This document shows, piece after piece, positions 1 through 64,000 of a DNA stretch of 64,000 bases. The notes under the pieces are model-generated. The model was not told where the DNA came from, searched no databases, and saw only the letters and a program-made list of their open reading frames with translations. The stretch spans positions 682,001-746,000 of the forward strand of contig NZ_MWPH01000001.1 in the NCBI RefSeq assembly GCF_002177135.1, given 5' to 3'. Both the position numbers and the translations under genes were made by a program. Source of the stretch: Natronolimnobius baerhuensis. Its GTDB lineage: Archaea; Halobacteriota; Halobacteria; Halobacteriales; Natrialbaceae. Numbering within the stretch: position 1 is the stretch's first letter; each line of letters opens with the position of its first letter.

Positions 1-1
1 A

Positions 2-3000
2 GCGCTCACCCTGTCAGGCGAGACGGCTCCCGAAAACGTCGATCCAACACGGACCCCACAGTTCGGGTGGCGCCTCGAGACGACGCGCCGGGACAGTTGC
101 CAGACCGCCTATCGGCTGGTCGTTGGCGACGACGAGCACGCGGTTGCGAACGGACGGGGAACGATCTGGGACTCCGGTCGTGTCGAGTCCCAGTCGGCGA
201 CAGCCATCACGTACGATGGCCCACCACTTGCATCCGACGCCGTCTACTACTGGTCGGTCACACTCTGGACTGACGACGGCACGAAGACGGACTGGGCGAC
301 GCCAGCCCAGTTTCAGACGGCGCTTCGCCCCGAGGACTGGCGTGGAGACTGGATTTCCCACCAGCCCGGCACCGGCGATACGAACGGCTGGCGAAGCCGC
401 TGGCAACCGCCCGCTGAGGCGACCGAGTGGTTCCAAGTCGACCTCGGTGAGAGCCAGGAAATTTCATCCGTCGAACTCTACCCGACCGACCCAATCGACA
501 TCGTCACGACGCCCGACGATGCCACGCTCACGCCGTCGTGGGACAACGACCCGCTCGAGGCGTTTGGCTTTCCGGTTGGCTACCGGATCGCGGTCGCCAA
601 CGATCCAGCGTTTACGGACGCAACGGTCGTCGTTTCCGTCGTAGATAGCGAAGGCAACGCGACGACGCCAGCAGACGGGGAGGCTGCCAGTGTCCATCGC
701 CACGACGACCTGTCCGCAACGGGCCGGTACGTCAGAGTGACCGCGACAGACCCCTACACCGTCGAGCCGACGACGTGGCTTGCAGACGCTGCGGACGCGG
801 ACAGTCGCCACACGGAATCGCTCTCTCTCTCTGGTCGTGTTTCGCACTTGCCGCATTGAGCGTTCGCGATGAGACTGGAACCGATCTTGTCCGCTCCCAG
901 CCGGTGACAGCATCGTCGTCCGTCGAATCGACGACGTGGGGGACAACACAGCTTGTCAACGGCGAATCTCGCTCCCGTGTCGCCGCCACGTCTCCGCAGT
1001 TGCGAACCGAAATCGATCTCGAGGCACCGCTCAAACGCGCCCGAGCACACGTCGCCGCCGTGGGCTACGGCGAACTCCACGTCAACGGCGAGCGTATCGG
1101 CGACCGGCAACTCGAGCCGGCCTGGACCGACTACGAGCGCCGCGTCCTCTATTCGACGTACGACCTGACCGACGCACTCGAGGCGGGTCAGAACGCGCTT
1201 GGACTCTGGCTCGGACGCGGCTGGTTCGGAAAACGACACGCCTACTGGGTCGGCGACGGCTCGCCGCGTGCTCGCGTTATGCTCACCCTCGAGTTCGAAG
1301 ACGGACGCACACGAACGGTCGTCACTGACGACAACTGGCGTGCAACTGCCAGCCCGCTCCTCGAGAACGACATCTACGACGGAGAGCGCTACGATGCGCA
1401 CGGTGAGGAGCCTGGCTGGCGAACGGCCGGCTTTGACGATGGCGAGTGGGAGCAGGCAACCGTCGTTGACGACCCCGGCGGAACGCTCAGACCACAGCGA
1501 ATCCAGCCGATGCGCGTCGTTGAGACCCGCTCGGTCGAGGACGTTATCGACCATCCTGACGGTCCTATCCTCGATTTCGGCCAGAACCTGACCGGCTGGG
1601 TCGCCCTCGAGATTGTCGATCCAGACAATGGTGACGAACTCACCATCCGCCACGCCGAGGCACTGACCGACGATGGCGACCTCTCACGAACCGATCTGCG
1701 GACGGCAGATGCAACGGACACCTACGTCGCTCGCGGTGACGACCACGAACGGTACGAACCTCGGTTCACGTACCACGGCTTTCGCTACGCACAGATCACG
1801 GGCTATCCCGGCGACCTCGACCCCGAGCGGGTAAGCGCTCGCGTCGTCCACACCGCGATGGATCGCCGCGGTGAGGTCTCCTGCTCGAACGACGACCTCG
1901 AGCAGGTCCAGCACAATGCGGTCTGGGGATTGCGAGGCAACACGCACTCGATACCGGAAGACTGCCCGCAGCGAGACGAGCGCTTCGGCTGGACGGGCGA
2001 CGCCCAGATTTCGGCACGGTCGCTCTTGTTCAACTTCGATGCGGGCCGTTTCGAGTCGAAGTGGCTCCGCGATCATGACGATGCTGCCTCACCGATGGGC
2101 TACGTTCCCGACGTCATCCCGAACAAGAATCAGGTCGATCCGGCGGACCCAACGTGGTCGATCACGCGAGTAATGTTGCCGTGGTATCTCTATCTCCACG
2201 AGGGCAACGAGCGAATTCTCCGCGAGCAGTACGCGTCGATGCGGGCCTACGTCGACTACTGGCACGCCGTGACCGTCGATGGCGGTATCATTCCGGACAC
2301 CTACGGCAAGTTCGGTGACTGGCTCGCGTTCGAACACACCGCCGACGAGGACGAACGCCGCGGCCTCCCACACGACCTGTTCAATACGGCCTTTCATTAC
2401 CAGGTCACCGAGACGTTCGCGAAAATCGCCCGAATCGTCGGCACTGAGGCTGACGCAGAGACCTATCGAACTCGAGCGGACGACATCGCGACGGCGTTTC
2501 ACGAGCGCTTTTTCGACGCAGACCGCGGCGTCTACGGGCCCGGAACGCAGTCGTCGTTTGCGGTCCCGTTGTTCGTGGGGCTCGTTCCCGATGACGAGCG
2601 CGACCGCGTCGTTGGGGCCCTCGTCGAGACACTCCAGGAGAGAGAGGACGGCATGAAAACCGGCTTCCTCGGTACGCGGCCGCTGTTGCACACCCTGGCA
2701 GAGCATGGCCACGCCGACCTCGCCTACGATCTCGTTAGCAACCCCGCCCAGCCCGGCTGGGTGTACATGGCCAGACAAGGTGCGACGACGATGTGGGAAC
2801 GGTGGGACTCCGACGACCGCGTCGGCTCCGGCATGAACTCGCTCAACCACTCGCCGTTTACCCACGTCTCGGAGTTCTTCTACGAGGTGCTGGCCGGAAT
2901 CTCCATCGGCGACCAGCCCGTCTCCGAACACGTCACAATCGCGCCCGCGTTCGTCGACGACCTCGAGTGGGTCGATGCGACCCTCGAGACGCCGACTGGA

Positions 3001-3231
3001 CGCCTCGACGTCTCCTGGCAGCGACGTGCCACCGTGCTCGACCTCGAGGTGACGATTCCCTGGAACACCAGCGCCACGATTCGAGGGCCACTCGCAGCGG
3101 AGACGATTGCAGAGTCAGGAACCGATCTGACGACCGAATCGCTGCCGGCTGGCGTTCGGTCACTCGACGAAGACACAGCCACCCTCGAGGTCGGTTCCGG
3201 GTCATACACGTTCGCATTCACACTCGAGTAA
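2..3231 (+). pseudogene. Alpha-L-rhamnosidase (GH78), start outside window, frameshifted
   Basis: This would release terminal L-rhamnose from glycans or glycosides. The 5' end lies before the window. Bases 2-859 read as an Fn3-like and N-terminal rhamnosidase region and end in TGA at 857-859. From about 833 the protein continues in another frame to 3231 through the accessory domain, the six-hairpin catalytic domain and the C-terminal domain. The acid motif EDCPQRDERFGWTGDAQ lies near 1957-2010, and the second catalytic Glu fits TTMWERW near 2785-2805. The span has two bases more than a multiple of three, as expected from one extra CT unit in the tract at 821-832. Both halves look well conserved, so the lesion is recent, phase-variable, or a sequencing error. 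Confidence 0.85.
821..832. repeat. (CT)6 dinucleotide tract at the GH78 frameshift
   Basis: Six CT units lie exactly where the rhamnosidase reading frame changes. With five units the frame reads on as SLSLWSCFALAALSVRDE, which joins both halves. Slipped-strand mispairing at such tracts is an established source of reversible frameshifts. Whether this tract varies in the population cannot be seen here. Confidence 0.8.
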
Positions 3232-3266
3232 GGCTAGGGAGTCGACCCCACCTCGAGCGGTATGTA

Positions 3267-3290
3267 GTTTACAATCATACGTATGTAAAC
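3267..3290. promoter_or_regulatory. Inverted repeat upstream of the GH3 gene (candidate operator)
   Basis: Arms GTTTACA and TGTAAAC are perfect complements separated by 10 bases, which themselves contain most of the palindrome CATACGTATG. The dyad lies in the 158-base gap between the GH78 gene and the GH3 start at 3390, so it could be a repressor or activator site for the GH3 gene. The role is inferred from symmetry and position only. Confidence 0.45.
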
Positions 3291-3389
3291 GAATGGTGTG
3301 CTGTGTGCTTCCGGACAGTTTCACCGCATTGGCAGCCTTCTCTACCGGCCGCTGAGTGGATCACGTATGCACACACTGGTGGTCCACCG

Positions 3390-5468
3390 ATGACGGATAC
3401 AGACGCGCTCCTCGAGGAACTCACACTCGATGAGAAACTCGCCCTCGTCCACGGGGCAGTCGATCCGGCTGGCGTCGCGACGGGCTACCTGCCCGGGAAT
3501 GACCGCGTCGGCATCCCACCGCTGACGATGGTCGATGGCCCGCTCGGCGTCCGGGCACTCGGCAAGCAGGCAACGGCATTTCCGGCCTCGAGTGCGCTGG
3601 CAGCGACGTGGAAGCCGGCGCTGGCACGGGAATTCGGCGGCGCGCTCGGCCGAGAATCGGCAGCCCACGGACAGGACGTCCTGCTCGGCCCAGGAGTCAA
3701 CATCGTCCGCGTCCCACACGGCGGGCGCAATTTCGAGTACTACAGCGAGGACCCACAGCTGACGGCCGACCTCGCAGTGGGGACAATCGAGGGAATCCAG
3801 TCCGAAGACGTCGCCGCGACCGTCAAACACTACGTTGCGAACAATCACGAGACCGACCGCTACGAGGTCAGCGCCGACGTGGAAGAACGGGCACTGCGCG
3901 AACTCTATCTGCCCGCGTTCCGTGCTGCCGTCGAGGAGGCAGACGCCCACGCCGTGATGACCGCGTACAACCGCGTCAACGGCACCCACATGGGCGAACA
4001 CGAGCGACTCATCTCGGACGTCCTCAAAGACGAGTGGGGCTTCGATGGCGTCGTCGTCTCCGACTGGTGGGGCACTCGAAGCACCATCGAGGCAGCCACC
4101 GCCGGCTTAGACATCGAAATGCCCGGTATCGAACCCGAGGCGTTCATGCCGGACGACCCCGAGGAAATGGAGGTGAACGACGACGGCGATAGTTCACTGC
4201 CGCCGGTGCCGGACGTTCCAGCATACTTCGGTGAACCACTCCGCGAGGCAGTCGAATCGGGCGCAGTCGATGAAGCGGTCATTGACGAGAAGGTCGCCCG
4301 AGTACTCCGTGTCATGGACGAGATCGGCCGCTTCAACGACGACGCTCGCGAGGGTGCACTCGAGACAACGGCCCATCGCAAGCTTGCCCGCGAGATTGCT
4401 ATCGAGGGGACCGTTCTCCTTGAAAACGACGACGCACTCCCGCTCTCGAGCGACGACTCGCTGGCTGTGATCGGTCCGAACGCCGACGCTGCAAAACTCG
4501 GCGGTGGCGGCTCCTCCGAAGTGACGCCTGCGACGGACACCAGCCCGCTCGAGGGACTCGCGGACCGCGCCGACGTGAGCTTCGAACGTGGAGTCGACCC
4601 GATCACGGAATCGTCGTTTTTCGGCGACGACGAGCAAACACTCGAGGAGGATACAAACATCGACGCCGCCGTCTCGGCCGCGCGCGACGCCGACTGTGCC
4701 GTCGTCATCGCGCAGGACGACGCGACGGAGTTCACAGACCGACCAGACATCGAACTCCCGGGCGAGCAAAACGACCTCATCGAGGCCGTCGCTGACGTCG
4801 CCGAGCGCACCGTCGTCGTCCTCCGGACCAGCGGTCCCGTCGAGATGCCGTGGCTCGAGTCGGTCGACGCCGTCCTCGAGACGTGGTATCCCGGCCAGGC
4901 TGACGGCGAGGCACTCGCGGCCGTGCTGTTCGGCGACGCTGATCCGGGCGGTCGACTCCCGGTCACGTTCGGCCAGTCCGCCGAACAGTATCCGACCGCC
5001 GACGAGGCAGCGTTCCCCGGCGTTGATGGCGTTGCAGCCTACGACGAAGGCGTCTTTGTCGGCTATCGGTACTTCGACGAACAGGGGCTCGAGCCACTGT
5101 TCCCGTTCGGCCACGGACTCTCGTATGCGACAATTGACTACGAGGACGCAACCGTCACCGAAACGGACGACGGCATCGACGTCACTGTCGACCTCACCAA
5201 CAGCAGTGACCGAGCCGGCACCGAGGTCGTCCAAGTCTACGCCAATAAAGCGGCTGCGCCGGTTCCAACGCCCGACTGCGAACTCGTTGGCTTCGACTCC
5301 GTCTCGCTCGAGGCAGGTGAAGCGGCGACCGTTACAATCGCACTCGAGCGCGAGGACTTCGCCTACTACGACGAGGACGACCGCTGGACCGTCGCCGACG
5401 GAACAAATAGAGTGTTCGTCGGCCGCTCGTCTCGAGACATTCTCGAGGCAGTCGACGTATCAGTGTAA
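3390..5468 (+). CDS. Glycoside hydrolase family 3 beta-glucosidase/beta-xylosidase
   Basis: A 692-residue exo-acting hydrolase of beta-linked sugars. The order is GH3 N-terminal TIM barrel (about 1-290), GH3 C-terminal alpha/beta sandwich (about 330-560) and an Fn3-like tail (about 600-680). The nucleophile is Asp225 in VVVSDWWG, and KHYVANNHETDR is the usual GH3 substrate-binding stretch. The ATG at 3390 was chosen because family similarity starts there; the open frame upstream overlaps the GH78 gene and is Arg-rich shadow. No signal peptide is seen, so it probably acts in the cytoplasm. It follows a rhamnosidase gene on the same strand, which suggests stepwise trimming of a rhamnose-capped glycoside. 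Substrate specificity cannot be read from the sequence. Confidence 0.9.
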   Translation: MTDTDALLEELTLDEKLALVHGAVDPAGVATGYLPGNDRVGIPPLTMVDGPLGVRALGKQATAFPASSALAATWKPALAREFGGALGRESAAHGQDVLLGPGVNIVRVPHGGRNFEYYSEDPQLTADLAVGTIEGIQSEDVAATVKHYVANNHETDRYEVSADVEERALRELYLPAFRAAVEEADAHAVMTAYNRVNGTHMGEHERLISDVLKDEWGFDGVVVSDWWGTRSTIEAATAGLDIEMPGIEPEAFMPDDPEEMEVNDDGDSSLPPVPDVPAYFGEPLREAVESGAVDEAVIDEKVARVLRVMDEIGRFNDDAREGALETTAHRKLAREIAIEGTVLLENDDALPLSSDDSLAVIGPNADAAKLGGGGSSEVTPATDTSPLEGLADRADVSFERGVDPITESSFFGDDEQTLEEDTNIDAAVSAARDADCAVVIAQDDATEFTDRPDIELPGEQNDLIEAVADVAERTVVVLRTSGPVEMPWLESVDAVLETWYPGQADGEALAAVLFGDADPGGRLPVTFGQSAEQYPTADEAAFPGVDGVAAYDEGVFVGYRYFDEQGLEPLFPFGHGLSYATIDYEDATVTETDDGIDVTVDLTNSSDRAGTEVVQVYANKAAAPVPTPDCELVGFDSVSLEAGEAATVTIALEREDFAYYDEDDRWTVADGTNRVFVGRSSRDILEAVDVSV

Positions 5469-6294
5469 CGCGGCCGGCGCTCACTGGGGCCGTCTCATCG
5501 CTACTACTCAAACAAATATAACAAATAACAAAGTATTATTCAGATATGAGGCTACTGCGTCCACCAGTCGAGTAAATCAAACCCGGGTACGCAACGGAAT
5601 AGGAGTTATTTCTCAAGTTTGTGGTACTCGAGCCGATGATTGTTTCCTATATCGGATAAATAGGCCCATATATATCGGATTATTATATTATAGAACTCAA
5701 CAAAATCATTTGTCGAATTTCTATTTGGGAACATAACGAGACCTCCTTCCCGAAGCAGAGCAATCGTCCAGGTGCGGTATTGCCAGCATCTCCGCCAGCG
5801 CGTTCGCGGATTTGCAGTTCGGTCGACACCGAATTCCTTCTCGATCTATATTGGTCGCCTACCTGGTATTCTCCAGTATGTATTCGAATACCACTATACT
5901 CTGGCGTCGTCTCTCTCGTTCCACCGCTGTCTCCGCATGGAGGCTCGTTTGACGTTACAGTCTCGAGTCCGCTGGTCACGAGAGCGCGATCAATTCGGCC
6001 TGCGCTGGATTCGCTCCCGACCGTCGGGAATCGCTCTCGAGTTGGGGAGGGCAGCGCCTGTAGGAGGCCACGCATAGAAGTCGCTGGTACCGGGGTCGGC
6101 GTCACGGCTCCCGAGACAGCCGGCTACTGTCGCCGTCCCACTAGCTCCGAATCCGAGCAGAAGGTCACGTCTGGAGGGAATTTTCTGCAACTCCCGTCGC
6201 AATTACATCTATTTTGTAAAAGAACACAACCACAGCCCGAAAAACTCAATTTATTGACTGTTAGACGCAACAGGAGGCAACTGGAGAATCGAGC
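5469..6294. other. AT-rich intergenic region with gene remnant
   Basis: About 825 bases between the GH3 gene and leuB. Bases 5500-5730 are clearly AT-rich compared with the surrounding genes, with runs such as ATATATATCGG and TTATTATATTATAG. No full-length gene with haloarchaeal codon bias is visible. The minus strand carries the start of a lipoprotein gene (separate entry). No terminal inverted repeats or transposase fragment were recognised. Confidence 0.6.
5990..6202 (-). pseudogene. Truncated Tat-type lipoprotein (remnant)
   Basis: From a TTG at 6202 the reading begins with SRRDLLLGFGASGTATVAGC, a twin-arginine signal followed by a lipobox Cys, as in haloarchaeal secreted lipoproteins. 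The mature part starts SDFYAWPPTGAALPNSRAIP but hits a stop after only 70 residues. Another frame stays open beyond it (to about 5683), which suggests frameshift decay of a longer gene. The original function is not recognisable. It may instead be a short coincidental frame, but the signal-lipobox combination is hard to get by chance. Confidence 0.5.
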
Positions 6295-7275
6295 TTAGAG
6301 CCGGTCAATAATCGCGTTCGTTACGTCTTCAGTCGAGGCGTCGCCGCCCAGATCAGCCGTTCGTGGCCCCTCCTCGAGCGTCGCCTCAACGGCGTCGTGA
6401 ACTGCCTGGCTCTCCTCGTCGTAGCCGAGGTACTCAAGGAGCATGGCGGCCGAAATGATCGTTGCGGCGGGGTTGGCAACGCCCTCGCCGGCGATGTCAG
6501 GGGCGGTGCCGTGGACGGGTTCGAACAGCGCGCGCTCGGAGCCGACGTTGGCGCTTGGCAGGAGGCCGAGACCGCCGACGAGACCGGCTGCGAGGTCAGA
6601 AAGCACGTCGCCCGCGAGGTTCGGACAGACGATCACGTCGAACTGTTCGGGGTCGAGACAGACGCGGGTTGCGAAGGCATCCATCAGCACCTCATCGGCG
6701 TCGATGCCGTGTTCCTCGGCGACGCGGGCAATCGTATCACGGAAGACGCCGTCCGTCTCGCGCATGACGTTCGCCTTGTGTGCGATGGTAAACCCATCGT
6801 AGTCGTTGTCTGCGACGTACTCGCAAGCGAATTCGCCCAAATCCTCAGAGGCTGATTCGGTGACGACACGGGTCAGCGTCGCGACGTCCTGCGTGAGTCG
6901 GTCCTCGATGCCCGAGTAGACGCCTTCGGTGTTCTCACGGAGGAAAACGAGATCCGTCTCCGGTCGAACAGCGTCGACGCCGGGGTAGGCTTTCGCCGGT
7001 CGAATGTTGACGTACGAGTCGACCGCGTCACGAAGCGGCAGGATGACGTCAGCTGCCGTCTCGCCGGCCGCACCGAACAGCGTCGCATCAGCCGATGCCG
7101 CGAGGTCGTAGGTCTCCTGTGGGAGCGCCTCGCCGGTTTCTGCTTTGACCGCGTCGCCTGCGTCGGCTTCGATAAACTCGAACTCGAGGTCGAGCGCCTC
7201 GAGGACGTCGACAGCGGCAGGAGTGACTTCTTGACCGATTCCGTCGCCCGGGATAACGGCGATTTCGTGAGTCAT
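6295..7275 (-). CDS. leuB: 3-isopropylmalate dehydrogenase
   Basis: Oxidatively decarboxylates 3-isopropylmalate in leucine synthesis (NAD-dependent). The 326-residue protein begins [15 protein letters not shown]. It carries the family core [14 protein letters not shown], the Lys of [14 protein letters not shown], and the C-terminal [13 protein letters not shown] nucleotide-binding stretch. The length is normal for archaeal LeuB. It is the last gene of the leu set but is split from leuD by a subtilase and a SHOCT membrane protein. Homoisocitrate or tartrate dehydrogenase paralogues are possible, but the context favours leuB. Confidence 0.92.
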
Positions 7276-7334
7276 GCTCCCATCTCGAGTGGGCGGTAAA
7301 AAGAGGGTATCGATGTGTGCGAGCGACCGTTGGA

Positions 7335-7784
7335 TCAGCGCTCGAACTCGCGGCTGCGGGATCGGTCGGTGTCGTAGTCTGACGAACCGTACGAACTCGA
7401 GTGTCCGCCGGCCTCGCGGTCAACGTACTCTCCGATGCGGCGTTCGTACTCGTCTTCTGAGATATCGCCGCGGACGTACTGCTCGGTGAGGCGGTCCTGT
7501 GGGCTTTGCGGGGTCGACGTCTCAGGACTGCTCCCACCGAGCGAGTCGAGTCCGTAGCCACTCGTATTGTTGGTCGAATCTTTGTTGCGGAGATACGCGA
7601 CTGCGAGGTAGATGAGCGCGCCGAGGATCAAAATCGGAACGAGCGCCGTGAGAACTCCAACGACAGCCGTGACGATTGCGGACACAATCGCAATCACCAC
7701 CATCAGCGCGATGAGTCCGACGATCCCCCAGAGGAGTATCTCGGTGAGCGTACTGGCCGCACGAGTATCGGATCGCCACTCCAT
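7335..7784 (-). CDS. Membrane protein with C-terminal SHOCT-type domain
   Basis: A 149-residue protein. Residues about 12-65 form two hydrophobic segments rich in Val/Ile/Ala. A Ser/Thr/Gly linker follows, then a SHOCT-like helix pair ([21 protein letters not shown]) and a Ser/Asp/Arg-rich tail. SHOCT domains are short oligomerisation helices common in prokaryotic membrane proteins; the cellular role is unknown. The ATG at 7784 was chosen over a TTG six codons upstream. It sits between leuB and the subtilase on the same strand, with no obvious link to leucine synthesis. Confidence 0.8.
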
Positions 7785-7872
7785 GTCGGTAGAGGCGGGC
7801 AACAGACAGATAAAACTACGGTATGGATTCCTCGCTGAGAAATCACGTCGAGAGACCGGTTTCAGAGCCGGG

Positions 7873-10182
7873 CTACGCCGTCATGCGCGCTCGAGCCATC
7901 GCGCTTAACACGACCGCTGCAAGTGCCGCGACTGTCACACCGACGCCAAACCCTGGAACCGATGATGGCTCCGACAACGACACCGTGACGGCCATCGTTT
8001 CCGCGGAGCCGACCGGGTCGGTCTCGAGACTGGCAGGTTCGAACGCCGAGTCGGCTGCGGACGCCTCGAGTGTGTACTGTTCGCCCGTCCCGGGTACAGT
8101 GATCTCGAGCACGCCGCTCTCGTCAGTCGTTCCGGCATCGTATGCGCCTCCATCTCGCTTGAGCGAGACGCTCGCGTTCTCAATTGGTTCGTGATCGTCG
8201 GTCTCGACCGTGACTGCGAGCGTGGCGTCACCGACGAGCGACACAGACTCCGCTTGAGACTCGGACTCGAGCGTACCAGAGACGGATCGGTTGAGGCTAC
8301 TATAGCCTGCCGCGTTCACGTGAAGGTCGTACTCGCCAGTCGTGGGCACGTTCTCGAGTTGGTAGCTCCCATTCCCGGTGTGTGTCCCGGCGTACGTTCC
8401 CTGCGAGCCGACAGCTTCGACCGTCGCGGTTTCGATGCCGTCGCCGAAGTGGTCGTCCGTCACGTCGACTGTAATCGACCCGCTCCCAGCGAGCGCCACG
8501 TCGAGCGTGGTCGTCTCATCCGCCGGAACCGCGACGGTCTCCGTTGTCGCGTCGTAGCCCGGTTTCTCGACAGTAACTGTATACTCTTTTCCGCCCTCGA
8601 GTCCAGGGAGTTCGAACGTTCCGTTTGCGGCTGTCGTGCGCTCATAGACGGTCCCGTCGTCGACAACCGTGACCGAGACGTTCGACAGCCCTCCCTCCGT
8701 TTTGGCGTCGCTGACGGTCCCCTCGAGCGTTGCGTGCGTCCCAACTTCTTGGAGTGCGGCGTACGTGTCGATGATGCCGTCACCGTAGCGCGTATCTGTC
8801 TCGTTGGATTCTCCATCGGGTTTCCAGGCGGTTTTCTCGAGTGCGCGTTTGATCTCATCGGGCTCGAGGTCCTCGGCAGTACCGGCTTGGACGAGTGCAA
8901 CCGCGCCGGCGACGTGTGGCGCGGCCATGCTGGTGCCACGAGCGTGAGTGTAGCCACCGCCGTCGTTAGTCGTCTCGATGGAGACACCGGGAGCGACGAC
9001 GTTCGGGACGACGTAGCTGTCGGGCCAGTGGTCAGGGGCGTGCGAGCCCCACGTTGCTGTCGTGTCGATCTCCTCGCCGCCCGAAAAGGATGGCACGCGG
9101 TCGCGGTGGTCGACGGCACCGACGCTGATCACGTCCGCAGCATTCCCCGGCGAGAGCGACGTTCCCTCACCGGCGTTGCCGATGCCAGCGACGACGACCG
9201 TTCCCGCATCGCGGGCGTTCTCGAGAGCATCGACCGTCGCCGGACCGGGACGTTGCCACCCCAGACTCAGATTGATAACATCGGCATCTTCGGCGAGTGC
9301 CCACTCGATACCGGCCAGTACGTTCGAGGACTGGGCACGACAGCGCTCGTCGCAGTCGGTCGCGACAGCCCCGTGTAACAGCGTTGCCTCGGGGGCGACG
9401 CCGATATGGTTGCCACTCTTGTTGCCGCCGCCGACGATTCCAGTGACGCGCGTCCCGTGGCCGTCGTAGTCGATTGGCGTCTCCGATGGGTCGTCGTCGA
9501 AATCCGCCCAGCCGTCGATATCGAGATCAGGGTGTTCACCGTCGACACCAGAGTCGAGGACGGCAACCGTGGCACCGTCACCCCTCGTGTGGAAGCCGTC
9601 CCAGACCTCGGGGACGCGAATCGTCTCAAGGCCGGTCGTGTACGCCGCATCAGTCGTCCCCAGCGATGGTGCTGGCTGGCTATTGGAGGCGTCACTTGCG
9701 CTTGCTGCGTTCGCACTCGAGAGCGAGAGGTCCGGGTCAGCCTCGAGTGCGACAACACCCTCGACGCTCGCCAAATCCTCGAGTGGCCGCTCCGCGCGAT
9801 CCGTCTCGACCGTCACCAGCGCGGCGTTCGTGATCCAGAACCCACGCTCGAGGTGGACGCCCGACGTTGCGTTCGCATACTGCTCGAGTGGCTGCTGGCT
9901 TGTCTCTGCGTGGCTCTGTCGTGCATCGATGGAGTCTGCAGTTGCCCCAGCGTGTGTCTCGTCGAACGCCTCGAGTCGGACGAGCACGGACACGGTTCCA
10001 TTCGCCTCAAGGAGATCGTCATCAATCGGGGCTGGCGCTGTCGTCTCGTCGCCGGTTGAGTGCATCGCTCCGACACTCCCAGCGAGTGCAACAGCGATGA
10101 CGAACACGACAAGCGTGAGAACGACGACTCCGGCCGCCAACGCACCAGCGCACGGTCGCCGACTCCACTGCACGACAGACAT
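7873..10182 (-). CDS. Secreted subtilisin-like serine protease with PGF-type sorting tail
   Basis: A 769-residue S8 family protease. There is an N-terminal hydrophobic segment at about 12-35 and an inhibitor-I9-like propeptide at about 60-150. The catalytic domain has Asp210 (AVLDSG), His242 (GHGT), oxyanion Asn336 and Ser418 (GTSMAAPHVAG). Three carboxypeptidase-regulatory/transthyretin-like repeats follow at about 480-735, then the tail PGFGVGVTVAALAAVVL with terminal Arg residues. PGF plus a transmembrane helix is the archaeosortase A recognition type, so the mature enzyme is probably lipid-anchored on the surface. It lies inside an otherwise ilv-leu gene run between leuD and leuB, and is probably its own transcription unit. 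Confidence 0.93.
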   Translation of the reverse strand: MSVVQWSRRPCAGALAAGVVVLTLVVFVIAVALAGSVGAMHSTGDETTAPAPIDDDLLEANGTVSVLVRLEAFDETHAGATADSIDARQSHAETSQQPLEQYANATSGVHLERGFWITNAALVTVETDRAERPLEDLASVEGVVALEADPDLSLSSANAASASDASNSQPAPSLGTTDAAYTTGLETIRVPEVWDGFHTRGDGATVAVLDSGVDGEHPDLDIDGWADFDDDPSETPIDYDGHGTRVTGIVGGGNKSGNHIGVAPEATLLHGAVATDCDERCRAQSSNVLAGIEWALAEDADVINLSLGWQRPGPATVDALENARDAGTVVVAGIGNAGEGTSLSPGNAADVISVGAVDHRDRVPSFSGGEEIDTTATWGSHAPDHWPDSYVVPNVVAPGVSIETTNDGGGYTHARGTSMAAPHVAGAVALVQAGTAEDLEPDEIKRALEKTAWKPDGESNETDTRYGDGIIDTYAALQEVGTHATLEGTVSDAKTEGGLSNVSVTVVDDGTVYERTTAANGTFELPGLEGGKEYTVTVEKPGYDATTETVAVPADETTTLDVALAGSGSITVDVTDDHFGDGIETATVEAVGSQGTYAGTHTGNGSYQLENVPTTGEYDLHVNAAGYSSLNRSVSGTLESESQAESVSLVGDATLAVTVETDDHEPIENASVSLKRDGGAYDAGTTDESGVLEITVPGTGEQYTLEASAADSAFEPASLETDPVGSAETMAVTVSLSEPSSVPGFGVGVTVAALAAVVLSAMARARMTA

Positions 10183-10366
10183 TACTGAATTGGAGACAGT
10201 CAGCGCGGTTAAACATGGCTGTTACACTGATGATTGTCTTATCAGCCCTTGCTCGAGGGAACGCAGAGAGAAACATGCTCGAGGAAGGTTCGAAGAGAAA
10301 CACGTTCGAGGAGAACAGTCGCGTTCTCGAGGCGCTTACGGGTCTCGCGTCAGTCGCCTGCGTCCG

Positions 10367-11008
10367 TTAGTCTGCGTTCGGAATCGCTGACTCGTCGACG
10401 TAAGGCAATGCTTCTGCCTTCTTCTGGACTTCGCCAGCGTTCGACTTCATCAGTGCCGTCGTATCCCAGACGCCTTCGACGAGTGCCTTGCGCTGGGCGT
10501 CATCTACGGTGACGTCGATGGTCTCGCCAGCATACGTGACGGTTTCGGCGTCGATATCGATCTCGAGGTCGCCCTCGGGATTCTCGTCGACCCAGTTCTG
10601 CAGTTCCTGAATCGTCTCGGCGTCTGCTGTCACGGTCGGAATGCCGAGTGCAAGGCAGTTGCCCGCGAAAATCTCGGCGAAGCTCTCACCGATGATCGCG
10701 TCGATTCCCCAGCGCATCAGCGCTTGGGGTGCGTGCTCACGCGAGGAGCCACAGCCGAAGTTGTTGTTGACGACCATCACCGAGGAGTCCTGGAACTGTG
10801 ACTCGTTGAACGGGTGGTCTTTCTGGTTGTCGTCATCGTCGAAGCGGACATCGAAGAAGGCGAACTCGCCCAGTCCGTCGAACGTGACAACCTTCATGAA
10901 TCGCGCCGGGATGATCTGATCGGTGTCGATATCGTTGCCCCGAATCGGGACACCCGAGCCAGACACGTACTCGACTTCCGGAATCTCGACTGCATCAGCA
11001 TCGCTCAT
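10367..11008 (-). CDS. leuD: 3-isopropylmalate dehydratase small subunit
   Basis: Forms the swivelling domain of isopropylmalate isomerase with LeuC. The 213-residue protein has [15 protein letters not shown] and [19 protein letters not shown], the hallmark substrate-binding stretches of LeuD. The start ATG overlaps the end of leuC by four bases, which points to translational coupling. The next gene downstream on the strand is the subtilase, after a gap of about 180 bases, so the core operon may end here. The C-terminal tail (about residues 165-213) is longer than in minimal archaeal LeuD. Confidence 0.94.
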
Positions 11009-12426
11009 GCTGTCGTCACCTCCTTGAGTTCGCGCACGTCAGTAACCTCCCCAGTGATCGCCGCCGCGGCGACCATCTGCGGGTTCATCAGGACGGTGCG
11101 GCCGTCCTTGCTGCCCTGACGCCCAACGAAGTTCCGGTTCGAGGAGGAGGCACAGGCCTCGTCACCCTCGAGTTGGTCCTCGTTCATACCGAGACACATC
11201 GAACAGCCAGCGTTTCGCCACTCGAAACCGGCTTCCTCGAAGGTGTCTTTGAGGCCTTCCTCCTCGGCAGCCCGCTGGACGCGCTGGCTGCCGGGAACGA
11301 CCATTGCGCGAACGTCGTCGTCGACCTGTCGGCCTTCGATGATCGCCGCTGCGCGTCGCAGGTCAGGCAGTCGAGCGTTCGTACACGACCCGAGGAAGGT
11401 CACGTCGATTTCGTAGCCTTCCATCGTCTCGCCGGGCTCGACGCGCATGTGTTCCTGGGCGCGTCGTGCGGTATCTTGCTTGTCCTCGGGCAGGTCTTCA
11501 GGCGCTGGAATCGGCTGCGTGATGCCGATACCCTGTCCCGGAGTCGTCCCCCAGGTGACGACCGGCTCGAGTTCGTTCGCGTCGATGTGGACGACGTCGT
11601 CGTAGTCGGCGTCCTCGTCGCTCCGGATCGACTCCCAGTACGGTTTGAGTTCGTCGAACTTCTCGGGGTTGTCCTGGAAGTAGTCCGTCTGCTCGAGCCA
11701 CTCGTAGGTGGTCTCGTCGGGGTTGACGTAGCCGGCTCGAGCACCGCCCTCGATGGACATGTTACAGATGGACATCCGGCCTTCCATGCCGAGGTTTTCG
11801 ATGGCCTCGCCGGCATACTCGTAGACGTAGCCGACGCCGCCTTCGGTGCCGAGTCGGCGGATGATCTCGAGGATGATGTCTTTCGCTTCGACACCCTCGC
11901 CGAGTTCGCCGTCGACCTGGATCTTGCGGACTTTCTGTTTCTCCATCGCGACGGTGCCCGTCGCGAGCACGTCACGGATCTGGCTGGTGCCGATCCCAAA
12001 GGCGAGCGCGCCGAACGCGCCATGCGTCGAGGTGTGGCTGTCGCCACAGACAATCGTCTTGCCGGGCTGGGTCAGTCCCTGCTCCGGGCCGACGACGTGG
12101 ACAATTCCCTGATCGCCACTGTCGGGGTCCGAAAACTCGATGCCCGCATCACGGACGTTCTGCTCGAGTTCGGACATCATCTCCTCGGCTGCGTCCTCGT
12201 CATACGGCCGCGACTGGTCCGAAGTCGGGATGATGTGATCGACCGTCGCGTGGGTCAGTTCAGGAAAGGCAACCTCGAGGTCGCGCTCCTCGAGCATGCC
12301 GAAGGCCTGTGGGCTGGTGACCTCGTGGATGAGGTGCAGGCCGATGAACAGCTGGTCCTGCCCGGTTGGCAGTTCGGTGACCTTGTGTTCGTCCCAGACC
12401 TTGTCGTACAGGGTTCCCTCGCTCAT
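11005..12426 (-). CDS. leuC: 3-isopropylmalate dehydratase large subunit
   Basis: Aconitase-family subunit of 473 residues that isomerises 2- to 3-isopropylmalate with LeuD. The cluster ligand motifs GSCTNAR and [11 protein letters not shown] are present, as is [12 protein letters not shown] for substrate binding. It begins [13 protein letters not shown], typical of bacterial-type LeuC. Its start overlaps the preceding small gene by four bases and its end overlaps leuD, so the three are probably translated in series. Confidence 0.95.
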
Positions 12427-12689
12427 TCTTCACCCTCTACAGACCGGGTTCCGCGCTCGAAGACGCGGTTTGCATCTTCGGCATCGTGTGGCGGCGTATG
12501 GTCGACTTCCGCCATGGTTCGTTCCGTCTCTGATTCGTCGTCAGTCCCCTCAGCGGCCGCTTCTTCGCCCCCGTCCGCCGCGACCGTCGGGCCGCGATGG
12601 AACAGGTGGCCAGCACGCCGTCCCGTGTAGGGATTCGAGTGGCTGACGTCGGCCATCGTTCGTGTGGTGTCGTTCTGGTTGTCGCTCAT
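12423..12689 (-). CDS. Small acidic protein with internal duplication, in ilv-leu operon
   Basis: An 88-residue protein of unknown function. Residues 9-36 ([11 protein letters not shown] ... HLFHRGPTV) align with residues 56-84 ([11 protein letters not shown] ... [10 protein letters not shown]): two copies of one motif joined by an acidic linker. It lies between ilvC (15-base gap) and leuC (4-base overlap), so it is made with the biosynthetic enzymes. It could be a regulator or a small adaptor of the isomerase or reductoisomerase; nothing in the sequence decides this. No cysteines, membrane segments or DNA-binding motif are seen. Confidence 0.8.
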
Positions 12690-12704
12690 CGTGTCATCAC
12701 CGTA

Positions 12705-13754
12705 TTAGTCGTCCGCTGGAACTTCCTGTGTCTCAGCGTCGGCGTCTTCCTCGTCTGCCCACGCAAACAGGTCGCGCAGTCGTTCACCGACTTCTTCGAT
12801 GTCGTGTTCCTGTTCGGCCTGTCGAAGCTGTCCGTAGCTTGGGCGGCCAGCCTGGTTCTCGAGGATCCACTCGCGCGTGAACTCGCCGTTCTGGACTTCC
12901 TCGAGGACTTCCTCCATGTTCTCGCGAACCGTGTCGTCGACGATGCGGTCTCCGCGGGTGAGACCGCCGTACTCGGCGGTGTCAGAGACGGAGTTCCACA
13001 TCTCCATGTTGCCACCTTCGTACATCAGGTCGACGATCAGTTTGAGCTCGTTGAGACACTCGAAATACGCGATTTCGGGCGAGTAGCCTGCGTCGACCAG
13101 CGTCTCGTAGCCGTGTTTGACGAGCGACGTCACGCCGCCACACAGCACCGCCTGCTCACCGAAGAGGTCGGATTCGACCTCCTCTTGGAACGTCGTCTCG
13201 ATGACGCCGGCGCGAGCACAGCCGATTGCCTTCGCGTATGCGAGTGCGCGCTCTTCGGCGTTGCCGGTCGTGTCCTGATAGATCGCGAGCAGACCGGGCG
13301 TCCCCTCGTCGTTCTCGTAGTTGCGCCGGACGAGGTGGCCCGGGCTCTTCGGGGCGACCATCGTCACGTCGACGTTTGCGGATGGCTCGATCTGGTCGTA
13401 GTGGATGTTCAGCCCGTGGGCGAACTGCAGCGTGTCGCCGTCCTCGAGGTTTGGCTCGATGTCGTTCTCGTAGACCGTTGCCTGGACGGTGTCGGGAACG
13501 AGCACGGAGATGTAAGAGGCCTGCGAGACGGCCTCGGCGGGCGTCTCAACGGTGAGACCGTCTGCTTCGGCGGCCGAGCGCGAGGACGAACTCTCGCGCA
13601 GCCCAACGATCACGTCGACGCCGCTCTCGTGAAGGTTCAGCGCGTGGGCGTGACCCTGGCTGCCGTAGCCCAGCACGGCCACGGTCTCGTCGTCAAGCGT
13701 CGATACGTCTGCGTCATCGTCGTAATAGATCTCGGTGGTGAATTCGTCAGTCAT
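12705..13754 (-). CDS. ilvC: Ketol-acid reductoisomerase
   Basis: NADPH-dependent isomeroreductase of valine/isoleucine synthesis, 349 residues (class I). Residues about 25-45 carry the Rossmann motif [13 protein letters not shown]. The knotted C-terminal domain has the catalytic region [12 protein letters not shown] and the [16 protein letters not shown] stretch. The end is an acidic tail ([12 protein letters not shown]), a halophile feature. The start overlaps ilvN by eight bases. Confidence 0.95.
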
Positions 13755-14442
13755 CTGTTGTTGTCTGCGTGTATTGTTGGGTCTGCTGTTGGTTCGCCTC
13801 GTCGGCGGCCGATGCAGTTGCGTCTGTGCTCGGGGCTGCTGCCGTCTCGTCAGTCCCGCGTGCGAGCGCCGTCAGCCCGGTTCGGGAAATCTCCCGAATG
13901 CCAAACTGGCTAAACGTCTCGACCGCGGCGTTGATCTTCTGGCGCGCACCCGTAATCTCGAACGTCGCCGTTTCCGGACTCGAGTCGACGGTTTTCGCGT
14001 CGTACATCTCCGCGACCGCACTGACTGCGGCGGGATCGTGGGCGTCGACTTTCACGAGCGCCAACTCCCGGCGCATCGCATCCGGCTCGAGTTCCCGGAC
14101 CGAGATGACCGGCAGCAGCTTCCGCAGCTGCTTTTTGATCTGGTCGATCCCGGGGTCGGGCTCTTCGACGACGACGGTGATCCGCGCACGGTCGTCGTCT
14201 TTCGTGGGCCCCACTGTCAAACTCTCGATGTTGAACTGCCGCCTCGAGAACAGTCCCGAGACTTCCGCGAGGACGCCGGGTTCGTGTTCGACCAGCGCCG
14301 AGATGACGGTCCGGCGGGGCTTGTGGGTCGCCTCGACTTCGGGGTCGATGCGAATTCCTTGCTTGTTGCGCCGTCCCGCTGGCGTCCGTCGCTCTTCCGG
14401 TGGTGGCCCCTCGAGTCCCTGCTGGCGTTTCTCGTCTGTCAT
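13747..14442 (-). CDS. ilvN: Acetolactate synthase small (regulatory) subunit
   Basis: A 231-residue partner of IlvB that confers valine feedback control. After a basic lead of about 35 residues, the ACT domain starts [20 protein letters not shown] and continues [20 protein letters not shown]. The C-terminal ACT-like domain (about 115-195) is followed by a Thr/Gln/Ala-rich tail that looks unstructured. It overlaps ilvB by four bases at its start and ilvC at its end. Confidence 0.94.
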
Positions 14443-16259
14443 AGCTGGTCCTCCGTCAGTGCGAACTGGCCGTTGTCGCCGCCGCTTGGCACCATCGGGT
14501 AGACGTTTGCCTGCGGATCGATGTGGACATCGATCACGGACGGCCCGTCGTAAGCGATGGCATCCTGAATCGTGTCTGCGACGTCGTCGTACTCATCGAT
14601 GCGGAAGCCCTGCGCGCCGAACGCTTCGGCGAGTTTGTCGAACTCGGGCATCCAGCCGTAGTCCGACGCGGAGTGACGGCCGTCGAAGAAGGCGTCCTGC
14701 CATTGGCGGACCATCCCGATGTACTCGTTGTTGAGCACCGCGACGGTGATATCGAGGTCCTCGCGGACGGCCACGGACAGCCCCTGTAGGGTCATCAGGA
14801 ACGAGCCGTCGCCGTCGATACAGACGACCTCCTGATCGTCGTCGGCCGCGACACGTGCGCCGATTGCCGCGGGCAGTCCGTAGCCCATCGTCCCGAGTCC
14901 ATGACTCGAGACCCACGTGCGCGGTTCGGTGTAGGTCCAGTACTGGCAGGCCCACATCTGGTGTTGGCCGACGCCGGTGGTGACGATGGCGTTGTCGCTC
15001 GTCGCCTCGTCTAAGGCTTCGACGACGAACTGCGGTTGCACGGGTTCGTCCTCCGGCGTGTCGTAGGCCATCGAGTAATCGGATTTCCACTGCTGGCACT
15101 GCGCGCGCCACTTCGTCGCCTGTGGCGAGGCGTCGACGGCCTCTTGGAGCTGTTCGACGACCGTCGCGGCGTCGCCGACCAGTGGGTAGTCCGCGTGGAT
15201 GTTCTTCGAGATTTCGGCGGGGTCGATGTCGATGTGAATCAGTTCCGCATCGGGGGCGAACGTTTCGATGCCGCCGGTCAGGCGGTCGTCGAACCGAGTC
15301 CCGATGCCGATCAGGGTATCACAGTGCGTGACCGCCATGTTGGCGTAGCCGGTGCCGTGCATGCCGGCCATCTCCATCGAGAGTTCGTGATCCTCGGGGA
15401 ACGAGCCGAGGCCGGGCATCGTCGTGATGACCGGAATCTCGTGTTCGATGGCGAACTCGCGACAGACCTCGCTCGCTTCGGCTTTGATGACGCCGCCGCC
15501 AAGCAGCAAGGCGGGGCGTTCGGAGTTCTCGATCCGTTCGGCTGCTGCTTCGACGATCTCCGGATCCGCCTCCTCCTGAACCGTGTAGGTATCAGGGGTT
15601 TTTGGCGCGTCAGGTTCGACGTCTGTCTCCGATTTCGTGATGTCTTTCGGCAGGTCGACCAGCGTCGGCCCCGGTCGGCCCTCGCTTGCGAGTGCGAACG
15701 CCTCGCTGACGTCGGTCCCGACACGGTCGGGATCGGTCGCGAACGAATTGTTCTTGGTGACTGGCGTCGTGACGCCCGTCGTGTCCGTCTCCTGGAAGGC
15801 GTCGTTGCCGACGAACTCCGTCGGCACCTGGCCCGTCAGCGCGACCATCGGATCCGAGTCCATGTCCGCGTCCGCGAGCCCGGTCACGAGATTCGTCGCG
15901 CCCGGCCCCGAGGTCGCCAGACAGATGCCCGGCTTCCCCGCGACGATGCCGTAGGCGTCGGCCGCGTGAGACGCGCCCTGCTCGTGGGCCATCGTGATGT
16001 GCGTGATATCCGAATCGTACAGTGCGTCGTAGACGGGCATGATCGCCCCGCCTTGCACGCCGAAGGCGTACTCGACGCCCGCGTTCTCGAGTGCACGAAT
16101 CACGGATTCGGCACCGTTCGTGACCGGTTTTGGCGTCGACTCGCTGTCGGCCTCGGTTTCGGTCTCGGCAGCAGCGTCCGGTGTGGCGCTGTCTGTTATC
16201 TGGTCGTCTGGCTGTTCATCGTCGTCTGTCGGAGTGATTTTGGCTGCGCGTTCGCTCAT
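14439..16259 (-). CDS. ilvB: Acetolactate synthase large (catalytic) subunit
   Basis: ThDP-dependent enzyme that condenses pyruvate to acetolactate (or with 2-oxobutyrate). The 606-residue protein has an acidic, Thr/Glu-rich N-terminal extension of about 45 residues. It then has EYAFGVQGGAIMPVYDAL with the catalytic Glu in MAHEQGASHAADAYG, and the ThDP motif GDGSFLMTLQGLSVA leading to NN near the C terminus. The ATG at 16259 was chosen because GGGGGAG lies about 8 bases upstream; the frame stays open further up but reads as non-halophilic sequence. It is preceded by a candidate attenuating leader (16386-16505). Confidence 0.94.
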   Translation of the reverse strand: MSERAAKITPTDDDEQPDDQITDSATPDAAAETETEADSESTPKPVTNGAESVIRALENAGVEYAFGVQGGAIMPVYDALYDSDITHITMAHEQGASHAADAYGIVAGKPGICLATSGPGATNLVTGLADADMDSDPMVALTGQVPTEFVGNDAFQETDTTGVTTPVTKNNSFATDPDRVGTDVSEAFALASEGRPGPTLVDLPKDITKSETDVEPDAPKTPDTYTVQEEADPEIVEAAAERIENSERPALLLGGGVIKAEASEVCREFAIEHEIPVITTMPGLGSFPEDHELSMEMAGMHGTGYANMAVTHCDTLIGIGTRFDDRLTGGIETFAPDAELIHIDIDPAEISKNIHADYPLVGDAATVVEQLQEAVDASPQATKWRAQCQQWKSDYSMAYDTPEDEPVQPQFVVEALDEATSDNAIVTTGVGQHQMWACQYWTYTEPRTWVSSHGLGTMGYGLPAAIGARVAADDDQEVVCIDGDGSFLMTLQGLSVAVREDLDITVAVLNNEYIGMVRQWQDAFFDGRHSASDYGWMPEFDKLAEAFGAQGFRIDEYDDVADTIQDAIAYDGPSVIDVHIDPQANVYPMVPSGGDNGQFALTEDQL

Positions 16260-16385
16260 CGATTCTCCCCCGCCGCGATATGGCGAGCGGTTGGTCCGGA
16301 TGGCTGGTGTGATCTCATTGTTGGTGTGGCTGATCGCTCTGAAAACGATACGCGTTCGGGTCCGGAACAACGAAGTACTAGGGAT

Positions 16386-16401
16386 GGGGCTAGGACGCCC
16401 C
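16386..16401 (-). promoter_or_regulatory. Stem-loop over the leader-peptide stop codon
   Basis: On the minus strand GGGGC (16401-16397) can pair with GCCCC (16390-16386) across a six-base loop that holds most of the final Ser codon and the start of the TAG stop. A ribosome paused at the preceding Ile/Val codons would cover the first arm. This could be part of an attenuator; it is a short stem, so chance is possible. Confidence 0.35.
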
Positions 16402-16470
16402 TACAATACGAATCGGTGCGAGCGCGCTGCTGTCGCCCAGCTGAGCCGACAGTGAAGCGCGGGTCGTCAT
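16390..16470 (-). CDS. Candidate leader peptide of the ilvBNC-leuCD operon
   Basis: A 26-codon frame beginning MTTRASLSAQ and ending APIRIVGAS. Its ATG lies about 30 bases after the TATA-like box at 16495-16505, so it would be translated from a leaderless transcript, the usual haloarchaeal mode. Six of 26 residues are Leu, Ile or Val. The run ATT-CGT-ATT-GTA just before the stop uses Ile and Val codons that are uncommon in this genome. It ends about 130 bases before ilvB. The placement and content recall bacterial ilv/leu leader peptides, but homology is not claimed. Confidence 0.45.
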   Translation of the reverse strand: MTTRASLSAQLGDSSALAPIRIVGAS

Positions 16471-16494
16471 TACTACCGATGTAGGACGCTCGAG

Positions 16495-16505
16495 CCATAT
16501 AATCC
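16495..16505 (-). promoter_or_regulatory. TATA-like box of the ilvB operon
   Basis: Minus-strand GGATTATATGG. The spacing to the leader ATG at 16470 (about 30 bases) fits an archaeal promoter with transcription starting at or next to that ATG. No better TATA match is visible between here and ilvB. Confidence 0.55.
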
Positions 16506-16606
16506 TTGTGAGTCGAGCGGCCGGAGTGCGCCGAGGTGAACGGGGTCGTCGCCCGCGAGCGCCGTAGCCGATGCTCGCGAGCGGTGGCAAACGGGGAAGA
16601 CATCGC

Positions 16607-17840
16607 TCAGGCGCGCACCTCCTCTCCTTCCTGTTGGCGGTCAACGTCGGCTTCCTCGGCGAAGCGCTCCAAATCGCTGACCGTGACACGGCGCTTTTCG
16701 GCACCGTAGTCTTTGACGCGGCGGGTGACGGCGCGGACTTGGTCCTCGGTAGGATCGAATCCACGCTCGTGTAAGCGCTCGCGCACGGAGTGCGTGCCGG
16801 TGTGTTTGCCCATGACGAGTTTCCGTTCGGCGCCGACCATTTCGGGAGTCATGACGCCGGGTTCGAAGGTGTCGGAGTTTTCGATGACGCCGGCGGCGTG
16901 GATGCCACTCTCGTGAGAGAAGGCGTTATCGCCGACGACGGGCTTGTTGCCCGGCGTCTCCATCTGGCTTTTCTCTTCGACGATCTCCGACAGTTCCGTG
17001 ATGCGGGTCGTGTCGATGCCCGTATCGGTCTGATACAGGGATTCGACGGCCATCACGAACTCCTCGTAGGCCGCGTTGCCGGCTCGCTCGCCGATGGAGT
17101 TGACCGAGACCTGGGCCTGATCTGCACCCGCTTCGATGCCGGCCAGCGCGTTGGCGGTGGCCAGCCCGAAGTCGTCGTGGGTGTGGACGTCGATCCGCGC
17201 GTCGGTGTGGGCACAGACCTTTTCGATCATGGCCCGGAACCGCGTCGGCGTGGCGACGCCGCAGGTGTCGGGAATGTTGATCCAGTCGACGCCGGCCTCG
17301 GTGACCGCTTCGATCACGTCGATCAGGAACTGTTCGTCGGTTCGCGTCGCATCCATGGGCGAGAACATGCACGTCGTTCCCGTCTCGGTGACGCGTTCGA
17401 CCGACTCGACTGCGCGCTGTACTACCTCCTCTCGAGTGGCGTGCATCGAATCTTCGATCTGCACATCGCTGGTACTGACGAACGTGTGTACCATCTCGAC
17501 GCCGGAATCCAGCGCCGCATCGATGTCTTTGTCGACGACGCGGGCTAACCCGCAGGTCGTCGTCGATGTCGAAGATGCGATATCACGAACGGCCTCGAAC
17601 TCCGCGTCCGAGTTGACGGGGAACCCAGCTTCGATGACGTGGGTACCCATCTCATCTAAGATCGCGGCGATCTGCCGTTTGTCGTCGTACGAGAACGAGG
17701 TTCCGGGCGACTGCTCACCATCCCGGAGGGTGGTATCGAAGACACGTGCTGACTCTATTTCGTCAGTGGAATCTAACGTGCCCTGGAAGAACTCGACCCC
17801 CCTGACTGGTGTCAGAGGACGAGGCGTCGTGTGAAGACAT
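16607..17840 (-). CDS. leuA: 2-isopropylmalate/citramalate synthase family, apparent frameshift near the start
   Basis: DRE-TIM metallolyase that condenses acetyl-CoA with 2-oxoisovalerate (first leucine step). The motifs ARVFDTTLRDGEQSPG, HTHDDFGLA (metal ligands) and NSIGERAGNAAYEEF are intact. Downstream of the G6 run (17802-17797) the frame has no ATG, GTG or TTG before the catalytic motif. The ATG at 17840 lies about 30 bases after a TATA box and encodes SSHDASSSDTSQG, halophilic in style, but is one base out of frame. The span 17840-16607 is 3n+1 bases, so one G too many would explain it. Read with G5, the protein is 410 residues. It could be a real lesion, slippage, or a sequencing error. 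A GTG further upstream in frame precedes the TATA box and is less likely. Confidence 0.82.
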
Positions 17841-17865
17841 TGTATCCAAATCCGAGGTGCGACTA

Positions 17866-17875
17866 CATATATAAA
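17866..17875 (-). promoter_or_regulatory. TATA-like box of leuA
   Basis: Minus-strand TTTATATATG, centred about 30 bases before the ATG at 17840, which predicts a leaderless or nearly leaderless leuA transcript. It is the main reason for placing the leuA start there. The remaining bases to 18339 hold no gene I can support. Confidence 0.6.
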
Positions 17876-18339
17876 CCTACCGCTGATACCCGTCCAAATC
17901 GATGAGTTACCACGCCACAGAGAGACACAGATATCGGAAAACCGCACGACATAAACGCCCTTATACATTCTATATGGACTAGTATCATACCAGTCGACGA
18001 CCACCGAAACATCGACTTCGCGCTGAATTGGGCAGTATTTTCCGCTGATAGCGAGTCCAACGTGCTGGCGCGCGGGACGAGTGGACAGTTGCCCACTGCC
18101 AGCCGCGCTGTGAGTGTGTAATTTCAATTTGTCCATTCTCGAGTCGTCGCTATGGACAGTTGACTACTGAGTTCGGTTTCGGCGTGAGACTTGCTCTTGT
18201 ACTGTGCACAATAAGCACGATTCGACGCTTCACAGATTGCTCGAGTGCATCACTCCCGTCGTGCCAGCGCACTGTCTGCATCATGTCGACAGACCGAGAG
18301 AGGCGAACGTTTTTCTTATCCCGGTTCGACGCTGGCGAT

Positions 18340-18630
18340 ATGAGCGATTTCGACCTCGACCTGCGAACCGTCGAGGAGCATATCGAAGAGGAGTTCGAAC
18401 TCGAGGGCAGCATCGTACTCGGCGTACTGGACGGCGAGACATCGGACGAGAAGTGGCTTGAGGCGATTGCGGGCGGAAACGTCTTGATCCTCTATGTTGA
18501 CGGCGAGGTCAATGAACTCGCGGGCGGATTCGCCCGCGACGTGAAAGAATCGGGCGGGAATCTGGTCCACTTCCGTGGCTTCCTGATTGTGACGCCGCCG
18601 GGAATCGACGTGGACACCAGCCGCCTCTAA
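18340..18630 (+). CDS. Conserved haloarchaeal protein (DUF5779-like)
   Basis: A 96-residue acidic protein starting SDFDLDLRTVEEHIEEEFEL and ending with a compact beta-rich region (HFRGFLIVTPPGIDVDTSRL). It resembles the uncharacterised haloarchaeal family I know as DUF5779; no function is established. The ATG at 18340 was chosen because the open frame upstream lacks halophilic composition. It stands alone between leuA (divergent) and a VOC protein gene. Confidence 0.8.
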   Translation: MSDFDLDLRTVEEHIEEEFELEGSIVLGVLDGETSDEKWLEAIAGGNVLILYVDGEVNELAGGFARDVKESGGNLVHFRGFLIVTPPGIDVDTSRL

Positions 18631-18713
18631 CGTACTCGGTTGTTCTGTCGCCTCGAGCGACGTTGTGCGAGATGTACTGTGCCTCCAGTCTGTCCCTTGC
18701 CTCGTCCCAGCGG

Positions 18714-19406
18714 TTACACGGTGAACGTGATGACGTGCCCGTCCGGGTCGCGTACGACAACCCGCTCGTCAGCGACGTGGTCGACCTGCTGGACGTGATC
18801 CGAGACTGCCTCGAGCGCGCCGGTCGGTTCGCTGGTCTCGAATCCGAGGTCGACGTGAACGCCGCCGCGGGCGTCGGCGATGCCGAGGTGTGGCTCCCAG
18901 AGTTCGAGCGCGGTCGAACCGTTCAAACTCATCCGTACGCGCTTGCGATCTGCCCCCATATCGACCGTTTCGAACCCGAGTGCGGCGTAGAACGCCTGGG
19001 ATCGCTCGAGATCCTCGACCTCGAGAACGACCTCGAAGATGCCGTCGATGCCCGGTCCAGCCACGTCCGATTGCCCGAGTTCCACGCAGTTGCCGTCCGG
19101 ATCGTACAGATACAGCGACGTCAACTCGCCGAACTGTGCGTCCTCGAGGTCATAGCCCGCAGTCGATAGCTGGTCCCACCAGTCGTCGTACTCCGTGGCA
19201 GGTATCGAGAACGCGTAGTGGGTGTGCACTCCGCCACGCGGGACCGAGTCGGGTCGGCGAACCACGAGATCGGTCTCGCCGGCCGCAAAGACGAGTTCCC
19301 GTTCGCCGCGCTCGCGACAGGACAACTCGAGGAGGTCGGCGTAGAACGACCGGGCTTGCTCGAGGGATTTGGTCTCGAGTGCGAGCCAGGCGAGTCCAGT
19401 GAGCAT
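18714..19406 (-). CDS. VOC-superfamily (glyoxalase/dioxygenase-like) protein
   Basis: A 230-residue protein with two beta-alpha-beta-beta-beta modules. Module 1 covers about 1-110 (ALETKSLEQARSFYADLLEL; LYLYDPDGNCVELGQ) and module 2 about 120-230 (VLEVEDLERSQAFYAALGFE; VVRDPDGHVITF). Such proteins bind a metal through His/Glu residues at module ends; candidates are His in HTHYAF, the Glu of NCVELGQ and the His of DGHVIT. It is probably a catechol-type dioxygenase or glyoxalase-like enzyme; the substrate is unknown. Confidence 0.85.
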   Translation of the reverse strand: MLTGLAWLALETKSLEQARSFYADLLELSCRERGERELVFAAGETDLVVRRPDSVPRGGVHTHYAFSIPATEYDDWWDQLSTAGYDLEDAQFGELTSLYLYDPDGNCVELGQSDVAGPGIDGIFEVVLEVEDLERSQAFYAALGFETVDMGADRKRVRMSLNGSTALELWEPHLGIADARGGVHVDLGFETSEPTGALEAVSDHVQQVDHVADERVVVRDPDGHVITFTV

Positions 19407-19527
19407 ACACACAGTACTCGCGTGAGCGCTATAGTTCCAGTGCCGTTTGGTGTCCCTGCCCGCCTCCTCGAGTGCCACCAAGACCGAACGCACGGCCGTT
19501 TATACGCCCACAGACCGTACGGACGAT

Positions 19528-20214
19528 ATGGCACTCCGCGTCGACGAGCGTGCAGACGATTTTGCGGTGGTCGATCAGTTCGAAAACGGCGTCACTTGGA
19601 TCGCCCATCCCGACGAGGCGATGCAACGGGCGAGCCACGCCCTCGAGATCGACGGCAAGGTCTGGGTAATCGACCCGGTCGACGCTGACGGACTCGACGA
19701 GTTGCTCGCCGACTACGGCGACGTGACCGGCGTTGTCGTCCTGCTCGACCGTCACACCCGCGACGCCGCCGCAATTGCAAACCGCCACGAGGTGCCGGTG
19801 TTTCTCCCCGAGAGCTTCGACGATATCACCGGCGAGGATCTCGAGGCCCCCGTCGCCCGCTTTCGCGATAAACTCTCGACGACGGGACTCGAGGCACACA
19901 CAGTCGTCAACAATCGCTTCTGGAAGGAAGTCGCACTCTACAATCCCGACGACGGAACCCTTGTTGTCCCCGAATCCGTCGGCACGGTCGAGTACTTCTG
20001 TGCAGGCGCTGAACCCCTCGGCGTCCATCCGATGCAGCGACTGGTTCCGCCACGGGAGACACTCGGTGGGTTCGCCCCCGACCGAATTCTCGTCGGCCAC
20101 GGGCCTGGTGTGCACTCGAAGGCGACTGGATCGCTTGAGGATGCGCTGGCAACGGCACGGCGACGGACGCCGCGGGTCTACGCGGGTGCGCTCTGGCGCG
20201 CCTTGCCGTTCTGA
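19528..20214 (+). CDS. Metallo-beta-lactamase-like protein lacking the metal motif
   Basis: A 228-residue conserved-looking protein. WIAHPDEAMQRASHALEIDGKVWVIDPVDA followed by VVVLLDRHTRDAAAIANRH and later ILVGHGPGVH follows the strand order of the metallo-beta-lactamase fold. The central HxHxDH metal motif is absent (DRHTRD instead), so a hydrolase role is doubtful. It may be a non-catalytic or altered member. It is followed at 20277 by another unassigned gene on the same strand. Confidence 0.7.
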   Translation: MALRVDERADDFAVVDQFENGVTWIAHPDEAMQRASHALEIDGKVWVIDPVDADGLDELLADYGDVTGVVVLLDRHTRDAAAIANRHEVPVFLPESFDDITGEDLEAPVARFRDKLSTTGLEAHTVVNNRFWKEVALYNPDDGTLVVPESVGTVEYFCAGAEPLGVHPMQRLVPPRETLGGFAPDRILVGHGPGVHSKATGSLEDALATARRRTPRVYAGALWRALPF

Positions 20215-20276
20215 GTCGACCCGCGCCGGGCATTCGCGGGGAATACAGCTAACTACGTGCTGTACATACGTTCATC

Positions 20277-20702
20277 GTGGTCTACATCACGCACGCCCTC
20301 GTCGACGTCTTGCTCGATCTGGCCAGCGACGCCGATCCCGACCGCGTGACGACCGGCGTCTCCATTACCTCTGCCGGCGAACTCGAGGGTGCAGACACGG
20401 TCCCGCCGGAAACGCCCGTCTTTACGGATTTCTTCCTTCCCGACCCCGGCAACGCCGTCAACGCCGTCTTCGGCGTCGACCTCTCGACACCCGCTCGCCA
20501 AGCTCAGGGCCAGTTCGTCTCACACCCCGTTCGCGAACTCGAGGTGACGAAACGCGACGACCTTGCGCAGGTAATCTTCGTCGCCGTGCCGCCGTGGGAA
20601 CTCGGCGAGGACACGTTCGGCGCGTTCAACCGAAGCGGCGAGCGCCTGCCGCTCGAGGTCATCGATGCCCGGCCGCCAGAACAGTCGCTCTCGGAGTACT
20701 AA
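20277..20702 (+). CDS. Uncharacterised conserved haloarchaeal protein
   Basis: A 141-residue protein starting at GTG (VYITHALVDVLLDLASDADP). It is Asp/Pro-rich with beta-strand segments such as AQVIFVAVPPWELGEDTFGAF. No signal peptide, membrane segment or recognised motif is seen. Codon bias matches the neighbours, so it is a real gene. The function is unknown. Confidence 0.72.
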   Translation: MVYITHALVDVLLDLASDADPDRVTTGVSITSAGELEGADTVPPETPVFTDFFLPDPGNAVNAVFGVDLSTPARQAQGQFVSHPVRELEVTKRDDLAQVIFVAVPPWELGEDTFGAFNRSGERLPLEVIDARPPEQSLSEY

Positions 20703-20706
20703 TGCA

Positions 20707-20916
20707 CTACTCGAGGTAGCCCAGGCCTCGAAGTTGCTCGGTGATCTCCTCGAACTCGGCTTCAGTCAGTTCGCCCCGTTTCTGGTGCTGGATGACGATG
20801 CTGCGCAGCAGAAAGCGCACGAGATCGCTCGTACTCTGAAAGCTCGTTCCCTCGATTGTATCGTCAACGCGGTCTGCGAGATCCTTCGGGATCGAAACGG
20901 TCGTGTACTCGGTCAT
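20707..20916 (-). CDS. Ribbon-helix-helix (CopG-type) DNA-binding protein
   Basis: A 69-residue protein with the RHH pattern: the beta strand EYTTVSIPKDLADRVDD, then helices around FQSTSDLVRFLLRS. A charged C-terminal helix (TEAEFEEITEQLRGLGYLE) may serve dimerisation. Proteins of this size in haloarchaea are often single regulators without a toxin partner, and none is seen beside it. Its stop nearly meets the convergent upstream gene. Confidence 0.85.
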   Translation of the reverse strand: MTEYTTVSIPKDLADRVDDTIEGTSFQSTSDLVRFLLRSIVIQHQKRGELTEAEFEEITEQLRGLGYLE

Positions 20917-21038
20917 AGTGGATACTCCACTGCCGGACCCAAATGCGTACCGACAGCGACAGACGGACTCCGCATATCGATGACTCGTCTCGGCCCGTCT
21001 TCGTAGCGATTTTTACGTCCGCTCGCCTATGACAGTGT

Positions 21039-21368
21039 ATGGGCGTTCGGCCACCTTCGAACGGAGACAACGACGACCCCGAGAGTATCGAATTCGGCAT
21101 CGCCGCCGTCGATGCCACACTCAAGCGAACAGACCTCTCGTTCCCGGCATCGAAAGACGATGTTGCCGCCGAACTCGGGCACGAACGAATTGCGTACGAT
21201 GTCCACGGAAACGACGTCGCACTGCACAAAATGCTCGAGGAAGTCAACGCGAGCGAATTCCGCTCGCGACAGGAACTGCTGAACGAACTCCACGGCCCGT
21301 TCGAAGCCTACCGCAAAGAGAATTCAGGTGGCGTCTTCCAGCAAATGCGGTCGATGCTGCCGTTCTAA
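21039..21368 (+). CDS. Small conserved haloarchaeal protein (DUF5789-like)
   Basis: A 109-residue protein starting GVRPPSNGDNDDPESIEFGI and ending GGVFQQMRSMLPF. The body alternates acidic helices (DVAAELGHERIAYDVHGND) with a C-terminal basic/hydrophobic tail. It resembles the uncharacterised DUF5789 family. No function is known. It lies just before the agl cluster on the opposite strand. Confidence 0.8.
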   Translation: MGVRPPSNGDNDDPESIEFGIAAVDATLKRTDLSFPASKDDVAAELGHERIAYDVHGNDVALHKMLEEVNASEFRSRQELLNELHGPFEAYRKENSGGVFQQMRSMLPF

Positions 21369-21420
21369 CTTGCCTCGTGCCGTTGCGTCCGATTCGACAC
21401 TGACTTCCCAACCTGTCGCC

Positions 21421-22404
21421 TCAGTCGTCTTCGCGTCGACGGGACTCCGATGCCCTCGAGTCACGAGCCTCTCGCGTAATCTGCTCCAGACGCTGGCGTT
21501 GCTCGCGGTGCAGGCTGACGAGCATATCCGAGAGGACGCCGAACATGAGCAACTGGACGCCGAGTAAGATTGCGGCGGCCGACGCCAGCGCCAGGATTTC
21601 GTGGCCGATGCCGTACTGGAGCCAGCGCCAGAGGACGTAAGTCGCAATCGCGCCACCTGCGACGATTCCCGTTGCGCCGAGGCTCCCGAAATAAAACAGC
21701 GGGTTATTGGTCTTCGCAAGCGAGTACAGCGCGAGGATAATCGTCCCACCGTCTTTGACGGGGTGGAGGTTCGTCTCCGATTCCTCGGGTCGGGCACTGT
21801 AACTGATCGGGACCACCGTCGTGTCGACGCTGTGTTTGACACACTCGACGGCGAGTTCCGTCTCGATTGTAAAGCCGTCCGAGTCGAGCGAGAGCCGCTC
21901 GAAGGAGTCGACCGTAAAGGCCCGGTACCCGGAGAGAATATCGTCGTAATCCGCGCCGTGGATGAACCGAAACGCCCGGTTGATCATCCGATTGCCGAAG
22001 CCGTTCAGCGCCTTCATCGCGTCGTCGTCCATATCCGCAAACCGGTTGCCGATGACGTGCTCGTAGCCCTGCGCCAGTGGCTCGAGCATTCGTTCTGCAT
22101 CTGCCGAATCGTAGGTGCCGTCGCCGTCGAGCATCAAAACGTAGGGGACGTCGATGTACTCGACTGCCTCCCGGACAGCCTGACCCTTGCCGTCGCCGGA
22201 CTGGACGAGGACCTGTGCGCCCCGCTCGCTGGCAATTTCTTGGGTGTCGTCGCTCGAGCCGCCGTCGATGACGACGACGTTTGCGAATCCCTCCTCGTAG
22301 AAGTCATCAATCACGTCGCCAATCGTCGCGGCCTCATCGAGCGTCGGAATGAGAATACAGACCTCGTCGGCGGAGATGTCGCGCGTCTGCGTTCGCTCGC
22401 TCAT
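21421..22404 (-). CDS. aglJ: Dolichol-phosphate glycosyltransferase AglJ
   Basis: A GT2 enzyme that in Haloferax adds the first hexose to dolichol phosphate in S-layer N-glycosylation. The 327-residue protein has CILIPTLDEAATIGDVI and VVVIDGGSSDDTQEIA, the metal motif DGDGTYD and the acceptor-side LSGYRAF. Two C-terminal transmembrane helices (about 230-300) and a charged Arg/Glu tail follow. The ATG at 22404 was chosen because GGGGAGGTC lies about 8 bases upstream; an ATG at 22467 would add an acidic leader. aglM follows upstream on the same strand. Confidence 0.85.
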   Translation of the reverse strand: MSERTQTRDISADEVCILIPTLDEAATIGDVIDDFYEEGFANVVVIDGGSSDDTQEIASERGAQVLVQSGDGKGQAVREAVEYIDVPYVLMLDGDGTYDSADAERMLEPLAQGYEHVIGNRFADMDDDAMKALNGFGNRMINRAFRFIHGADYDDILSGYRAFTVDSFERLSLDSDGFTIETELAVECVKHSVDTTVVPISYSARPEESETNLHPVKDGGTIILALYSLAKTNNPLFYFGSLGATGIVAGGAIATYVLWRWLQYGIGHEILALASAAAILLGVQLLMFGVLSDMLVSLHREQRQRLEQITREARDSRASESRRREDD

Positions 22405-22606
22405 AGCGAGGACCTCCCCGCCATTGTCGGGAGCGCCGCCATCTGCACGAACCGCATCATCATCCATCGCCTGTGACTCTCCTCTACGGGCGCAAAAGCG
22501 TACTGATTGATCCCTGCGTAACATGTTGTGACCGTTCTTGAGAGTGAACACTTATCCTCGAGAACGGGTTCTGAGTGCTGCTGCAGTGGCACCACCAGCC
22601 CCACCG

Positions 22607-23899
22607 CTACCAGGTCAGTCCTTCGTACACCTCGAGAGCGTCTTCCGCGACCTCGATCCGTCGCCCGTCGACGAGCACGCGCTGGGCCATCCCGTCGAAC
22701 GACAGGTCGTCGAACTCGGACCAATCCGTCGCGACGACCGCGCCGTTGGCTCCCTCGAGTGCAGCCCCGGCCGAGTCGGCGTACTCGATATCGAAGTCGT
22801 ACTGCTCGCGAACGTTCTCGACGGCGACCGGATCGTAGGCGACGACCGACGCGTCGCGCTCGAGCAGGGACTCGATTACGTCCAGCGCGCGCGACTTCCG
22901 GATGTCGTCAGTTCCCGGCTTGAACGACAGGCCGAGGACAGCGATTCGGGCCCCCGAAAGCGAGACGTGCTCAGCGAGCAACTCGACCAGTCTGTGCGGT
23001 TGCTCGTCGTTGATCCCGACGACAGCATCCAACAGTTCGGGCTCGTAGTCTTGCTCTCGCGCACCCGCCCGAATCGCTGCGACGTCTTTCGGGAAACACG
23101 AGCCACCCCAGCCCAGCCCCGAGCGCATGAACCGCGACGAAATGCGGTCGTCGAGCCCGACCGCCTCGAGCACCTCGTAGGCATCTGCGCCGTACTCCTT
23201 GGCGACGTTCCCGAGCTCGTTCACCAGCGACACCTTCGAGGCGAGGAACGCATTGTTCGCGTACTTGATCAACTCGGCCTCGCGGATGTCTGTCTCGACG
23301 AGGTTCGTCTCCTCGCGCTCGAGAATCGGCGCGTACAGCTCCCGGAGCGTGGCTGTAGCGTCGTCCGTCTGCGCGCCGAGAACTACCTTATCCGGCTCGA
23401 GAAAGTCCTCGACCGCGGTCCCCATCCGGAGGAACTCGGGGTTCATTGCAATGTCGATGCCGTCACCGATGGTCGTGCCAGCGTGCTCCTCGAGAATCGG
23501 TGCGACGACATCCTCGGTCGTCCCCGGAAGGACCGTGCTCTTGACGACCACGAGGTGGTCGTCGTCCTTGTCCGCGAGGGCGTCACCGAGCATCTCCGAA
23601 CCGGCCCGCATCGGTGCCAGATCGAGACTGCCGTCTTCGCTTTGGGGCGTCGGCAGACAGAGCAAGGTGACATCCGTGTCGCGAACCTCGTCGTAGTTCG
23701 TCGTCGCGCGCAGGGACGACCCAGCGTGCTCGGCGATGCGCTCCTCGAGACCCGACTCGTGAATCGGTGCCTCGCCTGCGTTTATCGCGTCGACAATGTC
23801 CTCGTCGATTTCGATATTGACGACGTCGTGCTCGAGGTCGGCGAGGCAGGCGGCAATCGTCGTGCCGACGTAGCCGCTGCCGACGATAGAGACGTTCAT
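22607..23899 (-). CDS. aglM: UDP-glucose 6-dehydrogenase AglM
   Basis: Makes UDP-glucuronic acid for the N-linked glycan. The 430-residue protein begins MNVSIVGSGYVGTTIAACLA (NAD binding). It has the middle-domain KYANNAFLASKVSLVNELGN, the nucleophile Cys in GWGGSCFPKD, and a C-terminal UDP-binding domain with LGLSFKPGTDDIRKS. The length and all key residues are intact, in contrast to the decayed nucleotidyltransferase just upstream. Confidence 0.93.
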   Translation of the reverse strand: MNVSIVGSGYVGTTIAACLADLEHDVVNIEIDEDIVDAINAGEAPIHESGLEERIAEHAGSSLRATTNYDEVRDTDVTLLCLPTPQSEDGSLDLAPMRAGSEMLGDALADKDDDHLVVVKSTVLPGTTEDVVAPILEEHAGTTIGDGIDIAMNPEFLRMGTAVEDFLEPDKVVLGAQTDDATATLRELYAPILEREETNLVETDIREAELIKYANNAFLASKVSLVNELGNVAKEYGADAYEVLEAVGLDDRISSRFMRSGLGWGGSCFPKDVAAIRAGAREQDYEPELLDAVVGINDEQPHRLVELLAEHVSLSGARIAVLGLSFKPGTDDIRKSRALDVIESLLERDASVVAYDPVAVENVREQYDFDIEYADSAGAALEGANGAVVATDWSEFDDLSFDGMAQRVLVDGRRIEVAEDALEVYEGLTW

Positions 23900-23980
23900 A
23901 CAGTACTCAACGGCGGGTGGGTGTTAGTCGTTTTTGGATGGGGACCGCTCGAGGGTAATCACAGATATCCGATGGGATAC

Positions 23981-24665
23981 TTACTCGGAGAGTGTCGAAA
24001 CAGCTGACTCCTGTAGCCGTTCTTCGGCCGCTTCCCTGTCCTCGGAGTAGCCGACGTCAATCCACCAGCCGTCCATGTGAATTGCGTTGATGGTTCAGCC
24101 CGACTGAATGAGGAGATCGATCGCATCCGGAAGTTCGTACTCGCGCGGTCACTCGGCTGCACGAAATAGCAGGCATTGAAAATCGTCCGCGTGAACGTAT
24201 AGAAACCGGCGATGACGAGGTTCGACGGCGAATCGTCGGGTTTCTCCATTACCTCGACGATCTCGCCGTACTCTGTTCGTATTGAGCACGTCGTACCTCG
24301 AGACCTCCTCATGGGGCACCCCTCGTCCAGAAAGGTGGCGTCAGCGCGGTCCTCCTGCTGGCGGTTGATAACGTCGCTGAGGTTCGTGCGGAAGACGTTC
24401 TCCCCAAGCATCAACACGAACTCGTCGTCCACGTGGAGCTCCGCCTGCAAGATGGCGTGGGCCAACCCCAACTGCTCGCGCTGGTGAGCATACGTGATCG
24501 GCACCCCTTCGTACTCACCGACGTAACGTTCAATGATCTCCTCCTTCTGATAGCCCACGACAACGATGAACTCGGTCGCGCCGATCTCGAGGAGAACTTC
24601 GGTTTGTTGTCGGTCAACGGCTGGAGACGGGTTCCTTTGCCTGCGGCCAGCACGCCTGATTGCAC
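23981..24665 (-). pseudogene. aglF: Decayed sugar-1-phosphate nucleotidyltransferase (aglF-like)
   Basis: In intact form this would make UDP-glucose for the Agl pathway. Family pieces can be read in different frames: SGVLAAGKGTRLQPLTDNKPK at the start, then IGATEFIVVVGYQKEEIIER and ITYAHQREQLGLAHAILQAE, then VPHEEVSRYDVLNTN in a second frame, then YGEIVEVMEKPDDSPSNLV back in the first. The C-terminal INAIHMDGWWIDVGYSEDR is behind another shift and a TGA at 24095-24097. About 20 residues are missing after NKPK (near 24600). At least three single-base indels, one nonsense codon and one deletion make this a clear pseudogene. An intact copy elsewhere would be needed for UDP-glucose supply. Confidence 0.92.
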
Positions 24666-24740
24666 GTTTTACATGGTTCAGACGCGCTAAGACTTTCTTT
24701 GTAAGGTGGTATATCATTAGCTCGGGAGCCGATGAGCTCG

Positions 24741-26183
24741 TCACGTCGGAAGGAACGGAACATCGGACGGCAGGTTGTTCGTGACCGTGGTTCGGAACCG
24801 ACTCGAGATGACGAACAGCGTGGCGAAGTAGATCGACGCACCGACGGCGACCAGAGCGACGACGAACGCGGCGTTGTAATCGGCGATCCAATATGGTTCG
24901 CCGACCTTCCGGAGGGCGTAGACGGCGGCGCCCATGCCGATCGCGGCCGTCCACTGGCGTGCGATCTCGGCGACCGGCAGCGAGAACGGGACGTGTGAGC
25001 TGGCGTAGTGGTAGGCGACCACAAGTCCGACGGCGGCCGAAATCGCGGTCGCAATGGCAGCACCGACCCAACCGAGCTGCCAGATCAGGACGACGTTGAG
25101 GACGACGTTCGTGACGATGAAGACGCCGTTGGCCCGGAAGGCGAGATCGGGTCTGTCGATCGCGTTGAGGGTGTTCAGCAGTTGTTTGTTGTAGGTGTAA
25201 ATGAGGAGGGCAGCAATAAGTATTGGAAGGACAGTTTGACCAGCAACGAATCCGTCACCGTAAATCGCCATCAGTCGATCGGCCAACAACGTTCCACCGA
25301 CGAGCCCAGGAGTAATAATAAGGCCGCCAAATGCGAGCGCATCTTCAACCAATCCAGATACGGATTGGGGATCGTTTTGTGCAGCTATTTCACTCATTTC
25401 TGGAAAGAGGCTATTACTAATCGCTCTTCCGAACATGTCGAGAAATTCTGAAAGGGTCCACGCAACAGAATAGATACCGATGGGACCTGCCGGGACGAAA
25501 AAGCCGAGAACGATAATATCCACCTGGTCAAACGTTCGGCCTCGGATACTACCAAGCCACGAGAATTTTGCATAGTCAAATAAGCTAGAAAAGTGATCTC
25601 GAGTCGGTAGAGACGGACGAAATCGGAGAATGGCGATACTGACAATGACGGCGAAAACCCCTCCTAGCACGTACCCAACGAGCAATCCTGTTAACCCGAA
25701 TCCAAGAAGCACGAGCGAGATCTGTGCAGTACTTCGCACACCAAGTTTTAACGTCGACAAGGGGGCATAGATGTGAACTAGATGGTATCCTTTGAGAACT
25801 GAAAACCAGAGCGACCTGAACAATACAGCAAGAACAATTAGTATGAGAAATTCAGCAACTGGTTGGCCGACGTAGGCGTTCACTTGCTCTCGAAATAGGA
25901 AGACGCCAATTGCAACAGATAAACCTAACAAACCAATGATGATGGTACCGGCAGTGACATACTCTTCGCGTTCGTTTCCTTCACTAACTCGCTTTGTCAC
26001 TGCGCCCGTCCAACCTATACTCCCAATAAAGGTAAGCCACGTAACCAGCGCAAGTACAAGCGCATAGAATCCAAGTACTTCTTCACCGAGAGTCCGAGCA
26101 AAATAGATCGTTGCGAGAAAACCAATCGCAGATCCAGCGATTTTGGAAACGAAGAAAATAACAGATGTTTGTCCAAGGCGCAT
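24741..26183 (-). CDS. aglR: Flippase-like polysaccharide transporter (AglR/Wzx type)
   Basis: A multi-spanning protein of 480 residues with about 12-14 membrane helices, of the PST/MATE-like family that moves lipid-linked sugars across the membrane. The start LGQTSVIFFVSKIAGSAIGF is typical. Basic loops (SEGNEREEYV; LRFRPSLPTRDHF) alternate with hydrophobic segments. Haloferax AglR has the same context and proposed role for dolichol-phosphate-sugar. The first half of the gene (25300-26183) is visibly AT-richer than its end. Assignment to AglR rests on cluster position. Confidence 0.8.
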   Translation of the reverse strand: MRLGQTSVIFFVSKIAGSAIGFLATIYFARTLGEEVLGFYALVLALVTWLTFIGSIGWTGAVTKRVSEGNEREEYVTAGTIIIGLLGLSVAIGVFLFREQVNAYVGQPVAEFLILIVLAVLFRSLWFSVLKGYHLVHIYAPLSTLKLGVRSTAQISLVLLGFGLTGLLVGYVLGGVFAVIVSIAILRFRPSLPTRDHFSSLFDYAKFSWLGSIRGRTFDQVDIIVLGFFVPAGPIGIYSVAWTLSEFLDMFGRAISNSLFPEMSEIAAQNDPQSVSGLVEDALAFGGLIITPGLVGGTLLADRLMAIYGDGFVAGQTVLPILIAALLIYTYNKQLLNTLNAIDRPDLAFRANGVFIVTNVVLNVVLIWQLGWVGAAIATAISAAVGLVVAYHYASSHVPFSLPVAEIARQWTAAIGMGAAVYALRKVGEPYWIADYNAAFVVALVAVGASIYFATLFVISSRFRTTVTNNLPSDVPFLPT

Positions 26184-26250
26184 AGTCGGTTAGTTACCCT
26201 TTAGTGGTAGTTTTTCGGAACTGGAGATTTGAGCCACATAGCTGCACCAT

Positions 26251-27945
26251 TTATATTAATTCCTCGAATTGCTCAACTGTATGTGGCTCTTCAAGTGATA
26301 TGAGTTCGTCGATCTCCATTGCCTTTTCCATATACGCTTCGAGGACATCCCTACTTTTTCGGTTGTGAATGTAGTCATCAGTTGCATGAATAGTCCGCCT
26401 CGTATTTGGATCGTCTGGTGCTATTTGGGGATTATATCGTTCTCTATAGCGTTCTTTTATCTCTTTCATTTCGTGTGAATTACATTCTCTAATTCGGGGA
26501 TCCGGGACTTCAATCTGAATGGACAAAATCTCCGATGGGTCTCCACCAATCCGTTCAATTTTCTGCTCGATATAATCCCAGCGAACTTCAGTTTGTGTCG
26601 CATAGAGATCGTATACGAACTCATCGAACGTCTCCCGATCAAACGTGAGGCGGGTACAAGAGTGGACAGATTCCTCCTCTATTAGACTGTCGAGTATTTC
26701 TTCGAAGTAATCGTTCGCAGGCGGCCAAACAATTACCTCGAACAAAACGCCGTGGCTATCGAGGAGCATACTAAATTTGGTCCGAAGATCATCGAGGGCA
26801 GTTTCCGTGAAATCACGGTTTTCAAACCACGTCATCGGATACTGATCGGCGTCCGCAGCAGAATTTTCGATCGTCACCTCGAACTGGTCAGGTTGTTCGT
26901 AGAGTACACATGCCGCTACCACTGGATCCAGGACTTCAGACGAATACCCGATCGGTACTGGTGGACGGTCCTGCTGTTCGAAATACTCGTCGACAACATC
27001 GAGGAACTCCTCAAGCGGTCGGACGTCAGCGTAGCGGTGGAATTTCTCGTAGAGATCAAAGTCGCCTTCACCCCCACTCCTGTATTCTCCGATTGCTAAC
27101 AGATACACTAGCAGATCACACTGAGCAAATTCGCCACCGGAGTACTGTGCGGCGATAAACTTCGCAGCATCGTATTTTAGCGTTAATTTCTCTTCAACTA
27201 GAGTGCCGACTTTAATTTTGTGTCGAAAATTCGTATATTGGTGGAGGATCCCCGTTGGATCGGCAACCTTTACGAGGCGAACGCCCCGCTGTAGCGTCTT
27301 TTTAAGTCCGGTCTGCTGATACGATTGTATTGCCCTGGCCGGGATGGACATCGGTTTCGTCTCGTAATCGCTTCGTGGTCGTCGACTGAACGGACCGTGA
27401 CGTCGTGTGAACTCGACTCCGTGTTCGAGCGTTTGCTTGATTCCGTCCCTTCGAACTGACTGTATTCCACGGTTGAAAACGTGCGAGACACTCGGTGAGT
27501 AGTCTTCGACGACGAGCTCTCGGTTCCAATCCCCAGTCTCCTGCCGGTATTCTTCAAGCAGTTCGATATCTCGCTGGTCTTTGTCCCACTGACGATACAA
27601 CTTGTGGGAATACTCGATCTCGGGTCGAACGATCTTTATCCCGTCGACGACATCATGATACGAGTCGTCATAGACGATCGAGTCGTCCGAAATTCCGATA
27701 TGTTGGTATTTGTTCGACGCGAGCTCGATCGGATCTTTGGTGTGCTCAAACTTCCCTCGAGACGATGGTGCAACACAGACGTCAATATCCCCGTGCTCTC
27801 TGAGGTTGCGAATCGAAAGACAGACGCTCCCGATAATACAGCAATCCTCCAACTCAATATCGTTTGTTTCCAGAAATTCCTTCAACTCCGTCCGAAGAGA
27901 CGAGAGAACTGCATCCGAGAACGGAAAATCAGCGTGATCAGTCAT
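26251..27945 (-). CDS. Nucleotidyltransferase-like protein with repeated amphipathic motif
   Basis: A 564-residue protein of unknown role. Residues about 30-65 read CCIIGSVCLSIRNLREHGD followed by IDV, a GS...DxD pattern of the Pol-beta-type nucleotidyltransferase fold. VVDGIKIVRPEIEYSHKLYR with KDQRDIELL later supports that fold. Two related motifs follow: RGIQSVRRDGIKQTLEHGV (about 165) and RAIQSYQQTGLKKTLQRGV (about 215). The C-terminal half has PDPRIRECN, IKERYRERY and THATDDY-like text (IHATDDYIH), not recognised. Low GC and AT-ending codons set it apart from most of the window, suggesting acquisition. The glycosylation context suggests sugar or lipid modification; this is inference. Confidence 0.7.
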   Translation of the reverse strand: MTDHADFPFSDAVLSSLRTELKEFLETNDIELEDCCIIGSVCLSIRNLREHGDIDVCVAPSSRGKFEHTKDPIELASNKYQHIGISDDSIVYDDSYHDVVDGIKIVRPEIEYSHKLYRQWDKDQRDIELLEEYRQETGDWNRELVVEDYSPSVSHVFNRGIQSVRRDGIKQTLEHGVEFTRRHGPFSRRPRSDYETKPMSIPARAIQSYQQTGLKKTLQRGVRLVKVADPTGILHQYTNFRHKIKVGTLVEEKLTLKYDAAKFIAAQYSGGEFAQCDLLVYLLAIGEYRSGGEGDFDLYEKFHRYADVRPLEEFLDVVDEYFEQQDRPPVPIGYSSEVLDPVVAACVLYEQPDQFEVTIENSAADADQYPMTWFENRDFTETALDDLRTKFSMLLDSHGVLFEVIVWPPANDYFEEILDSLIEEESVHSCTRLTFDRETFDEFVYDLYATQTEVRWDYIEQKIERIGGDPSEILSIQIEVPDPRIRECNSHEMKEIKERYRERYNPQIAPDDPNTRRTIHATDDYIHNRKSRDVLEAYMEKAMEIDELISLEEPHTVEQFEELI

Positions 27946-27983
27946 CTATTCTGGTAATAGACGAGTCCGTAACCATAACTCTT

Positions 27984-28847
27984 CTACATCTCCTTTTCGG
28001 CGTCGATGAGCGCCTGTAAATCTGGATGATCGAGATGCTGTTTCACTGCTGCAGGAACATCTTCAGATGGTGTCTCGTGGAGCATTTCGCGCACCTGCTG
28101 CCACTCGGCGTGTCGTGCTGAAATCCGAACCGGAATCTCGTCGATCTCGAGAATTTTCGCGATCGCGAGTCGGTGCCGGCCGTCGACGAAGAGAAACTCG
28201 CCGTCGCGACTAATGTCGACAACCACCTCATCATATGGCTCAAATTGGGTCGGTATCTGCTGTCTGGATGACGGAATCTCCTCCGTTGCCATTATCAATT
28301 CTTTCTTGCTTTGGTAGTCATGTTCCGCAATCGCAGCGTATAGGTTATCGACAGCGTGACACTGTGTACGGACATCGTCCTCGCTCGTACAACCACGCCA
28401 GAGCGCGTTTCCCTGTCTTGCTTCCCGTTTTACTCGCTGGATGAAGTCGATTTCATCCCAGTTGCGTCCCTCCTCAAACCGTTCAGATAGCGCACGAACG
28501 ACAGGTAACTCGTCGACTCGTTCGGAACTCTGATCCCAGTCGCCATCAGCGATCATCCCGATATCTTGCCATTGAAACCTGCCTGGATTTGGTCCGCGGC
28601 CGGTCACATATTTGATCGATTCCGGATCAGCGGGCACGATCTTGAACGGGTCCGCAATCGCGTGGTACCGACTGAAGCCACTGTTTTTCCAGCGTAAAAA
28701 CGAGATGTAGCGTTTAGAGTTATAGAGACCCCACGTACCAAGTGTGTGGAACGTCCGTCGAATGATATAGGAACTGATCTTCGTAGCCGTCGACCGAACG
28801 CCCTCCTCACGATAGACACGACGCGCTCGTCGTAGAAGCGTCGCCAT
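27984..28847 (-). CDS. ParB/sulfiredoxin-like domain protein of the agl cluster
   Basis: A 287-residue protein. The N terminus has RRARRVYREEGVRSTATKIS, similar to the amphipathic motif of the neighbouring 564-residue protein. Residues about 195-235 carry EVVVDISRDGEFLFVDGRHR with LAIAKILEIDEIPVRI, the ParB/Srx-type core (a GxHR-like turn after two strands). Such domains occur in nucleotide-hydrolysing and kinase enzymes as well as ParB; here a role in glycan or lipid chemistry is more likely than DNA partition. The start at 28847 was chosen because a TATA-like box lies about 28 bases upstream. Confidence 0.7.
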   Translation of the reverse strand: MATLLRRARRVYREEGVRSTATKISSYIIRRTFHTLGTWGLYNSKRYISFLRWKNSGFSRYHAIADPFKIVPADPESIKYVTGRGPNPGRFQWQDIGMIADGDWDQSSERVDELPVVRALSERFEEGRNWDEIDFIQRVKREARQGNALWRGCTSEDDVRTQCHAVDNLYAAIAEHDYQSKKELIMATEEIPSSRQQIPTQFEPYDEVVVDISRDGEFLFVDGRHRLAIAKILEIDEIPVRISARHAEWQQVREMLHETPSEDVPAAVKQHLDHPDLQALIDAEKEM

Positions 28848-28866
28848 TACCGACAGACTAAATCGT

Positions 28867-28880
28867 GGCATATTAAAAGG
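28867..28880 (-). promoter_or_regulatory. TATA-like box of the ParB-like gene
   Basis: Minus-strand CCTTTTAATATGCC, about 28 bases before the ATG at 28847, predicting a leaderless transcript. A second candidate box, CATATTT at 28939-28945 on the plus strand, has the same spacing to the sulfatase ATG at 28969, so the two genes diverge from a shared 120-base region. Confidence 0.5.
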
Positions 28881-28968
28881 ACCGTTAGCCTTCTGATGCA
28901 GACAATCCATTTTTCGGCATAACGCAGGATCAAAGGGCATATTTCAATTCGATACCACCTTCCCCCAT

Positions 28969-30453
28969 ATGAGCCGTCCCAACGTTCTGCTCGTGGTTCT
29001 CGATAGTCTGAACGCAAAGCATACGGGAATTCATGGCTACGAGCGAGATACGACGCCGTTTCTCTCCGAGTTCCAATCTCGAGCGACGGTCTATACACAG
29101 GCGCGAGCCCCAGGGATGACGAGCCTGCCAAGCCACACAAGCATGTTCACTGGCTATACGGTCTCCGAACACGGGGTGCATGATCTGTTGACCCACCGTC
29201 TCCGGAAAGGGACAACAATCTGGGAACGCCTCCGTGACCAGTATGACTACTCGACCGGTGTGTTTTCGGATAATGTTAACCTAACTGGTGACAACTCGCT
29301 GCAGTTCGCGTTTGAGCACGCCGTTGGGAGGCGTGGCCAACTCTTTCCAGCGGCCGCGGATCCGGATATTTTCTTTAACAGTCCTGAGTTCCTCGAGCAC
29401 GACGGTGATGAGAATAAACACCTCGCGTATCTCAAACACTGTCTTACCTCCGGGCAGCCCGTTCGCTCCCTCGCGAACGGTGCGGCGGCACAGCTCAGTC
29501 GGTCGCTCTCGTCGGCGAGACTCGAGCGCCGCCTCGATCAGTCCGGCGAGCGGTTCGTCGATCCGTTCCTCTCGTGGAGCGATAGCGTCGACGGCCCGTG
29601 GGCGGCGTGTCTCAACCTGATGGACACCCACGCACCGTTCTATCCGAAACCCGAGTACGATGAGTGGGGCGGACCCTCAATACAGCGGATGCAAGCCGAT
29701 TTGAACCCGAACTCCTGGAAAGTCTATGGCTCGCAACAGACGTGGGACGAGTGGGAGGCGCTCGAGGACCTGTATGACGGAACGATCAAACAGGCGGACG
29801 ACCACGTGCGGCGGCTGCTCACCGCGCTCGAGCAACGCGGCGAACTCGACGAGACGCTGGTCGTCATCACGGGAGATCACGGGGAGGGGTTCGGCGAGCG
29901 AAGCCGTGTCCGTCCTGACATGCAGATAGCGGGCCACATCGTTGGCCTCCACGAGACGCTCCTGCACGTGCCGTTGGTCGTCTCGTATCCGGGCCAGACA
30001 TCCGGCGAACGACGGGACGAACTCGCGACGCTTCGGGCGTTCCCGAACGTCGTCGAACGCGCCCTTGACGTCACCGAGGACGATCACGAGCAGCAACACG
30101 ATGCTTTCGTCGCGGATGGGCCGGTTCTTGTTACCGGGTCAACGGTCGACAAGAAGGCCAAAAGCGAACAGCGCGCCGGCAAGTACTGCGAGGACATCGA
30201 TCAGTACGGGGGCACGCTTCGGACCGTCTATCGACAAGAAGGAGACGCGGTTCGGAAGTACCTGACCTGGGATTCCGACGGCGTAATCGTCGATATTTCC
30301 GACGCACACACCGCCACGGTCGTCGAGGACGGCGATCCCCACGAAGTCATCCAGTCAGAGTTCTCACGACTTGAACCGGCAGATATCGTCCGAAACCAAC
30401 ACGAGGCGTCGGACGCGACTGTACGCCATCTCGAGGATCTCGGCTATGTCTGA
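28969..30453 (+). CDS. Sulfatase-family (alkaline phosphatase superfamily) protein
   Basis: A 494-residue metal hydrolase or transferase. The start RPNVLLVVLDSLNAKHTGIHGY gives the first metal Asp. The nucleophile site is TSLPSHTSMFTG, so Ser stands where sulfatases have Cys/Ser for formylglycine and the usual following Arg is His. Later LNLMDTHAPFYP and VITGDHGEGFGE supply metal ligands. Family members in agl clusters may act as phospho- or sulfo-transferases or hydrolases on surface glycans. No signal peptide is seen, so a cytoplasmic role is likely. Its stop overlaps the start of the next gene. Confidence 0.85.
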   Translation: MSRPNVLLVVLDSLNAKHTGIHGYERDTTPFLSEFQSRATVYTQARAPGMTSLPSHTSMFTGYTVSEHGVHDLLTHRLRKGTTIWERLRDQYDYSTGVFSDNVNLTGDNSLQFAFEHAVGRRGQLFPAAADPDIFFNSPEFLEHDGDENKHLAYLKHCLTSGQPVRSLANGAAAQLSRSLSSARLERRLDQSGERFVDPFLSWSDSVDGPWAACLNLMDTHAPFYPKPEYDEWGGPSIQRMQADLNPNSWKVYGSQQTWDEWEALEDLYDGTIKQADDHVRRLLTALEQRGELDETLVVITGDHGEGFGERSRVRPDMQIAGHIVGLHETLLHVPLVVSYPGQTSGERRDELATLRAFPNVVERALDVTEDDHEQQHDAFVADGPVLVTGSTVDKKAKSEQRAGKYCEDIDQYGGTLRTVYRQEGDAVRKYLTWDSDGVIVDISDAHTATVVEDGDPHEVIQSEFSRLEPADIVRNQHEASDATVRHLEDLGYV

Positions 30454-31585
30454 TCAGTGCCCCGAATTCGTCGAACGCATCGCGGCGGCCGCGCTCGCAG
30501 AGATCGACTCTGACGGGAGGATGCCGGCCGGTCACAACGGGCTCTATCAGGACCCTGAAACGAGCGCCCGAAACACGTCCCACTGGCTCGTCACCTTCGC
30601 GAAACTCGCCGAGCAAACGGGTGATTCACAGTTCGAATCCGCGGCCCATTCGACGGCGTCGTTTCTACAGAGCGACACCGCTCGACCGAACGGAGCGACG
30701 TTTCACCACCGCAATATCGAGGGTAAGGATCATTGCAACGGACTGATCGGGCAAGCGTGGACCATCGAAGCGCTTGCGGTCGCCGCTCGCACGCTGGAAC
30801 GTGAAGATCTGGCTAACCTGGCCCAGGATGTCTTTCTCGCTCACCCGCAGGATGATCGGACCGGGCTGTGGAAGCGCGTCGAAATCGACGGCCGAGTGCT
30901 TCCGTTCGACGCGACGTTCAACCACCAACTCTGGTTCGCCGCTGCAGGCGGGATACTCGCGGGGCTGCCGTGGACGGACCCGCGCGTCGACGACCGCGTT
31001 CGAAAACACCTGAACGAACTCGAGACCAACCTGCGGCTCTACGACGACGGACTCATCTTCCACCCGCTCAAACCGTCTCGATCGCTGCGCCGGTACGCAC
31101 ACCTCATTCGCGCCGACGAGCGAGGACGGATCGGCCTGACCTTCCTGACCAGTAGCGTACCGCTCCCAAGCAGACAGCGCCAACTCCGGTGGAAAGCAAT
31201 CGGTTATCACGCCTTCAACGTCTACGCCTTCGCGCTGCTACGGCGTCGCTATCCGGAGCATCCATTCTGGGACACTGACGTGTGCGAACGACTCCTCGCT
31301 TACCTCACGTCGTCGGAGTACGCTACCACCGTCTGGGACAACGAGTACGGCTCGCCGTACAATCCCGTCGGCTTCGAAGTTCCCTTCGCGATGGAAGTGT
31401 TCGACATCGGGTCGGATTCAGAGCGCACCGAGTGGCTCACTGGACAACTCGAGCGCCACTACAACGACGAAACGGAGCGGTTGGATCGGAACACCGAGGA
31501 CCCGGTGACCCTCACTGCGAGGGTCTATCAGGCGGCTCGGCTAACCGAAACGACGGTCGATGGGATCACGGATGATGACGACTGA
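30446..31585 (+). CDS. AglQ-like six-hairpin glycosidase-fold protein
   Basis: A 379-residue protein made mostly of helices, with WLVTFAKLAEQTGD, DHCNGLIGQAWTIEALAVAA and DATFNHQLWFAAAGGILAG, repeats typical of (alpha/alpha)6 toroids. Haloferax AglQ, required for complete N-glycan assembly, is of this general type. The link is inferred from fold-like features and cluster position. The ATG at 30446 overlaps the sulfatase end (stop at 30453), and its own end overlaps the next gene, so three genes form one translational unit. Confidence 0.65.
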   Translation: MSDQCPEFVERIAAAALAEIDSDGRMPAGHNGLYQDPETSARNTSHWLVTFAKLAEQTGDSQFESAAHSTASFLQSDTARPNGATFHHRNIEGKDHCNGLIGQAWTIEALAVAARTLEREDLANLAQDVFLAHPQDDRTGLWKRVEIDGRVLPFDATFNHQLWFAAAGGILAGLPWTDPRVDDRVRKHLNELETNLRLYDDGLIFHPLKPSRSLRRYAHLIRADERGRIGLTFLTSSVPLPSRQRQLRWKAIGYHAFNVYAFALLRRRYPEHPFWDTDVCERLLAYLTSSEYATTVWDNEYGSPYNPVGFEVPFAMEVFDIGSDSERTEWLTGQLERHYNDETERLDRNTEDPVTLTARVYQAARLTETTVDGITDDDD

Positions 31586-32543
31586 TCACGACTCGGACGG
31601 CGACGCAGCCGCCGCGGACGCCGAAATCGAAACGGTGTCGATCATCGTGCCGGTCTATAACGATCCGGACGGTATTGCAGCGACGCTCGAGTCGATTGGT
31701 CCCCAGCTTGGTCCGAAAACCGAACTCCTCGTTGTCGACAACGGCTCGACTGATCGCACACCATCAGTCGTCGCCGAGTACGAACGCAAATTCGACCACG
31801 TCGAACTCGTCGTTGAGGACGAAATCCAGTCGTCGTACGCGGCTCGAAATACGGGTGCTCGTCAATCGACGGGGTCGGTGTGTGCGTTCGTCGACGCGGA
31901 TATGACGGTCCCACCGGACTGGCTCGAGCAGGTGCGCCGGACAATGGCCACGCGAGACGAGCACTATGTCGGTTGCAACGTCGAGTTAACGCTCCCCGAC
32001 GAACCAACGCTCCCAGCGCGGTACGATCATCATACTGGTTTCCCCGTCAAACAGTACATTTCTCGACAGGATTTTACACCAACCTGCTGTCTCCTTGTGC
32101 GTCGCGAAGTGTTCGAGGATGTCGGCCTTTTTGACCATCGGCTGATCTCTGGTGGTGACAAAGAGTTTGGAAACCGCGTCGTAGATGCCGGCTATTCGAT
32201 TCATTTCGCCGAAAATGTGACGCTGTATCACCCGGTTCGGGAGTCGCTCCGCGCGCTCATCACGAAAGACCATCGCGTAGGCCGTGGACTCTGTCAACTC
32301 CAGCAGTATCACCCGGACCGCTACGGCGACCCTGGAATCCCGCCCCGACCGTCAGGAATCAAATCGCCCGATAGAGAACTCGAGCGTCGCGATAGAATCG
32401 GATTCAGCCTCCTCTCGACTGTGCTGACTGGCGTTCGCGGAATCGGATACTATCACGAGTTTCTTGTGTCGCGTCGGGAGAATACCGACGGCCCGGGGTC
32501 GTTATCCAACCCACGTGAGTTGACACCCGATGATGATCGGTAG
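31575..32543 (+). CDS. GT2 glycosyltransferase of the agl cluster
   Basis: A 322-residue family 2 glycosyltransferase. After an acidic lead it has VSIIVPVYNDPDGIAATLES, LLVVDNGSTDRTPSVVAEYE, then CAFVDADMTVPPDWLEQV with the DxD-type metal motif, and the acceptor/base region RREVFEDVGLFDHRLISGGD. Its role is sugar transfer to lipid-linked or nucleotide-linked intermediates; similar enzymes include AglE and AglI. The donor cannot be read. The start overlaps the AglQ-like gene; an in-frame ATG lies three bases upstream (31572). Confidence 0.85.
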   Translation: MTTDHDSDGDAAAADAEIETVSIIVPVYNDPDGIAATLESIGPQLGPKTELLVVDNGSTDRTPSVVAEYERKFDHVELVVEDEIQSSYAARNTGARQSTGSVCAFVDADMTVPPDWLEQVRRTMATRDEHYVGCNVELTLPDEPTLPARYDHHTGFPVKQYISRQDFTPTCCLLVRREVFEDVGLFDHRLISGGDKEFGNRVVDAGYSIHFAENVTLYHPVRESLRALITKDHRVGRGLCQLQQYHPDRYGDPGIPPRPSGIKSPDRELERRDRIGFSLLSTVLTGVRGIGYYHEFLVSRRENTDGPGSLSNPRELTPDDDR

Positions 32544-32544
32544 C

Positions 32545-33495
32545 CTACGTCAAAGTCGATTCGGCACCAACGAGCGAATCATCTGATTGAATTAATCCGT
32601 AGAGATACCCGAATCCAACCGCCGCCGTAAACACGAAAATCGTCACCAGTTGCTTGGCTTTCGCACTCGAGGGCGCTCGAGCAAGTCCCAACAACCGTCT
32701 TGGAACAAACTCGAGCATGAGCTGCCCCAAATACTCGTTCTTATCACTCGACGCTTCGGGCAACAGCAAGTCCATGATCCGTTTCGAGTAGCCTTGCCAG
32801 AACGAGCGGCCGACGAGCCAGCGGAAGTCACCGCGGTAGTCGAACAGTTTGTGGTGGACAACGGCCTGCTTATTATAAATAACACCCTTGCCGTACTTGT
32901 TTGCGATCCGGATGCAGACGGGCGCTTCGTGGGCCTGAATGTGTCGGTCGCCTTTGCGGCCGGTGTTTTCGTCGTAGCCGCCGACATTCAGGAAGACGTC
33001 TCGCTGGTAGGAGATGTTCGAGCCGTACGTGTTTCGCAACTCCTCCATGTGCTCGCCGAAGCCACGTTCGTCACAGCCGACCAGCCAGTAGAACTCCGCG
33101 GGGAAGAAATCCGGCTTCTTGGTGACCCAGTCGGGTTTGACGTGGCCACCGACTGCGATTGCATCGGTCTCGTCGTACACGCGAGCCAGTTGCGCGATCC
33201 AGTCGTCTTCGGCGACGCCGTCGTCGTCGATGAATGCCACAACATCTCCGGTTGCGATCTCTGCCCCACGCGTTCGGCTGTAGGAGATCCCCTGATTCTC
33301 GTCGTTGCAGTGGAGGACAACGCTCTCACAGTCTCCGTACTCGTCGGTAACGCGTTCGAAGACCGGCTCGTTCCCGTCGACAACGATGACGACCTCGAGT
33401 GGATCGTAGGTTTGCTCGAGGACGCTATCGACGCACTCCGAGAAGACGTCGTAGCGTTCCATCGCGTAGGTGCAAATGACGACGGAGACCTTCAT
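32545..33495 (-). CDS. aglG: GT2 glycosyltransferase, AglG-like
   Basis: A 316-residue protein starting MKVSVVICTYAMERYDVFSE, with VIVVDGNEPVFERV, AFIDDDGVAEDDWI (DxD) and GGYDENTGRKGD. A C-terminal hydrophobic segment (TIFVFTAAVGFGYLYGLI) anchors it to the membrane. Haloferax AglG, next to aglB, is a glucuronosyltransferase of similar layout; here the match is by neighbourhood. The ATG at 33495 was chosen because similarity begins there. It is transcribed away from aglB and shares a promoter element with it. Confidence 0.75.
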   Translation of the reverse strand: MKVSVVICTYAMERYDVFSECVDSVLEQTYDPLEVVIVVDGNEPVFERVTDEYGDCESVVLHCNDENQGISYSRTRGAEIATGDVVAFIDDDGVAEDDWIAQLARVYDETDAIAVGGHVKPDWVTKKPDFFPAEFYWLVGCDERGFGEHMEELRNTYGSNISYQRDVFLNVGGYDENTGRKGDRHIQAHEAPVCIRIANKYGKGVIYNKQAVVHHKLFDYRGDFRWLVGRSFWQGYSKRIMDLLLPEASSDKNEYLGQLMLEFVPRRLLGLARAPSSAKAKQLVTIFVFTAAVGFGYLYGLIQSDDSLVGAESTLT

Positions 33496-33519
33496 TGGGT
33501 AACGATTGCCGTGAACGGG

Positions 33520-33530
33520 GAATAAGCCTT
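33520..33530 (-). promoter_or_regulatory. AAGGCTTATTC element before aglG
   Basis: Minus-strand AAGGCTTATTC, about 30 bases before the aglG ATG (33495). The same 11-mer occurs at 33636-33646 on the plus strand at equal distance from the aglB ATG. It probably contains the TATA box (CTTATT) and an upstream recognition element. Confidence 0.5.
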
Positions 33531-33635
33531 TTCGTTCGGGTGTATTGAGGGGTTCACGAGGAGCCAGCGGCACAGATAGTCCGTGAAAATTACGGGTTCG
33601 GAAGCGATGAGAGAAAAACACCGCGAATAGATGAC

Positions 33636-33646
33636 AAGGCTTATTC
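33636..33646 (+). promoter_or_regulatory. AAGGCTTATTC element before aglB
   Basis: Identical to the element before the divergent aglG gene and about 29 bases from the aglB ATG at 33671. It suggests a matched core promoter and coordinate transcription of the two genes. Confidence 0.5.
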
Positions 33647-33670
33647 TTGACTTGGCACTGGTGCAAGCTA

Positions 33671-36598
33671 ATGAGTACTGATACTGAAAACGTCGAAGAG
33701 AGCACGGAGACATCGGCTCTCGAGGCGTTGGATGAGTGGTATCATATCCCTGTTCTCGGGGCTGTGATGCTGTTTATGGTCTGGGTACGCACTCAGGCAT
33801 ACGAGAACGTCGCGATGGTCGACGGCAACCCGCGCTTGGGCGGAGTTGACTCGTGGTACCACTGGCGGACAGTCCAGTGGACGGCGGAGAATTATCCGTA
33901 CACGATGCCGTATGATATCTGGACAAGTTTCCCAACGGGTCGGTACGTCGGGCAGTTCGGGACCCTGTTCGACCAGATTCTCGTCACCGCAGCGATGATC
34001 GTCGGTCTCGGCGATCCGACGACTGAAACGCTGTATACGGTGTCGTTGTACATGGTCCCGGTTCTCGCTGCACTGGTCGCGATTCCGGTCTTCTACATGG
34101 GTCGTCGTCTCGGTGGCACAATCGGCGGGGTCGTTTCAGTGTTGATTCTGGCGCTTCTTCCGGGTCGATTCCTCGTACAGTCGACGATTGGCCAGCTTCA
34201 GCACCACGTCGCCGAAGTGTTGTTCATGGCAATTGCCGTCCTCGCGATGATGGTTGCACTTCGCGCTGCAGAACGCGAACAGCCGGTGTATGAGTTACTG
34301 GTCGACAAAGACTGGGCCACGTTACGGAGCCCGACGCTCTACAGCGCGCTCGCGGGTGTCGCACTGACACTGTACATCTGGGTCTGGCCACCGGCGGTCG
34401 TCTTGGTCGGGATCCTCGCAGTCTTCTTTACGGTCCAGCTCTGTCTCGAGTACGTCCGGGGTCGCTCACCGGAACACACCGCATTCGTCGGAGCCGTCAG
34501 CCTTGGAACGGCGGCGCTGTTGACGGCGTTGCTGATCGAAGAGCCAGGTACGAGTGTCACCAGTTTCAGCTACATTCAACCACTGAGTGCGGCGCTCGTC
34601 GCGGGCGGCTGTGTGTTCATGGCGTGGTTCGCTCGCCAATGGAATCAGCACGGACTCGAGAGACGCTACTACCCGGGTGCGATTGCCGGCCTCATCGCTG
34701 CGACGTTCCTGGTGATGTGGCTGGTCCTTCCGGACCTATTCAGTACGCTCGTCGATAACGCGACACGCCGTGTTGTTCCGTTCGCTGATGCGGGAACCGA
34801 TGCGACGATTCAGGAGGCCCAATCACCACCAAACTTCGCGACTCACGTCTTCAACGAGACAGGTGCAGCGTTCTTTACGATGCTTCTTGGCATCGGATTG
34901 CTCCTCGCTCGTCCCTTTTTCGACCGTGAGTATCGCACCGAGCACACGCTGGTCATCGTGTGGGCGCTATTCCTGACGAGTATGGCTGCAACGCAGGTTC
35001 GGTTTGCATACTATCTCGTGCTTCCGGTTGCAGTCATCAACGCCGCCTTCGTTGCCGACGTCATCCGCTTCTTCGATTTCGATCTCGAGAGCGGCGTCAA
35101 CTCACTCAGAGAAATCGAGACCTACCAGGCAATTGTTGGCCTCATCATCGTAATCGTGCTGTTCGTCCCACTGTTGACTCCAATGGGCGCAGCGACTGCG
35201 ATGGACCGCGGCGGTGTAACGGCGCCATCCGGCGACTCAATACTCTGGGAAGATTCGAACGATTGGCTTGCAGAGAACACACCCGAACAGGGTGACTGGG
35301 GTGGTGCAGATAATTCCAGTCAATTCGACCTCTATGGCACCTACGAGTACCCAGAGAACGAAAACTACGACTACCCTGTCGGTTCCTACGGCATCATGTC
35401 GTGGTGGGACTACGGCCACCTGATAACGACACAGGGTGAGCGAGCCCCGCACTCGAATCCCTTCCAGTCCGGTGCAACATCGTCCTCGGCGTTCCTGACC
35501 GCAGAGTCCGAAGAACGCGGCGAGTTGGTCCTCGATTCAATCGCGGCCGGTGAATCGCCCGGCGACGAGTCCGACGCGGAACTCGAGGCGATGGCCGAGA
35601 ACGCCACCCACGAGGAGATGCGCTATGTGATGATCGATGACTCGATGGCCGGGGGCAAGTTCACAGCAATCGCACAGTGGACAGAACCTGAGTGGCAGGC
35701 GTACTTCGAGCAACAGAACGTGCTTGTCGGTGAGAACGAAATCGCGTCGTACGCAGGCAATGACCGCTATCAGGACACGATGGTCTCGTCGCTGTATCTC
35801 GAGGATGCAGACGGTCTCGAGCACTATCGACTCGTCCACGAGACAGCGCAGTTCTCCATCGTCGGTGCGGGTGTGGAGATAGATGAACGGTCGGGACAGG
35901 TGATACCACAGATGAGTACGGCGGATCGACTTCGGGCAGATTGGAATAGCTGGAACGATGTCGAGGAGTTAGCTGGCCAAGTCGAGATGGCGAATCAGAC
36001 CAATCAGGCAATTCCGTTCGATGAGGATGGGACTTATTATCACAACGCCCAGATCACCTCGTCGCTGAAGACCTTCGAGCGCGTCGATGGCGCGACGTTC
36101 ACCGGCGCTGTCGATGACGATGAACTGGCTGACGAAAACGCGACCGTCACTGCCGCTGTCGACCTCGAGACGGGGACAGATCGCCCGTTCACGTACACGC
36201 AGGAAGTCGACCTCGCCGATGACGGCACGTTCGAACTGACGGTGCCGTACGCGACGAACGAAGAGCGCGGCGTCGACGACGGCTACACGAACAGTAGCGT
36301 CGCGGCGGCCGACGACTACGAGATTACGGTCAGTACGACCGACGGTGACGAGACGCTGGTCTACTACGAGGGCCAGACCGACGTGCCCGAGTCTGCCGTC
36401 CTCGACGGTGAGCAACTCGAGGTCACACTCGAGGAGGTCGACGAACCGGAAGAAGCCGAGGAACCAGCAGAAGATGACGTCGATGCGGATGACGCGGATG
36501 AGGGAGACCTCGAGGATGTCGACGACGCAGAGATAGACGCGGAGACGAACGACGACGATCCGGAAGCAACGCTCGGGCCGGTTGGCGTGTCTTCCTAA
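33671..36598 (+). CDS. aglB: Archaeal oligosaccharyltransferase AglB
   Basis: A 975-residue STT3-family enzyme that moves the lipid-linked glycan onto Asn of N-X-S/T sites outside the membrane. There are about 13 membrane helices in residues 25-510. The catalytic Asp is in GGVDSWYHW (Asp60) and the sequon-binding motif is WWDYGH (from 578). A large extracellular domain follows. The C terminus adds beta-rich modules and an acidic tail of about 45 residues ending ATLGPVGVSS. The ATG at 33671 fits the promoter element at 33636-33646. Confidence 0.95.
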   Translation: MSTDTENVEESTETSALEALDEWYHIPVLGAVMLFMVWVRTQAYENVAMVDGNPRLGGVDSWYHWRTVQWTAENYPYTMPYDIWTSFPTGRYVGQFGTLFDQILVTAAMIVGLGDPTTETLYTVSLYMVPVLAALVAIPVFYMGRRLGGTIGGVVSVLILALLPGRFLVQSTIGQLQHHVAEVLFMAIAVLAMMVALRAAEREQPVYELLVDKDWATLRSPTLYSALAGVALTLYIWVWPPAVVLVGILAVFFTVQLCLEYVRGRSPEHTAFVGAVSLGTAALLTALLIEEPGTSVTSFSYIQPLSAALVAGGCVFMAWFARQWNQHGLERRYYPGAIAGLIAATFLVMWLVLPDLFSTLVDNATRRVVPFADAGTDATIQEAQSPPNFATHVFNETGAAFFTMLLGIGLLLARPFFDREYRTEHTLVIVWALFLTSMAATQVRFAYYLVLPVAVINAAFVADVIRFFDFDLESGVNSLREIETYQAIVGLIIVIVLFVPLLTPMGAATAMDRGGVTAPSGDSILWEDSNDWLAENTPEQGDWGGADNSSQFDLYGTYEYPENENYDYPVGSYGIMSWWDYGHLITTQGERAPHSNPFQSGATSSSAFLTAESEERGELVLDSIAAGESPGDESDAELEAMAENATHEEMRYVMIDDSMAGGKFTAIAQWTEPEWQAYFEQQNVLVGENEIASYAGNDRYQDTMVSSLYLEDADGLEHYRLVHETAQFSIVGAGVEIDERSGQVIPQMSTADRLRADWNSWNDVEELAGQVEMANQTNQAIPFDEDGTYYHNAQITSSLKTFERVDGATFTGAVDDDELADENATVTAAVDLETGTDRPFTYTQEVDLADDGTFELTVPYATNEERGVDDGYTNSSVAAADDYEITVSTTDGDETLVYYEGQTDVPESAVLDGEQLEVTLEEVDEPEEAEEPAEDDVDADDADEGDLEDVDDAEIDAETNDDDPEATLGPVGVSS

Positions 36599-36993
36599 CG
36601 GGAACCTGGGCGAGCGGTACGTGAAGTCGGCGATTTTTGCGCGCGATGGCGCTGAATGCTGATTCGAGAGGTGTCTCGTTGAACCCTGTTTCTTTGAGAG
36701 ATGTAGTGAGCAGTCCGCAGGTCACGCCCTGGAATCAGTGCGAACAAGTACGGGAGCGCCAGACCCGGTCCGAAATGTGAACAGTCAACACCCATATCCG
36801 AATTGAGTAGCGATAGCGCCGCTGCAAGCGCCCATGTTCTCCCGTTTGGAGTGGCAACCGAGTTTTTCGGTCGAAAAAGTGGGCACGCCACGCTCGAGTC
36901 TACCTATATTAGAGTCTGTGTACCAGCAATTTTAGCGCCCCATGTCTGTAATGATAAATTAAACTTATATCCATCGGAAACTGCCACTGGTGT
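36599..36993. other. Intergenic region downstream of aglB
   Basis: About 395 bases. A T-run (GATTTTTGCG) near 36633 may be part of transcript ending. The 3' third is AT-rich and ends in a TATA-like AACTTATAT at 36962-36970, about 28 bases before the miniprotein ATG at 36994. No other supported gene is seen; a minus-strand frame here has poor codon bias. Confidence 0.5.
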
Positions 36994-37128
36994 ATGGTTG
37001 ACTCAGACAACATGCGCGACTACCTGGCCACGCACCCACGAATGATCGGCGTCCTGTTCACCATATTTGTCCTGCTCAGTCAGGCAGGAACGGTCGCCGG
37101 TGGCAGTACCTCACAGCTCGGACCCTGA
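36994..37128 (+). CDS. 44-residue single-span membrane miniprotein (DUF7503-like)
   Basis: It reads VDSDNMRDYLATHPRMIGVL then FTIFVLLSQAGTVAGGSTSQ, ending LGP. A short charged N terminus leads into one hydrophobic helix with a Gly/Ser-rich tail. The HPRMIGxLFTxxxLLSQAG pattern is known to me from small haloarchaeal proteins now called DUF7503; no function is known. A TATA-like box 28 bases upstream predicts a leaderless transcript. It lies between aglB and a convergent CHAT gene. Confidence 0.8.
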   Translation: MVDSDNMRDYLATHPRMIGVLFTIFVLLSQAGTVAGGSTSQLGP

Positions 37129-37196
37129 GCAACACAGGAACCCCCAGACTCGAGAAGACGACTGCACCGCGATTTTTCAGCCGAGAAACCGAGACG

Positions 37197-39278
37197 CTAC
37201 AGCGAGAGCCCCGGACCGATGCCGTCGTTCCAGTGTAACGCATCATCAGCAAGCACTGGGAACTCGGTCCAGGTGAGGTACTCCTGGACGGCCTGCGAAT
37301 CAACCGTTGTTCGTGGCGTCGCTCCGGGTGTCAGGTGCCGGTCTTCGGCCGCCTCGAGCGTTGAGGCCGTTGTCGTCCCGAGTTTAAACTCCTTGGTTGA
37401 GTAGGAGGTCGCACCGAACTGGTAGGTTTCATCGTCGCGCTCGAGTTCGATGACCATCGGTGCGCCGCCGTCCGATTGGGCGATGTCCGTCGACCCGTCA
37501 CCGACGATGAGATACTGGTCGCCGAGTCGGGAATGCTCGCGTGCAATCTCGAGTGCGCCACGAAGCGGGAAGCCTCGATTGAGCAGTCGGGCCATCGTCT
37601 CGCCGGCATCGACTGCCTCCTCGTTTGGGACGTCCGCATACGTACTGACGCCGCCGAACGCGCCGCGACGAGTCAGTGCAAGCCCCTGTTCGTAGGAGCG
37701 ACAGGCGTTCAGGAAGAACACGCCGAGATCAACCGACTCGAGGGTTCGAACATCGAGGTCCCCGTCGGGACAGCGCAGACCGTCCTCCGTAGCGTGACCG
37801 ATGTAGTGGAGGAAGTCATAGCCTCCGTCGGCAAGCAGCGATGCGAGTTGGTCCGTATCGACGCCGAACGCCGAGTCGATTTCGAACGGAAGCGCGTCAC
37901 GATTGCCGTAGGTTTCATCGAGGAGGTCGTGTTCGGCGAGCATCCGGGCGTCGTTACACACGAGCAAGATCTCTATTGACTCGGTTCGCTCGTCGCGGGT
38001 GAGTTGATTCCGATAGGCTTCGAGCGTCGCTTTTGAGGCGTTCTGTGGGACGCCGTCGCTGAACCAGGCGTGTTCGACTGCCTCGTCAGTGACGTCGGGG
38101 ACGATAACTGACGGGCCGAGTTCGGTCACCTCCGAGGCTGGCGTGCGGGAACTGCTCGCCGAGCGAACGATCTGGGACTGTGGCGTCGATTCAACTGGGG
38201 GTGCCGTCTCGACGTGTTGCCCGCTCGAGGTCCGGATAATCCCGAGTTCGTTGACGATGAACGGGACGATTTCTGCCGTTTCCGGCTCAGCGTCGACGTG
38301 TGCCGTCAGCGGCCAGCGTGGAACATGCGGTTCGAGCAGGTCGTATGGAACCTCGAGATAGCGCTCGAGGCGGACCGGAAGCGGAGCCGCGTAGGTGTCG
38401 GCGAGGTCGAACGGCAACTCGTCTGCGAGCACTGTCCGCTCGTGGAACTCGTACTGAAAGAGGCCGTCAGTGCGGGTGAGACAATCGAGCAGGAAACATC
38501 GCTTGAGCAGTCTGGCGACCGACTCCTCGAGGGAGTGCTCCTCCGCGAGGAAGTGTGTACACTGTGGCGTCTTGAGTGCGGGCTCTTCGCCAGGACGGAG
38601 TGTCGCGCCGAGGAAAAACGCGAGCGGCGCAGCCTGATAGATCGCTTCGTATGTGGGCGGGATGATGAGTTCGATGTCGCTCGCTGGCTCGGTAATCGAG
38701 TCGGGAATCTCGAGTGTCTCGCCGAGTTCGATCAGCGGGGGATGCCCCCGGAGTGTCGGCCACGTTCGCTCTGGGGAGGTGGTTTTCAGGGCGGACGGAA
38801 GCGTCGAAATTGCCTGCATCACCGATTCGGGATTCGGTGACGTGGTGATCGTCCCCGCTGGCCGGTCGTGTGTCGAGCGAGCGCCAAGTATGACTGTCGC
38901 GGGTTCGTCGAACGTCAATCGAATCGACGTGAGTCCGCTCTCGAGTGTTGCACTCGCCTCGATGCGACAGTAGATCCTGATCGGGCCACTCAGTCCGATA
39001 AACTGCGGTCGATCCTCGAGGGGTACCGTTTCGCCCACGTCGACGGTTGCCTCGGTTTGGCCGTCCGGCCCGTGAAGCGTTGCTGAGTACGCCTGATTGA
39101 ACTCGAGTGTTGCTGTGCGAAAGCGACAGGCTCGATCAACCGGAAAACAGAAGCCATCGACGTCGACATCGGTGACCGACGAGTGCTCGTCGGTCCGCAC
39201 GTGGAGTCGCCGCTGCTCGATTGAATCGTAAATCTCGAGTCCGGTCGGCGACGTCGTCTGCGCAAACTCAATTGTCAT
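37197..39278 (-). CDS. CHAT-domain (caspase-like) protease
   Basis: A 693-residue protein. Residues about 430-640 form the CHAT domain with His495 in LHYIGHATEDG and Cys526 in FFLNACRSYEQG, the catalytic dyad. Upstream, about 1-350 is a beta-rich region with segments such as FNQAYSATLHGPDGQTEATV, and about 350-430 is a Ser/Thr/Pro linker; this part may be a sensor. CHAT proteases elsewhere act in programmed cell death or defence after activation by a partner. The only neighbour on the strand is the Orc1/Cdc6-like ATPase (130-base gap). No signal peptide is seen. Confidence 0.82.
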   Translation of the reverse strand: MTIEFAQTTSPTGLEIYDSIEQRRLHVRTDEHSSVTDVDVDGFCFPVDRACRFRTATLEFNQAYSATLHGPDGQTEATVDVGETVPLEDRPQFIGLSGPIRIYCRIEASATLESGLTSIRLTFDEPATVILGARSTHDRPAGTITTSPNPESVMQAISTLPSALKTTSPERTWPTLRGHPPLIELGETLEIPDSITEPASDIELIIPPTYEAIYQAAPLAFFLGATLRPGEEPALKTPQCTHFLAEEHSLEESVARLLKRCFLLDCLTRTDGLFQYEFHERTVLADELPFDLADTYAAPLPVRLERYLEVPYDLLEPHVPRWPLTAHVDAEPETAEIVPFIVNELGIIRTSSGQHVETAPPVESTPQSQIVRSASSSRTPASEVTELGPSVIVPDVTDEAVEHAWFSDGVPQNASKATLEAYRNQLTRDERTESIEILLVCNDARMLAEHDLLDETYGNRDALPFEIDSAFGVDTDQLASLLADGGYDFLHYIGHATEDGLRCPDGDLDVRTLESVDLGVFFLNACRSYEQGLALTRRGAFGGVSTYADVPNEEAVDAGETMARLLNRGFPLRGALEIAREHSRLGDQYLIVGDGSTDIAQSDGGAPMVIELERDDETYQFGATSYSTKEFKLGTTTASTLEAAEDRHLTPGATPRTTVDSQAVQEYLTWTEFPVLADDALHWNDGIGPGLSL

Positions 39279-39408
39279 GCTCGTCAGTCAATATGGGAGA
39301 TAACCCGTTCCACGACCAAAAAGCAACCTATCATTTCGGTCCCTGACTCGTCAGCCGACCGGATAACAGACCGTCTGACTGTCCAGCACTCTGTGGATGA
39401 CCCACAAC

Positions 39409-40560
39409 TCACTCGAGTTTCGTCTGACTCATCGCCCGAAACGGAATCGTCGGAATCCGTGGCTCGAGCGTACTCGGTCGACGGCCGCTTCCAGTACTCG
39501 GTAACGCGACGCGCTCGAGGACGCCCCGGTCGGCAAGTTCGTACAGCAGCCGCGTCACTGTGCTCTCGGTCAGTGCGGACTGCTCGGCAATCGCAGTCGC
39601 AAGTTCGCGAACCGGTTGGTCGGCTGCATCAATCGAAATGAGGTGTGACAAAACCTGTTGGCGCGTTTCAGAGAGCGCAAGTCCTCGGTCGAGGTGGACG
39701 CCATCCTCGTGGACGGCCTCCCAGGCCTGCTCGAGATGTGGCTGTTCGATTCGAGTTGCACCGTCCTCGGTCGCGAGGACGACCGCACTGAACAGCGCTG
39801 CAAGCGCGTCGTGTGCGTTCCCGTCCGCTCGGTCCGCCAGCGTCCGAATTAACTCGTGCTCGAGTGCACCCGGTGCGAGCCCAGTCGATGTGCGGTCTGT
39901 GATGACATCGACGAGTTCGTGATGGCGGTAGGCCGGCACTGAGACGGTCTGCCCGCCCCACTCTGCCGGGGGTTCCTGTCCCACCGCAACGAGAGACACA
40001 GCATCCGAAACTGGCTCGAGCAGCGTCGTAACGCGGCCGTAGGACAGGGTTTCGGGTTCGTCGTGGTGATCCAGTGCGATGACAGCCTGTCGGTCATGGC
40101 GCTCGAGACGGTCGCCGAGTCGTGTGCACAGTTCGTCCGTTCCGATGCCGCTCGTGGGGACCGACTCCGAAGAAATCGCTGCAAGGAGCGTTCGGTACAG
40201 CGCAAACGGACTGTCAACGCGGCGAGCATCGATGGTGACGAACCACGTAATCGGCCTCGAGCGGGAGCGAGTCGTCGTTCCGATTGCCCGATCCGCCTCG
40301 CCAAAGCGCTTGTTCATCACCTCGAACAGGGCGCTCACGAGTGCTGACGTTCCCGCACCAGCCGGCCCGGCAACAGCGACGGGGTCTGGCAACTGCTCGT
40401 CGAAGACTGGCTCGAGTGCATCGAGCAGGTCTTCGAAGACCGGCCCGCGCCCAATCGGCTCTGATCGGTGGACGGTTGGGCTGAGCTGATCGCGGTCGAC
40501 AACGATTTCCCGTGTCTGATGGGCAGACTGACGCCGAGCGATGCGATCCTGCAGATTCAT
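39409..40560 (-). CDS. Orc1/Cdc6-like AAA+ protein with degenerate Walker A
   Basis: A 383-residue protein. SEPIGRGPVFEDLLDALEPV matches the Orc1/Cdc6 entry region. The P-loop reads GPAGAGTS (65-72), with Thr71 in the place of the essential Lys. Walker B is IALDHHDE (162-168). YRHHELVDVITDRT and ADGNAHDALAALFSAV fit the lid domain, and a winged helix (about 305-370) ends the protein. Loss of Lys should weaken or abolish ATP binding, so it probably works as a DNA-binding or signalling scaffold. The ATG shares a base with the glpC stop (TGATG). The CHAT gene follows. Confidence 0.78.
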   Translation of the reverse strand: MNLQDRIARRQSAHQTREIVVDRDQLSPTVHRSEPIGRGPVFEDLLDALEPVFDEQLPDPVAVAGPAGAGTSALVSALFEVMNKRFGEADRAIGTTTRSRSRPITWFVTIDARRVDSPFALYRTLLAAISSESVPTSGIGTDELCTRLGDRLERHDRQAVIALDHHDEPETLSYGRVTTLLEPVSDAVSLVAVGQEPPAEWGGQTVSVPAYRHHELVDVITDRTSTGLAPGALEHELIRTLADRADGNAHDALAALFSAVVLATEDGATRIEQPHLEQAWEAVHEDGVHLDRGLALSETRQQVLSHLISIDAADQPVRELATAIAEQSALTESTVTRLLYELADRGVLERVALPSTGSGRRPSTLEPRIPTIPFRAMSQTKLE

Positions 40561-41915
40561 CAGTCAGCACTCGAGGGCGACTGAGACGGCTCTGACTCGA
40601 GGAGTGCTGCTGCGAGCACCTCGAGCGTGTGCGTGATTTCGTAGCCGGTTCCGTGTCCCATCTGCATCGAGCAGGTCGGACACTCGGTCAGGCCCTGCTC
40701 TGCGTCGGCGTGCTCCATGTGTTCGAACATCTCTTCCCCGATCTTCATTGAGGTTTCGTAGTTCTCCTCCTTCCAGCCGTAGGTACCCGAGATACCGGAA
40801 CAGGAGTCGCCCACGTCGTGTGCCTCGACGCCGTCGATTAACGCGAGAAGTTCGACCGTCTGTCCATCCAGCCCCTGATTGCGCGCGTGACACGGCGCGT
40901 GGTAGGCAAAGTCTTCGAACCGCTCGTCGTCGACTGACGCGTCCGCGAGCGCCGCCTCGAGGTCTTCGTGAACCCGGAGATATTCGACGGCATCCCAGGT
41001 GTTCGACGCGACGTCCTCGGTGCCCTCGAAGTCGAACAGTTCGGGGTACTCCTGGCGAATCGACATCGAACAGGAACTACAGGAGGCGACGATGTCCGCG
41101 CCGTCCTCGAGCGCAGCGGCGAGTTCGGAGACGTTGGTTTCCGTGGCTCTGCGGGCGTCCTCGAGCATGCCGTTTGCGAACATCGGCGTGCCCGAACAGG
41201 ACTGGTCGGGGACCATGACCTCGTAGCCGAAGTGCTCGTAGACGCGTACGAGGGCTTTGGCGACTTCGGGGGTGTTGTAGTTGGCGTAGCAGCCGTGGAA
41301 GTAGGCGATGCGTTTGTCTGGATTGTCTATCTTTGCACCGCCCCGCTTCGTCCACCACTCGCGGAACGTCTCCGTGGCGAACTCGGGGAGGTCCCGCTCG
41401 CTCGTGATTCCCATGACTTTCTCGCCGAGCCAACTCGTCACGGAGAGGCCGGTCACGAAGTTCGCCGTTCGCGGGAACATCGCACCCAGCGGCGCGAGCG
41501 TCCGGTAGTTCGCGAGCATCCGATTGCGCCAGTACTCGCGGGAGAATTTGCTCATGTTCTGCTCGACGTACTCCGCTCGCGCCGTGTTGTGCATCTGCGA
41601 CAGCGGCACCTCGGAGGGACAGGCGCTATCACAGCGCATGCAGTTCGAGCACTTCATCACTGAGTCGTCGATATCCTGATCCTCCTGGCGTTTGAGTCGC
41701 CACTGCTCGGGTCCCTGGAACTTCGGGCCGGGGAACTCGTCGTCGACCTCGGCGACGGGACAGTTCGTATCGCAGGTCGAGCACTTGTAACAGTTGTCCG
41801 CCCCCGGCCGGAGGTCCATCTCCTCGGCCTCGGGGAACACCTGTATCGGCTCGAACTCGTCGTCGCTGTCTGTACCCGGTCCGTGATCGTCCGTCGGTTG
41901 TTCTGCATCACTCAT
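40560..41915 (-). CDS. glpC: Anaerobic-type glycerol-3-phosphate dehydrogenase subunit C
   Basis: A 451-residue iron-sulfur subunit that passes electrons from GlpA towards quinone. It has two 4Fe-4S motifs, CYKCSTCDTNCPVAE and CSNCMRCDSACPSE, then two CCG domains (SCSGTPMF; ASCSSCSMS; HAPCHARNQ; ECPTCSMQM). The N terminus is an acidic leader of about 20 residues. The ATG at 41915 is the only start codon in frame before the first cluster. A 16-codon mini-frame couples it to glpB. The stop overlaps the Orc/Cdc6-like gene. Confidence 0.93.
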   Translation of the reverse strand: MSDAEQPTDDHGPGTDSDDEFEPIQVFPEAEEMDLRPGADNCYKCSTCDTNCPVAEVDDEFPGPKFQGPEQWRLKRQEDQDIDDSVMKCSNCMRCDSACPSEVPLSQMHNTARAEYVEQNMSKFSREYWRNRMLANYRTLAPLGAMFPRTANFVTGLSVTSWLGEKVMGITSERDLPEFATETFREWWTKRGGAKIDNPDKRIAYFHGCYANYNTPEVAKALVRVYEHFGYEVMVPDQSCSGTPMFANGMLEDARRATETNVSELAAALEDGADIVASCSSCSMSIRQEYPELFDFEGTEDVASNTWDAVEYLRVHEDLEAALADASVDDERFEDFAYHAPCHARNQGLDGQTVELLALIDGVEAHDVGDSCSGISGTYGWKEENYETSMKIGEEMFEHMEHADAEQGLTECPTCSMQMGHGTGYEITHTLEVLAAALLESEPSQSPSSAD

Positions 41916-41962
41916 CGAATCACCTGACTCGTCGGCAGTCGCCGTCGCTGCTGTGTACTCAT
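41912..41962 (-). other. Mini-ORF joining glpB to glpC by two ATGA overlaps
   Basis: ATG at 41962 overlaps the glpB stop (ATGA), reads MSTQQRRRLPTSQVIR and stops at TGA inside the ATGA of the glpC start (41915). Because both junctions overlap, a ribosome finishing glpB could move through the mini-frame into glpC. The Arg-rich text is unlike haloarchaeal proteins, so a product is unlikely; the translation path may be what matters. Confidence 0.4.
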
Positions 41963-43347
41963 TCGCCCACCTCTTCGCCAGCCCGCTTGCCGGCGACGTA
42001 GCCCGTCGCGAGCGAAACGCCCGCGCCCGATTTCTCCGCCGCAAAGTCGTAGCCGCCCAGCACCGCACCGGCCGCCCGCAGATTCACAAACTCGAGCGTC
42101 CCGTCCGCTGCGAGCGGCCGAAGCTCTCGATCCGACTCGAGGCCAAAGCGGGCGAACGGCTGCTCGCCGAAGGCGTCGTCGACGAACCAGTCGTAGCGAT
42201 CCTCGGCATGGGGGACGTGACAGTCGAAAATCGGCTCGAACACGACGCCGGTCGCGTCGTTTTCAGCACTGCCCGCTCGCTCCGAGCGAACGCCTTTCCC
42301 GACGAGCCCGCCCGTCGCGAGGACGTACTGGTCGGCGCGGTGGGGGATTTCCGTCCCGTTGCGGTCGACGATGACGCGGTCGATCCGCTCGCCGTCACCT
42401 GGCGTCTCGCGGTCGCTGCCACCGTCGGCGGCGACCTCGTCGGCCGTTGCCGTCTCCGACGCGGCCACGGTCTCGGAGTCGTAGTCCACGACCGGGACGC
42501 CCGAGGTGACGCGAACGCCAGCATCCTCGAGTGCGTCGTAGAGCAGGTCCTCGAGTCGCATCCCCGGCAAACTGGGTGGTCCCATCGGGACCTCGAACAC
42601 GTCAACGCCGAGTGCGTCCGCGAGGGACTCGCGTACCTCGTCCGCGTGGTCGTCGCCCAGTATCGCGGGGAAGCCAACGCGGGATTCGTCCTCGAGGTGG
42701 GCGTCGACGAGTGAGACGAGCGCCTCGCGTGCGCCGGTAGTGGTCGTGCCCATCGTGATCGACTCGTTTCGCTCGAGCAGGTGGGCATACCGCGTCACCT
42801 TCGCGTCGTCGCGCTCGATGCCGGGGAACGCGAGCGTGACGCCGCGGGTATCGAAGGGGACGCCCGCGGCCTCGAGATGCGCTGCCGCGAGCGGGGCGTC
42901 GAAGTCCGGCAGGGTTTCGAAGCCGACGAGCAGCGTGTCGCGGTCGTCGCTCGCGAGTCCGGCGGCGGTCGCGGCCGGATAGCGGGCGGTCGGTTTGACC
43001 GTTCCGCCATGGGTCGGCACGAGCGCGTTCGTCTCGGTGTGGTCGCCCGCGTAGGCGTCGCCCGTAATCTCGTCGAACAACGCCAGCGCATCGCGGACGG
43101 CGTCGGTGCCGACGCGCTGGTAGGGGTGACTGTCGGGCAGGTCCTCGAGTGCGTCGAACGGATCAGCAAGCGGCCCCGTTCCATCCGGCGTGTAGCCGAG
43201 CACGTCGATCAACCCACTGGCGCTGCGCAGCGTGCTCTGTTTGTACGTGACCAGGCGAACTCGATCAGTGTGCTCGGCGGCCGAAAGCGCGGCCATCGAG
43301 CCGGCAATCCCGCCGCCGATCACGAGCACGTCGTCTTCGATTGCCAT
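41959..43347 (-). CDS. glpB: Anaerobic-type glycerol-3-phosphate dehydrogenase subunit B
   Basis: A 462-residue FAD-binding anchor subunit. The start [21 protein letters not shown] is the dinucleotide-binding region, and YVLATGGLVGKGV follows in the second half. The ATG at 43347 was preferred to a GTG three codons upstream because GGAGGTG lies about 8 bases before it. The start overlaps the glpA end. It links GlpA and GlpC to the membrane. Confidence 0.9.
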   Translation of the reverse strand: MAIEDDVLVIGGGIAGSMAALSAAEHTDRVRLVTYKQSTLRSASGLIDVLGYTPDGTGPLADPFDALEDLPDSHPYQRVGTDAVRDALALFDEITGDAYAGDHTETNALVPTHGGTVKPTARYPAATAAGLASDDRDTLLVGFETLPDFDAPLAAAHLEAAGVPFDTRGVTLAFPGIERDDAKVTRYAHLLERNESITMGTTTTGAREALVSLVDAHLEDESRVGFPAILGDDHADEVRESLADALGVDVFEVPMGPPSLPGMRLEDLLYDALEDAGVRVTSGVPVVDYDSETVAASETATADEVAADGGSDRETPGDGERIDRVIVDRNGTEIPHRADQYVLATGGLVGKGVRSERAGSAENDATGVVFEPIFDCHVPHAEDRYDWFVDDAFGEQPFARFGLESDRELRPLAADGTLEFVNLRAAGAVLGGYDFAAEKSGAGVSLATGYVAGKRAGEEVGE

Positions 43348-43348
43348 C

Positions 43349-45058
43349 TCAGGCACCTCCGTCGAAGGCCGCGTACTCGAGTGCGTCCTCGCTCGGCTGT
43401 GCGTCCCTGTTTGGCTGTGCGTCCCCCGGTCGGCCCGCGGGATCGCGATCTCGGTTCATCGTCGTCGCGTGGAGGGCGTAGTTGAGCATCGCCTGAGAGA
43501 GTTGCTGGCCCCACAGGGCGTGGCGTTCGCCCTTCCAGCGCTCCTGGAATAGTTCGTTGAGGGCGGCTCGAGTCGTCTCCTCGTCGTAGGTAGGATGGAG
43601 TTCGTTCGCCATGTTCTGACAGCAAAAGCCGCCCTGACAGTTGCCCATCGAGGCGCGGGTGCGGATCCGAACCGCGTTCAGGTCCGAGCCAGACTGGGCG
43701 ATTGCATCCTGAATCTCTGCGCGGGTGACGCCCTCACACTGACAGATGACGGGATTCGGCTCGTCGGTCTCGAGGACAGCCTGTGAGCGACTGCCCAGAC
43801 GCTGTTTGCTCCGGCGGGCGACGGGCGAGCGCAGGCCGAAGTCGTCCATCGCATCCTCGAGTCGCGCGAGGTTTTCGCTGCCGGGCAGTGACTCCTCGGC
43901 GGTGGCACACGACGCGCGGACGCCGAGTTTCGCACAGACGTGATCGGCGATTTCCTCGCCCATCGCGCGGTAGGTCGTGAACTTCCCGCCGACGATGCTC
44001 GCCATGCCCGAAACGCCGTCGCGGTCGTCGTGATCCAGCAGGAAGAAATCGCGCGTAATGTCGGTCGGGTCGGTCGTACCGGTCCCCGGCGGTTCGTACA
44101 GCGGGCGCACGCCCCAAAACGACCGGATCGTCCGGGCGTCCTCGAGAATCGGGACGAGTTCGGAGAGCGTGTCGATCATCTGATCGACCTCCCAGCGCTC
44201 CTCGGGGTAGTCGTCGGGGTCGGCAACTTCCTCGTCCGTGGTTCCCAAAATCGCGGTCGTCTCGTGGGGCACGATGATGTCGGCGTCGCCTTTCGGCCGG
44301 CAGCGGTTGATGACGGTGTCGACCTGCCGGACGTTCATGATCGTCATGACGCCCTTCGAGGGTCGAACCTCGATCTCGAGGTCGGCCATCGCGCCGATCT
44401 GACCGGCCCACGCGCCGCTCGCGTTGACGACGTACTCGGCGGTGATCTCCTCGGTCGTGCCAGGCGTCGCGTGCGTCCGCTTGCCGGGGCCGGACTCGTG
44501 GCGCACCTCGACGCCGTAGATGTCGTCGCCCTCGCGCAGGAGGTCGATGACCTCCGCGTGGGTCTCGATGCGCGCGCCGTGGGCCTCCGCGTCGAGTGCG
44601 TTCGCGACGCAGAGGCGGAACGGATCAATTGCGCCGTCAGGCACTTCGATTGCCCGTTTGGTATCCGTCGCGAGATAAGGTTCGACCTCGCGGGCCTCGC
44701 GTCCCGAAAGCACGCGCGCCGGAATGTCGCAGTCGCGACACCCCTCGAGTTTTTCCTCGAAGTACGCGTCCGGATCCTCCGGGCGCTGGACGAACAGGCC
44801 ACTGGTTTCCTCGACGCAGTGGCCCGCAATATCGCGCAGAATCTGGTTTTCCTCGATACACTCCGTCGCGCTGGCCTGGTCGGAAACCGCGTACCGACCG
44901 CCGCTGTGGAGGAGTCCGTGCATTCGGCCGGTCGTTCCGTCCGTTAGATTGCCTCGTTCGACGAGGGTGACCTCGAGGCCGCGCATTGCCAGATCTCTGG
45001 CGATGCCACAGCCGGTCGAGCCGCCGCCGATAACGAGGACGTCGGTGTCCCGTGCCAT
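43349..45058 (-). CDS. glpA: Glycerol-3-phosphate dehydrogenase subunit A (catalytic)
   Basis: A 569-residue flavoprotein that oxidises glycerol 3-phosphate to dihydroxyacetone phosphate. [20 protein letters not shown] is the FAD site, with [20 protein letters not shown] for flavin binding and [13 protein letters not shown] near the active site. The C-terminal BFD-like [2Fe-2S] domain has [10 protein letters not shown] and [10 protein letters not shown]. The ATG at 45058 was chosen over an upstream one because the FAD motif starts right after it. It diverges from glpK. Confidence 0.94.
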
Positions 45059-45232
45059 CCCTTCACTCTCACTACCGTCGCGGCACCTCTTTATTTTATT
45101 GGTGCACCCCATAACGACCATAACAATCACAAACAGTAGTGAGTAGAGCAGAAATTCTCGAGTGACAGAACGACCTAACTGGTCGTCAATGTAGACCGTA
45201 TTCGGCGCTTAAACGTCGTATCTGGGTGAGTA

Positions 45233-45255
45233 ACGTGCGAAATGATACCGCACGT
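45233..45255. promoter_or_regulatory. Inverted repeat between glpA and glpK (candidate operator)
   Basis: Arms ACGTGCG and CGCACGT are perfect complements separated by nine bases. The repeat ends about 12 bases before the glpK TATA-like box, the place where haloarchaeal regulators such as GlpR bind. The owner of the site is not known from sequence. Confidence 0.5.
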
Positions 45256-45266
45256 CTTCCACAGCA

Positions 45267-45275
45267 AATTTTATA
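45267..45275 (+). promoter_or_regulatory. TATA-like box of glpK
   Basis: AATTTTATA. The predicted start near 45300 gives a leader of about 50 bases before the ATG at 45349, unlike the leaderless promoters elsewhere here. The leader contains AGGGAG about 8 bases before the start. Confidence 0.5.
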
Positions 45276-45348
45276 CTGATTGTCCGTTTTGTTTACTAAC
45301 GCCACGCAATTAGCAGTAAAGATAATGCGTGATCGCAGGGAGACACTC

Positions 45349-46890
45349 ATGACAGCAAACACGTACGTCGGCGCAATTGATCAGGGAACGACCGGCACAC
45401 GATTCATCATCTTCGACCACAGCGGATCGGTCGTCGCGAACGCCTACGAAAAGCACGAACAGTACTACCCGGAACCCGGCTGGGTCGAACACGACGCGAT
45501 GGAAATCTGGGAGAATACCAAAACCGTCACGACGCAGGCACTCGGGCAGGCCGGCATCAGCCCCGAGCAACTCGAGGCCATCGGCGTGACCAACCAGCGC
45601 GAGACGACGGTGCTGTGGGACGCAGATACCGGGAAGCCAGTGCATAACGCCATCGTCTGGCAGGACCGACGGACCACCGAACGCGTCGAAGAACTCGAGG
45701 AGGAAGGCAAAGTCGAGGACATCCGGGCAAAAACCGGCCTCGAGGCCGACGCCTACTTCGCGGCGACGAAAGCCGAGTGGCTCCTCGAAGAGGGCGATCC
45801 GATCAAGATGGAGCGATCTCGCCCGTCGGACGTTCGCGACCGGGCCGAAGAGGGCGACGTGCTCTTTGGCACCATCGATAGCTGGCTGATCTACAACCTC
45901 ACCGGCGAGCACATCACCGAGGTCACGAACGCCTCGCGGACAATGTTGTACAACATCCACGACCTCGAGTGGGACGACGAGTTACTCGAGGAGTTCTCGA
46001 TTCCCAAGAAGATGTTGCCCGAGGTTCGCCCCTCGAGCGACGAAGAGACCTACGGAAAGACCGATCCGGAGGGCTTCCTCGAGGCCGAAATTCCGGTCGC
46101 AGGCGCACTGGGCGACCAGCAGGCGGCGCTGTTCGGCCAGACCTGTTTCGACGCCGGCGACGCAAAGAACACCTACGGGACCGGCTCCTTCTTCCTGATG
46201 AACACCGGCAACGAGGCCGTCACCTCCGATCACGGCCTGCTGACGACCATCGGCTTCCAGCGCTCCGGTGATGACGTCCAGTACGCACTCGAGGGCTCGA
46301 TCTTCGTCACCGGCGCAGCCATCGAGTGGCTCGAGGACGTCGACCTGATCGATGACCCCACCGAGACCGCAGAACTCGCTCGCAGCGTCGACTCGACGGA
46401 CGGCGTCTACGTCGTGCCCGCCTTCACCGGCCTCGGCGCGCCTCATTGGGACCAGCGCGCACGCGGCACTATCGTTGGCATGACGCGTGGCACCCGCAAG
46501 GAGCACATCGTCCGGGCAACACTCGAGTCGATTGCCTACCAGACGCGCGACGTCGCCGAGGCGATGGAAGCCGATTCGGGCATCGAAATGTCCTCGCTGA
46601 AAGTCGACGGCGGCGCAGTCAAGAACAACTTCCTCTGTCAGTTGCAGTCTGACATCATCGGCTCGGAGATTGTCCGCCCCGTCGTCGACGAGACGACCGC
46701 GCTCGGGTCGGCCTACGCTGCTGGACTCGCCGTTGGCTACTGGGACGACCTCGAGGAACTGCGGGACAACTGGCGCGTCGACCGCGAGTTCGAGCCGTCA
46801 ATGGCGCGGTCCGTTGCGGATCGACGGTACGGTCGCTGGAACGACGCCGTCGACCGGTCGCGTGATTGGGCGCGTGACGGCGAGGAGTAA
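45349..46890 (+). CDS. glpK: Glycerol kinase
   Basis: A 513-residue FGGY-family kinase that makes glycerol 3-phosphate. TYVGAIDQGTTGTRFIIFDH is the phosphate-binding start; GVTNQRETTVLWD and AGALGDQQAALFGQTCFDAG are family signatures. AGLAVGYWDDLEEL lies near the C terminus. The ATG at 45349 was chosen by similarity and an SD-like AGGGAG. It is followed after two bases by the membrane protein gene at 46893. Confidence 0.96.
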   Translation: MTANTYVGAIDQGTTGTRFIIFDHSGSVVANAYEKHEQYYPEPGWVEHDAMEIWENTKTVTTQALGQAGISPEQLEAIGVTNQRETTVLWDADTGKPVHNAIVWQDRRTTERVEELEEEGKVEDIRAKTGLEADAYFAATKAEWLLEEGDPIKMERSRPSDVRDRAEEGDVLFGTIDSWLIYNLTGEHITEVTNASRTMLYNIHDLEWDDELLEEFSIPKKMLPEVRPSSDEETYGKTDPEGFLEAEIPVAGALGDQQAALFGQTCFDAGDAKNTYGTGSFFLMNTGNEAVTSDHGLLTTIGFQRSGDDVQYALEGSIFVTGAAIEWLEDVDLIDDPTETAELARSVDSTDGVYVVPAFTGLGAPHWDQRARGTIVGMTRGTRKEHIVRATLESIAYQTRDVAEAMEADSGIEMSSLKVDGGAVKNNFLCQLQSDIIGSEIVRPVVDETTALGSAYAAGLAVGYWDDLEELRDNWRVDREFEPSMARSVADRRYGRWNDAVDRSRDWARDGEE

Positions 46891-46892
46891 CC

Positions 46893-47966
46893 ATGTTCGG
46901 CCCACTCTTTCAGATTCCGATCATTGGGATGGAACTCGAGGCGTTTGCAGTCCTGTTGATCGCAGCCCTTGCGGGCGGCGCGTTCGGGGCAGCCCTCGGT
47001 GCACTCCCCTCGTTCGTCTTTACGGGCTTCGTCGTCTTCCTCGGCGAGGGACTCGCCGTTCTCGAAGGGGAGTTCGACGCAGTCGATGCGGTCACAGCAG
47101 GCGATATTGCGACAGGTATCACCGATACGATTGGCTTCGGTGCAGTGACGGGGCCACATATCGCCTTTGCTGGCGGTGTGGCCGCGACAGCCTACGCCGG
47201 ACGGAAGTATCCCGAGATGGAGCCTACTGACTGGGATTACCACTTCGGAAAAGACATTCTGTACGCCTTCGGGACGAAGCCCGACATCCTCGCGGTCGGC
47301 GCGATCTTCGGTGCAGTCGGAATGCTCGTCACTCGCGTAATGGACGGGGCCGGAGTCCCCACCGATAACATCGCGCTATCGGTTGTCGCGACGGCCTTTC
47401 TGGCCCGAATCGTATTCGATTACCCGCTTGTAGGCACGGTCGGTGGTTCGAACCTTCTCGATATGTCGCCGTTCGAACGCGAGGAAAAACGCGTCGCAGC
47501 CGACGGTGGTACCAAGACGAATCGGTTAGCAACTGAGCCGTGGTTGCCCCACCAGTACAAGTGGGGCGGCGTCACCGCCATCGGACTCGTTGGTGGCGTC
47601 CTCGGCGGATTCATCTGGCTCGAGACGGGGAGTATCTTCCTCGGCTACGCGATTTCAGCGATGAGTCTGCTGTTTCTCAACCTCGGCGTTGAGAAAATTC
47701 CCGTCACGCACCACATCACGCTGCTGGGATCGACGGGAGCAGTGATTGCAGCATCGCTCGTTGGAAGCGACCCGATTGTGTTGGTCGTCGCCGGACTCTT
47801 CGGCGCAATCAGCGCACTCATCGGCGAACTCTCCCAGCGAGTGTTCTACTCGCACTCGGGGACTCACGTCGACCCGCCAGCGATGGCGATTGCGGCGTTC
47901 ATGCTGCTCATCGGCGTGGCCTATCTCCTTGGAGTGCTCCCCAACGCGGGCTACCTCGCGCTGTAG
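46893..47966 (+). CDS. Integral membrane protein of the glpK operon
   Basis: A 357-residue protein with about 9-10 membrane helices (for example AVLLIAALAGGAFGAALGAL and GLVGGVLGGFIWLETGSIFL) and short charged loops. In Haloferax the gene after glpK (there called glpX, not the fructose bisphosphatase) encodes a comparable protein. It may carry glycerol or organise the pathway at the membrane; neither is shown. The HPr-like gene found next in Haloferax is not here. Confidence 0.82.
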   Translation: MFGPLFQIPIIGMELEAFAVLLIAALAGGAFGAALGALPSFVFTGFVVFLGEGLAVLEGEFDAVDAVTAGDIATGITDTIGFGAVTGPHIAFAGGVAATAYAGRKYPEMEPTDWDYHFGKDILYAFGTKPDILAVGAIFGAVGMLVTRVMDGAGVPTDNIALSVVATAFLARIVFDYPLVGTVGGSNLLDMSPFEREEKRVAADGGTKTNRLATEPWLPHQYKWGGVTAIGLVGGVLGGFIWLETGSIFLGYAISAMSLLFLNLGVEKIPVTHHITLLGSTGAVIAASLVGSDPIVLVVAGLFGAISALIGELSQRVFYSHSGTHVDPPAMAIAAFMLLIGVAYLLGVLPNAGYLAL

Positions 47967-48023
47967 GCACTGCCCCACGCTCGAACCGACTCTTTTAGGT
48001 CGCCCACCCCTCGAGTGACGGCT

Positions 48024-48710
48024 ATGACCGCAGATCCACCGCTCGTCCTCGACATCGACGGCACGCTGACCCGCCCCGACGGCTGGGGTATCGACCCGCG
48101 CATTTTCGACCCGATTCGCGAGTGGGACGCCCCCGTCGTCATCGCCACCGGGAAAGCATTCCCCTACCCCGTTGCGCTCTGTCACTTCGCCGGCGTGCCG
48201 GAACTCGTCGTCGCCGAAAACGGCGGCGTCGTCTACACCGGCGACGACGTCTTCTTCACCGCCGACCGCGACGCCGCCCAGGCCGTTGCCGAAGCGTACC
48301 GTGCCGCTGGCTACGAGTTGGGCTGGGGCGAGGAAGATACCGTCAACCGCTGGCGCGAGACCGAAATCGCGATCAACTTAGAACAGCCCATCGACCCCCT
48401 CCGAGAGATCGCCGCCGACTACGGCCTCGAGGTGATCGACACCGGCTACGCCTATCACGTCAAAGACGCTGACCCGAACAAGGGTGACGGACTCGCAGTC
48501 ATCGCCGATCACGTCGGCTTCGACCTTGCAGACTGCGTCGCTGTCGGTGACTCGATCAACGATGTCTCGACGTTCGAGACTGCCGGCCGGAGTTTCGCCG
48601 TCTCGAACGCCGATTCAGACGCGAAAGCGGCCGCCGACGAGGTGCTCGAGGAGCCACACGCTGATGGAACCCTGTCGGTCCTCGAGCGCGTCCAAGGAAC
48701 TCACGCGTAA
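48024..48710 (+). CDS. HAD-family phosphoglycolate phosphatase (archaeal type)
   Basis: A 228-residue hydrolase. PPLVLDIDGTLTRPDGWGID gives the nucleophile and acid Asp residues. NKGDGLAVIADHVGF supplies the motif III Lys and AVGDSINDVSTFETAG the metal Asp pair. It resembles the archaeal phosphoglycolate phosphatase group of the Cof-like subfamily. The ATG at 48024 was preferred to a GTG three codons earlier. It follows the glpK-linked gene but is probably independent. Confidence 0.85.
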   Translation: MTADPPLVLDIDGTLTRPDGWGIDPRIFDPIREWDAPVVIATGKAFPYPVALCHFAGVPELVVAENGGVVYTGDDVFFTADRDAAQAVAEAYRAAGYELGWGEEDTVNRWRETEIAINLEQPIDPLREIAADYGLEVIDTGYAYHVKDADPNKGDGLAVIADHVGFDLADCVAVGDSINDVSTFETAGRSFAVSNADSDAKAAADEVLEEPHADGTLSVLERVQGTHA

Positions 48711-48748
48711 TTGCTGTGACCCAACACGTTCTTGCAAAATGACATCAA

Positions 48749-48877
48749 ATGGCGTGTATGGAGATCATCGAAAATACACTCGAGATAGTAACAACTGCAA
48801 CGAGTGACACACTGCTCGCACAGCTGTCGTGCGATCAGGTGCGCAGTGACGTGCAGTGGTTACTGTCATTCATCTAA
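48749..48877 (+). CDS. Possible small protein (42 residues)
   Basis: ATG at 48749 (or 48758) opens EIIENTLEIVTTATSDTLLA then QLSCDQVRSDVQWLLSFI before TAA. The composition is protein-like (acidic helix, hydrophobic end) and a single frame crosses the gap after the phosphatase gene. No promoter or SD stands out. It could be chance; the reading has no known relatives that I recognise. Confidence 0.3.
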   Translation: MACMEIIENTLEIVTTATSDTLLAQLSCDQVRSDVQWLLSFI

Positions 48878-48924
48878 CCATTAGAGAGAGCCCACGCTCG
48901 AGACGACGCGGGTAGCTTCCGACG

Positions 48925-50361
48925 CTACAGAACGAGTGCGTCGACGAGGACGGCAACGAGCACGGCACCGAGGAAGGCGTTCGAGGCGTGGAACGAGCGG
49001 AACGCCGCGGCCTCAGTTTGCTCGAAGTGAAGGACGACGGCAGTCCAGAGGAAAATGCCGCCGAAGATGGCGACCGTTGCGGCATAGAGTGCACCGAGGT
49101 CGGTCAGCCAGGCGAGTGCGACCGTCGAGGCGAGTGTTGCGGCGAGGTAGTAGATGATGTGCTTTCGCGTCTCGGTTTCGCCACGGACGACGGGCATCAT
49201 CGGGAAGCCGCCACGAGCGTAGTCGTCCTTGTAGGCAAGCGCGAGGTTGTAAAAGTGCGCTGGCGTCCAGAGGAAGATGACACCGGCGAGTGCGAGTGCT
49301 GGCATGCCGATTTCGTTCGTCACCGCAGCCCAGCCGATCAGTGCTGGCAGCGCGCCTGCAAATCCACCGAGGACGGTGTTTTGGACGGTATTCGGCTTTA
49401 ACAAGAGCGTGTAGACGACGCTGTAAAACAGGATCGCGGCGAGTCCGAGAGCGGCCGCAAGCATGTTGATTGTCGCGAATGCGCCGAGCGAGGCAACCGT
49501 CAGCAGGCCACCGAACGCGAGCGCGTGCGAGACAGGGATCAGATCGTTCGCCAGCGGTCGGTCCGCCGTTCGAGACATTTTCTGGTCGACGTCGCGCTCG
49601 AGGACGTGATTGAACGTTCCGCTCGCGCCGATTGCGAGGACGCCGCCGCCGAGCGTCGCAACAATGGTGTAGCGATCAAGCGCAGGGCCAGCAGCCAGTG
49701 CCATCCCCGCGGCGGCGACGAGACAAAGCAGCCACATCAGCCGTGGCTTCATCATCTTGAAATAGGCAAAGGCGGTGAGTCGCGCTCGAGCGAATCCACT
49801 CGAGGGGAGCGTTCGGCCGCCCGCTGGGTCGGCGTCCGAGGCGGGTGATTCGATTGGCTCGGGTTCGCCGCGCATGTCGATCTGATCGTCCTCGCTCCCG
49901 GTTGTGAGTTCGAGGTCCCAGGCGAGCGCAAGGACGATGCCGGCGAAGATGGCGACGCCAAGGCCGAGATGCAAGCCGGGTGTGATGGCCGCGGGGCCAG
50001 AGACCGCGGTCGCTGCGCCGACACCGATCTGGATGATATAGAGCGCACTCGAGGCGAGCAGTGTTCGACGCACGCGACTCGAGGCGTCACCGAGAGCGGC
50101 GACGACGGCGGTTGCGGCGACGAGCAGGCCAACGACGACGGCGGTGAGGCGGTGGCCCCAGGCGATTGCGAGTTCCGTCTGACTCAGTGGGTCAGTTGGC
50201 GTGTGGCAAATCGGCCACGTCGAGCAGGCCGACGCGGCGTTCGTAATCGAGGTCGTCGCCCCGACGATCAACAGGAGATAGACGCCGAGGGCGGTCGCTG
50301 CCAGTAGTGCAGCAAAGCGCCGGTGAGTCCGGATCGGCCGGGGGAACGGATCAGTTGCCAC
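48925..50361 (-). CDS. ctaB: Fused heme A synthase-like (CtaA) and heme O synthase (CtaB)
   Basis: A 478-residue membrane enzyme. Residues about 15-155 form a half CtaA/COX15-like module of four helices (GHRLTAVVVGLLVAATAVVA). After an acidic linker (about 160-190) comes the UbiA-type farnesyltransferase with KMMKPRLMWLLC and NHVLERDVDQKMSRTADRPL, the prenyl diphosphate site. It converts protoheme to heme O for terminal oxidases. The CtaA module lacks a full eight-helix set, so it may be structural. Confidence 0.88.
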   Translation of the reverse strand: MATDPFPRPIRTHRRFAALLAATALGVYLLLIVGATTSITNAASACSTWPICHTPTDPLSQTELAIAWGHRLTAVVVGLLVAATAVVAALGDASSRVRRTLLASSALYIIQIGVGAATAVSGPAAITPGLHLGLGVAIFAGIVLALAWDLELTTGSEDDQIDMRGEPEPIESPASDADPAGGRTLPSSGFARARLTAFAYFKMMKPRLMWLLCLVAAAGMALAAGPALDRYTIVATLGGGVLAIGASGTFNHVLERDVDQKMSRTADRPLANDLIPVSHALAFGGLLTVASLGAFATINMLAAALGLAAILFYSVVYTLLLKPNTVQNTVLGGFAGALPALIGWAAVTNEIGMPALALAGVIFLWTPAHFYNLALAYKDDYARGGFPMMPVVRGETETRKHIIYYLAATLASTVALAWLTDLGALYAATVAIFGGIFLWTAVVLHFEQTEAAAFRSFHASNAFLGAVLVAVLVDALVL

Positions 50362-50466
50362 GGCTAGTCTTGTCTGGAAGGTTCGACTCTGCGTATTTAT
50401 GATTCCCGCTTTTGACCCCCTGTCGGGAACACTGTCTCGAGGCGTCGTTGAGTCGTCGCTGAATCG

Positions 50467-50796
50467 TCACATTCCCATGTCCGCAGCGGCCTCCGGCACC
50501 GGCAGGTCGTGCGCGGACACTCCAAGCAGTTCCGCGGCGTGATCGAGCGCCATATCGAAGCCGTAGTAGCGCTCGAGTTCGTCGCCCTCGGCGGTTGGAC
50601 GCACTTTCAGCATGGCGTAGCCCTCGATATTCTGGGCGATTGCTGCCGTGGAACCGGCGTTGGCTGTCGTCGAATCGCCGGTTGCTGCGAACTCGAGGAC
50701 GCGTTCGGACTCGGTTTCGTTGTAGGCCGCCGTAATGCCCTCCTGTGTCGCGGTTCGCTCGTCCGCAGAGGATGTCTCGGTATCCGTATCGGTCAT
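50467..50796 (-). CDS. Small conserved haloarchaeal protein
   Basis: A 109-residue acidic protein. ITAAYNETESERVLEFAATG and NIEGYAMLKVRPTAEGDELE are followed by RYYGFDMALDHAAELLGVSA and a C-terminal Pro/Ala/Met tail. Regular strand-helix spacing suggests a compact fold. It resembles uncharacterised small haloarchaeal proteins; no function is known. The ATG at 50796 was chosen; another at 50802 is possible. Confidence 0.75.
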   Translation of the reverse strand: MTDTDTETSSADERTATQEGITAAYNETESERVLEFAATGDSTTANAGSTAAIAQNIEGYAMLKVRPTAEGDELERYYGFDMALDHAAELLGVSAHDLPVPEAAADMGM

Positions 50797-50907
50797 ACGC
50801 ATGTTCGGGAGTCCAGTACCGGGAAGGTGTCGGTTTCGGACGATCATCGATCATCAGTGTGAGCGGAGACCGACACCGATTTTGTATCCCCGCCGGGACT
50901 GGCTGTC

Positions 50908-51870
50908 GTGTGTCGGACGGCCTCGGACCCAGCGGACGACGGTGGTGCGGATCAGCCCGGAAGCGACGCCACCGAACCGGTCGCGACGGTTCGACTCACG
51001 CGCCGTGTCGCCTGGCAGTGGCTCGCCGGTGCAACGGCTGCGTTTTTCGTCTCCGCGTATGTCTTCGCTGCCGTACAGGCGATGGTTCAGGGCCGCCCCC
51101 TCGAGCCATTCGTTATCGCGGCCACCCCGACTGGCATCAATCGCGTGCTCGTCATCTCGCTGGTGTTGGTCGCACTGGTCGTCGTCCTCCACGAGTTGCT
51201 CCACGGCGTCTGCATGGCCGTCTACGGCGGGGAGACGGCGTACGGGGTCGGCGTCTCCTATTTCGTCCTGCCCTATGCCTATGCGGAGACCGACGCGAGT
51301 TTCACGCGCACGCAGTTGCTTGTCACCCTGCTCGCGCCGCTGGTCGTCATCACGGTCGGTGGCCTGCTCGCGCTGGCCGTCGTCCCCTCGAGCATCCTGA
51401 TTATTCCGCTCGCCGCGAACGTCGCCGGCTCCGTCGGCGACCTCTGGATGGCTGGCACGCTGTTGCAGTATCCCGCGAACGTTCGCGTGAGCGACCCGCC
51501 GGGTGACGTGCAAGGGCTGTCGATCTACCCGCCCGCCGACGGGTCAGCTAGCGACTCGAGCACCGACGCAATCGACCAACGCCGCGGCTCGGTCGTTCTC
51601 GCTCGCGTCGTCACCGGCGCAGTCGGGACGCTCGCCGGCCTCATCGCTCTCGGCATCGTCGCCGTACTCGGCTCGCTCGCCGTCGGCTCCGGCGACGTGA
51701 TCGTCGGCGCGTCCGAGGGGCGCTGGCTGCTCTTTCTCCACGAACGCCACGGCTCGAGCGCCTCACTCGAGGTCGGTGCGCCACTTGCGCTTGCACTCGC
51801 AACGGCTGGTGGCCTCGCGTGGGCGCTCGTCGGCACCGTCCGAGAACAACTCTCGACAACCGAACCGTAA
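50908..51870 (+). CDS. Membrane metalloprotease-like protein (HExxH, DUF3267-like)
   Basis: A 320-residue membrane protein. There is a TM segment at about 35-58, then a helix with VVLHELLHGVCMAVYGGETA (HExxH zinc motif), further helices with NVAGSVGDLWMAGTLL that may supply the third ligand, and two C-terminal helices. Proteins of this type (DUF3267/site-2-like) may cleave membrane substrates or be inactive. The start is GTG at 50908. PadR-type regulator follows. Confidence 0.75.
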   Translation: MCRTASDPADDGGADQPGSDATEPVATVRLTRRVAWQWLAGATAAFFVSAYVFAAVQAMVQGRPLEPFVIAATPTGINRVLVISLVLVALVVVLHELLHGVCMAVYGGETAYGVGVSYFVLPYAYAETDASFTRTQLLVTLLAPLVVITVGGLLALAVVPSSILIIPLAANVAGSVGDLWMAGTLLQYPANVRVSDPPGDVQGLSIYPPADGSASDSSTDAIDQRRGSVVLARVVTGAVGTLAGLIALGIVAVLGSLAVGSGDVIVGASEGRWLLFLHERHGSSASLEVGAPLALALATAGGLAWALVGTVREQLSTTEP

Positions 51871-51890
51871 CGCTCGAACCGTAACGCTCG
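51863..51890. repeat. 14-bp tandem duplication
   Basis: Two adjacent copies of AACCGTAACGCTCG; the first contains the stop codon of the HExxH protein. The repeat lies between that gene and the PadR-type gene. It looks like a recent slippage or a paired binding site. Confidence 0.6.
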
Positions 51891-51916
51891 AGCGGATGCC
51901 CGCTCGAGAGACCCGT

Positions 51917-52207
51917 ATGACCAAGTGGCTCCAGAGCGGGCGGCGACGAGACATCTGCTTCCTGCTCGTCGCGAGCGAGGACGGCGAACTGCGTAGCCAA
52001 CAGTTGAAATCGAAACTCGAGGCCCACTACGACGGGCATATCGAACCGAAATCGTTCTACGGAACGCTCTCGGCGCTCGAGGACGCCGGGTTCGTCGAAA
52101 AGCGAACTGCAGGATTGCACGACGTCTACGCACTCACCGATGGCGGCCAACGGCGTGTTCGGGAGCACTACGAGTGGGTCAGCGACTGTCTCGACGCTGA
52201 CGGCTGA
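51917..52207 (+). CDS. PadR-type winged-helix regulator
   Basis: A 96-residue DNA-binding protein: TKWLQSGRRRDICFLLVASE, then RSQQLKSKLEAHYDGHIEPK (recognition helix) and SFYGTLSALEDAGFVEKRTA (wing), with YALTDGGQRRV. It lacks a long C-terminal dimerisation helix. The ATG at 51917 was preferred to 51896. Partners and targets are unknown; it may control the membrane protein genes on either side. Confidence 0.83.
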   Translation: MTKWLQSGRRRDICFLLVASEDGELRSQQLKSKLEAHYDGHIEPKSFYGTLSALEDAGFVEKRTAGLHDVYALTDGGQRRVREHYEWVSDCLDADG

Positions 52208-52231
52208 TTTAGATAGCGGCGATTACGAGAA

Positions 52232-53062
52232 TCAGTCCGCTCCGAGCAGGAAGCCGAGCGCTCCCCCAGCGAGCGTGAACGGCCACGTCACGGCCAGAAA
52301 CGCGAGGACAATCAAGAGTTCGACCGGCCCTCCGACGCCCTCGCGCCACCGCTCGCGCCGGAAGCCAACGCCGAGAACGAAGCCAATCGCCGGCAGGATC
52401 CAGACGGCCGTTCCGAGGAGTACTCCCGCAAGCGATGAGAGCGAGAGGCCAACAAGCGGGACTTCATGGATGGTCGTGAAGGCAACGCCGGCAAACCCCC
52501 CGTCGACGGCGGCCGTGGCAAGGAGAACGGCAGTCCAGACGCCCACAAGCCACCATGCAGCACGTGTTGTCAACGGCACCGTCCCGCGAACAGCCTGCAG
52601 ACCGCCGAGCGTAAGCGCGAGCGCCCCGGCGAAGCCAACCGGGATGCGGAACAGTTCGGGCAGGACAGGCGGCGACCGATCTACTTCGACGAGAGAGTAG
52701 CTGTAGTGGGCATCGCCGACGGCGACGACCGATCCCGCGGTCTCGAACAGCCCGTCCGTGGGTACCGCCTCCCGGCTCTCGTAGCGTGGCCACTCGTGGC
52801 CACCGCCCTGATCCTCGCGAAGCCAGCCGTCAGGAAGATCGTCCGCAGCGTTGGCTGTCTCGATGGCCGACTCGACCGCGGTCGCCGTTTCGGGCGGCAG
52901 GGACTCGAGCGAAATTACCGTCGTCGAATCCGTGGTCGTCACCGGTCCGCTCGCACGGAGTTCGTGCGCGTCGTCGGCGTAGTGCGGCCAGAGGTAGAAC
53001 GGGTTACAGAGCAACCCGACACCGAGGACGAGCAGGAGGGCGACTCGAGCGCGCGTTGACAT
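52232..53062 (-). CDS. Membrane protein of unknown function
   Basis: A 276-residue protein with an N-terminal hydrophobic helix (about 5-25) and an outside domain (about 25-135, VTTTDSTTVISLESLPPETA). About five further helices (about 138-270) end in GGALGFLLGAD. Trp/Pro-rich loops occur. No recognised motif; codon bias matches the neighbours. Confidence 0.75.
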   Translation of the reverse strand: MSTRARVALLLVLGVGLLCNPFYLWPHYADDAHELRASGPVTTTDSTTVISLESLPPETATAVESAIETANAADDLPDGWLREDQGGGHEWPRYESREAVPTDGLFETAGSVVAVGDAHYSYSLVEVDRSPPVLPELFRIPVGFAGALALTLGGLQAVRGTVPLTTRAAWWLVGVWTAVLLATAAVDGGFAGVAFTTIHEVPLVGLSLSSLAGVLLGTAVWILPAIGFVLGVGFRRERWREGVGGPVELLIVLAFLAVTWPFTLAGGALGFLLGAD

Positions 53063-53151
53063 TTCGATTTCGTCACTGCGCTCGTGTGAGATAACTATGG
53101 CGAACGGCGCTGGAGCCTGCCTTTATATCAGCGGGCGAACAACACACCGGT

Positions 53152-53676
53152 ATGGGTCGACGACTCTGCCATCGGTATGGACCGGGACGGCTACCGTATG
53201 CCAGTCGACGCGATATTGGCGGTGGACTCGCGATGGCCGCGACGGGGCTTCTCGCGGCCGTGCTCTGGTTCGGCGGAACGTGGACGCTCTTGCTAGCAGG
53301 ACTCGAGTCCGATATGCTCGGATTCCTCCTCGTCGGCGGCATGTTCGCGTTCCCGGTTGCGATTGTGAGCGCGTTTCTTCTGGGCACGCTCTGTTGGCGA
53401 ACGGCCTCGTCCGAGACGCGCCGTCCCCTCCGCGGTGCGATCTTCGGGGGCGTCACGGCAACGGGCAGTCTCATCGCAGGGGCGCTCGGCCCTGCCGTCG
53501 TTCTCGCCGTCTCGAACGTTGCCAGCGGCGAGATGGCCGCACTCGAGGCGATCATCTTCGGACTCGTCGTGTTTCCTGCCGGCCTCCTTTTCGCGGCGAT
53601 GGCTGCCGGGTGGCTGGTTCTCCCGCTCGGTGTCGTCGGCGGTTGGTATCACGAGCGCGCACACTCGAGAACGTGA
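53152..53676 (+). CDS. Membrane protein of unknown function
   Basis: A 174-residue protein with about four hydrophobic segments, including GFLLVGGMFAFPVAIVSAFL and FPAGLLFAAMAAGWLVLPLG. The start at 53152 is tentative; an internal ATG near 53232 would remove a basic leader. No motif recognised. Confidence 0.65.
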   Translation: MGRRLCHRYGPGRLPYASRRDIGGGLAMAATGLLAAVLWFGGTWTLLLAGLESDMLGFLLVGGMFAFPVAIVSAFLLGTLCWRTASSETRRPLRGAIFGGVTATGSLIAGALGPAVVLAVSNVASGEMAALEAIIFGLVVFPAGLLFAAMAAGWLVLPLGVVGGWYHERAHSRT

Positions 53677-53714
53677 AATGAGGCTGAGAGCAACGGGTCG
53701 GCAGTGCTCGTGGC

Positions 53715-54860
53715 TCACTCCTCGAGCAACTGATCGCCGATCGTGTTGCGCAGGACCTCGCTCGTGCCCTCGTAGATTTCGTTGAGTTTGGCGTCGCGGT
53801 AGAATCGCTCGGCGGGAAAGTCCTTCGTGTAGCCGTAGCCGCCGTGGATCTGGATGCCCTCGTTGGCGACCTCTCGAGAGACTTCCGAGGCGTAGAGTTT
53901 GGCCTGCGCGGCGTCTTTGATGTAGTTCTCGCCGCGAATCTTTTTGTCTGCGGCCTTGTGCATGAGCAACTTTGCGGCCTGGATTTTGGTGTCCATATCC
54001 GCCAGTTTGTGTTTGATCGACTGGAACTCGCCGATGGGCTGGCCGAACTGCTCTCGCTCATTTGCGTAGTCGCGGGCCTCCTCGAAGGCTGCACGGGCGA
54101 TGCCGACGCCGCGAGCGGCGATGGTGATCCGGCCGCCGTTTAACGTTTTCAGCGCGTGAATGAATCCATCGCCTTCCTCGCCCAGTAGGCGTTCCTCGGG
54201 TAGTCGAAGATCATCGAACCTGAGTTCGGCGGTCGGACAGCCCTTATCGCCGAGTTTCTCCTCCGTCCCCTCGACGATGAAGCCGTCGTCTTCCTCGGGG
54301 CGGACGATGAACGACGAAATGCCCTTGTTGCCCGCCTTGGGATCGGTCTTCGCAAAGAGTGTCACCGTGTCCGCGACGGAACCGTTCGAAATCCAGAGCT
54401 TGCCGCCGTTGATCACGTACTCGTCGCCGTCTCTTTCGGCGGTGGTCTTCATCGCCGGTACGTCGCTCCCTGCACCGGCCTCCGAGAGCGCGAACGCGCC
54501 AATGTCGCGCCCCTCTGCAAGCGGCGTCAGGAATTCCTCCTTTTGAGACTCGTCGCCAAACTCGTAGAGCATGTTGCCCGCAAGCGAGGTGTGGGCGGCG
54601 ACGACCGTTCCGAGTCCGCCCGAGCCTCGAGAAATTTCCTCGAGACCGATAGCATACGAGTGATAGTCCAGTCCCGCGCCGCCGTACTCCTCGGGGAACG
54701 GCATGCCCATCAGTCCGAGGGACGCCATGTCGTCGACGAGATCTGCGGGAAACTCGTCGTCGTGGTCGATCTCGCTCGCGACGGGGACGATTTCCTCGTC
54801 GACGAACTCGGCGACCATCTCGCGAATCTGTTCCTGTTCGGCCGAGAGTGTAAAGTCCAT
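53715..54860 (-). CDS. Acyl-CoA dehydrogenase
   Basis: A 381-residue flavoenzyme that introduces a trans-2 double bond into acyl-CoA. The start TLSAEQEQIREMVAEFVDEE is typical; ALSEAGAGSDVPAMKTTAER binds flavin/substrate; the C-terminal region has QIHGGYGYTKDFPAERFYRD and the catalytic Glu in IYEGTSEVLRNTIG. Chain-length specificity cannot be read. Single gene, transcribed away from the membrane gene at 53152. Confidence 0.92.
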   Translation of the reverse strand: MDFTLSAEQEQIREMVAEFVDEEIVPVASEIDHDDEFPADLVDDMASLGLMGMPFPEEYGGAGLDYHSYAIGLEEISRGSGGLGTVVAAHTSLAGNMLYEFGDESQKEEFLTPLAEGRDIGAFALSEAGAGSDVPAMKTTAERDGDEYVINGGKLWISNGSVADTVTLFAKTDPKAGNKGISSFIVRPEEDDGFIVEGTEEKLGDKGCPTAELRFDDLRLPEERLLGEEGDGFIHALKTLNGGRITIAARGVGIARAAFEEARDYANEREQFGQPIGEFQSIKHKLADMDTKIQAAKLLMHKAADKKIRGENYIKDAAQAKLYASEVSREVANEGIQIHGGYGYTKDFPAERFYRDAKLNEIYEGTSEVLRNTIGDQLLEE

Positions 54861-54992
54861 ATCCGGCCTAACGGGAGGGTCCTCCTTTACTGTTCGCGCC
54901 CGAAAACGACCACCTCGAGTGGGTTTATTTCGGTTGTAGCAATCCTGGGAAGGTGTCTGAGTAAGTGCCTGTTTTTCGCAGAGTTCCGACGG

Positions 54993-55496
54993 TCACGTCA
55001 CGCAGTCCTCCGTGATCGCCGCGGTAATTCCGCCGTGTGTGACATACACTCCGGGTGGATAGTCGGTATTGCTGTAATTCGGAAACGGTTCGAGTGCATC
55101 TCGTGCTGCCTCCTGTTCAGCCGTCGAACTTGGCTCCAGATTGAATTGGTCGTACTCGCCCCCCCGGCGACGGGCAGTGCTGTGGTCTGCATCCGGCTCG
55201 GTCGCTTCAGCGAACATTCGCTCGAGAAGCGAGACCTCCAGGAGGTCGTGCTCGGTCGCGGAGGCCACCGGTGCGTCTTCCGGCGGATCATCGAGGAGTT
55301 CGATGTGGAACGAACAGGCGGGAGATCCGGATTCGTCGTCATCGGCTACCGATTCCGATTCGGTTTCATTTACCGACTGCTCAGAATCGTCGTCCACTTG
55401 CTGCGCTGGTTCGGTCTCGTCAGTCTCACCAATGCAGCCGGCGAGGGCCAATGAAACAGTGGTTCCGAGACCAATTAGCTGTCGCCGACGGTTCAT
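54993..55496 (-). CDS. Secreted lipoprotein of unknown function
   Basis: A 167-residue protein. The N terminus RRRQLIGLGTTVSLALAGC has a twin-arginine-like start and lipobox Cys, then a Glu/Asp/Ser/Thr-rich spacer (about 25-55) and a globular part. The globular part includes SFHIELLDDPPEDAPVASAT and NTDYPPGVYVTHGGITAAI. It is likely held on the outer face of the membrane. No known family recognised. Confidence 0.8.
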   Translation of the reverse strand: MNRRRQLIGLGTTVSLALAGCIGETDETEPAQQVDDDSEQSVNETESESVADDDESGSPACSFHIELLDDPPEDAPVASATEHDLLEVSLLERMFAEATEPDADHSTARRRGGEYDQFNLEPSSTAEQEAARDALEPFPNYSNTDYPPGVYVTHGGITAAITEDCVT

Positions 55497-55558
55497 GTCA
55501 AAACACGCAAGTCAGATCGGTAAATATCTTCTCCCGGTATCCTCCTTGTCTGCGTAGG

Positions 55559-56209
55559 CTAGCTCGAACTGATCTCCTCGAGTGCGTCTTCAATCGCCGT
55601 CTCGCCGCCCAGTATCTCGACCGTTTCGCCGAAGACAGGATCAAACTCGAGGGCGGTGACGAGCACTGCGGCGACGTCTTCGCGCGGAATGTCGCCAGAA
55701 TCCATCTCGAGGCTGTCTGCTGCTCGAATGTCGCCGGTGCCGGCGTCGGTTGTTAGTTCGCCGGGGCGGACGATGGTGTAGTTGAGCCCGCTCTGTCGGA
55801 GGTACTCGTCGGCTTCGGCTTTCGCGATGAGGTAGTCCTGCAGGGCGTCGGGAGCGGAGTCGGGGTCGTCGGTGCCCATCGAACTGAGCATGACGAACCG
55901 GTCGACGCCTGCGTCGTCGGCAGCGTCAATCAGGGTGATCGCACCGTCGCGGTCGACGCCGTAGACATCGTTGCCGTTCGATCCGGCGGCGAACACGATG
56001 CCATCGCAGCCCTCGACAGCGGCCTCGAGCGAGTCGGGGTCAGTGAGGTCGGCCACAACTGGGTCGCCGCCGAGTGCGGCCAACTCGTCGGCCTGGTCGT
56101 CCTTGCGGATCATCGCGCGCACTTCGTAGTCGTCACGTGCTGCAAGCCGCTCCGTGACGTGCTGTCCTGTCGCGCCGTGTGAGCCTGCGACGAGAATTAT
56201 CTCCGTCAT
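55559..56209 (-). CDS. NAD(P)-binding atypical SDR protein
   Basis: A 216-residue single-domain protein. TEIILVAGSHGATGQHVTER is the cofactor loop. DGIVFAAGSNGNDVYGVDRD leads to the region around RFVMLSSMGTDDPDSAPDAL, and LNYTIVRPGELTTDAGTGDI follows. Tyr-x-x-x-Lys is not present in the usual place, as in NmrA-like or atypical SDRs that may sense redox state. The ATG at 56209 was chosen because similarity starts there. Confidence 0.85.
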   Translation of the reverse strand: MTEIILVAGSHGATGQHVTERLAARDDYEVRAMIRKDDQADELAALGGDPVVADLTDPDSLEAAVEGCDGIVFAAGSNGNDVYGVDRDGAITLIDAADDAGVDRFVMLSSMGTDDPDSAPDALQDYLIAKAEADEYLRQSGLNYTIVRPGELTTDAGTGDIRAADSLEMDSGDIPREDVAAVLVTALEFDPVFGETVEILGGETAIEDALEEISSS

Positions 56210-56374
56210 GGAACACCCTTCGTCGTCGACAAAAAAAGCCGTTGGCCTGGGTGGTGCCGGGGAGTCCACCTCGACCCACTGGGTGCCAAACCTGACCTCT
56301 CGAGAAGGACAGACAGTGTATCACGCCGCGACCACGATATTTTTCCGGGATGGCCCCGAAGTAAGAGCGAGTAG

Positions 56375-57427
56375 ATGACCACCGGCCAGCCCGAACTCAC
56401 AACCGACGCCGATCTCGAGTGGTGTTACGACGCGGTACACGGCGTTTCGCGGACTTTCTCGATCACGATAGATCGCCTCGAGGAGCCGATGGCGAGACAC
56501 ATCTGTCTCGGCTACCTCCTATGTAGGATTGCAGACACAATTGAGGATGCGGGACATATTCCGCCATCAGAACAGACCGAACTGCTCTCGACGTACGATC
56601 AATTGCTCGATCCCGAAGCGGACCAATCCGTTGAGACGTTCATGGACGATGTCGAGCCGTGGATTCCGGACGGCGACGAGCGAAACGCTGACTGGGAGGT
56701 CGTCGCCCAGACGCCACGCGTGCTTCGAACGTTCGAATCGCTCGAGGAAGAGCCACGCGAGATTATGCGCGAGCCGGTGCGCGAACTCGTCGACGGGATG
56801 GCGATGTTCACCGCTCGCTACGCCGACGAAGGCGGGCTCCGCCTGCAGACGCTCGAGGAACTCGAGGAGTACTGCTGGTACGCCGCTGGCACGGTCGGCA
56901 CACTGATTACGGGGTTGGTCGCCCGGGGTGCCTCCGAGGAGCGAGCTGCAGAGATGCAGGACAACGCGCGTTCGTTCGCACTCCTGCTACAGCTGGTCAA
57001 CATCGCCAAAGACGTCGAGGACGACTATCACGAGGAGAACAACGTCTATCTCCCCGCCGAGTGGCTCGAGGAGGAAAACGTCGACGTCGAGGCGGTCACG
57101 GACGAAACCCACCACACCGGCGTCACGAACGTCATCCAGCGCGTGACAAACCGCGCGGAGACCTATCTCGACGACGCCCATCGCTATCTCGAGGTCGTGC
57201 CGGAACGCCACGGAAATCGCCTCTCCGCGTGGGCGATCCCGTACCTGCTTGCGGTCGGGACAATGCGCGAACTCCAAGAGCGACCCGAAGACGTCGTCGA
57301 AGAGGGTGACGTGAAGGTGCCACGCGCCGAGGTCTACACCCTGATCCAGCAGTTCGAAGAGGACGTTTCGCGGTCCCGTCTCGAGGAGTTGCGCCAGATC
57401 ATGGCCGAACAGCCGCTTCACCAGTAG
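56375..57427 (+). CDS. Squalene/phytoene synthase family (squalene synthase-like)
   Basis: A 350-residue enzyme that joins two farnesyl diphosphates. The first Asp-rich motif is RIADTIEDAG (54-58) and the second is QLVNIAKDVEDDYHEENN (about 210). CWYAAGTVGTLITGLVARGA lies between. The motifs and length suit haloarchaeal squalene synthase, used for squalene and bacterioruberin-related lipids. Phytoene synthase is the alternative; the acidic composition does not decide it. Confidence 0.88.
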   Translation: MTTGQPELTTDADLEWCYDAVHGVSRTFSITIDRLEEPMARHICLGYLLCRIADTIEDAGHIPPSEQTELLSTYDQLLDPEADQSVETFMDDVEPWIPDGDERNADWEVVAQTPRVLRTFESLEEEPREIMREPVRELVDGMAMFTARYADEGGLRLQTLEELEEYCWYAAGTVGTLITGLVARGASEERAAEMQDNARSFALLLQLVNIAKDVEDDYHEENNVYLPAEWLEEENVDVEAVTDETHHTGVTNVIQRVTNRAETYLDDAHRYLEVVPERHGNRLSAWAIPYLLAVGTMRELQERPEDVVEEGDVKVPRAEVYTLIQQFEEDVSRSRLEELRQIMAEQPLHQ

Positions 57428-57431
57428 TCGA

Positions 57432-58676
57432 CTACTCGCTTTTTTCGCCCAGTTCGTCCCGAACCATCGCCTCGAGTCGATTTAGTCCCGTTTCGAGCCG
57501 TACGCGGTCGTTCGCGAAACTCAGTCGGAGATGGCCCTCGCCGCCAGCGCCGAAGGCCTGGCCCGGCGCAGCGACGACCCCGTAGTCGTAGAGCAGGCGC
57601 TTTGCAATCTCCATACTCGAGCCCGCGAGCGCGCTGACGTCGACGAACGCGTAGAACGCGCCTTCGGGATCGGTGACCGAGACGTGGGGCATCGACTCGA
57701 GGCGGGAGCTAACGAACTCCCGTCGCTCGCGGAACGCGGCGTGCATCTCCTCGAACGGCGCTTGCGGGCCGGTCAGGGCCTCGAGGGCGGCGTACTGTGC
57801 GGGCGTGTTGACACAGGAGGTCGTGCTCTCGTGGATTTTCGTCAGTTGCGCGACCACGTCCTCGGGGCCGGTGAGCCAGCCGACGCGCCAGCCGGTCATC
57901 GCGTACGTTTTCGAGGTTGAGTTGACCGAGAGCACCCACTCGTCGCGGTCGGTGAGGGCGACTGCTCGAGGCGGGATGTCCTCGTAGGCCAGCTCACGGT
58001 ACACCTCGTCGGCGATGACGTAGGCCTCGTGTGAAACGGCGGCCTCGATGACGCGCTCGATGGCAGTTTCTGAAAATACGCGCCCGGTCGGATTCGACGG
58101 CGAGGTCAGCATGACGGCGGCCGTCTCCGGGCCGATGGCGTCGATAATGCGGTCTGGATCGGGTGCAAACCCTTTCTCGGCGGGCATGGGCACCTCGACG
58201 GGAACGGCGTCGGCCAGTTTCGCCTGCGAGATGGGGTTCGGCCACGCGGGCGTCGGAATGACAACCTCGTCGCCAGGGTCGGCGACCGCGTGAATCGCGA
58301 GATGCAGCGCCTCGACGCCGCCGTTCGTGATGATAACCTCCGAGTCGGGGTCGACCGGACGGTTTCGAGCGGCGCTGGCGCGCTCGGCGATGGCCTCCCT
58401 GAGTACGGGGAGTCCCGCGTTCGAGGTGTATTTCGTCTCGCCCTCGCGTGCCGCCTCGAACGCGGCTTCCACGACGTTCTCGGGCGTCTCGAAGTCGGGT
58501 TCGCCGAACTCGAGGTGGACGAGATCGGCGTCGCCGTCGGCCTCGGCTTCGACCGCGCTGGCGAGTTCGAACATGACGCGAATCTGCTGGGGCTGGATCT
58601 CCTGGACGCGGGCGGAGACGCGCGAGTTGGCTTCCGCTCGGCCGTGATCCGTCCCAGCATCGGACGAGTGCTCCAT
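57432..58676 (-). CDS. Class I/II aminotransferase (PLP-dependent)
   Basis: A 414-residue fold-type I enzyme. Residues 57-61 (FGEPDFETP) bind the substrate; Lys256 in NSTSKTYAMTGWRVGW carries PLP; ADEVYRELAYED holds the cofactor Asp/Tyr. The acidic N-terminal tail is about 25 residues. Close relatives act on aspartate or aromatic amino acids; substrate unknown. It is convergent with the squalene synthase gene, four bases apart. Confidence 0.9.
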   Translation of the reverse strand: MEHSSDAGTDHGRAEANSRVSARVQEIQPQQIRVMFELASAVEAEADGDADLVHLEFGEPDFETPENVVEAAFEAAREGETKYTSNAGLPVLREAIAERASAARNRPVDPDSEVIITNGGVEALHLAIHAVADPGDEVVIPTPAWPNPISQAKLADAVPVEVPMPAEKGFAPDPDRIIDAIGPETAAVMLTSPSNPTGRVFSETAIERVIEAAVSHEAYVIADEVYRELAYEDIPPRAVALTDRDEWVLSVNSTSKTYAMTGWRVGWLTGPEDVVAQLTKIHESTTSCVNTPAQYAALEALTGPQAPFEEMHAAFRERREFVSSRLESMPHVSVTDPEGAFYAFVDVSALAGSSMEIAKRLLYDYGVVAAPGQAFGAGGEGHLRLSFANDRVRLETGLNRLEAMVRDELGEKSE

Positions 58677-58819
58677 TGCTCGAGTCCTCGGCTGTGAGCG
58701 CCAAGAAGATTTGGAGTGCTCGAGTTGGGCCTAAAACTCGTCGCTCTCGAAACTCTCCGGTGCCATAGCTGTCGGACGGTAGCGATGACGATAAAACTGC
58801 CACGCACCGACGCGGAGAT

Positions 58820-59674
58820 CTAGTCGTACTCGTAGAACCCTTCGCCGGTTTTCTTGCCCAGATCGCCGGCTTCGACTTTGCGTTTGAGCAGATAGGCGGG
58901 CTGGTATCGGTCGCCGAGTTCCTCCTGCAGAGTCTCCGTGGCGTGCAGACAGACATCCAGTCCAATGTGGTCGGCGAGCGTCAACGGACCCATCGGCACG
59001 TTCGTCCCGAGTTCCATCCCCGCGTCGATGTCCGCTTTCGAGGCCACGCCCTCGTCGAAGGCGCGAATCCCCTCGTTGATCCAGGGCATCAGAATCCGGT
59101 TCGTGACGAAGCCCGGCTTGTCGTCGGCCTCCCACGTCGTCTTCTCGAGGTCCGCAGCGATGTCGTGTGCGAGTTTCGTAACCTCGTCGGTCGTCTTCTC
59201 GCCGACGACGACTTCGACGCCCTCCATGATCGGCACGGGATTCATGAAGTGCAGCCCCACGACGCGCTCGGGGTGCTCGAGGTCGCTCGCAATCGACGTG
59301 ATCGAAAGCGTGCTCGTGTTCGTCGCGAGCGCGATGTCTGGATCGCAGACGCGCTCGAGGTCGGCGAACACGTCCTGCTTGATCTCGAGGTCCTCGAGGA
59401 CGGCCTCGATAACGAGGTCGCAGTCTGCGAACGTCTCGAGGGACGTCGTGCCCTCGATGCGGTCGACGATTGTGTCGGGTGACTCCACAAGGTCGTTGCG
59501 GGCCTCGAGTCGCGAGAGGCTGTCTGCGATGGTCTCGAAGCCGTTGTCGACGTACGCTTGGTCGACATCACGGAGGCGAACGTCGTAGCCGTTCATCGCG
59601 GAAACTTGTGCGATGCCGCTGCCCATTGTCCCTGCGCCGACGACGCCGATTTGGTCGATCCGGTCGCGAACCAT
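58820..59674 (-). CDS. 3-hydroxyacyl-CoA dehydrogenase
   Basis: A 284-residue enzyme that oxidises 3-hydroxyacyl-CoA in beta-oxidation or acts in 3-hydroxybutyryl-CoA metabolism. DQIGVVGAGTMGSGIAQVSA is the NAD site, LHFMNPVPIMEGVEVVVGEK contains the catalytic His, and the C-terminal domain has NRILMPWINEGIRAFDEGVA. The ATG at 59674 was chosen; one at 59683 adds three residues. Works with acyl-CoA dehydrogenase of the same region, though not in one operon. Confidence 0.92.
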   Translation of the reverse strand: MVRDRIDQIGVVGAGTMGSGIAQVSAMNGYDVRLRDVDQAYVDNGFETIADSLSRLEARNDLVESPDTIVDRIEGTTSLETFADCDLVIEAVLEDLEIKQDVFADLERVCDPDIALATNTSTLSITSIASDLEHPERVVGLHFMNPVPIMEGVEVVVGEKTTDEVTKLAHDIAADLEKTTWEADDKPGFVTNRILMPWINEGIRAFDEGVASKADIDAGMELGTNVPMGPLTLADHIGLDVCLHATETLQEELGDRYQPAYLLKRKVEAGDLGKKTGEGFYEYD

Positions 59675-59804
59675 GGCTCGCATTCGACGGGTTGCGTGGT
59701 AAACGTGCGGGCTCCGGCGTCCTCGAGCGACACCAGAGCTATCGCACTCGAGGGGACAAGTTTCAAGAGTGGACAGTGAGAGCTACTGGTAACTGGTGGG
59801 TTGT

Positions 59805-60581
59805 GTGAGCAAGAAAGAGGCCGTCACCGAGACGAAAGCAAGGGGGGAAGCTACCGCCGAACAGGGGGCACGCAGCGGCGAAACCGTCGACATCGGTATC
59901 ACAGTCGATCTCGAGCCAGCGGATGACACCGACACGGACGGCGAGACTGGTGTCTCGTTTTCGTTCGACGAAGCCGATCTGCTCGAGGCGGCCGAGCCCG
60001 CCGACTCGTCTGAGACAGAGCGGGGCAACGATGGCGACGACAGCGACAGTGGACGCCGATCCGGACTCGAGGACGCTGAACGAACAGCGCTCGAGGACGC
60101 CGGAATCGACCCCGAGGCCGTCCTCGAGAAGGAGTGTTCGTATCGGATGCTCCTCGATGCCTCGCTCGAGGAGTCGCTCGCGGATTCGCTTCGGCGGCGC
60201 TTTTCGCTCCCGTGGTCGCTCGAGGGCGGCAGCGACGGCGACCTCGAGCGCCGGTCAAGTGAGGTTCGGGGGCTTGGGGACGCCGAGCGGGAGTGGATCG
60301 CCGTCAGCGACGATGAAGGCTGGCAGGCGTTCGAATATGCCTGTACCAGAGCCGTCGAAACGGAACCCGACGAACAGACCGAGCGGCCGTGTCCGCTCCC
60401 TACGCCGGTGCAGGCGGTTACGGGCGTCGGTCCCGACGATGCTGCGGCGCTGGCTGAAGCCGGAATCACCTCGGCAGAACGACTGGCGACGATCAATGCC
60501 TTTCAGGTCGCGAACGTCCTCGAGTTGAACGTCCTCCACGTTCGGTCGTGGCGACACAACGCCCGCGAACTGCTGGAGTGA
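59805..60581 (+). CDS. Acidic protein with C-terminal helix-hairpin-helix
   Basis: A 258-residue protein. The first half is highly acidic and rich in Asp/Ser/Thr. Residues about 200-258 carry AVTGVGPDDAAALAEAGITS, AERLATINAFQVANVLELN and LHVRSWRHNARELLE, a helix-hairpin-helix with a helix tail. Such modules bind DNA or join proteins. The GTG at 59805 was chosen over one at 59796. The role is unknown; single gene. Confidence 0.7.
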   Translation: MSKKEAVTETKARGEATAEQGARSGETVDIGITVDLEPADDTDTDGETGVSFSFDEADLLEAAEPADSSETERGNDGDDSDSGRRSGLEDAERTALEDAGIDPEAVLEKECSYRMLLDASLEESLADSLRRRFSLPWSLEGGSDGDLERRSSEVRGLGDAEREWIAVSDDEGWQAFEYACTRAVETEPDEQTERPCPLPTPVQAVTGVGPDDAAALAEAGITSAERLATINAFQVANVLELNVLHVRSWRHNARELLE

Positions 60582-60707
60582 GTACGGTGGACCGCTGATG
60601 CCTCGCTCGAGGAACGATATCGGATCCGTAACTTGTGCCGCCATAGTTGGGTACTACCGATCAGTATTCACGCACTTCCGAGAGACATGAAAACCAGCAG
60701 GCGAGAC

Positions 60708-60730
60708 AATTACTACTAAAATAAGTAATT
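60708..60730. promoter_or_regulatory. Inverted repeat upstream of fba (candidate operator)
   Basis: Arms AATTACT and AGTAATT are perfect complements separated by nine bases. It lies about 22 bases before the TATA-like box at 60752-60759. The same 7-9-7 layout is found before glpK (45233-45255), though the sequences differ. Function inferred from position. Confidence 0.5.
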
Positions 60731-60751
60731 TCGATAATGAGGATCATCAGA

Positions 60752-60759
60752 GATATATA
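60752..60759 (+). promoter_or_regulatory. TATA-like box of fba
   Basis: GATATATA, about 28 bases before the ATG at 60784, so the fba-fbp transcript should be leaderless. Confidence 0.6.
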
Positions 60760-60783
60760 GCCACCTATTGGAGTGGGAACCGA

Positions 60784-61578
60784 ATGCTACCCATCGACGA
60801 CTCTCCTATCGTTCGCGACGGCAAATCATTGATTCTCGCGATGGACCACGGACTGGAGCACGGCCCTGTCGACTTTGAAGACGTCCCCGAAAAACTCGAC
60901 CCGGCAACGGTGTTCGAGACGGCAACGCACGACGCGGTCACGGCAATGGCCGTCCAGAAAGGAATCGCCGAGGGCTACTACCCAAGCTACGAGGACGACG
61001 TCAACCTCCTCTTGAAACTCAACGGGACGTCGAACCTCTGGATGGGCGAACCCGATTCGCCAGTCAACTGCACAGTCGATTACGCTGCCGAACTCGGCGC
61101 TGACGCCGTCGGCTTTACCGTCTACAGCGGCTCGAACCACGAAGTCGAGATGTACGAGGAGTTCCGCGACGCCCAGGAATCCGCTCGTGACCACGACCTG
61201 CCGATGGTCATGTGGTCCTACCCGCGCGGACAGGGGCTCAAAAACGACACCAAGCCCTCCACGATCTCCTATGCGACTCGTCTCGCCCTCGAGATCGGCG
61301 CAGACATTGCGAAAGTCAAGTACCCGGGCGACCCCGACGCGATGGAACACGCCTGTAAGGCCGCCGGCGATATGAACGTCGTCATGAGCGGTGGCTCGAA
61401 AACCTCGGACTACGACTTCCTCTCAACCGTCGAAGCCGCCGTCAACGCCGGCTGTACGGGCCTCGCTGTTGGCCGCAACGTCTGGCAGCGAGAGAACCCA
61501 ACCCACATCCTCGACGCCCTCGAGAAGGTCATCTTCGAGGAGGAAACGGCAGACGCCGCACTCGAGGCAGCCGAATAG
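60784..61578 (+). CDS. fba: Class I fructose-bisphosphate aldolase (archaeal DhnA type)
   Basis: A 264-residue TIM-barrel aldolase of gluconeogenesis/glycolysis. SLILAMDHGLEHGPVDFEDV begins the barrel, the Schiff-base Lys lies in IAKVKYPGDPDAME, and NVVMSGGSKTSDYDF and GLAVGRNVWQRENP form the phosphate site. fbp follows immediately. The pair would convert triose phosphates to fructose 6-phosphate. Confidence 0.95.
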   Translation: MLPIDDSPIVRDGKSLILAMDHGLEHGPVDFEDVPEKLDPATVFETATHDAVTAMAVQKGIAEGYYPSYEDDVNLLLKLNGTSNLWMGEPDSPVNCTVDYAAELGADAVGFTVYSGSNHEVEMYEEFRDAQESARDHDLPMVMWSYPRGQGLKNDTKPSTISYATRLALEIGADIAKVKYPGDPDAMEHACKAAGDMNVVMSGGSKTSDYDFLSTVEAAVNAGCTGLAVGRNVWQRENPTHILDALEKVIFEEETADAALEAAE

Positions 61579-62451
61579 ATGACGGTCTCCGATCCAGTCG
61601 TCGAGTCCATCGTCGCGACGCTGAGTCGCTCAGCGACGGAGATTCGACAGGGACTGGTCGGTCGCCGCAACACCGTCGACGACGAGGAAAACCCAAGCGG
61701 CGAGACCCAACTCGCGGCCGACATTTGGGCCGACGAGTTACTCGCCGAGCGACTGTCGGACATCGACGGCGTCGGACAGTACGCAAGCGAAGAACAGGAA
61801 ACCGTCCTCGAGTGTGGCGATGATCCGGCGTCGGCCGACACGTATGCGGTCGCTGTGGACCCGCTCGATGGCTCCTCAAATCTCACGTCGAACAACGCGA
61901 TGGGGACGATCATCGGCATCTACGACGATGCGCTCCCCGCCCGTGGTGACAGGCTCGTTGCAGCGGGCTACATCCTCTACGGCCCGATCACGACAATGGT
62001 GATCGCAACGGACGAAACCGTCTCGACGTACGAACTCAGCGGCGGCGAACGGCGGCTCATCGACCGAGACGTAACGCTCCCTACAGAGCCCGTCGTCTAC
62101 GGCTTCGGCGGACGCGTTCCCGACTGGACGGACTCCTTCGAGTCCTACGCCCGCGAAATCGAGTCCGAACTCAAACTCCGCTACGGCGGTGCGATGATCG
62201 GCGACGTCAATCAGGTGCTGACCTACGGCGGGATCTTCGGCTACCCCGGCCTCGAGTCTGCACCAGATGGCAAGCTTCGGCTGCAGTTCGAAGGCAATCC
62301 AATCGGCTATATTCTCGAGCGAGCAGGCGGGCGCTCCTCGGATGGCGAGCAGTCGCTGCTCTCTGTCGAGCCGACCGCGCTCCATCAGCGAACACCGGTG
62401 TTCGTCGGCAACGACGACCTAATCGAGCGCCTCGAGTCGGAACTCGAGTGA
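61579..62451 (+). CDS. fbp: Class I fructose-1,6-bisphosphatase
   Basis: A 290-residue phosphatase. [20 protein letters not shown] supplies the first metal Glu, [20 protein letters not shown] the DPxDGSSN motif, and [20 protein letters not shown] the C-terminal site. The ATG follows the fba stop directly, so the two are translated together and form a gluconeogenic operon. Confidence 0.94.
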
Positions 62452-62573
62452 CGAGTCCCTGTTTCGCCTGCGGTCAAAAATCGCCCTGGAGGTTCAAGCG
62501 CGCTGTTTTTGCACGCGAGAGTACTGAAGGACGGCATCCTGAGTCGCGTTCGATCCGGTCGGAGGAGGGATGC

Positions 62574-62804
62574 TCAGTCGGTTCCAGTTCTGTCTCCCCA
62601 CGCAGCAGTGATCGTGACGTAGACTGCGATTCCAGCCAGCAACAGCGCGTAGAACGCCCAGCGCGGCCAGGCGGTTCCGAGAAACAGCAGCGTCAGAAAC
62701 ACTACCCAGAGGGTGACGATGAACAGGTCGGCGACGATTCGAACGCTGGTGCTAAACAGTGTCGAGAGGGAGCCGCCGTCGGACGTGGAATTCGGTGTAG
62801 ACAT
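62574..62804 (-). CDS. Small two-helix membrane protein
   Basis: A 76-residue protein with hydrophobic segments VADLFIVTLWVVFLTLLFLG and WAFYALLLAGIAVYVTITAA separated by a short loop, and short polar ends. No family recognised. It lies ten bases after the trypsin-fold protease gene on the same strand and could be co-transcribed. Confidence 0.75.
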   Translation of the reverse strand: MSTPNSTSDGGSLSTLFSTSVRIVADLFIVTLWVVFLTLLFLGTAWPRWAFYALLLAGIAVYVTITAAWGDRTGTD

Positions 62805-62814
62805 CGTCAGATGG

Positions 62815-63999
62815 TCAGAAGTGATATCCCTGCGTTTCGGTCAGATGGTACGCGCTGACGCCCCAGACGTAGCTCTGGCCAGGCCACCAGGTACGGGCGT
62901 TGTTGAACCCGGCAACGAGTACCGTGTCGTCATCACCCTCGGGATCCGGATAGTAGCTCACGGAGCCGCTATCGCCATCCGTCAGATCCATTTCGCCACC
63001 CCAACGGATCTGGCCGCGCCGACAGAAGTCGTCCGTAAAGCAGGTCACGGCGTCGATTCCCTGCACTCGACCCGTCGTGTGTCCGGTCAACGCCCCGACC
63101 TTCTCGAGTTCTTCGTCACGGGCAACGAGGTCAGCGAGGCCGAACTTTGTGAGTTGGCCGTTTACGCGAACCGACTCCGGCGCGTCGATCCAACTCGAGG
63201 GCTGGAGACCATCGCCGTCTGCTGGTGAGACGGCGACGACGTCTTCGACGGGAAATGCCTGTTCGACAGCGCCCAATGTGAAGAGGTCACCACCCTGAAC
63301 GGGGAGTGTGACGCGCTCTCCGATTGGCGCGCCGTCGATATCGAAGGCGTGCTCAGCCGTTGCGAAAAAGGCACGTTCATCCACGGGATCATACAGCGCT
63401 GGCGACAGGGTTGCTAGACTCGAGGGCGTCTCACAGGCGACACCGCTTGGGGGGCCGTCTGCTGGGATCTGACTGGCAAAACGAGGGCGTGCAGTTGATA
63501 GATCTGGCCCCTCCTCAATCGATTCGATCTCGATGAGTGTCTGGGGGTTGATCGAGATGTCTTCGGCGAACTCGGAGATCGCATCCGGAATCGAGTCCGC
63601 ATCGCTCGAGATGCCAATCGAGACGGAGGCCGTCCCGCTGTCGTAGCTGCCGGGGACGACAGCACTGCCGAGATAGCCGGTAAACGCCCGTTTGGCCAGT
63701 TTCTCGTTCAGGTTGGTTGCCGTCTCGACAGCAGCGTACCAGTCGGCGGGCACGTCTCGCGTTCGCTCCGTCAGCGAGTAGGGGTCCGCGGGATCCTCAC
63801 GAACCAGTGCCGTCACGACCGGGACCTCCCCATCGTCTGCCGAGAGGAAGTCTTCGACGCCGAGGAAGTGGGCCATTCCGAGGGCGTACCCACCGGTCAC
63901 CAGGGTCCGCACAAATTCACGGCGATCCATTCCCGCCTCGAGGCGGTCACGAAGCGACGCAAGCCGCCTGACGGTACTCTCCGGTTCAGTATCAGACAT
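62815..63999 (-). CDS. Secreted trypsin-fold serine protease-like protein
   Basis: A 394-residue protein, fully inside the window. Residues 25-50 (DRREFVRTLVTGGYALGMA) form a Tat-like signal. A triad is visible: His217 in FFATAEHAF, Asp253 in PVEDVVAV and Ser345 in LTDGDSGSVSYY. LTGHTTGRVQGI precedes the Ser as in PA-clan proteases, and a Cys pair (CFTDDFC) may form a disulfide. The N-terminal part (60-200) is unassigned. Secreted protease or pseudoprotease; activity is unknown. Confidence 0.75.
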   Translation of the reverse strand: MSDTEPESTVRRLASLRDRLEAGMDRREFVRTLVTGGYALGMAHFLGVEDFLSADDGEVPVVTALVREDPADPYSLTERTRDVPADWYAAVETATNLNEKLAKRAFTGYLGSAVVPGSYDSGTASVSIGISSDADSIPDAISEFAEDISINPQTLIEIESIEEGPDLSTARPRFASQIPADGPPSGVACETPSSLATLSPALYDPVDERAFFATAEHAFDIDGAPIGERVTLPVQGGDLFTLGAVEQAFPVEDVVAVSPADGDGLQPSSWIDAPESVRVNGQLTKFGLADLVARDEELEKVGALTGHTTGRVQGIDAVTCFTDDFCRRGQIRWGGEMDLTDGDSGSVSYYPDPEGDDDTVLVAGFNNARTWWPGQSYVWGVSAYHLTETQGYHF

Positions 64000-64000
64000 A

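Follow-up and report, generated by a model that had tools for sequence, protein, structure and literature searches.

The window, a 64,000-nucleotide stretch of the Natronolimnobius baerhuensis genome, contains glycerol genes arranged around a divergent glpA–glpK promoter. On the plus strand lies glpK (45349..46890, start MTANTYVG); on the minus strand the order, read outward from the same promoter, is glpA (43349..45058, start MARDTDV), glpB (41959..43356, named from gene order and homology by its place in the conserved glp block), glpC (40560..41915), a gene for an ORC-like ATPase homologue (39409..40560) and a gene for a CHAT-fold protease (37197..39278). GlpC, subunit C of the anaerobic glycerol-3-phosphate (G3P) dehydrogenase, matches NCBIfam NF008369 at 7e-175. 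Base 40560 belongs both to the ATG of the ORC-like gene and to the TGA of glpC, a one-base overlap already pointed out in the initial annotation of this locus and seen here again.

The ORC-like protein, a 383-residue pseudo-ATPase with a C-terminal winged helix-turn-helix (wHTH) and a predicted glp regulator of the orc15 type, was characterized by Pfam, PDB profile searches, AlphaFold2/Foldseek and its active-site columns. It belongs to the Orc1/Cdc6 superfamily fold, with an AAA+ core, a Cdc6-type lid and a C-terminal winged helix. In the window protein AAA_16, Cdc6_lid and HTH_IclR pass the Pfam cut-off, the last of these in the C-terminal domain; a PDB profile search matched 2qby (6e-17), 2v1u and 1fnn. 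The AlphaFold model (pLDDT 86, pTM 0.83) retrieves archaeal Cdc6/Orc1 structures on top in Foldseek (2qby_A, E 4e-19). Cdc6_C (PF09079) was unmatched in the window protein and in three homologues, with two true Orc paralogues, taken as a control, matching it at 1e-19 to 1e-22, and against NCBIfam TIGR02928 (orc1/cdc6) the protein scores 80.8 bits, below the curated cut-off of 181.3. A viral origin of the gene was considered and dropped, as a search of viral contigs returned no relatives. A second ORC-like paralogue, of 38% identity and with the P-loop lysine kept, is encoded at two other loci (L110 8139-9284 and L113 8114-9277), directly 3' of ugpB/ugpC-like G3P-transporter genes; near these paralogues no strict copy of the N19 promoter dyad described below was found.

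The P-loop of the window protein reads GPAGAGTS and places Thr71 at the Walker A lysine position, as the initial annotation had stated, yet that picture was incomplete: reading the active-site columns of the family against bona fide Orc paralogues of the same genome shows that the loss extends, family-wide, to Walker B, sensor 1, the Arg finger and sensor 2. The Walker B glutamate is replaced by histidine (DH for DE) in 73/73 sequences and the sensor 2 arginine by histidine in 72/73, and the sensor 1 asparagine and the Arg-finger loop are absent throughout. Compared with an initiator-type active ATPase (Walker A Lys, Walker B DE, sensor 1 Asn, sensor 2 Arg, Arg finger), the protein falls short. 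Sampled homologues of other haloarchaeal families retain the Walker A lysine, and in 36 of the 37 members of a Natrialbaceae clade (support 100/99) threonine replaces it, which points to a single loss at the base of this clade and one nested reversion (L115). The missing lysine is not confined to the window: close orthologues are without it as well, and the only sequences that have it are more distant ones and the one revertant. Read from alignment and phylogeny, the lysine loss is a later, clade-wide step, real and conserved. Since Walker B, sensor 1, the Arg finger and sensor 2 are gone family-wide, the protein is unlikely to have hydrolysed ATP even before the lysine was lost.

The initial annotation had tied the ATPase to glycerol metabolism, and the wider survey agrees with it. 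Across 392 Halobacteriales genomes, the ORC-like gene and GlpC occur together in 263, the ORC-like gene alone in 11, GlpC alone in 40 and neither in 78, as called by an order-wide search in which scoring was limited to the few best candidates of each genome; the genomes counted are related, the Fisher test on co-occurrence ignores phylogeny, and the co-occurrence is correlational. Some of the 11 genomes with only the ORC-like gene are search misses, as direct reading places glpC next to it in G157, G151, G289 and G228. The position of the gene varies, being 3' of glpC, between glpA and glpK, 3' of glpK, or divergent from glpA, and because gene order differs between loci the link amounts to more than simple synteny. 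Where the glpC–ATPase order is present, the glpC link also holds at the level of the junction, with a start overlap of 1 or 4 nt in 29 of 46 loci. Exceptions are G226 and G298, which carry the ORC-like gene apart from glpABC. As read from these gene orders, the comparison shows linkage to glpABC/glpK in nearly all haloarchaea possessing the gene. A search of glp loci lacking the gene for a replacement regulator found nothing consistent. In one genome without it, a Fic-like protein (recognized by eye) with an HTH-like end is encoded between glpK and glpA (L090 1998-3152).

Alignment of the glpA–glpK intergenic region revealed a conserved element immediately 3' of the glpK TATA box. In the window, sequence and alignment place a TATA-like box, TTTTATAC, at 45269..45276 (plus strand), and the predicted glpK operator, the dyad TTTACTAACGCCACGCAATTAGCAGTAAA (TTTAY-N19-RTAAA; 45292..45320, plus strand), starts about 16 bp downstream of it, over the expected start site. 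The dyad has the form TTTAC-N19-GTAAA, a 29-bp site with 24 bp between half-sites. A weaker dyad, TTATG-N19-ATAAA (45095..45123, minus strand), lies upstream of glpA as a predicted second operator. Upstream of glpK, TTTAY-N19-RTAAM occurs in 96 of the 104 loci that carry the ORC-like gene and in none of the 17 that do not; other spacings occur in 0-4 of 121 loci, spacing 24 excepted, a signal that we attribute to the TATA box. Three of the eight misses (L137, L142, L218) have a degenerate glpK copy together with a strict dyad in the divergent glpA/ORC promoter. Among further genomes lacking the gene, from which G115 was left out as a contig-end artefact (glpC cut at base 1), a strict dyad was present in 1 of 13 (G399; L239 / L258), a genome that is 88% complete. 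At glpA, 78 of the 104 loci that have the gene show the N19 geometry, against 0 of the 19 that lack it; the 78 are counted on the RTAARRTAAAG half and most have NTTAY at the N19 position. Gene and dyad also go together within genera: both are present in G050 and absent from G051, present in G082 and absent from G085, and present in G228 and G248 and absent from G140, G184, G191, G198 and G238. By this comparison, most genomes with the gene are shown to have the dyad at both promoters, that of glpK and that of glpA, and those without the gene to lack it. Since the 3.9-Mb window genome holds five exact dyad matches, one of them at glpK, and seven matches to the backward control pattern, it is position and conservation, not pattern count, that distinguish the glpK dyad as an apparently rather specific target. 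In the glpK promoters of L235, L236 and L239, two or three dyad-like sites flank the TATA box.

Haloferax-like loci (L140, L266-L273, L278, L279), all but L140 of which lie outside the 104-locus dyad count, differ from the window: they have the ORC-like gene, yet the promoters examined lack the N19 dyad. All that is conserved there is a half-site, GTAGTAAAG, beside the TATA box of glpK, and GGTAAAATAAAGTG at glpA. Inverted repeats in these promoters are reportedly described in a 2011 J. Bacteriol. paper on the Haloferax volcanii G3P dehydrogenase. The H. volcanii gene orc15 (HVO_1537) is the likely counterpart of the ORC-like gene, an orthology that we presume from position, the Haloferax-like gene being divergent from glpA, and from the H. 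volcanii glp locus tags.

The glpK leader holds a further element, a hairpin CACGCA...TGCGTG enclosing CAGTAAA (45303..45331, plus strand) and surrounding the 3' half-site of the glpK dyad, whose stem is kept while its sequence differs between lineages. In a swap test on 48 non-redundant leaders, the mean stem score was 17.96; with 3' parts exchanged between genomes it was 14.78 (sd 0.44; highest of 300, 16.1). By minimum-energy folding the window leader is no better than its shuffles (z -0.28) and two relatives reach z < -3; because the window leader folds like its shuffles, the hairpin rests on the comparison and not on the window alone. The stem may act in the RNA, as a 5' hairpin, or reflect a second symmetry of the DNA. 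A known RNA element was dropped from consideration, as an Rfam search of the leader gave no match. Covarying hairpins enclosing CNGTAAA are also seen in the glpK leaders of relatives, e.g., L103, L133 and L128.

We consider it likely that the ORC-like protein, derived from an Orc1/Cdc6 replication initiator, has become a transcription regulator dedicated to the glp genes. Its action is probably repressing, a direction that we infer over activation for one reason, the overlap of the dyad with the expected glpK start site. We envision that a dimer would bind the dyad through its wHTH domains, at half-sites spaced 24 bp apart, and that the bound dimer would cover the glpK start site and repress the glpK and glpA transcripts. 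A signal, most likely glycerol or G3P and perhaps bound in the old nucleotide pocket, would then release the repressor. Because the ORC-like gene ends the glpABC operon here, the protein would control its own synthesis. A fuller scenario, which we put forward tentatively and would sooner doubt than defend in all its parts, is that an AAA+ replication initiator was co-opted as a repressor of metabolic genes, losing hydrolysis early and ATP binding later in one clade; that the former nucleotide pocket senses G3P or glycerol; that the paralogue does likewise for G3P transport (ugp); and that the glpK-leader hairpin provides a second layer at the RNA level.

The control of glycerol metabolism in haloarchaea was described in late 2025 as "not yet fully understood" (PMC12853182), and the present analysis names a candidate glp regulator, predicts the site that it would bind, and points to a likely counterpart in a model organism, so far listed solely as a replication initiator. 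With the Orc1/Cdc6 initiators (2qby, SsoOrc1-1/1-3; 2v1u, ApeOrc1) the protein shares the AAA+ domain, the lid and the C-terminal winged helix; unlike them, it has no Walker B Glu, sensor 1 Asn, Arg-finger loop, sensor 2 Arg or Cdc6_C, and, as far as tested, its gene does not lie at an origin. A functional parallel may be Orc1-2 of Saccharolobus islandicus, a non-initiator Orc that acts as a transcription regulator of the DNA-damage response, keeps Walker A and B, requires ATP binding and hydrolysis, and recognizes an asymmetric site, the DDRE ANTTTC (PMC9738581). The likeness lies in a non-initiator Orc serving as a transcription regulator, a role that is predicted for the ORC-like protein; in contrast to Orc1-2, its ATPase site is dismantled, with no functional Walker A and B of the Orc1-2 type, its predicted site is a long dyad, and its target would be a metabolic operon. 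If our reading is true, haloarchaea, with their many "orc" genes, have some that are unrelated to replication, and the family offers a clean case of stepwise AAA+ active-site loss with the fold and the DNA-binding role kept.

Three other readings of the locus have to be weighed against a dedicated glp regulator. The dyads might be owned by another regulator, such as TrmB or GlpR, with the ORC-like protein serving as a scaffold or enzyme regulator. The half-sites TTTACT/AGTAAA do contain TACT/AGTA, which resembles TrmB half-sites, but each of the 22 genomes tested encodes TrmB (PF11495), among them the ones that have neither the ORC-like gene nor the dyad; TrmB was rejected as the owner because the joint loss of gene and dyad would go unexplained, and we regard this reading as a whole as unlikely. 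The initial annotation had suggested a pseudo-ORC acting as a protein scaffold: the degenerate ORC stands, while a scaffold appears less likely than a DNA-binding regulator because the wHTH is retained and the promoter dyads co-occur with the gene. To a replication initiator or origin-linked Orc lying beside glp by chance we give the slightest credence of all. Sequence and fold are those of Orc1/Cdc6, and HVO_1537 is indeed annotated as orc15 among the replication initiators of H. volcanii (PMC2841640; a literature search found no further publication naming it), but the active site is dismantled, the Cdc6_C domain is absent, and the gene is co-transmitted with glp rather than with an origin. 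Moreover, with its start overlapping glpC the gene has no upstream intergenic region, and no origin-like repeat array was noticed at the locus, where the gap on the downstream side measures just 130 bp; repeats do occur at several true orc loci of the same genome.

The neighbouring gene 3' of the ORC-like gene (37197..39278, minus strand, 693 residues) bears on the remaining reading, in which the ORC-like NTPase would sense a trigger and activate a CHAT protease, as in NTPase–CHAT defence or cell-death systems. The CHAT His/Cys dyad reported in the initial annotation is present, at His495/Cys526 in the motifs HYIGHA and LNACRS. Pfam did not reach a CHAT domain in the window protein, but an AlphaFold model of modest confidence (pLDDT 64) retrieves SAVED-CHAT (8tl0, E 6e-7) first in Foldseek and then separase, and on this model the product is a CHAT-fold protease with a caspase-like fold and both His and Cys. 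Counting the window protein and its homologues, 65 of 66 aligned rows conserve the GHA/NAC residues, and the Cys block of the one remaining row fails to align. The intact dyad, the resemblance to SAVED-CHAT and the adjacency of the two genes in many Natrialbaceae genomes would suit a sensor–effector pair, the interpretation offered initially. However, the genes show no association within the family (both in 51 genomes, CHAT only in 12, ATPase only in 31, neither in 2), so the pair is not co-conserved. Each persists by glp or aglB without the other, CHAT orthologues remaining beside glpC or aglB in genomes that lack the ATPase, and the ATPase is widespread at loci with no neighbouring CHAT gene. 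The two are also separated by 51-213 nt, in contrast to the coupled glpC–ATPase junction. PADLOC gave no match for the protease, and a defence system was dropped as an explanation. Likewise, although the caspase-like fold and His/Cys dyad are shared with SAVED-CHAT and separase, the N-terminal part differs, with no SAVED domain recognized and no defence context found. We therefore find a sensor–effector pair very improbable, and judge the CHAT gene, from its distribution, to be a separate neighbour rather than part of the putative regulatory unit formed by the ORC-like protein and the glp promoters. In L123, L124 and L204 the CHAT orthologue is split in two pieces and the ORC-like gene is intact. 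The orthologues are mostly confined to one taxonomic family. The protein is a member of a wider haloarchaeal protein family, of which a genome has several copies, and in some genomes of that same taxonomic family it is expanded to many, e.g., G031 with 13 matches.
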